DNA of 39,597 nt from positions 1-39,597 of the forward strand of contig JAAYRQ010000037.1 of assembly GCA_012518685.1 (NCBI GenBank), in the 5' to 3' direction. Under the pieces are notes generated by a model. It made no database searches and had not been told where the DNA came from. It saw only the letters and a program-made list of their open reading frames with translations. Below, in pieces: positions 1-39,597 of this stretch. A program made the position numbers and the translations under genes. Source of the DNA: Syntrophomonadaceae bacterium (GTDB lineage Bacteria > Bacillota > Syntrophomonadia > Syntrophomonadales > Syntrophomonadaceae). Position 1 is the first letter of the stretch; each line of letters begins with the position of its first letter.

Positions 1-247
1 CACCCTTCTGTACTAGTCGAGCCGCTGCCCCATTCAAACATATTATTTTAGAGCCAGGCTCCCCCTCGATAACATAAGTTTCAAATCTTTCACCATTATT
101 GTTATTCACGATAGTAACCTTTTCATTAGGAACAATATCTGCAGCCTCCATTAAATCCTTGTCGATAGTAATACTACCAACATAATCTAACTCTGCCTGA
201 GTAACAATAGCCCGATGAATTTTAGATTTTAACATATAGCGAAGCAC
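1..247 (-). CDS. panD: PanD, aspartate 1-decarboxylase (C-terminus beyond window)
   Basis: Pyruvoyl enzyme that decarboxylates L-aspartate to beta-alanine for pantothenate synthesis. Only the first 82 codons lie in the window; the C-terminus runs off the left edge. Starting at the GTG at 247-245 gives exactly the E. coli numbering: Lys9, the self-cleaving Gly24-Ser25 pair, Arg54, Thr57, Tyr58 and the Asn72-Gly-Ala-Ala-Ala loop. A strong ribosome site (GGAGGTG, 254-260) lies 6 nt upstream of this GTG but 18 nt upstream of the first ATG (235), so GTG is the better start. The ribosome site overlaps the last codons of panC, leaving only 3 nt between the genes, which suggests translational coupling. 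Last visible gene of the DUF2520-panB-panC-panD operon. Confidence 0.96.
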
Positions 248-250
248 CAA

Positions 251-1108
251 TTACACCTCCACAACTAAGTTATCTATTAACCTAGTACTTCCTATTTTTA
301 CTGCCAGTGCAATAACCACACTACCTTTAATATTTGACAAATTAGCTACATTTGCCAAATCGACATCATCAACTATTTCTATATAATCAATTATAGCTAG
401 TTTTTCTGCCTTAACGATAGATTCTATTCCCTTGCTTAGCACAGCAGTATCCTTTTCCCCACCATTTATAAGCTTTTCGGCATATTGTAAGGCTTTATAC
501 AAGACTAATGCCGCTTCTTTTTGGACCTCATCCAAATATACATTACGAGAACTCATAGCTAGACCACTTGCTTCCCTAACAATAGGTACTCGTTCAATTT
601 TAACGGAAAAATTAAGCTCTTTCACCATTTTTTCTATTACGATTACTTGCTGAATATCCTTTTGTCCAAAATAAGCCACATCAGGAATACAAATGTTAAA
701 CAACTTGCTAACTACCGTAGTAACCCCTTTAAAATGACCTGGTCTTTTTTTACCACATAACTTGTTAGTCATTTCACCAGTCACTTCTAAAAAAGTGCTA
801 TACCCTACGGGATACATATCCCTAGCTGACGGAGCAAAGACTGCGGCTACATTTTCCGCCTTTAATAAGGAAATATCGCGACTAATGTCCCTAGGATATT
901 CTTCAAAATCTTCCCCTTGCCCAAACTGCATGGGGTTAACAAAAATGCTTACTACTACTATATCAGATGCTTTAGCAGCTTCCTTAACTAAGGCCAGATG
1001 TCCAGCATGTAAATAACCCATAGTAGGTACAAGCCCTATAGTTTTCCCTGCCTTCTTTTGGTCAAGGCTCCACTTTTGCATTTCCCTAACATTTTCAAAA
1101 ACTAACAT
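251..1108 (-). CDS. panC: PanC, pantothenate synthetase
   Basis: ATP-dependent ligation of pantoate and beta-alanine to pantothenate in the cytoplasm. The 285-residue length is normal for the family. The nucleotidyltransferase signatures are in place: HAGH (residues 34-37, the HIGH motif) after PTMG, FGQKD (147-151), and MSSRN (185-189, the KMSKS equivalent). The ATG start has a GGTGAT ribosome site about 5 nt upstream. It lies 24 nt downstream of panB and 3 nt before the panD start, so it is clearly operonic. With PanB making ketopantoate and PanD making beta-alanine, only the reduction of ketopantoate needs another enzyme, probably the first gene of this operon. Confidence 0.97.
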   Translation of the reverse strand: MLVFENVREMQKWSLDQKKAGKTIGLVPTMGYLHAGHLALVKEAAKASDIVVVSIFVNPMQFGQGEDFEEYPRDISRDISLLKAENVAAVFAPSARDMYPVGYSTFLEVTGEMTNKLCGKKRPGHFKGVTTVVSKLFNICIPDVAYFGQKDIQQVIVIEKMVKELNFSVKIERVPIVREASGLAMSSRNVYLDEVQKEAALVLYKALQYAEKLINGGEKDTAVLSKGIESIVKAEKLAIIDYIEIVDDVDLANVANLSNIKGSVVIALAVKIGSTRLIDNLVVEV

Positions 1109-1132
1109 AACTAATCACCATTACTATAAATA

Positions 1133-1963
1133 TTAGTATAATTTATCTAAAACTTCAGCATCAACCGTAAACCCATGTTCAGGGGCTGGAAAAACACCCA
1201 TTTCTACTTCTTCTTTGTAAGCAGTTAGAGCATCCATAATTATCGGTTCCAAATTAGCAAACTTTTTTACAAATTTAGGAATATGACCTTTTAGGAAACC
1301 TAACATATCATTTATGACTAGGACTTGACCATCACAATAAGGCCCCGCCCCAATACCTATAGTCGGAATATCCACTTCCTCTGTAACTCTTTTGGCTAAA
1401 GGAGTAGGCACACATTCTAAAACTAAGGCAAAAACTCCAGCCTCAGCCATAGCCCTTGCATCTTCAATCAACTTACGGGCAGTTGCTTCATCCTTACCTT
1501 GGACTTTAAAACCACCGAATTGATTAACCGATTGGGGGGTTAAACCAATATGCCCCATTACGGGAATTTGAGCATCTAGGATGGCCTTAACTGTGTCAAC
1601 CCTCTCCGTACCACCTTCAAGCTTAACTGCTTCTGCCCCACCCTCTTGAATAATGCGACCTGCATTGCGTACCGCTTCTTGTGTAGAGATATGGTAAGAA
1701 AGAAAAGGCATATCCCCAACTACCATAGTATTATTAACTGCCCTGACTACTGCCCTAGTATGATGTATTATATCATCCATAGTAACAGCCAGAGTATTAT
1801 TATATCCTAAAACTACATTACCCATAGAATCGCCGACTAAAATCATATCAATACCTGCAGCTTCAACTAATGAAGCCATAGGAAAATCATAGGAAGTTAG
1901 CATGGTAATCTTCTCTTTTTTTAGTTTTTTATCTTTGATAACTGCAGTTGTAACTTTACCCAT
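1133..1963 (-). CDS. panB: PanB, 3-methyl-2-oxobutanoate hydroxymethyltransferase
   Basis: Transfers a hydroxymethyl group from methylene-tetrahydrofolate to 2-ketoisovalerate, giving ketopantoate. This uses a folate cofactor whose synthesis genes lie just upstream. Family motifs are seen: TSYDFPMA near the N-terminus, the Mg-binding VGDSMG, GDMPF, VKLEGG, GHIGLTPQS and GIGAG. The frame is open back to a TTG at 1987, but AAAGGAG (1971-1977) lies 7 nt upstream of the second of two adjacent ATG codons, so I start at 1963 (276 residues). The ATG at 1966 would add a single Met. Starts 39 nt after the DUF2520 gene, in the same operon. Confidence 0.96.
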   Translation of the reverse strand: MGKVTTAVIKDKKLKKEKITMLTSYDFPMASLVEAAGIDMILVGDSMGNVVLGYNNTLAVTMDDIIHHTRAVVRAVNNTMVVGDMPFLSYHISTQEAVRNAGRIIQEGGAEAVKLEGGTERVDTVKAILDAQIPVMGHIGLTPQSVNQFGGFKVQGKDEATARKLIEDARAMAEAGVFALVLECVPTPLAKRVTEEVDIPTIGIGAGPYCDGQVLVINDMLGFLKGHIPKFVKKFANLEPIIMDALTAYKEEVEMGVFPAPEHGFTVDAEVLDKLY

Positions 1964-2002
1964 CATCAGGCTCCTTTCTAAAACCAAGCAGGATTATACT
2001 AA

Positions 2003-2899
2003 CTATCCAGCTGTAGCTATACGAGATAATTCCTTAATAAACACTTGCTGGAATTCATCCATAACTTGATTGTCAATAGTACCTTTTTGTACTGCGATTT
2101 GGGCTGTGTAAAATCCTAGCCAACTATAAAGCTTCATAAGTTCGGGAGCCATTTCTTCTAAGCTATTAAGGTGTTTAATGATAGTTCCTAAGTCACCTCT
2201 AGCAATAGGACCTGTCAAAGCTTTTGGTATCCCAATATTTTCAATGTTATTTATGGTACCTACGATTAAAGGCATTAAGGCCTTAGTTGCCATATTCCTA
2301 GGAATACCAGTTGATTCGAGTAATTTTACGCCAAAATCTATCAGTGTGACTAAATAATTAGATACTACACAAGCACCCGCATGATAAAGAGGTTTTGATT
2401 TCCTATTAATAAAGAAATATTCTCCATCTAAAGTCTCCACAATGCAAACCGCCACATCATAAGCGTCTTTATCCCCTTCAATGCTAAATACTGATCTAGG
2501 TAGGTTTTCTATAGCCCGTTCCAGATTAGCAAAAGCTTGAATAGGATGCACAGATAGTACATAAGCACCAAATGCCTTAGCCTCATCCAGTATTTCTGAT
2601 GATTGAGCTCCACTCATGTGGACTATTACTTGTCCTTTATGAAAAGCTTGCAAAGCCGTTAATTCATCTACTACTTCTTTTATTGCCGAATCTGAAGTAG
2701 TAATAAACAAAATATCTGCCGAGCGAGAAACTTCCTGAGGTGATGTATGAGCAGTACATCCTATCCGTTCCACAAGTTGCACAGTAGATTCGGATTTAAC
2801 ATCATATGCACCCGTAACCTCATAGCCTTTTTCGTTGAGTACCACCCCAATAGCTGTCCCTACTACTCCCGCCCCAATAATGCCAATTCTTTTTTTCAT
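2003..2899 (-). CDS. Rossmann-fold/DUF2520 oxidoreductase, probable ketopantoate reductase of the pan operon
   Basis: A 298-residue protein with an N-terminal dinucleotide-binding fold (GAGVVG, residues 9-14) and a helical C-terminal half carrying the YHAGACVVSNYL stretch typical of the DUF2520 family. It is the first gene of an operon with panB, panC and panD. That operon has no panE, and ilvC is not in view, so the missing step (NAD(P)H reduction of ketopantoate to pantoate) is the natural role. This is inference from fold and context. The PanG type of ketopantoate reductase described in Francisella is a precedent for a non-PanE enzyme; whether this protein belongs to it needs an alignment. 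The start ATG follows a G-rich ribosome site (AAGGGGGG). Confidence 0.8.
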   Translation of the reverse strand: MKKRIGIIGAGVVGTAIGVVLNEKGYEVTGAYDVKSESTVQLVERIGCTAHTSPQEVSRSADILFITTSDSAIKEVVDELTALQAFHKGQVIVHMSGAQSSEILDEAKAFGAYVLSVHPIQAFANLERAIENLPRSVFSIEGDKDAYDVAVCIVETLDGEYFFINRKSKPLYHAGACVVSNYLVTLIDFGVKLLESTGIPRNMATKALMPLIVGTINNIENIGIPKALTGPIARGDLGTIIKHLNSLEEMAPELMKLYSWLGFYTAQIAVQKGTIDNQVMDEFQQVFIKELSRIATAG

Positions 2900-3018
2900 T
2901 ATGCAAAACCCCCCTTACTGAAATAGGGAAAATCCTTAAAGCAACATACATCCTCAACCGTCTCGTTCATATTATGATACAAGCGGACTTTTGGAAAATA
3001 CTTGGCGGGAAACTCTGA

Positions 3019-3516
3019 TTATAACCTCTTTATTATATTATCTTCTCCTTCTCGGTCTAAAACTTTACTCAACACCTCCTGAATATGAGCACCATCATCA
3101 GGAAAAACCAAGTCCGGGTTAAGTTCCATTAATGGCACAAGTACAAACAACCTTTGCTTCATGTGTGGATGAGGAACCACTAATTCCTCGGTATGGATTA
3201 TCTTATCTCCATACAACAAAATGTCAATATCTATTATACGAGGACCCCATCTTCCGTTATCTTGGCGGCCCATTTTCATTTCAATATTTTGTAAATTCTC
3301 CAGCAGTCTCTCCGCAGATAAGCTAGTCATAATTTTTATTACCATATTAATAAAATCTGCCTGTTCCAGCTTACCCCAAGGCTTAGTAATGTAAAAAGAA
3401 GAAACCGCCCTAAGCTCAGTTTTGGCTATTTTGCCAATTTCTATAATAGCCTCTTCCAAATAAGCTTTTTTATCACCTATATTTGAACCTAAACTTAAAT
3501 AAACTTCTATTATCAA
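3019..3516 (-). CDS. folK: FolK, 6-hydroxymethyl-dihydropterin pyrophosphokinase
   Basis: Transfers pyrophosphate from ATP to hydroxymethyl-dihydropterin, the step before dihydropteroate synthase. The 165-residue length is typical. The N-terminal LSLGSN and the HPPK signature RWGPRIIDIDIL are clear. The apparent start is TTG (3516), supported by an AGAGGATGG ribosome site 6 nt upstream; no ATG occurs at the N-terminus. It follows folB with a 94-nt gap that contains a possible weak promoter (TATAAT near 3550), and it is the last gene of the folate group. The pan operon begins about 120 nt downstream. Confidence 0.95.
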   Translation of the reverse strand: MIIEVYLSLGSNIGDKKAYLEEAIIEIGKIAKTELRAVSSFYITKPWGKLEQADFINMVIKIMTSLSAERLLENLQNIEMKMGRQDNGRWGPRIIDIDILLYGDKIIHTEELVVPHPHMKQRLFVLVPLMELNPDLVFPDDGAHIQEVLSKVLDREGEDNIIKRL

Positions 3517-3610
3517 TATGTTCCATCCTCTAAATTAGCATATCCATTATACTAGGGCAAGTATATTTCGTCTAAACTTTTAGATAAGTTAAAAATTATT
3601 AGTCATTATG

Positions 3611-3967
3611 TTATTTTTTACGAAATATTTCTACGGCAAAATAATCAAAATCACCCTTAACAGGGGCATTAGGCTTATATACTACCACCTTAACATTAAG
3701 TATGGGGTATTTCGCCAGAATATAATCAGCAATATAGCCCGCTAATTTTTCTATTAAATTGAAATTATTATTTTCTACAATATCTTTCACATCAAGATAT
3801 ACATCAGCATAATTTATAGTATCCGCTATATCATCTGTTTCACTAGCTAGGCTTAAATCTACAGCCATAATAATATCTATTTTAAATAATTGGGGTTTAA
3901 CTTTTTCCTCGGCTAATACCCCATGATATGCTCTAAATTCTAGACCTTTAAGAATAATATTATCCAT
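3611..3967 (-). CDS. folB: FolB, dihydroneopterin aldolase
   Basis: Converts 7,8-dihydroneopterin to hydroxymethyl-dihydropterin and glycolaldehyde in folate synthesis. At 118 residues it has the usual size. The N-terminal FRAYHGV segment and the following Glu-rich active-site loop, the later NYADVY segment and a central conserved Glu-Lys (IEKLA) are typical. The ATG overlaps the end of folP by 8 nt (3960-3967), so translation is likely coupled. With FolP and FolK it supplies three successive pterin-branch steps. Confidence 0.95.
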   Translation of the reverse strand: MDNIILKGLEFRAYHGVLAEEKVKPQLFKIDIIMAVDLSLASETDDIADTINYADVYLDVKDIVENNNFNLIEKLAGYIADYILAKYPILNVKVVVYKPNAPVKGDFDYFAVEIFRKK

Positions 3968-5153
3968 TTTCCCTCATCACCGCATCAGTCATTACGGCTA
4001 TTTTTTTAGATTCTTTTACATCATGTACTCGTATAATATTGGCTCCGTTCATAATACCTAAGCTGGCGATAGCCAAGCTACCTTCTAATCTATCATCTAC
4101 CTCAGAGTTAAGTGTTTTACCTATAAAGGATTTACGCGAAGCACCTAATACAATAGGATAGCCTAAGCTTTTTAGTTCCCAAAGCCTTTTAATTATAATA
4201 CGATTTTCCACCACAGTCTTACCAAAGCCAATCCCTGGATCAAGCATAATTTGCTTCTTATCCATCCCCGCCTTAATAGCTTCATCAACAGACGAATACA
4301 ATTCCTCTACGATATTAGAAATTAAGTCATCATAAGGTTCATTCGTCCTTAACTGCATACGGTTATGCATCAGGATAACGGGAGCCTTTTTCTCTACTAA
4401 AAGGGGTAAAAGTTCCGTATCAAGCTGTAAGCTGCCAATATCATTAATAATATGAGCACCCTTTTCCAGACAAGCCTTTGCAACGCATCCCCGAAAAGTA
4501 TCTATGGAAATAATAATATCTTCATCTGCTAAGGCCTCTACTATGGGTAATACTCTAGATAGCTCAATGTCTTCTGCCACCATATTAGAGTTAGGGCGTG
4601 AAGAAGCACCTCCGATATCAATAATATCAGCACCCTCCTCTATCATCTGCCTAGCTCTATTAATAGCTACGGTAGGATTATAATAATCTCCTCCATCAGA
4701 AAAAGAGTCTGGGGTTACATTTAATATGCCCATAATTAGAGTTCTACTTCCCACTTCCAAACTCCTACCTTGGGCTAGCAAAATAGGGTAAAAGTCCTGC
4801 TCCAAATTATTTAGTATTGATTCTATTTCCTCGGCTAGCAATTTTAAGTTAAAGGGCTGCAAGCTTAATTTCTTAATTAAGAGGCGATATTGCTTGAGCG
4901 TACCCATTAAAAGTACATCAGTGTAGCCTTCGGCAAATAAAGACTGCTTATTTACCGCTGCTTCGCCACCCTTAGCCAACATTTCCTGCTTAATTATATT
5001 AGCCACAAACGAGCGAATATTTTTTAGCTTAATAATACGATAGACCGCTTTTGGTCCCATATAAGCTATAGCTTTATCATCTGAGCCAATTATCTTGATA
5101 ATATCTTGAGCCTCAGTTAAATTATTAACTAACACTGCATGATGTCCTGTCAT
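3960..5153 (-). CDS. folP: FolP, dihydropteroate synthase with extra N-terminal domain
   Basis: Condenses hydroxymethyl-dihydropterin pyrophosphate with p-aminobenzoate. The catalytic TIM barrel begins only at about residue 138: NVTPDSFSDGG at 145-155, then IDIGGAS, DPGIGFGK and GASRKSFIG. The first 137 residues are additional; classical FolP proteins are about 270-285 residues, while this one is 397. The extension contains a stretch around residues 60-95 (GEAA, FAEGYTDVLLMGT, KQYRLLIKKL) with no catalytic motif I recognise. From memory, similar long FolP proteins occur in other Clostridia, so this looks like a lineage variant and not an error. It lies 30 nt downstream of the HD-domain gene and overlaps folB by 8 nt. 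Confidence 0.95.
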   Translation of the reverse strand: MTGHHAVLVNNLTEAQDIIKIIGSDDKAIAYMGPKAVYRIIKLKNIRSFVANIIKQEMLAKGGEAAVNKQSLFAEGYTDVLLMGTLKQYRLLIKKLSLQPFNLKLLAEEIESILNNLEQDFYPILLAQGRSLEVGSRTLIMGILNVTPDSFSDGGDYYNPTVAINRARQMIEEGADIIDIGGASSRPNSNMVAEDIELSRVLPIVEALADEDIIISIDTFRGCVAKACLEKGAHIINDIGSLQLDTELLPLLVEKKAPVILMHNRMQLRTNEPYDDLISNIVEELYSSVDEAIKAGMDKKQIMLDPGIGFGKTVVENRIIIKRLWELKSLGYPIVLGASRKSFIGKTLNSEVDDRLEGSLAIASLGIMNGANIIRVHDVKESKKIAVMTDAVMRENG

Positions 5154-5183
5154 TATATAATACCCCTTAACCTTAAGCCATAA

Positions 5184-5708
5184 CTAATACTCAAAAGTCG
5201 AAGTATTAATTTCTTGTTTTTCTAGTTTAGGACAGTCTTTTCTATATATACAATTAATGCAAATTCTCGCTAGATTATCTGCCCGATATATTCTTTCACC
5301 TAAAAAGCTCATATCCATACTAAGATTACGATGTTCGTAAATAGCTCTAGCTATTATTTCTACCTCATTGGGATTAAAAAACACTTGGGGTAATATATCC
5401 CTGGCTAATTTAGCCCCAAAAGATGAATGGTCAATGCCTGTCCTATATTCTTTCCACTTACCTATATCATGTAATAGGCCTGCAGCATATATCACCTCTT
5501 TGGCAGCTAACCTGCCTGATAAATTACTTTCCTTAATAAAAAAGTTAAGATCATTCTGTTCTAGAACTAAAATATAAGCTATTCTTGCTACATCTATATG
5601 GTGGGAAATATCGTGCCGACAAAACTTAGGCTCAGCCTCTTCGATTTCGTTATAATTCATATATTCCTGGTACAAAGGATTATTTAAAAGTAATTCAATT
5701 CTTCTCAA
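5184..5708 (-). CDS. HD-domain phosphohydrolase of the folate operon, function unknown
   Basis: A 174-residue HD-domain protein. Metal-ligand candidates are the His residues in HDISHH (32-37), His80-Asp81 in LLHDIGK, and later His residues (94 and 126). The C-terminus has a Cys cluster (Cys150, Cys153, Cys159, spaced CxxCx5C) that could bind a metal. The start is TTG (5708), with GAGGTG 7 nt upstream. It is the first gene of a run with folP, folB and folK, 30 nt from folP. The HD fold acts on phosphomonoesters and nucleotides. Removing phosphate from dihydroneopterin triphosphate is a gap in many bacterial folate pathways, so that role is a reasonable but unproven guess. A general nucleotidase is the alternative. 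Confidence 0.8.
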   Translation of the reverse strand: MRRIELLLNNPLYQEYMNYNEIEEAEPKFCRHDISHHIDVARIAYILVLEQNDLNFFIKESNLSGRLAAKEVIYAAGLLHDIGKWKEYRTGIDHSSFGAKLARDILPQVFFNPNEVEIIARAIYEHRNLSMDMSFLGERIYRADNLARICINCIYRKDCPKLEKQEINTSTFEY

Positions 5709-5882
5709 AATTATTCACCTCAAATAACAAAATGTTGTCCCTGTGGTACTATATTATATTAAACTAGATAAAGAAAAATCCTTCACAATATTAGGTTTAT
5801 TTTAAAAGGTTGATTCCACCTAATATAAGTATAAGCTATTTTTCCTCTAATTTTATTTATAGCTACACATTTATTTTAATAC

Positions 5883-5911
5883 AAAAAAGGCGAAGATACA
5901 TCCTCGCCTTT
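5883..5911 (-). terminator. Intrinsic terminator after ftsH
   Basis: An 8-bp stem (5886-5893 with 5904-5911, GC-rich core GGCGA/TCGCC) followed on the minus strand by six T residues. It lies 49 nt past the ftsH stop and separates ftsH from the folate operon. A TATAAT sequence near 5750, without a convincing -35 box, is a possible promoter for the HD-folP operon. Confidence 0.85.
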
Positions 5912-5959
5912 AATAAATTATTTTTTCTAGTTCACATTTTTCATTTAGCATCTGGCAGC

Positions 5960-7786
5960 TTATGCCTGTTCTTCCTTCTCCACGACCGCTTCCCCTTGCA
6001 TAATCTTTTTAAATTCATCGGCTTCCATAGTTTCTACTTCCATTAACCTAGCCGCAATAAAGTGTAGTTTTTCCATATTCTCATTAAGAATATCTTCTGC
6101 CTTTTTATAGCAAGTTTCCATATAGGTACTAGCTTCCTTATCTATAGCATAAGCAATAGCATCCGAATAATTACGGTGTTGTGATATATCACGACCTAAA
6201 AATACTTCTTCACTTTTTTGTCCGAAAGTCAAGGGCCCTAATTCCTCAGACATACCATATTCAGTAATCATTTTCCGTACAATACCACTGGCTCGTTCTA
6301 AGTCATTTTGGGCACCAGTACTAATATCGTTTAAAATAAGAGCTTCAGCTACCCTACCACCTAGCAAGGTAGTAACCTCCTCTAGCAAATATGACCTCGT
6401 AATATAGTTCCTATCCTCCTCAGGCAATAATAAAGTATAACCACCAGCCCTACCCCGAGGGATAATAGAGATTTTATGCAACTTATCCATATTCGGTAAG
6501 AAGTAGCTAACTAGGGCATGTCCAGCTTCATGATATGCTACCAAACGCTTTTCCTTTTCAGATATCACCCGAGATTTCTTCTCAGGACCAGCGATAACTC
6601 TTTCAATCGCTTCCTCTAAGGCATCCATATTAATATTTTTTTCATTTCTTCTCGCTGCTAATAAGGCTGCTTCATTAACCATATTAGCTAAATCAGCACC
6701 CGTAAAACCAGGAGTTCTTTTAGCTAGAACAGCTAAGTCCACACCATCAGCTAAAGGTTTCCCTTTAATATGCACAGCTAAAATAGCTTCCCTACCCTTA
6801 ACATCAGGTCTGTCAATTAAAATATGCCTATCAAAACGACCTGGGCGAAGCAAGGCAGGATCTAAAATATCAGGACGGTTAGTAGCAGCCATTACTATTA
6901 TGCCTTCATTAGCACTGAATCCGTCCATTTCCACCAAAAGCTGGTTTAAAGTCTGCTCTCTTTCGTCATGACCCCCACCTAATCCAGCTCCACGCTGGCG
7001 ACCTACTGCATCAATTTCATCTATAAATACTATACAAGGCGAATTCTTCTTAGCCTGTTCAAATAAATCTCTAACCCTAGCTGCACCTACCCCTACAAAC
7101 ATCTCAACAAAATCAGAACCACTTATCGAGAAAAAGGGTACTCCAGCTTCACCAGCTACCGCCTTAGCCATCAAGGTTTTCCCCGTACCAGGAGCCCCAT
7201 ATAATAAAACCCCTTTAGGTATTTTAGCACCCATTTCTGTAAACTTCTGCGGACTTTTTAAAAACTCTACTACTTCAGCCATCTCTTCTTTGGCCTCATC
7301 TGCCCCAGCTACATCGTCAAAGGTAACCTTAACCTCTTCACCAGTCATCAAGCGAGCCTTACTTTTGCCAAATTGCATCACACGATTACCTCCACCTTGA
7401 GTCTGGTTCATAATAAATATGAGAAAACCTATTAATAACAAAATAGGCAAGAGCGTACTAAGCAAGGACATATACCAAGGCGGAGGATCAACTGGCTTAG
7501 AATCATAACTTACCTTCTTATCCAAAAGAAGTGAAATAACTCCACTCTCTTTAGAAACGGTTGCCTTATAAACAGTATTATCCTTTAATTTCCCCGTAAT
7601 AATATATACATTATCCCCTACTTCAACTTTAGCATCTGCTACCTGCCCAGCATTCACTTTATTAATAAAGTCTAACTCTGTTAATTCATTGATGTTATCC
7701 TGATTTCCAGGAAACATCTTCATTGCAGATAAAACTAACAAGACAATTAATACATATATAGCAATTGTTTTTAGGGCTTTGTCCAA
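5960..7786 (-). CDS. ftsH: FtsH, ATP-dependent membrane zinc metalloprotease
   Basis: Hexameric AAA+ protease of the cytoplasmic membrane that degrades unassembled membrane proteins and regulatory proteins. Seen in order over 608 residues: TM helix about 7-23, a small external domain, TM helix about 104-126, Walker A GAPGTGKT at 197-204, Walker B FIDEID, the SRH segment [17 protein letters not shown], and the zinc site HEAGH near residue 420. The start is TTG with GGAGG 7 nt upstream. Its own sigma-A promoter is at 7828-7856 and a terminator follows, so it can be a single-gene unit. In many Firmicutes hpt stands between tilS and ftsH; it is absent here. Confidence 0.98.
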
Positions 7787-7827
7787 ATTTTTTCCTCCCC
7801 TTTATCTTAACGAATTTTCGTCGTCAT

Positions 7828-7856
7828 ATTTTAACATAAGCCTTTATCCTTTTCAA
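7828..7856 (-). promoter_or_regulatory. Sigma-A promoter of ftsH (extended -10)
   Basis: Read on the minus strand: TTGAAA (7851-7856), 17-nt spacer, TAAAAT (7828-7833) with an upstream TG giving an extended -10. The transcript would start near 7821, within or just beside the short inverted repeat ACGAA-TT-TTCGT (7810-7821), about 35 nt before the TTG start of ftsH. Confidence 0.75.
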
Positions 7857-7901
7857 TATTACCATTAAAGTGCCTAATATAGTTAAACAATTTAAAAATA
7901 A

Positions 7902-9266
7902 TTAAGATAGCTCCTTAATGATTAAAATCCTAGAACTCTTATCATCAACCTTCACCAGATTAGATATACGATAACCTAAAACAACATAAATGTCATCATC
8001 TTGACTAGTAAGTAATGGTATCATATTTCGCTTATAATGGGGAATTTTTATATCGATAAAATAACTTTTTAATTTCTTACTTCCCTTTAAACCATAAGGG
8101 TAAAAAACATCTCCCGCTTTTCTGGAACGGAGATGTAGGGGCAACTTACATTTATCATAATCAATATAGGCTACACAATCATTAGTCACGAGCTGTTCTG
8201 GTGATACTATTTTGAATAAATACTTTTTACCTGTAGGCAGGCTCACAGTACTAGGAATGTTTAATAAATAATCAAAGTTTATTATTTCCCTTTCCTTAAT
8301 GGAAAATACCAGTTCATCATATATCTTAGCCACATTAAGCTGCTTTTTTAAATGAATCATTTTTCTGGAGCCATCCTTAGACATCAAATCCAAAATCAGG
8401 CTTACATCTATCGCTTCCCAGCCCAATTCCCCTCTAAAAGTATTTAAAGTATGCAATATCACCCTTTTCTGTAGGGCAGTAGAAAGATGGGTTAAAAAAG
8501 GGATATTTAACACCACCGTATCCACCGTGCTTTTTATCAAAGCTTCATTATAAAGCATAAGTGCTTGATTTTCTAATTCCTCATTCTCTTCCCTAGCTAT
8601 AATAGCCAGTTGGTTTAAGCTTTCCACAATATTAGGGTTATACTCTGATTTTAATAAAGGAATTAGTTCCTGACGAAGCTTATTTCTTAAATAAACTGGG
8701 TCAAAATTGCTTTTATCAATAAAATAAGGTATCCCCTCGGCCTTAAGATAGGCCTCTATTTCTAATTTGCTTACTACTAACAATGGCCTAATAATACCCT
8801 TATTATAAGGCATAATTCCCCGTAAGCCTTTTATGCCCGTACCTCTTAAGATATTAAGCAATACTGTTTCAGCATTATCATCCAAATGATGAGCCGTCGC
8901 AATTAAATCCGCATTTAGGCTATGCAAAAGCTGGTAAAAGAAACCATATCTAACTTCACGACCCATTTCCTCTATGGATTTTTTTGCCTCTTTAGCCAAG
9001 GAGGCTACATCGGCACTATGACTATAAAAGGGGATATTTAAATTATGACATAGCCTTCTTACTAAGGCTTCCTCCTCCGCAGCCTCCACCCTTAAACCAT
9101 GATTTACATGGGCAACAGACAAAGTCAGATTATACTCATCTTTAATTTTTTGCATTACAAAAAGGAGTGCTATAGAATCTGGCCCTCCCGAAATACCTAA
9201 TATAATATGATTGTCAGGCTTAATAAGCTGGTTATCAGCCATAAAATTTCTAACCTTATTTTCCAT
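7902..9266 (-). CDS. tilS: TilS, tRNA(Ile)-lysidine synthetase
   Basis: Modifies C34 of the CAU-anticodon isoleucine tRNA to lysidine using ATP and lysine, which makes it essential for AUA decoding. The PP-loop SGGPDS is at residues 26-31, followed by AHVNHGLR and the ATAHHLDDNAETVLLN segment. The C-terminal half is the TilS substrate-binding and C-terminal domain (LRSRKAGD, YFIDIKIP). The length of 454 is normal. It follows spoIIE by about 70 nt, in the conserved spoIIE-tilS-ftsH order. Confidence 0.96.
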   Translation of the reverse strand: MENKVRNFMADNQLIKPDNHIILGISGGPDSIALLFVMQKIKDEYNLTLSVAHVNHGLRVEAAEEEALVRRLCHNLNIPFYSHSADVASLAKEAKKSIEEMGREVRYGFFYQLLHSLNADLIATAHHLDDNAETVLLNILRGTGIKGLRGIMPYNKGIIRPLLVVSKLEIEAYLKAEGIPYFIDKSNFDPVYLRNKLRQELIPLLKSEYNPNIVESLNQLAIIAREENEELENQALMLYNEALIKSTVDTVVLNIPFLTHLSTALQKRVILHTLNTFRGELGWEAIDVSLILDLMSKDGSRKMIHLKKQLNVAKIYDELVFSIKEREIINFDYLLNIPSTVSLPTGKKYLFKIVSPEQLVTNDCVAYIDYDKCKLPLHLRSRKAGDVFYPYGLKGSKKLKSYFIDIKIPHYKRNMIPLLTSQDDDIYVVLGYRISNLVKVDDKSSRILIIKELS

Positions 9267-9335
9267 AGAATATAAATACCCTTTTTAAATAATCCTACCC
9301 TAAAATAAGGTTAAATAATACCCCTTAACCCTAGC

Positions 9336-11816
9336 CTAATGCGAAAAATTCAAATCAATATAGGAACAAATAACCGTCATATCATCAGCAGGTTGCCCAG
9401 AAGATAGGCTTAAGGCTTTATGCAAAATAGTATTAGCCACAATTTGAGGATCGGTTTCATCTAAACTAGCTAAAAAATCGACCACCCAAAAAGAATTACC
9501 CTCATCTTCTCTAAAAATTTCTAAGACCCCATCACTTACCATAACTACTAAATCGCGGGGCAATAAAAAGTTTTTTTCCATATTAATATCAACCTCATTT
9601 AAAATCCCCATAGGTAAAGAATTAGCTGTAATAACCCCTACTCGATTATCCCTTTTAATAAACGAAGGGGCACTTCCAATTTTAATAAAATCGACTTCCC
9701 CGCTATACAAATCGAAGATTAACATATCTAAGGTAGCAAAAGCTTCCTTATTCGACCTTAATAATAAAACCGAATTAATCGTCTTAAGGGCTACCTCCCG
9801 AGTAAAGCCACTACTAAGTAAAGACTCTAATAGACGGACAGCGGTCTGGCTTTCTAGCATAGCTTGTTCGCCTATACCCATCCCATCACTTAGGGCTATT
9901 AATTCCTTGCCTTCCTTCAAGGTAGCAATAGTAAAACTATCACCGCATATTTTCTCCTTCCCTACTTGGGCAGCCCCGCTATAGACCTTGTAAGTAAAAG
10001 CCCTAGTCAAAGTAAATTCACAAGGGCTTTTACCCCTAAAACGAGGACAGTCCTTAGTTAAGACTTCTAATTTTTCCTGCATAAGCGAAGACAATACCAC
10101 CGCAAAATGCGATTCACAAGTTGCCCCAGACCCGCAAGATGTCGCTGTAACATTAAGGTAATAGTCATCTAGACCATTTTTAATCGGAGTAATATCAACA
10201 ATATCATCTAAGCCTAATCTAGCACATCCCTTAAGCAAGCTTTCCCTAAGAGCAAAATCTATCGTAGTAGAAATATCAATATCATCAGCCAAACCCTTAA
10301 TAACTTGGCTGACCCCTTTTAATTGGGTAGCTACTAAATCCTTTGTATCATTAAGCTTGCCTACCCAGTACTCATTTAAGCGTAAATTATCAAACAAATA
10401 ATTAATATTACTGACCATCTCTCGCCCGTTAATACAGCGTCTTCTAAATTCAATGGGAGAATCCTCATATATTAAAACCCCGTTACTTTCTACCAGAGTA
10501 AATAAGTCTAAAATCTCTTGTGAAGTAGAATAACAATCCTCACCCCAACAACTTCCATAACGAGAACAATTTTCACAGAAATTATGCGAGATCTCCTCAT
10601 ACAAATAATTCAGATAGGAATTTTCACCCTTACTTATAGTGACATTGTCCTCTTCAACAAAAGTAGAACTTAATTCCTCAAAAACATTTGCTAACTTTTC
10701 CATCTTATTATAGGTCGTTTCCTTTAGCCTAGTATCTAGGCTATTAAAATTATCATTAGAAAGGCTACTAATCCCTCCCAAACTTTTAATAGGAAGTTGC
10801 TCTTTTAAAGAAGTCGGTAAGACAAAAAATATAATGCAAGCTATAGCCGTTTCCCATATCCCTATAATAGTAAGCTTAGTTTCTATGATAAATACAGATA
10901 AGGCTAAAGTCCCTAACATAAAGCCTATAATAACACCTAAGCGACCAAAAAACCTAAACAATCCCGCTAATAATCCTGAAATAGCATACATAGCCAAAGT
11001 AGGAGCAAAAAGATGCGAAGATATAGAAGGAATAATCCCCGCCATAACTCCTACCATAGTTCCGCCTCCACTTCCCCATATAAAAGCCGCCACCAATATA
11101 CCCAGACGGCAAATAATACTGCCTAAGTTAAGTCCCCCCAAATAAAGTTCACTAAAACCTATTACAATCCCAATACCCAAAATTACAAAAGCCGCCATTT
11201 CTTCAAAAGAAAAATTGACCAAAGGAGTTCTTTTTTCCAAAACATCATAACTAACCATAAAAACAAAAGTAATAATGCCTGCAATCATAGCTTCAAAAAC
11301 TATCACCATTTGTAAATATAGGTTAGTACCAAAAGCAATGCCCAAAATAGTTTTAGCAATTATCAAAACCCCGACAGTTAATATAGGTAACCCCCACCAC
11401 ATCTTGGCAGAGGGAATTTTAATATAAGATAAAATTCCTACTAAAATTAATAATGTAATTAGGTTGCTAAATAAGAAAGTCCCCTGCAGCAAACTACTAA
11501 AACCTAAAATAGCAAAAACCGCTAATAGGATATTCTTTTTAAGATCTTGCTTCCCAAAGGCAGCTATATAGGCAAATATGAAGGGAAGTATTTCCTCTAA
11601 TACTAAAGCTCTCGCTAGGATTAAGGCACCAAATCCTAAAATTATATTATAAATTGTGAAAACACTCGCAAATTCAGAATACCAGCTTAGATTAGGTCTA
11701 AACTTTTTAAAATTTACCTTTTCCAAAAGCTTCCCCTTAAGCTTATTAGTACTTCTAGTAGTCAAAGTCGTTTCATTTAATCTTTGATATGGATAGACCT
11801 CTACCTTTTCAAACAT
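9336..11816 (-). CDS. spoIIE: SpoIIE, membrane serine phosphatase of sporulation
   Basis: Dephosphorylates the anti-anti-sigma factor SpoIIAA to activate sigma-F in the forespore, and takes part in polar septation with FtsZ. The N-terminal third (about residues 45-330) is a run of hydrophobic helices consistent with ten TM segments. The middle is a soluble domain with a Cys-rich stretch (CENCSRYGSCWGEDC). The C-terminus is a PP2C phosphatase with metal ligands in ALSDGMG and MVSDGVLE. Translation is placed at the ATG at 11816, 6 nt after an AGGGGGG ribosome site, giving 826 residues, practically the Bacillus length. An upstream TTG (11846) has no ribosome site. The promoter is probably the long-spacer element at 11846-11877. 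Confidence 0.97.
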   Translation of the reverse strand: MFEKVEVYPYQRLNETTLTTRSTNKLKGKLLEKVNFKKFRPNLSWYSEFASVFTIYNIILGFGALILARALVLEEILPFIFAYIAAFGKQDLKKNILLAVFAILGFSSLLQGTFLFSNLITLLILVGILSYIKIPSAKMWWGLPILTVGVLIIAKTILGIAFGTNLYLQMVIVFEAMIAGIITFVFMVSYDVLEKRTPLVNFSFEEMAAFVILGIGIVIGFSELYLGGLNLGSIICRLGILVAAFIWGSGGGTMVGVMAGIIPSISSHLFAPTLAMYAISGLLAGLFRFFGRLGVIIGFMLGTLALSVFIIETKLTIIGIWETAIACIIFFVLPTSLKEQLPIKSLGGISSLSNDNFNSLDTRLKETTYNKMEKLANVFEELSSTFVEEDNVTISKGENSYLNYLYEEISHNFCENCSRYGSCWGEDCYSTSQEILDLFTLVESNGVLIYEDSPIEFRRRCINGREMVSNINYLFDNLRLNEYWVGKLNDTKDLVATQLKGVSQVIKGLADDIDISTTIDFALRESLLKGCARLGLDDIVDITPIKNGLDDYYLNVTATSCGSGATCESHFAVVLSSLMQEKLEVLTKDCPRFRGKSPCEFTLTRAFTYKVYSGAAQVGKEKICGDSFTIATLKEGKELIALSDGMGIGEQAMLESQTAVRLLESLLSSGFTREVALKTINSVLLLRSNKEAFATLDMLIFDLYSGEVDFIKIGSAPSFIKRDNRVGVITANSLPMGILNEVDINMEKNFLLPRDLVVMVSDGVLEIFREDEGNSFWVVDFLASLDETDPQIVANTILHKALSLSSGQPADDMTVICSYIDLNFSH

Positions 11817-11845
11817 ATTTATCCCCCCTAAAGTCTTGTCCAACA

Positions 11846-11877
11846 ATTATAGCAATAGTTTGTGGTAAAATTTGTAA
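11846..11877 (-). promoter_or_regulatory. Candidate long-spacer sigma-A promoter of spoIIE
   Basis: On the minus strand: TTACAA (11872-11877), 20-nt spacer, TATAAT (11846-11851). Bacillus spoIIE and spoIIG promoters also use sigma-A with an abnormally long spacer and need Spo0A. The only Spo0A-box-like sequence I see (TGTTGAA, one mismatch) is about 80 nt further upstream, so Spo0A control is plausible but not shown. Confidence 0.5.
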
Positions 11878-11971
11878 CATAGGGGAGGATGCTTTAAAAA
11901 TATTACCCCCAAATAATACTATTAAGAGGCGGTTAGCAACAGTTTATATAATAGTTCAACAAAAAATAAGC

Positions 11972-12005
11972 AAAAAAAAGGAGTTCACTCGAAAGTGTAC
12001 TCCTT
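11972..12005 (-). terminator. Terminator after the formate/nitrite channel gene, UUCG loop
   Basis: Minus-strand hairpin: 7-bp stem (11978-11984 with 11999-12005), one T-T mismatch, 4-bp stem, TTCG tetraloop, then eight T residues (11972-11979). UUCG-capped hairpins are exceptionally stable. It isolates the channel gene from spoIIE. Confidence 0.92.
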
Positions 12006-12080
12006 AAAACATCGTTTTCCATCTTATTAATTGGGAATTGCTACTTTATTACTAAAGTATCGGGGATAGGTTCTAAAAAA

Positions 12081-12935
12081 TTATTTTTTCATAAATGCTA
12101 ACCAGTAGAACATACCTACAAAGATTGCTCCACCTACTATATTACCTAGAGTAACAGGAATTAAGTTAGCAGTCATAAAATGCCCATAATTAAACATAGA
12201 ACTTACTGCCTCCGGGCTCATAGCTAATTTTTCAGCAGCCGCAGCTGGTGCAGAACCAGCAACTTGGATACCCATAGGAATAAAGAACATATTAGCAACA
12301 CTATGTTCAAATCCACTAGATACGAAAGCCATAATGGGGAAGAATATACCAAATATCTTACCTACTACATCTTTCGCTGCAAAAGCTAACCATACCGCCA
12401 TACATACTAACCAGTTACAACAAATCCCACGCAGGAAGGCCTGTCCCCAAGTTAAGCTTAACTTACCTTTTGCTATAGCCGCCGCCTTAGCACCCATAGC
12501 ACTCAAGCCCACTGTCCCCGTAACGGGGTCGGCCGCAGCCCAATATGCACCACCAAAGATAATGAAAACTAGTAGTACTGAACCAGCAAAGTTAGCAATC
12601 CAAACTACTACCCAGTTTTTTAATAGTCCGCCCCAAGTTGCATCTCCATTTAATACTGCAACCATACAGGCCATATTATTACCAGTAAAAAGTTCAGCTC
12701 CACCAATAACAACCATCATCAAGCCAACTGAGAAAACGGCCCCAAATAAGAATATTCCCATAGCCGTATCAGCATCGGGAGCAGCCCCTACTTTGGTAGC
12801 TAAGTTAGCCCCAAAGCCTATATAGGCACCTGCTAAAATCCCTAATACTATCATTTTAAATACAGACATCTCAGTTTTCGCTTTACCAGCATTATTAACC
12901 GCTACCGCAATTTCCGCTGGAGTTAGAAAATTCAT
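12081..12935 (-). CDS. Formate/nitrite transporter (FNT) family channel
   Basis: Pentameric membrane channel family (FocA, NirC, FdhC) moving small monovalent anions such as formate, nitrite, hydrosulfide or bicarbonate. At 284 residues with six hydrophobic segments it fits well. The family signature GFEHSVANM with its central pore His is present, as is the GGAELFTGN segment in the first half. Translation is placed at the ATG at 12935, 8 nt after AAAGGGGAG; an in-frame GTG at 12944 lies inside the ribosome site. Substrate cannot be decided from sequence; for an anaerobe formate is most likely. A divergently read carbonic anhydrase gene shares its upstream region, which makes a link to CO2/bicarbonate or formate metabolism attractive. 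Confidence 0.93.
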   Translation of the reverse strand: MNFLTPAEIAVAVNNAGKAKTEMSVFKMIVLGILAGAYIGFGANLATKVGAAPDADTAMGIFLFGAVFSVGLMMVVIGGAELFTGNNMACMVAVLNGDATWGGLLKNWVVVWIANFAGSVLLVFIIFGGAYWAAADPVTGTVGLSAMGAKAAAIAKGKLSLTWGQAFLRGICCNWLVCMAVWLAFAAKDVVGKIFGIFFPIMAFVSSGFEHSVANMFFIPMGIQVAGSAPAAAAEKLAMSPEAVSSMFNYGHFMTANLIPVTLGNIVGGAIFVGMFYWLAFMKK

Positions 12936-13328
12936 TACATTCACTCCCCTTTAAAATTTCCCTGCTAAAATGCATTAATTATACAACCTTTTCCCCCTCT
13001 CCTTTTCCCTTTCCCAATTTTAAAGATAAAGCACATATAAAACTCAAGCTTATTCCCATACATTCGCTTGAGTTTTTAAACTATATTAGATTAATTTATT
13101 CCCCATATAAAACTTAGCATTAATAATAACATAATAAATCATGTTTTTTAATTCCTTTTTACTAGTATAATGTAAATATGCTCACTTATGATATAGAAAA
13201 TCTTTGGCACCCATAATATTTGCTTATAATTTAATTCTACATAAATCGATTAATACCTTTGAGTATTTTTATTATATGAAAAAATATAATATATTGCATA
13301 ACCTTAAGCTAGAAAGGAGGTGGGCAAA
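12936..13328. other. Divergent intergenic region: hairpin and pure pyrimidine tract
   Basis: A 393-nt gap between the divergent FNT and carbonic anhydrase genes with no convincing gene. It holds a 29-nt uninterrupted pyrimidine tract on the plus strand (12987-13015), which would be a purine tract in the FNT leader. It also has a perfect 11-bp inverted repeat (13039-13049 with 13066-13076) with a 16-nt loop, followed by a short T run on the plus strand. Several TATAAT-like boxes occur (for example 13224-13229 and near 13290) without good -35 partners. Confidence 0.7.
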
Positions 13329-14006
13329 ATGGCATTCATTACTGAACTTGTGCAAAACCTAGAAAATAACATTAAACAGTTTGAAGCAGATTTCCCCTCA
13401 ACAGGTTTTGAAAAATCTGATTTAAAACAACACCCAGATATTACTTTACTAACTTGTGCAGATTCCCGTATGCCTGCTACTATTTTTGGACCAATTTTCA
13501 ATCGAATATTTTCCGTAGAAAATATCGGAAACCAATATGAAAATAATGCGGGCTCAGTACTATATGGCTTACTACATCTCAAAACCCCATTATTAATTAT
13601 TGCTGGGCATACTGATTGCGGGGCTATTAAAGGGGCATTATCGGACTTTTCCAATGAACCCCTTCCTATTAAACGAGAACTATCCTCCCTAAGAAATGTC
13701 TTAGAGGATATTAAGAAAACAACTACATTACCAACTTCAGAAGCAGAGGATATACAAATTACTAAGCTAGCCGAACTTAATCTCGATAGACAAATTAATA
13801 ATGTATTAACTAATGAGGAAGTAAATTCATTAGTAACAGAAAATCAACTACTAATTCTAGGAGTTATGGCAGACTTGCATAACATCTATCAAAATGGCTA
13901 TGGCAAAATTTATATTAGCAATTATAATGGTGTAAATAATATCGAAACGATTAAGTATAAGTTACCTAAAACATTTAACCAATCTAGAATTAAAAGGCTA
14001 AGCTAA
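13329..14006 (+). CDS. Beta-class carbonic anhydrase
   Basis: Zinc enzyme for reversible hydration of CO2. Zinc ligands are Cys43, His94 and Cys97 (CADSR and GHTDCG), with the Asp45-Arg47 dyad of the beta class. The protein has 225 residues. The start is the ATG at 13329, 8 nt after AAAGGAGG; the in-frame GTG at 13320 overlaps that site. It stands alone on the plus strand, between the divergent FNT gene and a convergent ppx, and ends at a bidirectional terminator. This isolated position suggests an independent unit supplying bicarbonate for carboxylations, possibly together with the FNT channel. Confidence 0.93.
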   Translation: MAFITELVQNLENNIKQFEADFPSTGFEKSDLKQHPDITLLTCADSRMPATIFGPIFNRIFSVENIGNQYENNAGSVLYGLLHLKTPLLIIAGHTDCGAIKGALSDFSNEPLPIKRELSSLRNVLEDIKKTTTLPTSEAEDIQITKLAELNLDRQINNVLTNEEVNSLVTENQLLILGVMADLHNIYQNGYGKIYISNYNGVNNIETIKYKLPKTFNQSRIKRLS

Positions 14007-14008
14007 AA

Positions 14009-14041
14009 ATAAGGTGGTGATTACAAAAATCACCACCTTAT
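14009..14041. terminator. Bidirectional terminator between carbonic anhydrase and ppx
   Basis: Perfect 12-bp stem (14011-14022 with 14028-14039; core AAGGTGGTGATT), 5-nt loop, extended by A-T pairs. T-rich sequence follows on both strands, with a run of five T on the minus side. It serves two converging genes. Confidence 0.9.
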
Positions 14042-14053
14042 TACTTATTTACA

Positions 14054-14917
14054 TTAATTTATATCCAAGGTTAAAAGTGTCCCTTCCATTAAATCACTTT
14101 CACTTACTATCATCTCATCCTTACCTAGGATATCCATAATAACGAGCATTATTAAAGTCCCTTCAGTAATTATGTCCGCCCGTTCAGGCTGTAAACCAGC
14201 TAGGCTTTGTCTAATATTTATAGGCATTTCTTGGAGCTTTTTATATAATCCTTCTATATCATTACGGGTTAATGTATAACCATGTATTAACTGGCTATTA
14301 TATTCTTCTAGTCCTTCCTTAATAGCTACTAAGGAAGTAGCCGTACCCCCTACAAATACTAAAGGATTATTGCTAAACTCTGCTTTTTTATTAAAGAGTA
14401 TTTTAAAAGCCTCTCTGATATCAGATGATGAATAATTGTTTGTTCCCACCCGTACAGCCCCTATAGGCACAGAAAGGAAAAATGTATTCTCATAAATTAC
14501 TTCTGTACTGCCTCCGCCTAGGTCGATTACTAGTGGAGACATTTCAAGCTTGAGGCTGTTCCTTACACCTAAATAACTTAAATAAGCTTCTTCCTCTCCA
14601 CTAATTACTTCTACATTTATATTACATTTATCCTTAACTAACTGCAAAAAAGCCTCCTGATTACTGGCTTCCCTAACCGCACTAGTAGCAATAGCCCTAT
14701 AAGTTTTGACTAGATGATTTTCCATAACTTCCTTAAACTGATCAAGGGCTAGAATAGTCTTATCCATAGCTTTGGGGCTTAATTGTAAGTTTGCTATATT
14801 ATCCCCTAATCTAGTCGTAATTAAATTACGATAAACGGGTGTAATATCATGATTAGTAAGATTAGCAATAAGTAGGCGACACGAATTAGTACCTATGTCT
14901 ATAACCGCCGCTTTCAT
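14054..14917 (-). CDS. ppx: Ppx/GppA-family phosphatase, short form
   Basis: ASKHA-fold hydrolase that removes phosphate from polyphosphate or converts pppGpp to ppGpp. Phosphate-binding motifs DIGTNS (residues 7-12) and DLGGGSTE near the middle are intact. At 287 residues it holds only the two-lobed core, without the C-terminal HD-like extension of long Ppx proteins. A clean AAAAGGAG ribosome site precedes the ATG. It follows yabR after a terminator and faces the carbonic anhydrase. Which activity it has (polyphosphatase or pppGpp phosphatase) cannot be told from sequence. Confidence 0.9.
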   Translation of the reverse strand: MKAAVIDIGTNSCRLLIANLTNHDITPVYRNLITTRLGDNIANLQLSPKAMDKTILALDQFKEVMENHLVKTYRAIATSAVREASNQEAFLQLVKDKCNINVEVISGEEEAYLSYLGVRNSLKLEMSPLVIDLGGGSTEVIYENTFFLSVPIGAVRVGTNNYSSSDIREAFKILFNKKAEFSNNPLVFVGGTATSLVAIKEGLEEYNSQLIHGYTLTRNDIEGLYKKLQEMPINIRQSLAGLQPERADIITEGTLIMLVIMDILGKDEMIVSESDLMEGTLLTLDIN

Positions 14918-14941
14918 AAATATCTCCTTTTAAGCAATAAT

Positions 14942-14976
14942 AAAAAGCACTCCTATAAAATATATTAGGAAGTGCT
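14942..14976 (-). terminator. Terminator after yabR
   Basis: Minus-strand hairpin AGCACT(T)CCT...AGGAGTGCT (14946-14976; 9 bp with one bulge) followed by five T. It lies between the yabR stop and the ppx start. Confidence 0.8.
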
Positions 14977-14985
14977 CTTATTTTA

Positions 14986-15441
14986 TCAATTATATCTATT
15001 CCGTTTTCTGGGTTCGATACGATTTTTCAAAGGTTGCATCCTTTCATCACTTTCCTTGAGAAATTTCGCAATCTTATCGTCTAAGCTTACTGGGGTATTG
15101 CTTTTACCAGAACCGCGACTATAATCAGAAGCATGTGATGTTACATTCCGATTAACAGGATTACTAGGTCTAGGCTGTGGCTTAGGTGCTATTGGGGTAG
15201 CCGCTTGTTTTATAGACAAACCTATTTTCTTGCCTGCTACATTAAGTACCTTTACCTTAACACTGTCACCTTCATTAATAAAATCCTTCACATCTTTTAC
15301 ATAAGTATCAGCTATTTCCGATATATGCACCAATCCAACTACTCCGCCTTCCAGCTCGATAAAGGCTCCGAATTTTGTAATTCCCTGGACTTTACCTTCA
15401 ATTACTTCACCAGGAACAATATTAGTCTGTTCAGTAGGCAT
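14986..15441 (-). CDS. yabR: YabR-like S1-domain RNA-binding protein
   Basis: 151 residues. An S1 RNA-binding domain fills about residues 10-77 (GEVIEGKVQGITKFGAFIEL, later GLVHISEIA). It is followed by a Pro/Ser/Asn-rich linker and a basic C-terminal tail (RKRNRY). It corresponds to Bacillus YabR, in the same position next to divIC. The exact role is unknown; RNA or ribosome binding is expected. The ATG at 15441 is preferred. The upstream in-frame TTG at 15462 directly abuts the G-rich sequence (GAGGGGG) that is the probable ribosome site, at a rather long 12-nt spacing. Confidence 0.9.
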   Translation of the reverse strand: MPTEQTNIVPGEVIEGKVQGITKFGAFIELEGGVVGLVHISEIADTYVKDVKDFINEGDSVKVKVLNVAGKKIGLSIKQAATPIAPKPQPRPSNPVNRNVTSHASDYSRGSGKSNTPVSLDDKIAKFLKESDERMQPLKNRIEPRKRNRYN

Positions 15442-15529
15442 AAAAACTAAGATCCCCCTCAAAATATACTAGCTTAATTGTATTAGATGGCAGATAAGTA
15501 GTCAACCTAAACATTATTAATATAGCTAG

Positions 15530-15808
15530 TTATTTAGTAGGGATTACAGGGATTAGCATTTGTTCGCCTTCCTTCACCATGCCTAATTGCTCCCTAGCTA
15601 TACGCTCTATATTTTCCATAGAATTAGCTTCCTCTAATTGAATAGTTAATAATTCATGTTTTTCTACTAAGATAACTTTCTGCTCTTCCAGCCCTTGCTT
15701 ACGACTAGAAAGTTCCATAATTGTTTTAACTCTAGGCATTATCGTAATTATTAAACATAGACTAATTAATAAAGCTAGCAAAAGCCTAAAACCCTTTTTA
15801 TTAATCAT
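15530..15808 (-). CDS. divIC: DivIC/FtsB-like septum formation initiator
   Basis: A 92-residue bitopic membrane protein: short basic cytoplasmic start, one TM helix at about residues 8-24, then an external coiled coil and a conserved segment (NIERIAREQLGMVKEGE). In Firmicutes DivIC joins FtsL and DivIB in the divisome and signals septal wall synthesis; in sporulating cells it is needed for polar septation too. The ATG at 15808 follows GGGGAGG by 9 nt and overlaps the upstream HTH gene by 8 nt, indicating coupled translation. The in-frame GTG at 15826 lies within the ribosome site. Confidence 0.92.
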   Translation of the reverse strand: MINKKGFRLLLALLISLCLIITIMPRVKTIMELSSRKQGLEEQKVILVEKHELLTIQLEEANSMENIERIAREQLGMVKEGEQMLIPVIPTK

Positions 15809-16031
15809 CTTCTGTATCCTCCCCACCTAGAATGCCCAAAGTATCACCAGGAAGTATTATAACTACTTCATATCCTTTAGTACGGGCACGACTGTATAAG
15901 GTAGCCACTGTACTAGCACTTAGTTTTAAGGTCTTGGCTATCTCATTAGAAGATTTGCCCATTTCCTTAAGTGCCACTACCTGTCTTTCCCTAAAGCTAA
16001 GTTTTTCTACTCCCCGAATTTCTATTTTCAT
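15801..16031 (-). CDS. Small sigma-70 region 4-like HTH protein coupled to divIC
   Basis: A 76-residue protein that is little more than one helix-turn-helix. LSFRERQVVALKEMGKSS is followed by NEIAKTLKLSASTVATLYSRA, the pattern of sigma region 4 or LuxR C-terminal domains. A short tail (VVIILPGDTLGI, then acidic residues) follows. No sigma region 2 is present, so it is not a complete sigma factor. The start ATG (16031) has only a weak ribosome site. It overlaps divIC by 8 nt and lies just downstream of a cluster of three DnaA boxes. It may be a DNA-binding regulator of the division gene or of sporulation genes. I know of no assigned function. Confidence 0.8.
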   Translation of the reverse strand: MKIEIRGVEKLSFRERQVVALKEMGKSSNEIAKTLKLSASTVATLYSRARTKGYEVVIILPGDTLGILGGEDTEDD

Positions 16032-16046
16032 AATTAGCCAACACTC

Positions 16047-16078
16047 TTATCCACAATTTATCCACAATATGTGGACAA
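16047..16078. promoter_or_regulatory. Cluster of three DnaA boxes upstream of the HTH-divIC pair
   Basis: Two perfect boxes TTATCCACA on the plus strand (16047-16055 and 16058-16066) and one on the minus strand, TTGTCCACA (16070-16078). They are one helical turn apart and fill the space between yabQ and the HTH gene. On the minus strand TTGAAT, 17 nt, TAAATT, a moderate sigma-A promoter for HTH-divIC, overlaps the boxes, so bound DnaA would probably block it. A fourth perfect box is inside yabQ at 16377-16385. The flank towards yabQ is very AT-rich. Confidence 0.85.
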
Positions 16079-16137
16079 TTCAATTACATAATAATTATTC
16101 GAGAAGCATCTTAAAAATCCTTCTTTTTAAAAATTAT

Positions 16138-16569
16138 TTATCCTTCATCATCTGAAGGAGGCGGGGGCTTCTGCTTAAAGACCCACAGCTTTTTAAAAAT
16201 TCTTTTGACTAAGCCACCAAGCTTTTTAAGACTATTAACCAATAGTCTTACTCCTTTTAAAACTGTGTTAGTTGTAGTTTCTACAAAAGCCTTTAAAGGT
16301 TTAAGAAAATAATAATAATAAACAAAAAGCCCTAAAACTAAGGCGATAAGTACATATAAACGCATCTCACCTTGATTTATCCACAACATAGCTAAAAAAA
16401 CTAGACAAATCATTACTATCCATATAAAAAAATCTAAAACATACAAAGGGTACTTACTTACCCTAATTCTAGTAATAGTAAATTGATAATAATGAAAAAC
16501 AAAGCCAGCTAAAATTCCTAAAACAAAAGTGAGAAAAAAATCCTTACCTTGGATAAGCAAATCAGACAA
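16138..16569 (-). CDS. yabQ: YabQ, spore cortex formation membrane protein
   Basis: A 143-residue integral membrane protein with about four hydrophobic helices (about residues 10-30, 42-62, 70-88), then a basic amphipathic stretch and a Pro-rich acidic tail. Bacillus YabQ localises to the outer forespore membrane and is needed for cortex synthesis. It starts at TTG (16569) with AGGGGGAA 6 nt upstream; no in-frame ATG is close. It follows yabP by 60 nt and should be read from the sigma-E promoter upstream of yabP. Its coding sequence contains a perfect DnaA box (16377-16385). Confidence 0.9.
   Translation of the reverse strand: MSDLLIQGKDFFLTFVLGILAGFVFHYYQFTITRIRVSKYPLYVLDFFIWIVMICLVFLAMLWINQGEMRLYVLIALVLGLFVYYYYFLKPLKAFVETTTNTVLKGVRLLVNSLKKLGGLVKRIFKKLWVFKQKPPPPSDDEG
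16377..16385 (+). promoter_or_regulatory. Isolated perfect DnaA box inside yabQ
   Basis: TTATCCACA, 9 of 9, about 300 nt from the triple cluster at 16047-16078. The match could be a by-product of coding for Leu-Trp-Ile-Asn, but together with the cluster it makes four boxes in about 340 bp. Confidence 0.5.
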
Positions 16570-16629
16570 TAGCTGTTCCCCCTAAATAATTTGACCTTAT
16601 TATTTCTTATTACAAAATGACTAGCAAAA

Positions 16630-16899
16630 CTATTTTAAAAGTCGGCTTAGTACATTTTTGCTTTTTGTTTTAAGGTCAACTCCTACAGCTTTATATTCCA
16701 TAGAATTTATCTCACCTTCCAGTGCTACTTTACCTTCCTCCAGATTAAGCATAGTAATATGCAAGTTTTCCCCGATTATAAAAAGATGGCCTAGCTTGGT
16801 TTCTAAGATAATTTCATTATCATCAAAAGTATTCACACTATTAACCCCTGTAAGTTCCATAACATTACGATTATCTAACATCATAGTATGTTCTGACAT
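16630..16899 (-). CDS. yabP: YabP, sporulation protein
   Basis: An 89-residue soluble protein of the YabP/YqfC family, made of short beta-strands (NVMELTGV, IILETKLGHLFIIG, ITMLNLEEGKVALEGEI). In Bacillus it is made in the mother cell under sigma-E and is required for a normal spore. The ATG start has AAGGGGAGGG 7 nt upstream and a sigma-E-type promoter at 16947-16976. yabQ follows. Confidence 0.93.
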   Translation of the reverse strand: MSEHTMMLDNRNVMELTGVNSVNTFDDNEIILETKLGHLFIIGENLHITMLNLEEGKVALEGEINSMEYKAVGVDLKTKSKNVLSRLLK

Positions 16900-16946
16900 A
16901 TAAAATCCCTCCCCTTAAAATACTTTTTATATTAAGCAGTTATATA

Positions 16947-16976
16947 AGAATATGCTTTTAGGGGATAGATTTATGC
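16947..16976 (-). promoter_or_regulatory. Sigma-E-type promoter of yabP-yabQ
   Basis: On the minus strand: GCATAAAT (16969-16976), 14-nt spacer, CATATTCT (16947-16954). The known sigma-E consensus is GHATAxxT, 14 nt, CATACAHT. The -35 and spacer match fully and the -10 matches in 6 of 8 positions. It lies just after the rqcP terminator, about 48 nt before the yabP ATG. Confidence 0.75.
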
Positions 16977-16994
16977 TTAAACTAGGACATAAAA

Positions 16995-17021
16995 CAAAAA
17001 AGCTCCCGAATTCTCGGAAGC
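16995..17021 (-). terminator. Terminator after rqcP
   Basis: Minus-strand hairpin GCTTCCGA...TCGGGAGC (17002-17021, one G-T pair), 4-nt loop, followed by seven T apart from no interruption up to 16995. It ends the hup-rqcP transcript before the sigma-E promoter of yabP. Confidence 0.88.
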
Positions 17022-17028
17022 AATATTG

Positions 17029-17271
17029 TTATTCTATTATTCGATATAAGCTTTCAGCTTCGTTAGCCCGTACATTTTCCTTAACTTCTAACACTTCGTA
17101 ACTATTTTTCCTATCCCCTACTTGAATAGTTATGATATCACCTATTTTAACTATGGTCGCAGGTTTAGCTATCTTATCATTGACTAAAACCCGACCATTT
17201 TCCGCAAAATCACGGGCTAGGGTGCGTCTTTTTACAATCCTCGATACCTTAAGATATTTGTCTAGTCGCAT
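17029..17271 (-). CDS. rqcP: RqcP, S4-domain ribosome quality control protein (YabO/Hsp15-like)
   Basis: 80 residues, essentially one S4 RNA-binding domain (MRLDKYLKVSRIVKRRTLA, then GRVLVNDKIAKPATIVKIGD). In Bacillus, YabO/RqcP works with RqcH on stalled 50S subunits, helping alanine-tail elongation. It starts 5 nt after the hup stop codon with a modest AGGA site, so it is probably translated together with hup. A terminator follows. Confidence 0.92.
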   Translation of the reverse strand: MRLDKYLKVSRIVKRRTLARDFAENGRVLVNDKIAKPATIVKIGDIITIQVGDRKNSYEVLEVKENVRANEAESLYRIIE

Positions 17272-17276
17272 TTTTC

Positions 17277-17549
17277 CTAAACAACTGCTTCTTTTAATGC
17301 TTTGCCAGCCTTGAAAGCAGGTACCTTAGTAGCGGCTATAGTTATTTCTTCACCTGTTTGAGGATTCCTGCCTTTACGCTCTTGTCTGTCCCTAACTTCA
17401 AAAGTCCCAAAACCTATGAGCTGCACCTTATCCCCAGATTTAAGAGCACCTTCCACCGAAGAAAAGAAAGCATTAACTACTTTGTCAACATCTTTTTTAG
17501 TCATTCCTGTTTTAGAGGCTACTTCACTAACTAAATCAGTTTTATTCAT
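17277..17549 (-). CDS. hup: HU family DNA-binding protein
   Basis: A 90-residue nucleoid protein with the complete family pattern: [25 protein letters not shown] helices, the [24 protein letters not shown] signature (cut into shorter motifs GFGTF and GRNPQTG), and the C-terminal [13 protein letters not shown]. It bends and compacts DNA as a homodimer. Finding hup between mazG and rqcP is common in Clostridia, whereas Bacillus lacks it here. An AAAAGGAG ribosome site precedes the ATG; the 109-nt gap upstream has A/T-rich promoter-like sequence (TATATA near 17577) but no clear -35. Confidence 0.96.
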
Positions 17550-17658
17550 AATATCGACTCCTTTTCGCTTATGGTATATAATGGCTATTCGACCTTATAA
17601 AGATTTTTCCTGCTTTTTTTAAGAAATAATTATTAATAGTGCCGTATATCATAATAGA

Positions 17659-18405
17659 TTATAGACCTTTTGCCTTAGCTTCATTCCATAGTTTATCTAA
17701 GCCAGCTAAAGAATAATCTTTGAAATCTTGACCTCTATCTATTATCTTTTGTTCCACATAATTAAAACGGCGTATGAATTTATCATTACTAAGCTGTAAA
17801 GCGTTTTCAGGTTCTATATTATTAAGCCGAGCAATATTAGCTAAGGCAAAAAACATATCCCCCATTTCTTCATTTAACTCCTCCTCATTTTGGGCAAGCT
17901 TGAATTCTTCCACTTCCTCTTTAAACTTATCTATAGCACCTAGGGCATTAGGCCAGTCAAACCCTACCCTAGCCGCTTTTTCTTGTAGTTTTAAGGACCT
18001 TAACAAAGCTGGCATAAAATCAGGTATATTATCAAGTAATAGTTTTTTACCCTCTTGCTTTTTAAAACCTTCCCACTTGTCCATAACATCATCACTAGTT
18101 TGCAAATCCATTTCCCCAAAGACATGAGGATGGCGATTAATCATTTTTTGGCTAATAGTATCAACTACATCATCTAAAGTAAAGTGACCAGCCCGCTCAG
18201 CTAGGGCAGCATGGAAGACTACTTGTAATAGTAAGTCTCCCAATTCTTCTTGCAATTTATGCATATCTTTTTCTTTGATAGCTTCTACTACTTCATAACT
18301 TTCTTCTATTAGATAGCGAACTAAGGATTGATGAGTCTGTTCCTTATCCCAAGGACAACCATTTTCCCCCAGTAGCTCGTCCATTACCTCTACTAACTTT
18401 TGCAT
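17659..18405 (-). CDS. mazG: MazG, nucleoside triphosphate pyrophosphohydrolase
   Basis: 248 residues with two MazG domains, each with the metal-binding EExxE...ExxD pattern: EESYEVVEAI with EELGDLLLQ in the first, and EEVEEF with EEMGDMFFA in the second. The N-terminal GCPWDKEQTHQSL is the family hallmark. It hydrolyses (d)NTPs to monophosphates and may clean the nucleotide pool. The ATG at 18405 follows GGAGG by 7 nt; an in-frame start at 18441 would place the ribosome site inside the gene. It precedes hup and follows the repeat-filled gap after spoVB. Confidence 0.95.
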   Translation of the reverse strand: MQKLVEVMDELLGENGCPWDKEQTHQSLVRYLIEESYEVVEAIKEKDMHKLQEELGDLLLQVVFHAALAERAGHFTLDDVVDTISQKMINRHPHVFGEMDLQTSDDVMDKWEGFKKQEGKKLLLDNIPDFMPALLRSLKLQEKAARVGFDWPNALGAIDKFKEEVEEFKLAQNEEELNEEMGDMFFALANIARLNNIEPENALQLSNDKFIRRFNYVEQKIIDRGQDFKDYSLAGLDKLWNEAKAKGL

Positions 18406-18719
18406 TAAAAAACCTCCTACCAGCATAAAATTTTTCCTCAAGCTAATAATACTCTTTCTAAGCCCTAGCTATGTGTCCTGAACTTCCCGCCTATGTCATC
18501 CTGAACTTCTCGCTTATGTCATCCTGAACTTCCCGCCTATGTCATCCTGAACTTCCCGCCTATGTCATCCTGAACGAAGTGAAGGATCTTTCCCCCTAAG
18601 TCCAGTAGGACAGAATTCATTCCCCACCCTATCAAATGTCAGAATGACATCAAGAAAGCTTTACTTAAATTACGGAAGGTATGAATATTAAAGTAACTAG
18701 TTGACGAAGTAGAATAGCC
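18406..18719. other. Intergenic gap between spoVB and mazG filled by a repeat element
   Basis: A 314-nt gap with no gene. About 18469-18650 is occupied by a tandem and inverted repeat (separate entry). The flanks (18430-18468 and 18651-18719) are unremarkable A/T-rich sequence. Confidence 0.8.
18469..18650. repeat. Tandem 23-bp repeat with GTCATCCTGAAC...GTCAGAATGAC ends (MITE-like)
   Basis: Four units of 22-23 bp at 18469-18490, 18491-18513, 18514-18536 and 18537-18559 (consensus CTATGTCATCCTGAACTTCCCGC), plus a fifth partial one. The last unit continues as GTCATCCTGAACGAAGTG then AAGGATCT. The element ends with ATGTCAGAATGACAT (18636-18650), whose reverse complement resembles the beginning of a unit, so the outer ends are in inverted orientation. 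From memory, GTCATcCTGAgCGaAGcGAAGGATCT-type sequences are dispersed intergenic repeats in many bacterial genomes. There is no transposase in view. Confidence 0.85.
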
Positions 18720-20276
18720 CTACACACCCTTTAATATCCTCTTAATCATATTAATATCAAATTCTTTTACTAAGACTAATAAGATACCATATACCCCTAC
18801 CCCTACACTTATCGCTAAGACAGTTGCTAAATATGATTTAATGTCAGAAGCAACCATAAAATTATAGGCTATTCTAGTAGCAATCCCCATTAAAATAGTT
18901 ATGGCAGTTATTTTGATTAATCGTATATATTCATACTCAACTCGGGTAAGTTTTTTAAGCATTATAATATTTAATAAAGAACCAATGGTAAAAGCGATTA
19001 CCGTACCTATAGCAGCACCTTTGATATTTAAAATCGGAACACTAGTCAAAGTATAGTTAAAAAACACCTTTAAAATCCCCGTGACTATCAGATGCCGCAT
19101 GGCTATTTCAGGTCTGCCTATGCCCTGCAAGCCCGCACTAGATAGCTGAAAAGCTGCTAAAGCAACACAAGAAAAAGCTAAAGGTTCCAGGGCAAAGCCT
19201 GCTTCAGGAGCCCCATATAAGAGGTCACAGATTGGATAAGCTAATACATAAAGGCCTGCTGCACTAGGTAAGGAGATTATCATACCTGCCCTAAAGCCAT
19301 AGTTTAATCGCTCATTTAATAATTGATGATGCTTCTTAGTTAAAGCCTCAGATATGGCTGGCACTAAGCTAGTAGCAATAGATATGGTAAATATAGTAGG
19401 CAGACTGATTAAGACTGCTGCCATACCAGATAATTGACCATACAAGGCTGTCGCATTAGAAGTAGAGTAACCAATATCCATTAACCTGCTAGGTACTATA
19501 ACTGCATCTAACATCTGTACCAAAGGTAAGACCACAGCCCCAAAAGATACAGGAATAGCTAGTTTTATCATATCCTTAGCTAGGGTAACCGAACTAGTCC
19601 CAGAATATATTAATTCCCTGCCCTTAATACCCTCAGTTTTTTTAAATTTATAATAATAAATAGTCAAGACAATAAGACCGACCAGCCCTCCTACCACTGC
19701 CCCAAAGGTAGCACCCGCTGCAGCAAATTCTAAACCTAGAGGGAACAATAAATAAGCCAGAATTAATACGGCTGTAACCCGAAATAGCTGTTCTATTACT
19801 TGGGAAACCGCCGTAGGCATCATAGTTTGATAACCTTGAAAATAGCCCCTAAAAACAGACATTAATCCTGCAAAAAATATGGCAGGAGCTACTGCCAGTA
19901 TAGGATAGTAGGCTTGTTCATTTTTTAATACATAGGTCGCCAAAAAATGGGCTGATTGCATTACCAAGATAGTTAATACTAAGCCAAATATAAAAAGCAC
20001 TAATAATGATATTTTAAATATTTTCTTACTATCGCCAGTAAAGCCTTGGGTTTCTTTGCGAGCTACTAAAATAGAAATAGCTACTGGAACACCTGCTGTA
20101 GCTAAGGCTAGAATAGTAGTATATATAGGATAGGCCATTTGATATAGACCAATACCTTCATCACCAATTAACCTAGCAAGTGGTATGCGGTATAAGGCTC
20201 CTAATATTTTACTTATTGCCCCAGCCACACTAAGAATTACGGCTCCTTTAAGAAAATTTTGTGTACTATTATTCAT
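18720..20276 (-). CDS. spoVB: SpoVB/YabM-family MOP flippase
   Basis: 518 residues with about 14 hydrophobic helices, a member of the MurJ/PST-like exporters (MOP superfamily). SpoVB proteins are thought to flip lipid II-type precursors for the spore cortex. In Bacillus the gene in this exact position (spoVT-yabM-mazG) is the paralogue YabM, so a YabM-like envelope role is the alternative. Motifs: SKILGALYRIPLARLIGDEGIGLYQ at the N-terminus (positively charged loop) and RGYFQGYQTMMPTAVSQVIEQ. The ATG at 20276 follows GGGAGG by 6 nt. A TATAAT (20304-20309) directly after the spoVT terminator could be the -10 of its own promoter. Confidence 0.92.
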   Translation of the reverse strand: MNNSTQNFLKGAVILSVAGAISKILGALYRIPLARLIGDEGIGLYQMAYPIYTTILALATAGVPVAISILVARKETQGFTGDSKKIFKISLLVLFIFGLVLTILVMQSAHFLATYVLKNEQAYYPILAVAPAIFFAGLMSVFRGYFQGYQTMMPTAVSQVIEQLFRVTAVLILAYLLFPLGLEFAAAGATFGAVVGGLVGLIVLTIYYYKFKKTEGIKGRELIYSGTSSVTLAKDMIKLAIPVSFGAVVLPLVQMLDAVIVPSRLMDIGYSTSNATALYGQLSGMAAVLISLPTIFTISIATSLVPAISEALTKKHHQLLNERLNYGFRAGMIISLPSAAGLYVLAYPICDLLYGAPEAGFALEPLAFSCVALAAFQLSSAGLQGIGRPEIAMRHLIVTGILKVFFNYTLTSVPILNIKGAAIGTVIAFTIGSLLNIIMLKKLTRVEYEYIRLIKITAITILMGIATRIAYNFMVASDIKSYLATVLAISVGVGVYGILLVLVKEFDINMIKRILKGV

Positions 20277-20330
20277 TATGGTCCTCCCATTTGCTAAAGG
20301 TATATTATACCACAATCATAATACCTAAAA

Positions 20331-20365
20331 AACAAAAAGCGATCTTATTAAAAGATAAGACCGCT
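20331..20365 (-). terminator. Terminator after spoVT
   Basis: Minus-strand stem AGCGGTCTTATC with AATAAGATCGCT (20338-20365, 11 pairs, one mismatch), TTTT loop, followed by TTTT-G-TTTTTT. It lies 25 nt past the spoVT stop and 62 nt before the spoVB start. Confidence 0.88.
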
Positions 20366-20390
20366 ATTTTTAAAAAAATATTTTACTATC

Positions 20391-20954
20391 TTACTCTTCC
20401 ATCTGTTTAGCCAAAAAGCCTGCAGCGGTTTCAGCTAACTTAATTTCCATATCACCTAGTTTCACATTAGCTTCCTTACTTAATATTATTACTGAACCTA
20501 TAGTATCACCTTGGCTAATAATAGGGGCTATTACTTGGGATTTTACGCTGTACTCCCGTCCATCACTTTCAATGACATGCATATTCTCATCATCAAGGTC
20601 TGTAATTTCCTGCATAATTAGGGTATTGCGTTCCTCAAAAGCTCTTTCCACAGCATTACCAATAGGTTTACCCATAAACTCCCGCTTATTAGAACCTGCT
20701 ACAGCAATCACCACATCACGATCAGCTATAATAGAAATATGCCCCGTAGTCTCATGTAGTGCGTCTGCATATTCTTTAGCGAAATCCCCCAATTCCCCAA
20801 TAGGAGAATATTTTTTTAATATAACTTCACCTTCACGGTCCACAAAAATCTCCAGAGGGTCACCCTCACGAATCCGAAGAGTTCTACGAATTTCTTTGGG
20901 AATAACTACTCTACCTAAATCATCAATTCTGCGTACAATTCCTGTTGCTTTCAT
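20391..20954 (-). CDS. spoVT: SpoVT, AbrB-family transcription regulator of late forespore genes
   Basis: 187 residues. The N-terminal swapped-hairpin AbrB domain (MKATGIVRRIDDLGRVVIPKEIRR, residues 1-24, with LRIREGDPLEIF) is nearly identical to that of Bacillus SpoVT. The C-terminal GAF-like domain spans about residues 55-180. In Bacillus it is made under sigma-G and modulates sigma-G genes, including germination receptor genes. Here a sigma-G-type promoter is readable upstream (21013-21042), and the divergent neighbour is a germination locus. A GGAGGG ribosome site lies about 11 nt before the ATG. Confidence 0.96.
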   Translation of the reverse strand: MKATGIVRRIDDLGRVVIPKEIRRTLRIREGDPLEIFVDREGEVILKKYSPIGELGDFAKEYADALHETTGHISIIADRDVVIAVAGSNKREFMGKPIGNAVERAFEERNTLIMQEITDLDDENMHVIESDGREYSVKSQVIAPIISQGDTIGSVIILSKEANVKLGDMEIKLAETAAGFLAKQMEE

Positions 20955-21012
20955 TAACTTTCTATCCCTCCTTTTCTTGAAGAAATGAATATTATGTTTC
21001 TTTTCTCATTGA

Positions 21013-21042
21013 TAGTATATAACTCAAAATCCCCTTTTATTC
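21013..21042 (-). promoter_or_regulatory. Sigma-G-type promoter of spoVT
   Basis: On the minus strand: GAATA (21038-21042), 18-nt spacer, TATACTA (21013-21019). The published sigma-G consensus is GHATR, 18 nt, CATxHTA, so the only deviation is T for C at the first -10 position. The position, about 59 nt upstream of the ATG, is suitable. Confidence 0.75.
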
Positions 21043-21186
21043 ACTTTTTACCATCAAAACTTTTAGAAAAATAATTACTTCTATATTATGTAGCAATTAA
21101 AATACTTATGTATATTTTTACTAATATTAATATTAAGTTTGGTTAAAACTAGGCTTATCTTTTATTATTTAGGGGTGATTTATAAC

Positions 21187-22263
21187 TTGTATCGCATTTC
21201 TAATTTTCAGATATTTTGTTTTATGATTATATTAGTAGGACCAGTAGCCTTTTTAGAACAACCAGGACGAGTAATTTCTATAGCTGCACAAAATGCTTGG
21301 CTAACAAGCCTAGCCGCTTTATTTTCTGGGGCACTTATAATCTTAATGTTTAGTTTTATAATAAAAAAAAGTGAGAATCCTTTTCCTTACTTATTAGAAG
21401 AACATTTCGGCATAATAATAGGTAAGTTTTTAAGTCTTATTTATTTGCTAGTATTTCTATTCATTACCAGCTACACCCTAGCCTTATTTGTAAACTTCAT
21501 CACCAATAATGTCCTACCCGATACTCCGATTAGCATTTTAATAGGAGGCCTGCTTTTTGTAGGCTATATAATTATAAAAAGTGGCTTAGAAAGTTTTGCC
21601 AGACTCTGTGAAATAATCGTATATATAGGCTTGCCTTTTTCCTTTTTAATTATATTTTTAGGCTCTTTTCAAACTCCCGATATAGCCCGTCTCTTACCGA
21701 TTGGCTATATAAGTGTAAAGGATTTTTCTCTAGCACTTGTTTCTAATACCTCAGTTTTAGGCAGACTCTTTCCTTTATTAACCTTTGCTTATTTTGCTAA
21801 TAATACAGCAAAACTTAATTCCGTTTTATTTAAGGTACTCCTTACCTATATAACCTTAATGACGGCTACGGTATTAGCCATCATTGTAGTATTTGGTGCT
21901 AATACTGTTGACATATTAGCTTTTCCCATCTTCTCATTAGTTCGTTTAATAGATATTAGTGAATTTATAAATAATGTTGATATTGTTTTTATCGGTATAT
22001 GGGTACTTGGCATTGTCGGGGCATTGACTATTTTTTGGTTTTTAGCTTGTTTCGTTAGTCAGTATATTTTTAACTTGAAGGAATTTGATTTCTTAGCCGC
22101 ACCTTTTAGCCTAATTATTGCTACCACCTCTTTATTAATGAGTCAAAATATTATCATCCTTAATATAATTACCAAACATTTAGTAATCTATATTTATGTA
22201 TTACTTTTTATCCTAATACCTTTTTTTATCTTTCTTAAATCATTATTTTATTCTCGTGTATAA
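21187..22263 (+). CDS. gerB: Germinant receptor B subunit, first copy (GerAB/GerKB family)
   Basis: A 358-residue membrane protein with about ten TM helices, in the spore-germination branch of the APC amino-acid transporter superfamily. B subunits form the germinant-binding part of the receptor. The N-terminus MYRISNFQIFCFMI resembles other GerB proteins if translation begins at the TTG at 21187, which has AGGGGTG 9 nt upstream; in-frame starts further upstream (TTG at 21139) lack a ribosome site. It is the first gene of the plus-strand locus, about 75 nt before the A gene. It is paralogous to the B gene at 26741-27835 but clearly diverged. No promoter of a recognisable sigma-G type was found in front. 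Confidence 0.9.
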   Translation: MYRISNFQIFCFMIILVGPVAFLEQPGRVISIAAQNAWLTSLAALFSGALIILMFSFIIKKSENPFPYLLEEHFGIIIGKFLSLIYLLVFLFITSYTLALFVNFITNNVLPDTPISILIGGLLFVGYIIIKSGLESFARLCEIIVYIGLPFSFLIIFLGSFQTPDIARLLPIGYISVKDFSLALVSNTSVLGRLFPLLTFAYFANNTAKLNSVLFKVLLTYITLMTATVLAIIVVFGANTVDILAFPIFSLVRLIDISEFINNVDIVFIGIWVLGIVGALTIFWFLACFVSQYIFNLKEFDFLAAPFSLIIATTSLLMSQNIIILNIITKHLVIYIYVLLFILIPFFIFLKSLFYSRV

Positions 22264-22338
22264 AGCTGGGACTTAAAGTTTAAACTATTTTTAGCTTTTA
22301 TTAATATCCTTAGTTAGTAATTAATAGGAGGACTAATA

Positions 22339-23925
22339 TTGAAATATTTAACTACTAGAAAATATGCCAAACAAAGTGTCCCCCCTATCCCAGACCGACA
22401 TCTAGTTACCCAAGATTTAACCGTTAATTTGGCAGATAACTTAGCTAACTTAAACGAATTGTTAGAATCTTGTTATGACATAGTTATAAAAGAATTTAAG
22501 ATTGCTACAAATCCTAGTATTAATGCTAGTATTCTATTTTTTGATGGCCTAGTTGACCGAGTTACTATAGAATTTAATGTTTTAAAACCCTTGATGTTTG
22601 GTCTAGAAGAAGTATCTTTAAAGGATCTTTCTAGTTATGAAAGCAAAAATGTTTTTAATATAATTAAAGAGCGTATTTTATCTGTATCAGAATTAGAGAC
22701 AGTCCATAACTTGCAAGATGTTATACACCACATTAGTTCTGGTGATACGATAATACTCATTGATGGTTATGCCACCGCCTTAGTGGCAGGCACGCGTACT
22801 TGGCAATCTCGAAATATAGATACTCCAGAAAATGAAATCGTTATATTTGGTCCTAAGGAAGGTTTTACCGAAACTCTACTTTTTAATACGGCCGCATTGC
22901 GGAGAAGGATTAAGTCAACAAGTTTTAAAATGGAAGCCTTTGTAATGGGACGAATTACTAAAACCGATGTAGTCTTGTGCTATATCGAAAATATTGCACC
23001 CTATGGGCTGGTCAATGAAATTAAAAGCCGATTAGACAAAATCGATATAGATGGCATATTAGATACGGGCTATCTAAAAGAGTTAATTACTGATGAAAGA
23101 AAATCAGTCTTTACCCAAATAGAACATACTGAAAAGCCTGATCGGGTATGTGCCCATTTGCTAGAAGGACGAATCTGTATCTTAGTAGATGGCTCTCCCA
23201 TGGCCATGGTAATGCCGATTACCTTCCCCCAATATTTAATTGCCTCTGAAGATTATTATACCCATTATATACCTGCTAGTTTTTTTCGCTTGCTAAGGTT
23301 TTTTGCCCTTTTTATCGCCTTACTACTGCCTTCGCTTTATGTAGCAGTAATTACTTTTCACCATGAAATGATCCCTACTTCTTTATATTTGACTATTGCC
23401 GCAACTAGACAAGGGGTTCCCTTTCCACCTTTTATCGAAGCACTACTGCTAGAAGTCACTTTTGAAATGCTACGAGAAGCTGGTCTTAGGTTGCCTAGGG
23501 CAGTCGGCCCTGCAGTAAGTATTGTTGGAGCCTTAATAATAGGAGATGCCGCCGTTAGGGCAGGCTTAGTGTCAACCCCCATAGTTGTAGTAGTGGCATT
23601 TACTGGGATAGCCTCCTTTGTTACCCCAGCCTATAATGCGGGTATTGTAGTAAGACTTTCTAGGTTTGCCTTTTTGTTTTCGGCTGCTATATTGGGATTT
23701 TTAGGGATTATGATAACTTTTATAATCTTCATAACTCGAATGGTTTCTATAAGCAGTTTTGGTCAACCCTACCTATCGCCTATTGCCCCCTTAAATTTAG
23801 CCCAGTTAAGCGATATTATTATCAGGCGGCCTTGGTTTATGAATGTTAAAAGACCCTATATGGATGGCATGGAAAACCAAAGGCGTGCGAAAATGCCCCA
23901 TGAAAATAGAGGTGATGGTGAATAA
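22339..23925 (+). CDS. gerA: Germinant receptor A subunit (GerAA/GerKA family)
   Basis: 528 residues: a soluble N-terminal domain (about 1-310), then four to five TM helices (from about 320) and a short basic tail. The membrane part has the signature PRAVGPAVSIVGALIIGDAAVRAG and PAYNAGIVVRLSRF. A subunits pair with B and C; recent work on GerA describes it as part of an oligomeric ion channel. Starts at TTG (22339), 7 nt after AGGAGG. Its stop codon overlaps the start of the next C gene by one base. It is the only A gene in the locus. Confidence 0.95.
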   Translation: MKYLTTRKYAKQSVPPIPDRHLVTQDLTVNLADNLANLNELLESCYDIVIKEFKIATNPSINASILFFDGLVDRVTIEFNVLKPLMFGLEEVSLKDLSSYESKNVFNIIKERILSVSELETVHNLQDVIHHISSGDTIILIDGYATALVAGTRTWQSRNIDTPENEIVIFGPKEGFTETLLFNTAALRRRIKSTSFKMEAFVMGRITKTDVVLCYIENIAPYGLVNEIKSRLDKIDIDGILDTGYLKELITDERKSVFTQIEHTEKPDRVCAHLLEGRICILVDGSPMAMVMPITFPQYLIASEDYYTHYIPASFFRLLRFFALFIALLLPSLYVAVITFHHEMIPTSLYLTIAATRQGVPFPPFIEALLLEVTFEMLREAGLRLPRAVGPAVSIVGALIIGDAAVRAGLVSTPIVVVVAFTGIASFVTPAYNAGIVVRLSRFAFLFSAAILGFLGIMITFIIFITRMVSISSFGQPYLSPIAPLNLAQLSDIIIRRPWFMNVKRPYMDGMENQRRAKMPHENRGDGE

Positions 23926-25082
23926 TGAATAAATCGTTTTTTTTAAGTTCCTTAATTTTACTTATTTTCCTAAGTGGTTGCCAATCCCTAGATGTCAACG
24001 AAACTTCGGTCGCTATTGGACTAGGATTAGATTGGGAGGCTAGTCAAAACCAGTTTCGCTTTAGTGCCCAACTTGCTAAGCCTATTGCGGCTGGAGGTGA
24101 AAGCAGCGAAGATGATGAAGATGCCTTTATTGTCGTATCGGAAACAGGTGAAACAGCTTTTCTAGCCGCCCGTAATCTTACCCTGATTTTACCTAGGTTC
24201 CCCTTATGGCCTCATGCTAGTACAGCTATTTTAGGAGAAAATATTGCTCAAAAGGATGCGGCTTTATATATAGATTCCTTAGTAAGAAATCCTAATATTA
24301 GAAAAAATGTCGGGCTGGTGGTCTGTACAGGTACTACTCCCGAACAGTTAATGCAAGTAAAAACTCCCTTAGAACCCCTTTCTGCTTTAGGCATTACTAA
24401 AATCATTGATATTCAGCAAAGGCTACTCGGTATTTATGCTCCTATTACCATAGGAGAATTTACTTATAAACTATCTACTCCAGGTATTGAACCCCTAGTT
24501 CCAATAGCCACTGTAGTAAAAACAGAAGATAGTGAAGTAATAAAGATTGACGGTTCGGCAGCATTTTCAGAAAGAAGAATGGTGGGAAAACTTAATGAAA
24601 AGGAAAGTCGCGGTTATCATTGGCTAGTAGAAGATTTACAGGCAGGAGGAATCATTACTATTCCTAGCCCAGATAACCCCCAGAAATTTGTAACCTTAGA
24701 AATAATAAAAACCCAGGCCAAAGTAAAACCCTGTATCAATGATAAGGGAGAAATAATTATTAATATTAAGCTAACTGCAGATGGTAATTTCTATGAACAG
24801 CAAACTACCGAGCAGTTACTTAACCTTAAGAATTTCAAAACTATGGAAAAAATAGCTGCCGAAGAAATAGAAAAAGAAATAGCCCAAGCTATAATTCGTG
24901 CCCAAGAATTAAATAGTGATATTTTTGGTTTTGGACAAAATTTAAGTAAATGTAACCCTAAAGCTTGGCGAAAAATAGAAGATAATTGGTATCATTATTT
25001 TTCTGATATCAAAACCAATATTGAGGTAGATTTCAGATTAAGAAGAAGTTACTTGACTAATAGCTCCTTTAAATTTAGTTAA
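23925..25082 (+). CDS. gerC: Germinant receptor C subunit lipoprotein, first copy
   Basis: 385 residues. The signal peptide ends in a lipobox LSGC (Cys19), so it should be lipid-anchored outside the inner forespore membrane. The mature part is the three-domain Ger(x)C fold, with landmarks LPRFPLWPHA, RNPNIRKN, STPGIEPLVP, MVGKLNEKESRG and, near the end, a W..IE..W...F....TNIEV segment. It overlaps gerA by 1 nt (TAATG), so translation is coupled. It is paralogous to the C gene at 25315-26493; the same landmarks occur in the same order there. Confidence 0.94.
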   Translation: MNKSFFLSSLILLIFLSGCQSLDVNETSVAIGLGLDWEASQNQFRFSAQLAKPIAAGGESSEDDEDAFIVVSETGETAFLAARNLTLILPRFPLWPHASTAILGENIAQKDAALYIDSLVRNPNIRKNVGLVVCTGTTPEQLMQVKTPLEPLSALGITKIIDIQQRLLGIYAPITIGEFTYKLSTPGIEPLVPIATVVKTEDSEVIKIDGSAAFSERRMVGKLNEKESRGYHWLVEDLQAGGIITIPSPDNPQKFVTLEIIKTQAKVKPCINDKGEIIINIKLTADGNFYEQQTTEQLLNLKNFKTMEKIAAEEIEKEIAQAIIRAQELNSDIFGFGQNLSKCNPKAWRKIEDNWYHYFSDIKTNIEVDFRLRRSYLTNSSFKFS

Positions 25083-25099
25083 ATAAGGATGGTTAAATA

Positions 25100-25303
25100 A
25101 TGATTTTTATTTTAATTGGTATTTTTCTTTTAATGATAGGGGTGGAATTGCCACACCTGATTAAAAATAAATTCTACAAAGAAATAGGGGTTTTTTTAGG
25201 ATTTCTTACTATAGGCATAATCCTATCTTTGCTCAATTTTTATAATATAGCATTTACGAACCCTTTTGAAAGTCTAGCTTACATCTTAGAAAAACGCTCA
25301 TAG
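25100..25303 (+). CDS. Small two-helix membrane protein, candidate germinant receptor D subunit (first copy)
   Basis: 67 residues with two TM helices (about 1-17 and 29-50) and a short basic C-terminus. Small two-helix D subunits accompany some Ger receptors and modulate germination; this is a candidate from size, topology and place. It follows the C gene by 17 nt with AAGGATGG before its ATG, and the next C gene follows after 11 nt. It shares little with the other small protein (26490-26723) beyond topology. Confidence 0.75.
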   Translation: MIFILIGIFLLMIGVELPHLIKNKFYKEIGVFLGFLTIGIILSLLNFYNIAFTNPFESLAYILEKRS

Positions 25304-25314
25304 GAGTATTTGGA

Positions 25315-26493
25315 ATGAGAAAAAAAATTATTAATAGCTGCTTAATTATATTATTAATCCTTAGTTCTGGATGTTGGAGTAGCCTTAACATTAATGATAC
25401 GGCTGTTTGTTCAGGACTAGGGGTTGATATAACCGATACAGGAAAAATATCCGTTATGGTACAAATCAATAAATCAGTTAATCCCCAAAATGAGGAGGGT
25501 AAACTTACCGAAGGGGCCTTTGTAGTTGTTTCTGGTTCAGGAGATAGCATCACTGAAGCTAGCCGTAAGGTTACCTTAAGCTTACCTAGAATGCCGATAT
25601 GGTCGCATGCTGACCTATTTTTATTAGGAGAAAATCTAGTCACCGAAGATCTGAGTATATTATATGATTTTTTATTTAGGAACCGTAACATTAGGAAAAG
25701 TTCCTATGCCTTAGTAGCTAACAAAGCTTCCTTAGGAAAGATATATAATTCAGATTGTCCTATGGCACTATGTTCTGCCCGCGGGATTTTAAAAATACTC
25801 TTTTCCCAAGAGAAAAATTTAGGCATATACCTGCCTGTAACTATTAAGGACTTTTTTATTATGGCCTCCACCCCAGGAATTGATCCATTTTTACCTATGG
25901 TAACTGTACGCAAGGATTTGGAAGATAAAGATATTCTAACCTTAGATGGTACGGCAATTTTTAAGAATAATAAAATGGTAGGCGATCTAAACGAAACAGA
26001 AAGCAGAGGTTTATATTGGCTTAATACTAAAACTGCTGGTTCTTGCATCGTAGTTACCTTGTCGGATAATCCTGAAAATAAGGTTAGTTTACAAGCTTGT
26101 AAAATTAATAGCAAAATTCGTCCCCGCATAAAAGATAATGAACTGGTTATGGATATTACTTGTAATGTCGATTTTAATATTACCGAAATTATCGGTATAG
26201 TCGATGAGGAAGATGAAGAATTAATGGTAAAAATCCAAAATGCCGCCAATAAAAAAGTCGCTAGTCATATCCGACAAGCTGTGGCTAAGGGTCAAAAGGC
26301 TAATAGTGACTTTTTAGGTTTTGGTCTTAGCATATCCCGTTATCAACCTAAACTATGGGAAAATATTGAGGATGATTGGGAAAATAGATTCCCCAGTGTA
26401 AGAACTAATATAGAAGTAAAATCTAACTTGCTAAGAAGCAACTTAATTTTCAATGATGTTTTCCTCGTTAATAAAAAAGGAGGGAAACCATGA
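25315..26493 (+). CDS. gerC: Germinant receptor C subunit lipoprotein, second copy
   Basis: 392 residues with a lipobox LSSGC (Cys20) and the same landmarks as the first copy: LPRMPIWSHA, RNRNIRKS, STPGIDPFLP, MVGDLNETESRG, LGFGLSIS, IEDDW and TNIEV. Identity looks moderate, so the duplication is old or one copy was acquired. AGGAG lies 8 nt before the ATG. The stop overlaps the next ATG by 4 nt (ATGA, 26490-26493), which is coupling. Confidence 0.93.
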   Translation: MRKKIINSCLIILLILSSGCWSSLNINDTAVCSGLGVDITDTGKISVMVQINKSVNPQNEEGKLTEGAFVVVSGSGDSITEASRKVTLSLPRMPIWSHADLFLLGENLVTEDLSILYDFLFRNRNIRKSSYALVANKASLGKIYNSDCPMALCSARGILKILFSQEKNLGIYLPVTIKDFFIMASTPGIDPFLPMVTVRKDLEDKDILTLDGTAIFKNNKMVGDLNETESRGLYWLNTKTAGSCIVVTLSDNPENKVSLQACKINSKIRPRIKDNELVMDITCNVDFNITEIIGIVDEEDEELMVKIQNAANKKVASHIRQAVAKGQKANSDFLGFGLSISRYQPKLWENIEDDWENRFPSVRTNIEVKSNLLRSNLIFNDVFLVNKKGGKP

Positions 26494-26723
26494 TTATTAT
26501 AATATTAATATTTTTTGTCATTCTGTCTATTATTTTTTCTATTTATCCTCTATATAAAAATGGCGATACCTTAGAATTAATAGTAGTTTTCGTAATCCTA
26601 ACCTTATCTTGCATTTATGGCACACAATTTTATCTGGATACTTATATCTTGCCTAACCCTAATATTTTGATAGATAAGTTGGAATTTCTCGCCAAAGCTA
26701 TGGAAAGTTATTTTGAAATATAA
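26490..26723 (+). CDS. Small two-helix membrane protein, candidate germinant receptor D subunit (second copy)
   Basis: 77 residues; the first helix is almost pure Ile/Phe/Leu (about 1-21), the second is at about 30-50, followed by an external or cytoplasmic tail (ILPNPNILIDKLEFLAKAME). Its layout equals that of the small gene after the first C gene: a short two-helix protein directly after each C. It is a candidate D subunit by context only. The start overlaps the second C gene by 4 nt. Confidence 0.72.
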   Translation: MIIIILIFFVILSIIFSIYPLYKNGDTLELIVVFVILTLSCIYGTQFYLDTYILPNPNILIDKLEFLAKAMESYFEI

Positions 26724-26740
26724 AAATAGGAGTATAAAAA

Positions 26741-27835
26741 ATGAATGTAATTTATAGCCGACAATTTGCCTTTGTAGTATTTTTATATGTCCTAGGTAGT
26801 GCTTTTCTAAATGTGCCCGAAAGTGTTATTGGTAAGGATGTATATATCTCTACTGCTTTGGCTTCTTTAATAGGCCTAGGGATACTACATATTACCATCA
26901 AGTTACAAGGTATGTATCCTCAATTAAATATAATACAAATAGCGGAATTGGTCTTAGGCAAAATCGCAGGCAAAATCCTTAACCTTTTTTATATCTGGAC
27001 TCTATTTATGTTGGCCATCCTCATCTTATTTGATATAGTGCTTTTTTTACAACTTCTCTACCCTAGAAGTCCTGATATTTTACTTAGTACAATAGTATTA
27101 TTATCTTCTATATATGTTGTTAGCAAGGGAATAAATATTATAGGTCGATTGGGTGATATTGCTATTTTGCCTGTATTTGTGCTTATCATTTTAGCTTTCG
27201 GGGTTAGTATCTCCTTATTTGACTTGGTCAATATTTTACCAGTACTAGCTAATATTAAGCCAATACTAGGTGGTACTATATTTGCAGCCTACTGGCCTTT
27301 TACACAAATAATAGCCTTAGCTATCTTATTACCCTTTATAATAGACCTAGATGAAAATAAAAATCTTATTTATTATGGTTATATAATAGCAAGTATAACC
27401 CAAATTATTCGCAGTTTCCTCGTTTTAGGAGTATTAGGAGAAAACCTAATTAAAATATCGCATTTCCCTTTTTACGATATCTTCTTAATGCTTAGGTTTC
27501 AGGATTTCCAGAGAATTGAGTTATTCTTCTTTCTGCTTTTTGTTACCTTAGTCTTAAGTGTGCTTATAATCTCACATTTTGCCTTGACTTTATCCTTACA
27601 AAGTTTTTTTAAGCTTAAAAACTATAGGGCTTTGGTAATTCCTTTAGCCTTATTTATTTTAATTTTTACTTGCAATATATTTCCCTCAGATATTAAGTTT
27701 TTTGCCGCCTATGCTACCACCGTAATTTTCTTCACTTTACCTATAAATATACTTTACCCATTAATAGTATATATCGCTGCCCAAATTAAGATGGCTAAAA
27801 AAGAGTCCCTCGGAGGTATAAGAAATGAGGGCTAA
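26741..27835 (+). CDS. gerB: Germinant receptor B subunit, second copy (GerAB/GerKB family)
   Basis: 364 residues with about ten TM helices; the N-terminal SRQFAFVVFLYVLGSAFLNVPES and the central YWPFTQIIALAILLPF are characteristic of GerB proteins. AGGAG lies 8 nt upstream of the ATG. It is the last gene of the locus; its stop is 5 nt from the stop of the convergent mfd gene, and no terminator fits between them. With the first B it gives the locus two alternative putative germinant-binding subunits for one A subunit. Confidence 0.92.
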   Translation: MNVIYSRQFAFVVFLYVLGSAFLNVPESVIGKDVYISTALASLIGLGILHITIKLQGMYPQLNIIQIAELVLGKIAGKILNLFYIWTLFMLAILILFDIVLFLQLLYPRSPDILLSTIVLLSSIYVVSKGINIIGRLGDIAILPVFVLIILAFGVSISLFDLVNILPVLANIKPILGGTIFAAYWPFTQIIALAILLPFIIDLDENKNLIYYGYIIASITQIIRSFLVLGVLGENLIKISHFPFYDIFLMLRFQDFQRIELFFFLLFVTLVLSVLIISHFALTLSLQSFFKLKNYRALVIPLALFILIFTCNIFPSDIKFFAAYATTVIFFTLPINILYPLIVYIAAQIKMAKKESLGGIRNEG

Positions 27836-27840
27836 GCTAG

Positions 27841-30800
27841 CTATATGTTAGCTAAAATCGTCTGCAAAATATCTAGTGAATTTAATATATCTCCTTGTAG
27901 CTGGAGAGTACTTTCATTTAAACTGGCTATTCTTAAGCCCCTTAAAGCTTCTTGACGACTAAGATTGACTAAATTAACTGGTCTAGTCATTTGGATTTCA
28001 ATAATCTTTCCCTTTCTCCTAAAACTACTAATTTCCTTATCTTTAGCCAAAATCCTTAGCTTGGAGATCTGTAGAAGATTTTCTACTGGTGAGGGAAGCT
28101 TGCCAAAACGGTCAGTTAGTTCTAAGTTAATTTCATTAATTTCAGCTAATTCATTAGCTAAAAGTAAACGCCGATAAATTCTCATTTTTGCCCCAGTATC
28201 AGGGATATAGTCATCAGGAATATAATAATCAACATCAATATCCACCGTAGTATTAAAGCTTTCCTCTTTTACTATGCCGCGTAAGCGGGCCGTTTCATTT
28301 TCTAATAGCTGGCAATACATATCAAAGCCCACTGCATATATATAACCATGCTGTTCTGAACCTAAAATATTGCCAGCCCCCCGAATTTCTAAATCCCTTT
28401 GAGCTATTTTTATCCCTGAACCCAACTCATTAAATTCCCGAATAGCATTAAGCCTTTTTTGAGCTATTTCGTTAATAACCTTTTCAGGGCGATAAGTTAA
28501 GTAGGCATAGGCTACCCGATTAGAGCGTCCTACCCTACCTCTTAGTTGATATAATTGGGCCAAACCTAACCTATCTGCTTCATCAATAATAATGGTATTA
28601 ACATTAGGCATATCTAAGCCTGATTCTATAATAGTAGTACATAATAAAATATCCTGTTCTCCTTTAATAAAATCCATTATAGTAGCAGCTAATTCCCCTT
28701 CATTCATACGCCCATGTACTAAGCCAATCCTTATATTAGGTAATAATTCTTCCAGTTCATCCTTAACTTTATAAATATCTTCAATCCGATTATGTACAAA
28801 AAATACCTGCCCACCCCGCTCAACTTCCTGCATTATAGCCTCATAGATTATTTCATCATTATATTCTAAGACATAGGTTGTAATAGGGTACCTTTCAGGT
28901 GGAGGGGTATCTATGACACTTAAATCCCTAAGACCAGTTAAAGACATATGCAAACTGCGTGGTATCGGAGTTGCAGAAAGGCTTATTACATCAACAGTTT
29001 CTTTTAAAGTCTTTATTTTTTCTTTTTGGGCCACCCCAAAACGATGTTCTTCATCAATAATAAGTAAGCCTAGGTCTTTGAATTTTACATCCTTAGATAG
29101 TAGGCGATGAGTACCTATGACTATATCAGAAACCCCTTTTTCTATGTCATTAATAATTCTTTTTTGTTCCTTAGTCGTTCTAAATCTATTCAGACATTCG
29201 ATAACCGCAGGATAATTAGAAAATCTTTCCTTAAAAGTGCTATAATGCTGCTCTGCTAACACGGTAGTCGGTACTAATATCGCGACTTGCTTACCATCCA
29301 TAATCGCCTTAAATGCCCCCCGCATCGCTACTTCCGTTTTTCCATAGCCTACATCACCACATACTAGCCTATCCATAGGCCGCTTAAGTTCCATATCCTT
29401 TTTTATATCCTTAATCGCTTTTAGCTGGTCAGGTGTTTCCTCATAAGGAAAAGCTGATTCAAATTCGCCTTGCCAAGGAGTATCAGGGGAAAAGGCATGC
29501 CCATCCAAAGCCTCCCTAGTTGCATATAAGTCTAATAAATCCCCAGCTAATTCCTGTACTGACTTACTGACCTTTTCCTTAGTCCGCTCCCAATCAGTAC
29601 CCCCTAATTTACTCAAGCGAGGGGTTTTTTCTTCAGCTATGCTATACTTATAAAGGCTGTCTAACTTTTCTAAGGGTAAATAAAGCTTATCAGCTGCCGC
29701 ATATTCTAAAAGCACATATTCTCTACTTACATTATCACTTGGATTATTAAGCACCGTAACCCCACGGAAAATACCAATACCGTAATTTTCATGTACTACA
29801 TAATCGCCTAAATGTAAATCCTCTAATATAATCCTTTCACCAACAGATTTTTTCGGTCTTTTTTTCGTAGTCAATTTTCTACCCTTAATATCGGCTTCAG
29901 ATACTAGGGCTACTTTTAAGCTTGGACTATAAAAACCAGCTTCCAATATATCATTTATAAAAACTACATTAGCAATATGCTTATCTATTAACTCCTTATT
30001 AATCTGCTCCTTGGCTAGCTTACTTTTAAAGGCCAATATAATTTTATAATTTTTTGCCTGCCATTCTGCCAGTCGTTTATAAAAAAGCTCATAATTAGAA
30101 TAAAAGGGTTCTACAGCCTGTTGTGTCACATGCTCTAACATCTTAATTTTAACTTGAGGGATATTACCAGGAAAAAACGAATGATACAAAGTAGGATAAG
30201 TATCAATATAATTTTTTAATTTCTCTAAAGTCAATAAAGGTGTGATGGGTATTATCTTTTCCGCCTTTTGGGCTTCTTTTACAGTCTGCCCATACCTTTT
30301 AAGGCTTTTAGCAAAATTCTGATAAAATTCCCGGGGCTCATCAAAAAATATCCAGCTGTTACTACCTAGATAATTAAATAAAGTAGCCTTAAGCTGGTCA
30401 GAATACAGCTCATCTGCTGGTGCCACATAGACAGAATTAAGCTTTTTACCTGATCTTTGGTTTTCTACTGCTAGGTTATTAAGATTTTCTATATAATCAC
30501 CAAAAAAGTCAACTCTCACTGCAGATTTACTATTAACGGGATAAATATCAACTATCCCACCCCTAATCGCACATTCACCAGGCATATTAACCGTATCAAC
30601 TCGGCGATAACCAGATTTTACTAAAGCCTGTAATAAATGAGCCTGATTATATTCTTTATCCTTAACTAAATGGATACTATTGGCGATAATTTCGGTAGGT
30701 GGCATAATAAGATGCATAAATGCCGCAGGAGTAGCTATGATTACAAACCCTTGCTTAGGATGCAAGGCACAAGTTTCTAGAGTCAAGATGCGATTAACTT

Positions 30801-31053
30801 CTACCAAAGAAAGATTATCTTTTAAAAAGACTAATTCCCGCCCCAAAAACAAAAGCACCTTATTAGCTCCCAAAAACGCCGTCAAATCACGGGCCAAATC
30901 GTGGGCTTTTTCCTCATTAGCTACTAGTATGAGCGTTTTTTTAGAACTATTTTTAAAAATCTCCTTAATTACATAACTTTTAGCACTGCCTGCCAAACCA
31001 GTAAATAAAACATTTTCTCCCTTATTTAATAACTCTCGGGCATTATGTAGCAT
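27841..31053 (-). CDS. mfd: Mfd, transcription-repair coupling factor
   Basis: A DNA translocase that removes RNA polymerase stalled at lesions and recruits UvrA. The 1070 residues hold the UvrB-like N-terminal module, the RNA polymerase-interacting domain (LGDYVVHENYGIGIFRG), the helicase core (GDVGYGKTE, DEEHRFGV, SATPIPRSL, QLRGRVGRS) and the C-terminal TRCF domain. That is about 100 residues shorter than Bacillus Mfd. The ATG at 31053 follows GGGGAGGTG by 7 nt; an in-frame ATG at 31092 lies upstream of that site. The leader has an imperfect hairpin (31085-31112). It follows fin as in Bacillus and converges with the germination locus 5 nt apart. Confidence 0.97.
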   Translation of the reverse strand: MLHNARELLNKGENVLFTGLAGSAKSYVIKEIFKNSSKKTLILVANEEKAHDLARDLTAFLGANKVLLFLGRELVFLKDNLSLVEVNRILTLETCALHPKQGFVIIATPAAFMHLIMPPTEIIANSIHLVKDKEYNQAHLLQALVKSGYRRVDTVNMPGECAIRGGIVDIYPVNSKSAVRVDFFGDYIENLNNLAVENQRSGKKLNSVYVAPADELYSDQLKATLFNYLGSNSWIFFDEPREFYQNFAKSLKRYGQTVKEAQKAEKIIPITPLLTLEKLKNYIDTYPTLYHSFFPGNIPQVKIKMLEHVTQQAVEPFYSNYELFYKRLAEWQAKNYKIILAFKSKLAKEQINKELIDKHIANVVFINDILEAGFYSPSLKVALVSEADIKGRKLTTKKRPKKSVGERIILEDLHLGDYVVHENYGIGIFRGVTVLNNPSDNVSREYVLLEYAAADKLYLPLEKLDSLYKYSIAEEKTPRLSKLGGTDWERTKEKVSKSVQELAGDLLDLYATREALDGHAFSPDTPWQGEFESAFPYEETPDQLKAIKDIKKDMELKRPMDRLVCGDVGYGKTEVAMRGAFKAIMDGKQVAILVPTTVLAEQHYSTFKERFSNYPAVIECLNRFRTTKEQKRIINDIEKGVSDIVIGTHRLLSKDVKFKDLGLLIIDEEHRFGVAQKEKIKTLKETVDVISLSATPIPRSLHMSLTGLRDLSVIDTPPPERYPITTYVLEYNDEIIYEAIMQEVERGGQVFFVHNRIEDIYKVKDELEELLPNIRIGLVHGRMNEGELAATIMDFIKGEQDILLCTTIIESGLDMPNVNTIIIDEADRLGLAQLYQLRGRVGRSNRVAYAYLTYRPEKVINEIAQKRLNAIREFNELGSGIKIAQRDLEIRGAGNILGSEQHGYIYAVGFDMYCQLLENETARLRGIVKEESFNTTVDIDVDYYIPDDYIPDTGAKMRIYRRLLLANELAEINEINLELTDRFGKLPSPVENLLQISKLRILAKDKEISSFRRKGKIIEIQMTRPVNLVNLSRQEALRGLRIASLNESTLQLQGDILNSLDILQTILANI

Positions 31054-31187
31054 TAAATAACACCTCCCCTTACACGACAATAAAGTGAACATCTAAAAAA
31101 ATAGACCTTCACAAATTTAAAACGATTTTTGTTATTATTCTTTTTCAAAAGATTATTAGCTATCCCTTAAAGAACCATATAAATATA

Positions 31188-31352
31188 TTAATTGTACCAT
31201 AGCTTATTAGTAATCATGTTACCTGTATTACCTAGTCCTATTTCAAGAGCACAGTCGGCACAAAGCTCTTTTATTTCGACTATGCCTTCCCCTTCGACTT
31301 CTATAGTATCAAAAACCAAATCACATATCTCACATACCTTATATATTTTCAT
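31188..31352 (-). CDS. fin: Fin-like small zinc-binding protein (anti-sigma-F factor family)
   Basis: A 54-residue protein starting MKIYKVCEIC. It has two CxxC pairs (Cys7, Cys10 and Cys31, Cys34), enough for one zinc site. In Bacillus the gene between pth and mfd is fin (yabK), whose product inhibits sigma-F so that RNA polymerase can pass to sigma-G. The position is identical here, the Cys pattern fits, but the protein is shorter than the 76-residue Bacillus one. AGGTG lies about 7 nt before the ATG (31352). A 10-bp inverted repeat (31371-31410) stands directly upstream. The identification rests on synteny and the Cys pattern. Confidence 0.75.
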   Translation of the reverse strand: MKIYKVCEICDLVFDTIEVEGEGIVEIKELCADCALEIGLGNTGNMITNKLWYN

Positions 31353-31370
31353 ATAACTACACCTACTTTT

Positions 31371-31410
31371 ATTAATTATCTTTATTCTGTCGCAAACAGG
31401 GATAATTAAT
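31371..31410. promoter_or_regulatory. Perfect inverted repeat upstream of fin
   Basis: ATTAATTATC (31371-31380) and GATAATTAAT (31401-31410), a perfect 10-bp inverted repeat. The 20-nt spacer itself can pair CTGT with ACAG. It lacks a T run, so it does not look like a terminator for pth. It could be an operator or an RNA structure in the pth-fin leader. Confidence 0.5.
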
Positions 31411-31441
31411 ACTAGGATATAATATGAAAAAAGTACTTTCC

Positions 31442-31993
31442 TTAATTATACTCGTTCATAGCCTTATCTATGCCATTTCTAACCCAACATTCAACCGCAT
31501 CGGCGGCACTTGTAATCATATTGTCTAGGATAGGTTTTTCATCAGGGGTGAATCTGCCCAAAACCCACTCAATAGTATCATTAGGAGGTCGCCCTATTCC
31601 GCCCCTAATTCTAGGAAATTCAGGGCTACTCAAGCTATTAGTTATAGAAATTAATCCTTTATGTCCACCTGTACCCCCACTTGTTCTAATTCTAATCTTA
31701 CCTAAATCCAAATCCATATCATCATAGACAACTATTAAATCAGCTAAATTCAGCTTATAAAAACGGACTAAAGGACGCACCGCATTACCACTCAAATTCA
31801 TATAAGTTAAGGGTTTTACCAATAAGACCTGACTATTAGCTATTCTAATATGACCTATTATAGCATCATACTTACTAACTTCCTTTTCAATCCTATAGCG
31901 ATTAGCTAATTCTTCAACCACCATAAATCCAACATTATGCCGAGTTCCACTATACTTCCTGCCAGGATTACCTAATCCTACTACAATTTTCAT
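31442..31993 (-). CDS. pth: Pth, peptidyl-tRNA hydrolase
   Basis: Releases peptides from peptidyl-tRNA that has dropped off the ribosome. The 183-residue length is normal. The catalytic His19 sits in TRHNVGF, with Asn9 (GLGNPG), YMNLSG and the acidic YDDMDL segment in their usual places. GGAGG precedes the ATG by 6 nt. It follows ctc after a strong terminator and precedes fin, as in Bacillus (where it is called spoVC). Confidence 0.97.
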   Translation of the reverse strand: MKIVVGLGNPGRKYSGTRHNVGFMVVEELANRYRIEKEVSKYDAIIGHIRIANSQVLLVKPLTYMNLSGNAVRPLVRFYKLNLADLIVVYDDMDLDLGKIRIRTSGGTGGHKGLISITNSLSSPEFPRIRGGIGRPPNDTIEWVLGRFTPDEKPILDNMITSAADAVECWVRNGIDKAMNEYN

Positions 31994-32016
31994 AATAAGC
32001 CTCCACTTAAAAGTCT

Positions 32017-32046
32017 AAAAAGGGAAACTATTACGGTTTCCCTTTT
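32017..32046 (-). terminator. Terminator between ctc and pth
   Basis: A perfect 11-bp stem AAAAGGGAAAC/GTTTCCCTTTT (32018-32028 with 32036-32046), 7-nt loop, with the T tract formed by the stem end. It would end or attenuate the ctc transcript before pth. Confidence 0.85.
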
Positions 32047-32083
32047 AATGCACTTCTAATTATATACGATTATAACCTATATT

Positions 32084-32728
32084 TTACTCTTCCACAGGTG
32101 CTTCTACATCTTCAGCTACTTCAGTTGCTTCGCCATCTTCGTCTTCTAGCTCCTCATCTTCCGTATCCCGGCTAGGTGCTAGAACGGTAACAATAATAGC
32201 TGCATCATCACTTAAGAAGGTTACCCCTGGAGGTGGAGTAAGGTCTGCTACCGTAACATTACTACCAATTTCTAATTCGGAAATGTCATAAGTAATATTA
32301 TCTGGTAAATCTTGAGGCAGACATTCGACTTCTATTTCTGTTAAACCAATTTGGACTATACCATCATCCTTAGTCGCAGCCTCTTCACCAATAATATGTA
32401 CTGGTACCACACTAGTAAACTTCTCAGTCATACTAACTGTCATAAAATCAATATGAATAATTTTCCCTGTAATCGGATGTTGCTGATAATCACGAACTAC
32501 AGAAATAAGCTGGTCTGCTTCATTGACATCTAAAGTAAAAATGCTGCGTATTCCATGCGTATTAAAAACCTTCATAGCTTGTCTAGAACCCAACATTATA
32601 GGAATAGGTTCCTGCTCTCTACCATAAATAATAGCTGGAATATACTCATTCTTTTTTAGCTGATTTAAATAAGATTTAGTAGATAATTCTCTTTTCTGGC
32701 AGGCTAACATCGGAGCCGAAAACGCCAT
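32084..32728 (-). CDS. ctc: 50S ribosomal protein L25/Ctc, long form
   Basis: 214 residues. The N-terminal L25 domain binds 5S rRNA (GYxxAIIYG-type segment: IPAIIYGRE), followed by the beta-rich TL5 C-terminal domain and a highly acidic tail of about 25 residues (DTEDEELEDEDGE). In Bacillus ctc is a general-stress gene. The ATG at 32728 lies 8 nt after AAGGAG. A sigma-A promoter is at 32785-32813, so ctc can be expressed separately from glmU-prs. Confidence 0.95.
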   Translation of the reverse strand: MAFSAPMLACQKRELSTKSYLNQLKKNEYIPAIIYGREQEPIPIMLGSRQAMKVFNTHGIRSIFTLDVNEADQLISVVRDYQQHPITGKIIHIDFMTVSMTEKFTSVVPVHIIGEEAATKDDGIVQIGLTEIEVECLPQDLPDNITYDISELEIGSNVTVADLTPPPGVTFLSDDAAIIVTVLAPSRDTEDEELEDEDGEATEVAEDVEAPVEE

Positions 32729-32784
32729 ATATATCACTCCTTGATTTAGTAATAAGATTATTGCTCTTGTTTTAACATTTAATT

Positions 32785-32813
32785 ATTATACTATTAATTT
32801 ACCCAAATGTCCA
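32785..32813 (-). promoter_or_regulatory. Sigma-A promoter of ctc
   Basis: On the minus strand: TGGACA (32808-32813), 17-nt spacer, TATAAT (32785-32790). The -35 has one mismatch, the -10 none. It lies about 60 nt upstream of the ctc ATG, after the prs stop. Confidence 0.75.
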
Positions 32814-32860
32814 AAAACGAGATATTTATATGAAAACGATACTTAAACTTTTCCCTCAGG

Positions 32861-33811
32861 CTAATCTTCAAAAAGCTTACTAACCGATAAGTCCTCATGA
32901 ATACGAAGAATAGCCTCCCCTACTAAAGGTGCCACCGAAAGAACCTTCATATTAGGTAAAGTCTTTTCTTCAGCTAAGGGGATGGTATTAGTAACCACGA
33001 TCTCGGTAAAAGGGGCTTCTGCCAACCTTTCTATAGCAGGTCCCGAAAAAACTGGATGGGTACAACAACCATAAACCGCCTTAGCACCCTTGTCCATCAT
33101 TACCTCAGCGGCAGCACACAAAGTACCTGCAGTATCAATAATATCATCAATTATAATCACTGACCTATCCTTAACATCACCTATAACATTCATTACTTCA
33201 GATATATTAGGAGCTGGTCTTCTTTTGTCAACTATGGCCAAAGGGGCCTCTAACTTAGCCGCCAAATCTCGTGCCCGGGTAACTCCTCCTACATCTGGGG
33301 ATAAGACCACCGCATTATCTAAGTTCTTATTTTTAAAATATTCTCCAATCGTAGGCACTCCAGGTAAGTGATCCACAGGAATATCAAAAAAACCTTGAAT
33401 CTGACGGGCGTGTAAATCAACCGCTACTATACGCTCTGCACCAGCTTCTACAATCAGATTAGATACTAACTTAGCCGTAATAGGATCTCTAGCTTTAGTC
33501 TTTCTATCCTGTCTAGCATAACCATAATAAGGAATAACTGCATTAATTCGAGCCGCAGATGCTCGACGAAAAGCATCAATCATAACTAATAATTCCATTA
33601 GATTATCATTTACTGGCGAGCAGGTAGGTTGTAGGACAAATACATCTACCCCTCTAACACTTTCATTAATAGCACAACTAATTTCTCCGTCAGAAAAACG
33701 GCCTACTTTAGCATTACCCACTGGCAATCCCAAGTATTCTGATATCTCATTAGCTAAACAAGGATTAGCACCCCCTGTAAACAGCTTCATCCTCCATCTG
33801 GATGCCTTCAT
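32861..33811 (-). CDS. prs: Prs, ribose-phosphate pyrophosphokinase
   Basis: Makes PRPP from ribose 5-phosphate and ATP for purine, pyrimidine, His, Trp and NAD synthesis. The 316 residues show the flexible loop YARQDRKTKARDP, the DLHARQIQGFFDIPVD segment and the PRPP loop VIIIDDIIDTAGTL. The ATG at 33811 is chosen because GGGAGGT lies 9 nt upstream; an in-frame ATG at 33829 lies upstream of that site. It is 29 nt after glmU, so it is cotranscribed. Confidence 0.97.
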   Translation of the reverse strand: MKASRWRMKLFTGGANPCLANEISEYLGLPVGNAKVGRFSDGEISCAINESVRGVDVFVLQPTCSPVNDNLMELLVMIDAFRRASAARINAVIPYYGYARQDRKTKARDPITAKLVSNLIVEAGAERIVAVDLHARQIQGFFDIPVDHLPGVPTIGEYFKNKNLDNAVVLSPDVGGVTRARDLAAKLEAPLAIVDKRRPAPNISEVMNVIGDVKDRSVIIIDDIIDTAGTLCAAAEVMMDKGAKAVYGCCTHPVFSGPAIERLAEAPFTEIVVTNTIPLAEEKTLPNMKVLSVAPLVGEAILRIHEDLSVSKLFED

Positions 33812-33840
33812 GGTGATATTACCTCCCATTAACTTATCAT

Positions 33841-35199
33841 TTACTTATTATTATTCCAATCCTTAATAATTTTAGGAGTTGCACGCTCCAGTGCCAAAGC
33901 ATTAGAAGGCACATCACTAGTAATAGTTGAACCTGCACCAGTAACTGCTTTCTTGCCAATTCTCACAGGAGCCACTAAATTAGTATTGCTTCCTATAAAA
34001 ACTTCATCTTCTAAGACCGTTTCATACTTATTATAACCATCGTAATTGCAGGTAATAGTCCCTGCTCCTACATTAACATTCTCCCCCATTATAGTGTCAC
34101 CTATATAAGTTAAATGTGGGATTTTACTACCCTTACCTATCTTAGATTTCTTAATTTCTACAAAATCTCCGACCTTAACCTCAGCTCCCAAAACAGCCTC
34201 AGGTCTAATATAAGCAAAAGGACCAATTATACAACTATCGCCTATAATAGCTTCCCTAATCCGGCTATTTTCTATTATGACACCTGCTCCAATAAGGGTA
34301 TCATTAATGCGACTATAAGGACCTATTTCAGAATTAGTACCAATAACCGTCTTACCTTCAATAATAGTAAAAGGCATAACTACTGTGTCACTAGCTATTT
34401 CAACTTCCTTATCAATAAAAGTTGAATTAGGATCAACTATAGTTACACCTTTTCTCATTAATTCTTCATTTTTACGAGCATACATAATAGCTTGAGCTTC
34501 CGCTAATTGGACCCTATCATTAATACCAAAAACATCCGTAGCTTCAGAAGTTAATAAAACTCCCACCCTTTCTTCCTCAAGTTTAAGCATTTCTAAAATA
34601 TCGGTTAAATAATACTCCCCTTGAGCATTTTCAGTATTAAGCCTATCTAAGGCCTGCATAGCCAAGCCTGCCTGAAAACAATAAATTCCAGAATTAATTT
34701 CCTTAATTAACTTTTCCTCATTAATTGCATCCTTCTCCTCTACTATTTTAACAAAACCCTCCTTATCATTTCTAACTATTCGTCCGTAGCCATGAGGGTT
34801 TTCCAATATAGTAGATAATACAGTAGCATCATTTACTTCCGTATTATGAAAATCTATTAAATTTTTAATAGTTTTAGTTTGTAATAAGGGAATATCCCCA
34901 GCTAATACTAGTAAATTGTGCTGGTGGTTAATCCTAGTTTTAGCACACATTAGGGCATGACCTGTACCTAGTTGCTCCTCTTGCACTACAAAATTAACTG
35001 GATAATCAGCTAGTACTTCCCTTACCTTATTTTGACCATGACCTACAACTACAATAAGCTCATTAATACCCGCATTAATAACGGCTTCCACTACATGGAT
35101 AATAATAGGTTTGCCACTAATACGGTGTACTACCTTGGGTAAATCAGAAGACATCCTTACCCCTTTACCAGCAGCTAAAATGACAGCTGAATAACTCAC
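33841..35199 (-). CDS. glmU: GlmU, bifunctional UDP-GlcNAc pyrophosphorylase/GlcN-1-P acetyltransferase
   Basis: Makes UDP-N-acetylglucosamine for peptidoglycan. The N-terminal uridyltransferase has LAAGKGVRMSSDLPKVVH (residues 8-25) and LAGDIPLL. The C-terminal half is a left-handed beta-helix of hexapeptide repeats with the acetyltransferase segment VGAGTITCNYDGYNK. The 452-residue length is normal. Starts at GTG (35199) with AGGTGAA about 8 nt upstream. A perfect inverted repeat that overlaps TATAAT is about 90 nt upstream (35286-35312). glmU-prs-ctc is the classical order. Confidence 0.97.
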   Translation of the reverse strand: MSYSAVILAAGKGVRMSSDLPKVVHRISGKPIIIHVVEAVINAGINELIVVVGHGQNKVREVLADYPVNFVVQEEQLGTGHALMCAKTRINHQHNLLVLAGDIPLLQTKTIKNLIDFHNTEVNDATVLSTILENPHGYGRIVRNDKEGFVKIVEEKDAINEEKLIKEINSGIYCFQAGLAMQALDRLNTENAQGEYYLTDILEMLKLEEERVGVLLTSEATDVFGINDRVQLAEAQAIMYARKNEELMRKGVTIVDPNSTFIDKEVEIASDTVVMPFTIIEGKTVIGTNSEIGPYSRINDTLIGAGVIIENSRIREAIIGDSCIIGPFAYIRPEAVLGAEVKVGDFVEIKKSKIGKGSKIPHLTYIGDTIMGENVNVGAGTITCNYDGYNKYETVLEDEVFIGSNTNLVAPVRIGKKAVTGAGSTITSDVPSNALALERATPKIIKDWNNNK

Positions 35200-35285
35200 T
35201 TAAATACTTCACCTACTTTTACATTTCTTAAAATAATCGTATTAATATTATATGGATAAAAAGTATTAAAGTTTTAATAAAAACA

Positions 35286-35312
35286 TTATAATTACTTTTA
35301 CCGTAATTATAA
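35286..35312. promoter_or_regulatory. Operator-like inverted repeat upstream of glmU
   Basis: TTATAATTAC, 7 nt, GTAATTATAA: perfect 10-bp arms (35286-35295 and 35303-35312). Both arms contain TATAAT, so a regulator bound here would cover a -10 element. A weak -35 (TTCATT) with a 17-nt spacer exists for the minus-strand copy. No T tract follows, so a terminator is unlikely. Confidence 0.5.
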
Positions 35313-35332
35313 CCTTAAATTCATCAATAATG

Positions 35333-35358
35333 AAAAAAAATTCCCCTTTAATAAGGGA
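35333..35358 (-). terminator. Terminator after the MobA-like nucleotidyltransferase gene
   Basis: On the minus strand TTCCCTT, short loop, AAGGGGAA (one bulged G), followed by eight T (35333-35340). It separates the ispE-gntR-nucleotidyltransferase genes from glmU. Confidence 0.82.
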
Positions 35359-35396
35359 AAAAGTAAAATAAGTCCGATTTTAAAAGCATATAAAAG

Positions 35397-36173
35397 CTAA
35401 AAGCTGACCTTAGCTAAATGTTTCTGAGCCAATTCCAAATCACTAGGTTTATCAACATCTACACCTACTTCGGCATAAGGGGAGATAATCGCCTTACCCC
35501 TTATATTCGTCACAGCGAAAAACCTTTTTTCGGCTGCACTTATAGATAACTTTCGCATAAGGTACTTACACAATAACTCTAGACCGAATAATCTAGCAAT
35601 CGCTAGAGGGTTTTTACGCCGTAAGACTAGTTTAATTGCAATATCTATCATTTCGTCAATCATAGCCGTCCTAATAAAAACTAGATTTCCCCCTGTAAAA
35701 ACACCTTCCTTAAGCCTGACATAAGTTCGTTCTACATCAGGAAACTTATGATCATTTACTTCCTTAGAAGTTACTGGATAATAAAAATCTGCTTCATCTA
35801 AACTACACCTATTAATAAAATCTTCAATAGCCTCAGTAGTAATAAAGGGGATATCGGTGGGAAGTATTATAACCTTTTCAGATATACCTAACTCATTTAA
35901 TAAATTAGCCCCATTCAAAAAACTTTCTACTGCATTAGAACCGCTTTCTACAAAAAAAAGATTTTCCTCTTTATTAAATAAATTACGCATAGCTTCGACT
36001 GGACCACTAATGACAATATTTCTTATAAAATCCGCTTCCCTTAAAGCCTTATAAACATAAAAAATCATAGGGTATTTACCGATTAAAATTAAGGCTTCGT
36101 TATCATAAGGAGCTAGCTTTTTAAGCTCACTGCTGCTTTCTCCGCCTGCTAGAATAATAGCATCATATTGCAT
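35397..36173 (-). CDS. MobA-like NTP transferase, substrate unknown
   Basis: 258 residues with the N-terminal nucleotidyltransferase fold: AIILAGGES (residues 5-13), ILPTDIPF (metal-binding Asp), FTGGNLVFI, and a C-terminal DVDKPSDLELA typical of MobA/IspD/CobY-type enzymes. The usual GxRxGxxK lysine segment is altered (SSSELKKLAPYDNEALI), so the substrate differs from GTP:molybdopterin or CTP:methylerythritol phosphate. The neighbours are ispE, a GntR regulator and glmU, which suggests sugar-nucleotide or envelope-precursor synthesis, but no specific reaction can be named. GGAGG precedes the ATG. It starts 13 nt after the GntR gene. Confidence 0.85.
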   Translation of the reverse strand: MQYDAIILAGGESSSELKKLAPYDNEALILIGKYPMIFYVYKALREADFIRNIVISGPVEAMRNLFNKEENLFFVESGSNAVESFLNGANLLNELGISEKVIILPTDIPFITTEAIEDFINRCSLDEADFYYPVTSKEVNDHKFPDVERTYVRLKEGVFTGGNLVFIRTAMIDEMIDIAIKLVLRRKNPLAIARLFGLELLCKYLMRKLSISAAEKRFFAVTNIRGKAIISPYAEVGVDVDKPSDLELAQKHLAKVSF

Positions 36174-36186
36174 TATAGTACCTCCA

Positions 36187-36885
36187 CTAATCGTTTATAG
36201 ATGATTCATCCATTTTAACCGATTCAATCATGCTAATTTCTGCATTTTCAATATGTTCTCCTGCTAATTGTTGGGCCTGTTTCGCATCCCTAGCTTGAAG
36301 TGCTTCCACAATGGCACGGTGTTCGTCTAAGGATTCCTGCATCCGCCCAGGATAAGCCAAGGTAGTAGCTCTAAAACGCTGGATTTGTTCCCGTAAATTA
36401 CTAATTATATTAGTTAATCGTTCATTACGACTGGCTTTATATATAGTTTCATGGAATTTAGTATCAACTAGGACAAGTTTTTCGATATTATTAGTAACAA
36501 TCGCATCTGCTTTTTCCACCAAACATCTTTCTAATTCGTCTAACTCTTCCTCAGTAATACGCTGAGCCGCCAGGCTGGCAGCTAGCCCCTCTAAAGCAGA
36601 CCTAATCTCAAATACATCCGCAATATCCTTAAAGGATAAATCCGCCACATAAGCACCCTTCCTAGGAACCATAACTACAAAACCTTCCATCTCCAACTTA
36701 CGGAAAGCCTCCCTAATCGGGGTTCTAGATACTCCTAACTCCTCAGCTAGCTGGATTTCCATTAATCTTTCCCGAGGTTTTAGAGTACCATTAATAATAG
36801 CTTCCCTTATCGCCTCTAAGACTAATTCTCGTAAGGGTTTATAAGAATTAATATTTACAGGCATTAATCTAGGTTTATTATCCAC
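36187..36885 (-). CDS. GntR-family (FadR/FCD type) transcriptional regulator
   Basis: 232 residues. The winged HTH is at about 15-80 (LREAIREAIINGTLKPRERL-like start, LAEELGVSRTPIREAFRKLEMEG). The C-terminal all-helical FCD ligand domain (about 90-215) has the metal-binding pattern D..FH, and later H residues (DEHRAIVEAL, GEHIENAE). Starts at GTG directly after the ispE stop (TAAGTG), with AGGAGTG inside the end of ispE; the genes are tightly coupled. The effector is unknown; candidates are metabolites of the flanking pathways. Confidence 0.92.
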   Translation of the reverse strand: MDNKPRLMPVNINSYKPLRELVLEAIREAIINGTLKPRERLMEIQLAEELGVSRTPIREAFRKLEMEGFVVMVPRKGAYVADLSFKDIADVFEIRSALEGLAASLAAQRITEEELDELERCLVEKADAIVTNNIEKLVLVDTKFHETIYKASRNERLTNIISNLREQIQRFRATTLAYPGRMQESLDEHRAIVEALQARDAKQAQQLAGEHIENAEISMIESVKMDESSIND

Positions 36886-37746
36886 TTACTCACTCCTAAT
36901 ATAGGACGAAACTATATAGGTTTCATCATAATTGCTTACAAAATAATCATAAGCAGTTTTTAGTTTATTAACTTCCTTAAACAAAGCAAAAACACTGGGA
37001 CCACTTCCCGACATTACTGCACTAAAGGCCCCCAATTCCAGAAGCTTTTGTTTTATAAGACCTATTTCAGGGTATAAAGATACTGTAACTGCTTCTAATA
37101 CATTAATCATCTCAAGGGCCATATTATCAAGGTCCATATCCTGCCAGGCTTTAATAAATGCTTCATTATTAGGTCGTCTTTTAATTTTATCTAAATCCAG
37201 TTGACCAAAAACATCCTTAGTTGCTACAGAAAAATTAGGCTTTACTAATAAAAATTTTAATGTATGCCCGCCAGGTAAAGGGCTTAGTATTTCTCCCCGC
37301 CCCCTTGCCAAAGCCGTCCTATTAAAGATACAAAAAGGCACATCCGAACCTATTTCTAAGGCAAGTTCAGCCAAATCCTTAAGACTTAATTTAGTCTGGT
37401 ATAAGTGATTAAGCCCTAATAATACTGCGGCTGCATTAGAAGATCCTCCCGCTAGACCAGCACCTATAGGTATATTTTTCTCTATATAAATATTAACTCC
37501 TGCTTTTTTCCCAGTTTTTTGAAAAAAAAGTTCGGCCGCATAGTAAGCTAAATTATTAGCATCGTTAGAAAGTTGACTACTGTTAGAGTTTACAATGATT
37601 GTGTTAGCTTTATCAATAGTTATTTTGTCTTTTAAAGATATAGCCTGCATAATCGTTTCTAACTCATGATAGCCGTCAGGTCTTTTGCCCTTAACATCTA
37701 AAGTCAAATTAAGCTTAGCAGGTGCCCAGATTGTCACTTTATCCAT
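36886..37746 (-). CDS. ispE: IspE, 4-diphosphocytidyl-2-C-methyl-D-erythritol kinase
   Basis: GHMP kinase of the methylerythritol phosphate route to isoprenoids. The 286 residues carry PAKLNLTL (9-16, with Lys11), the ATP loop PIGAGLAGGSSNAAA, GSDVPF with the catalytic Asp, and MSGSGPSVFAL near the C-terminus. An AGGAG ribosome site precedes the ATG. It starts after the spoIIR terminator, so spoIIR and ispE are separate units. Its stop abuts the GntR start. Confidence 0.97.
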   Translation of the reverse strand: MDKVTIWAPAKLNLTLDVKGKRPDGYHELETIMQAISLKDKITIDKANTIIVNSNSSQLSNDANNLAYYAAELFFQKTGKKAGVNIYIEKNIPIGAGLAGGSSNAAAVLLGLNHLYQTKLSLKDLAELALEIGSDVPFCIFNRTALARGRGEILSPLPGGHTLKFLLVKPNFSVATKDVFGQLDLDKIKRRPNNEAFIKAWQDMDLDNMALEMINVLEAVTVSLYPEIGLIKQKLLELGAFSAVMSGSGPSVFALFKEVNKLKTAYDYFVSNYDETYIVSSYIRSE

Positions 37747-37782
37747 CCTTTTTCTCCTGGCCTTGTTTTTCTATTTATAAAA

Positions 37783-37813
37783 GAAAAAATCGGAACGGTC
37801 AAGCCATTCCGAT
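37783..37813 (-). terminator. Terminator after spoIIR
   Basis: Minus-strand stem ATCGGAA(T)GG with CC(G)TTCCGAT (37789-37813), one mismatch, 5-nt loop, followed by six T (37783-37788). It lies about 45 nt past the spoIIR stop. Confidence 0.88.
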
Positions 37814-37858
37814 TATGAAGTGAGAAATTTTATTATTAAATTATACCTTTTAATCTAT

Positions 37859-38413
37859 CTAGTCTAACTTAACTCCTTTAGGCAGTAACTCCAAACACTT
37901 TAAGGTAACTTTGGCCTCCCTAGGATTTTCTAGGCTTAATCCTTTATCACTGGAAGAAACAATACATAAGGGTGGAAAAAGCACACACCACCAGTTTTTA
38001 CCACTGCCCTCACCTATAATCACTTTCAATGCATAATAATCACCAGAAGGAAAAACCAAGTTGCCATAGGATTTAGTAGGAAAGGTAAAGGTGCCTAAGC
38101 TAACCTCAACAGGGTAATTGTAACCCTCTGCTACAATAGCCGCCTCAGCTTCCCTTTTAATATTAGCTAGGTTATTTTCTGCCTTTATTCTAGCATCCTC
38201 GATATTAGAAGTATGGACAAACTCCTCTTGCATATAGCTAACGATATGGTCTTTTACCGCTAATTTTAAGGCCTGATCATCAATCTTATCACTGTTAGCT
38301 ATTACATGTAATCTAATTACACTATCTGTTAAGGGCTTATTATGCTGGGCTAATACTTGAGTACCCCCAAAACTAATAAAAACAATTAATATAATTACTA
38401 AAAATTTTTTCAT
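37859..38413 (-). CDS. spoIIR: SpoIIR, secreted signal activating pro-sigma-E processing
   Basis: 184 residues with a signal peptide (basic MKK, hydrophobic core, cleavage after about residue 22). The mature part has the family hallmarks: VIRLHVIANSDKIDDQALKL and GSGKNWWCVLFPPLC. SpoIIR is secreted from the forespore into the intermembrane space and triggers SpoIIGA to cleave pro-sigma-E in the mother cell. The ATG has GGGGG 8 nt upstream and an exact sigma-F promoter at 38437-38466. It is transcribed alone and ends at its own terminator. Confidence 0.96.
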   Translation of the reverse strand: MKKFLVIILIVFISFGGTQVLAQHNKPLTDSVIRLHVIANSDKIDDQALKLAVKDHIVSYMQEEFVHTSNIEDARIKAENNLANIKREAEAAIVAEGYNYPVEVSLGTFTFPTKSYGNLVFPSGDYYALKVIIGEGSGKNWWCVLFPPLCIVSSSDKGLSLENPREAKVTLKCLELLPKGVKLD

Positions 38414-38436
38414 ATTATAATCCCCCTTCGTATTAG

Positions 38437-38466
38437 AATTATTTCCCTATAAATAAGTTTCTAAAC
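38437..38466 (-). promoter_or_regulatory. Sigma-F promoter of spoIIR
   Basis: On the minus strand: GTTTA (38462-38466), 15-nt spacer, GGAAATAATT (38437-38446). The published sigma-F consensus GywTA, 15 nt, GgnrAnAnTw is matched at every position. In Bacillus spoIIR is a classic sigma-F gene. Confidence 0.88.
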
Positions 38467-38477
38467 GAAGAGATGAT

Positions 38478-38528
38478 AGAATTTTTGGTTAGCCCATAAG
38501 CAAATCATATAGCCACCAAAAAAATTCT
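38478..38528. other. Imperfect inverted repeat in the spoIIR upstream region
   Basis: AGAATTTTTGGT (38478-38489) and ACCAAAAAAATTCT (38515-38528): 12 pairs with a 2-nt bulge and a 25-nt loop. It lies between the sigma-F promoter and the promoter of the small-RNA candidate. No T run follows on either strand. Confidence 0.5.
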
Positions 38529-38564
38529 TAATGCCCAAAAGCCATAAAATCGGGATTTAAAGCA

Positions 38565-38593
38565 TTGACATCCTTTGTGAAGATAGGTACAAT
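38565..38593 (+). promoter_or_regulatory. Strong sigma-A promoter for the plus-strand small-RNA candidate
   Basis: TTGACA (38565-38570, exact), 17-nt spacer, TACAAT (38588-38593, 5 of 6). It points away from spoIIR towards the terminator at 38683-38722. The start should fall near 38600. Confidence 0.8.
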
Positions 38594-38599
38594 TACATC

Positions 38600-38722
38600 A
38601 TAAGAATTAGCTAGTGTTTTATTTCACAATACTAATTCAAAACCACATACATTTTCTAATTCCCCCCCCCGGGAATTAACTAGACATCACCAAGCCATGA
38701 GGTGGTGTCTTGTTCTTTTTTC
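38600..38722 (+). ncRNA. Predicted small RNA with C-rich loop, about 120 nt
   Basis: A transcription unit without an open reading frame: sigma-A promoter just upstream, rho-independent terminator at the end. Three hairpins can be drawn: (1) GAATTAG/CTAATTC (38604-38610 with 38632-38638); (2) TAATTCCC/GGGAATTA (38657-38664 with 38671-38678), whose loop continues a run of nine C (38662-38670); (3) the terminator stem. An A-rich single-stranded stretch (38639-38656) lies between 1 and 2. It does not resemble 6S, tmRNA or SRP RNA. The C-rich loop could pair with G-rich ribosome-binding sites, as in Gram-positive RNAs such as RsaE/RoxS; that is inference. Confidence 0.62.
38683..38722 (+). terminator. 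Terminator of the plus-strand small-RNA candidate
   Basis: GACATCACC (38683-38691) pairs with GGTGGTGTC (38701-38709): nine pairs, one of them G-T, with a 9-nt loop. TTGTTCTTTTTT follows. On the minus strand no T run follows the hairpin, so it is oriented for plus-strand transcription. Confidence 0.8.
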
Positions 38723-38738
38723 TATTATTTTAGCATTT

Positions 38739-39597
38739 TTATAAAGCTTTTAAGTCCCTTAACTCTTCTAAGGCCACTACTACCAGAGGATCAAACTTGC
38801 TACCAGTACCCCTTTTAATAAGTTCAAATGTCTCCTCATGTGTTTTCCTATCTTCTTCTAGGGGTAAGCAAGTTAGAGCATCATACACATCTGCCACGGC
38901 AATTATTCTGGCGATTATGGGTATATTCGTATAGGATAATCCTTCTGGATAACCCGTACCATTATAATATTCGTGATGATATAAGATAGCGTTTTTTATT
39001 TCTAGGTATTCTGCCTTATCAGGAATTAACTTAAGACCTTCAAGGGGATGTGCCTTAATGTCTAGGGGCTTTTCACCATCTTTCAAGTTGAGGTTCTTAA
39101 ACAAGACAGCCACTTGTCCAATATCATGTAATAGGGCCCCTAATTCTAATTCCCCTAGTTCGATATTATTCAAGCCTAAGCGTTTGCCTAAAGCTAGGGC
39201 AATTTTAGCTACCCTCTCTCCATGTCCTATCATATTAGGGGAATATGCCTCCCTAGCCCTATTAAGAATAGTAAAAAGCCTTCTTTCTCTTTGTATTTCT
39301 AAACTATGCCTAGCTTCATTTATTAAAATATTAGTAGCAGCATTTACTAAGGGTTCGATTAATTTCAGATAATATGCAAGCATATTTTCGTTACAACTAT
39401 GGGCAGATATTAATTCCCCCACTTTTTTCCCTTCTACTATAATAGGAATATATAGTAGGCTTTTACTTCCCGTAGGTAAGATTGTTTTATCTTCTATAAT
39501 CTTAGGCTCAGTTACATCTTGACAACTATTTATTACCCTAGCCCATTTATCTGCTATAAGCTCATCCTCATAAACCAGATAATATTCCTCACTATTA
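38739..39597 (-). CDS. GAF/HD-GYP domain protein (N-terminus beyond window)
   Basis: The frame is open from the right edge to 38739, about 286 codons; the true start lies outside. The GTG at 39422 is internal, because the sequence before it continues a GAF fold (YIPIIVEGKKVGELI). After the GAF part come a helical linker and an HD-GYP domain: HGERVAKIA, LLHDIGQ, KAHPLEG and HHEYYNGTGYPEG. HD-GYP proteins commonly hydrolyse cyclic di-GMP; the HHExxxGxGYP motif is intact, so activity is plausible, with GAF sensing a ligand or redox state. The regulated process is unknown. It converges with the small-RNA candidate. Confidence 0.9.
   Translation of the reverse strand, partial: NSEEYYLVYEDELIADKWARVINSCQDVTEPKIIEDKTILPTGSKSLLYIPIIVEGKKVGELISAHSCNENMLAYYLKLIEPLVNAATNILINEARHSLEIQRERRLFTILNRAREAYSPNMIGHGERVAKIALALGKRLGLNNIELGELELGALLHDIGQVAVLFKNLNLKDGEKPLDIKAHPLEGLKLIPDKAEYLEIKNAILYHHEYYNGTGYPEGLSYTNIPIIARIIAVADVYDALTCLPLEEDRKTHEETFELIKRGTGSKFDPLVVVALEELRDLKAL

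Follow-up and report, generated by a model that had tools for sequence, protein, structure and literature searches.

The question raised by this locus is whether a short promoter-to-terminator unit lying beside spoIIR in a Syntrophomonadaceae bacterium is a small RNA (sRNA) gene or a chance arrangement of motifs and, if it is a gene, what controls it and what its RNA may act on. The window referred to below is the whole stretch of DNA analyzed (39,597 nucleotides), and the coordinates of its features are collected in Table 1. The initial annotation had read this unit as an undescribed small RNA candidate that could pair with G-rich ribosome sites and could tune sporulation or envelope genes. 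The signals on which that reading was built are all present. The TTGACA box, 17-nt spacer, and TACAAT box (11 of 12 promoter matches) form the top-ranked promoter-like site between positions 37000 and 39597, although such a match proves little by itself, given 16 promoter-like sites observed against 9.6 expected by chance. Positions 38594-38722 of the plus strand are predicted to fold into three hairpins with an energy of -32.9 kcal/mol, compared with -16.5 for shuffled sequences (z -5.7; 0 of 200 shuffles equally stable), and the third and last hairpin is followed by TTGTTCTTTTTTC. This terminator is missing from the promoter/terminator scan because its loop is 9 nt long and the scan maximum was 8. 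As had been claimed, the window's list of open reading frames (ORFs) contains none of at least 25 aa inside the unit; a same-strand ORF starts at 38702, within the terminator. The next gene downstream, encoding an HD-domain protein, is on the opposite strand, and the unit therefore stands alone. The C9 run is the sole run of at least seven C or G residues on either strand of this 39.6-kb, 35.5% GC window. The initial annotation placed all nine residues in an exposed loop; the run stands, but in the predicted fold only six are exposed (three pair with the following GGG). In some homologs, T. lipolytica included, the whole run is predicted to be open.

Table 1. Positions of the sRNA locus features in the window, with the basis of each assignment.
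Feature	Position	Strand	Basis or remark
-35 box TTGACA	38565..38570	+	TTGAC kept in 12/13 homologs
Rex-type operator TTGTGAAGATAGGTACAA, over spacer and -10	38575..38592	+	Left half-site intact, right half-site weak here
-10 box TACAAT	38588..38593	+	Sequence scan and homologs
sRNA transcript, ~120 nt	38600..38722	+	Start predicted 7 nt after the -10 box
Hairpin 1	38604..38638	+	Fold; 6/7 model pairs with compensatory change
Conserved linker CCACATACATTTTCTAATT	38643..38661	+	Alignments A2 and A3
Hairpin 2 UAAUUCCC/GGGAAUUA	38657..38678	+	Fold; found in only some homologs
C9 run, putative anti-Shine-Dalgarno seed	38662..38670	+	38665-38670 unpaired in predicted fold
Intrinsic terminator AGACATCACC/GGTGGTGTCT and T-rich tail	38682..38722	+	Fold; 7/13 model pairs with compensatory change
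spoIIR, conserved divergent neighbour	37859..38413	-	Linkage marker, putative target at most

Comparison with related genomes carries the case for a gene. A DNA search recovered six relatives from the same family, and a covariance model (R1) built from seven sequences, using the RNA part only with the promoter excluded, identified 13 homologs among 54 Syntrophomonadaceae genomes, one per genome and distributed over 8 of 23 genera, including Thermosyntropha lipolytica. The R1 match in the window spans 38596-38725 (E 1.0e-23, the window sequence being itself among the R1 builders), and a second covariance model (R2) recovered the identical 13 homologs. A model search of a spread of 399 Bacillota genomes yielded no homologs outside the Syntrophomonadaceae. 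Scanning ~85,000 species for this promoter in combination with a C6 run gave matches in Thermosyntropha lipolytica DSM 11003, Thermosyntropha sp., Syntrophomonas, and other Syntrophomonadaceae metagenome-assembled genomes (MAGs). The matches outside the family (Desulforamulus, a Bacillota MAG, and two Chloroflexi) are not homologs, and in Desulforamulus and the Bacillota MAG the matched stretch continues into the start of a coding sequence resembling adenylate kinase. Weak model matches (L172, L173) and weak RsaE matches (L174-L176) were likewise set aside, as they lack the sRNA design. Runs of 6-10 C residues occur in all 13 homologs, which come from separate genomes, so that an assembly error is ruled out. 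Stretches of C4-7 also occupy loop 1 in 8 of the 13 homologs, with CUUUUCCCC or C6-7 in most close relatives; these have been lost from the window genome (L029, 1501-1630), whose loop 1 is without a C4.

The position of the locus is also conserved. Twelve of the 13 homologs adjoin spoIIR in divergent orientation, and in T. lipolytica (G012) spoIIR lies ~4.8 kb from the sRNA on the same contig. In 25 further family genomes, inspection of the region upstream of spoIIR revealed no similar unit. One family member carries a second spoIIR-like gene (G003:C1:559061-559519) away from the sRNA locus. Across the 13-sequence alignment, compensatory changes affect 13 of 20 model base pairs, and covariation reaches 0.424, compared with 0.192 for shuffled alignments and at most 0.113 for slid structures, the alignment having been fitted to the model and thus leaning towards that structure. 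The alternative that the unit is a leader or attenuator of the downstream gene, or encodes a tiny protein, draws on a TTG-started frame of 27-42 aa in some homologs. A conserved micro-ORF was rejected, however, since no frame is common to the homologs and no good ribosome site was found in them. A leader is contradicted by the downstream gene, which differs between genomes and is often convergent, and by the strong terminator that closes the unit, making this the most improbable of the alternatives considered. The unit thus combines what is expected of an independent sRNA gene (its own promoter and terminator, a conserved structure, no ORF, and no fixed downstream gene). Homologs, synteny, and covariation together strongly support, at the level of sequence comparison, an sRNA gene as opposed to a chance motif, and the small RNA of the initial annotation is upheld.

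A Rex-type operator in the promoter had escaped the initial annotation. Promoter spacers ordinarily show no conservation. In this case, 12 of the 13 homologs carry TTGTGA in the spacer, as part of an imperfect palindrome of 18 nt (TTGTGAAnnnnnTTACAA) that runs with its right arm into the -10 box, and four distant homologs identified by the promoter-free model (L036, L038, L039, and L040) each carry TTGACA, TTGTGA, and TACAAT at near-equal spacing. The rex gene was found in 52 of 54 family genomes, and its products match the NCBIfam Rex equivalogs and, by sequence, solved Rex structures. Upstream of rex, most carriers of the sRNA possess TTGCGAACTATTTCACAA or a similar sequence that shares the half-site TTTCACAA, and in two genomes no other sequence came close to the Rex consensus genome-wide. 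This operator (TTGYGAA..TTTCACAA; L092-L102) overlaps the rex promoter in most carriers, and the Syntrophomonadaceae rex gene appears to be autoregulated. When the sRNA promoters were scored among 39,442 18-mers with a position matrix built only from the rex-upstream sites, 11 sRNA promoter sites ranked in the top 22; those of the relatives mostly ranked 2-22 and that of the window ranked 107. None of 2,000 spacer shuffles reached the observed mean matrix score, a count uncorrected for the relatedness of the genomes. The operator is matched in sequence by 12 of the 13 homologs (strongly in 11) and is common to the sRNA and their own rex promoters in the carriers as a group, and weak in the window genome, where scans for Rex palindromes returned only unrelated or weak sites. 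The rex gene of the window genome (G000:C123:3255-3421) is cut by a contig end. With its loop-1 Cs gone and its right operator half-site degenerate, the window copy is somewhat eroded. The remaining homolog (L037; G004:C171:18607-18720) has the RNA, with C5 and C7 in its loops, behind a different promoter that lacks a Rex-type site under the rex-site matrix, and its regulation has evidently been rewired. Outside the family, the sequences from Desulforamulus putei (L056:881) and the Bacillota MAG (L060:7846) have in common a TTGACC..TTTGTGATATAATATACAAT promoter that closely precedes the adenylate-kinase-like coding start and may hold a Rex-type site.

Because TTGTGA and the -10 box in 12 of the 13 spacers resemble the rex-upstream operator, Rex probably represses the sRNA gene and lets transcription proceed at high NADH; Rex control is considered likely. 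The same sRNA could instead be governed by a regulator of the Crp/Fnr type, or by a different repressor recognizing TTGTGA, given that TTGTGA-N6-TNACAA fits the Crp/Fnr framework as well and that the right half-site is imperfect, in a position where overlap with the -10 box constrains it anyway. Proteins of the Crp/Fnr type, however, usually activate from upstream, whereas the site here lies between the -35 and -10 boxes, a position for repressor action, and in these genomes rex itself is preceded by the same half-site, where it overlaps the rex promoter; a regulator other than Rex is accordingly rated unlikely.

The sequence around the C run suggests how the RNA may act. The conserved linker and the C run together would be antisense to G(n)-AAUUAGAAA-AUG. 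In the group of close homologs, ACAYTTTCYAATT is kept ahead of the C run, and the antisense of the two would read G(n)-AATTRGAAARTGT, an ideal Shine-Dalgarno sequence, spacer, and AUG. The C runs are conserved as runs more than as exact sequence, which might point to an RNA that binds a protein or serves as a sponge instead of pairing with mRNA, but conservation of the flanking linker in the close group is what would be expected of a pairing seed, and this possibility is judged quite remote. Candidate targets were drawn from pattern searches and from short sequence stretches; a ranking by duplex energy was left unused, because chance pairing of GC-rich stretches and hairpin 1 accounted for most of it. 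Each of the four ribosome sites that the initial annotation cited as G-rich (spoIIE, the DUF2520 gene, spoIIR, and yabR, the last with a long spacer) is present. In one relative (G011), GGGGGG start sites include those of genes whose products match, in Pfam, acyl-CoA dehydrogenase, enoyl-CoA hydratase, Etf, NADH-G-type Fe-S protein, cytochrome b561, short-chain dehydrogenase, and ATP synthase A (AtpB), a list that is suggestive only because such genes are common in syntrophs. G-rich ribosome sites occur family-wide, in members with and without the RNA.

The proposed role in sporulation or envelope functions fares less well. CsfG is a sporulation sRNA of Bacillus, and the RNA described here resembles it in belonging to a spore former; an sRNA that serves sporulation through spoIIR or nearby sporulation genes would also account for the linkage to spoIIR in 13 of 13 genomes and for the G-rich ribosome sites at spoIIR and spoIIE. 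The locus differs from CsfG in matching no Rfam family and in having a sigma-70-type promoter with a redox-type operator, which suggests NADH/redox control. Moreover, the G runs at the spoIIR ribosome site (3-7 in genomes with the RNA, 2-6 in those without it) show no clear difference between carriers and non-carriers, so that spoIIR was not retained as a target, and spoIIR persists in many members of the family that lack the RNA. Sporulation is therefore an improbable function, marginally more so than control by a different repressor.

The closest known counterpart is RoxS/RsaE (RF01820), found in Bacillus and Staphylococcus, in which C-rich regions pair with Shine-Dalgarno sites (PMC4409812) and which is repressed by Rex until NADH rises (PMC4409812, PMC5419742). 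The two share a length of ~110-120 nt, an own promoter, several C-rich segments (C6 or longer in 13 of 13 homologs here, with the loop-1 Cs absent from the window genome), an intrinsic terminator, a Rex-type site at the promoter (in the present RNA, by sequence match) and, by analogy, the proposed pairing with G-rich Shine-Dalgarno sites. They differ in the spoIIR gene neighbourhood, in the longer C runs (6-10), and in operator position, since the Syntrophomonadaceae operator covers the spacer and -10 box and that of roxS lies just downstream of the transcription start (PMC5419742). The Rsa group of S. aureus includes, besides RsaE, other sRNAs with C-rich regions that are likewise thought to pair with ribosome sites (PMC4409812); the present RNA resembles them in this proposed pairing and is distinguished by its restriction to the Syntrophomonadaceae and the absence of an Rfam match. 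No Rfam 15 family, including RsaE/RoxS, was matched in a cmscan of 12 homolog loci, and none of 54 family genomes exceeded the Rfam cut-off for RF01820, for which the B. subtilis control was positive. The sRNA is undescribed in Rfam 15, as the initial annotation held, and represents a new sRNA family of the Syntrophomonadaceae that probably works like RoxS/RsaE and falls outside RF01820 by test. Of the original reading, then, the small RNA stands and Shine-Dalgarno pairing by the C-rich RNA is plausible by analogy; the sporulation or envelope role is not supported.

The reading favored here, and held to be reasonably probable, is that of a stand-alone, trans-acting sRNA of ~120 nt that is gated by Rex in response to NADH and whose C runs mask G-rich Shine-Dalgarno sites. 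At a low NADH/NAD+ ratio, Rex bound across the spacer and -10 box would keep the gene off; as NADH builds up, Rex would be released and the sRNA would accumulate. Aided by the ACAYTTTCYAATT linker, the exposed C runs could now anneal to G-rich Shine-Dalgarno sequences and reduce the translation of a group of mRNAs, those of catabolic and redox genes being the likeliest candidates, and so rebalance NADH. A more speculative extension, put forward only tentatively, is that this NADH-gated, C-rich sRNA arose independently of RoxS, or that the similarity has been lost with age, and that by acting antisense to the Shine-Dalgarno sequence, spacer, and AUG it tunes genes for beta-oxidation, hydrogenase/formate metabolism, and ATP synthase during syntrophic growth.

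For syntrophic fatty-acid oxidisers, NADH reoxidation sets the thermodynamic limit at which they live. NADH disposal, as the energetic bottleneck of syntrophic growth, is the setting in which the proposed tuning of energy genes would take place. In the literature searched, no sRNA of syntrophic fatty-acid oxidisers was found described. If the proposal is true, a RoxS-type circuit, running from an NADH sensor to an anti-Shine-Dalgarno RNA, exists far outside the Bacilli, whether by descent or by convergence, and would offer a direct handle on the post-transcriptional control of syntrophy in the cultured Thermosyntropha lipolytica.
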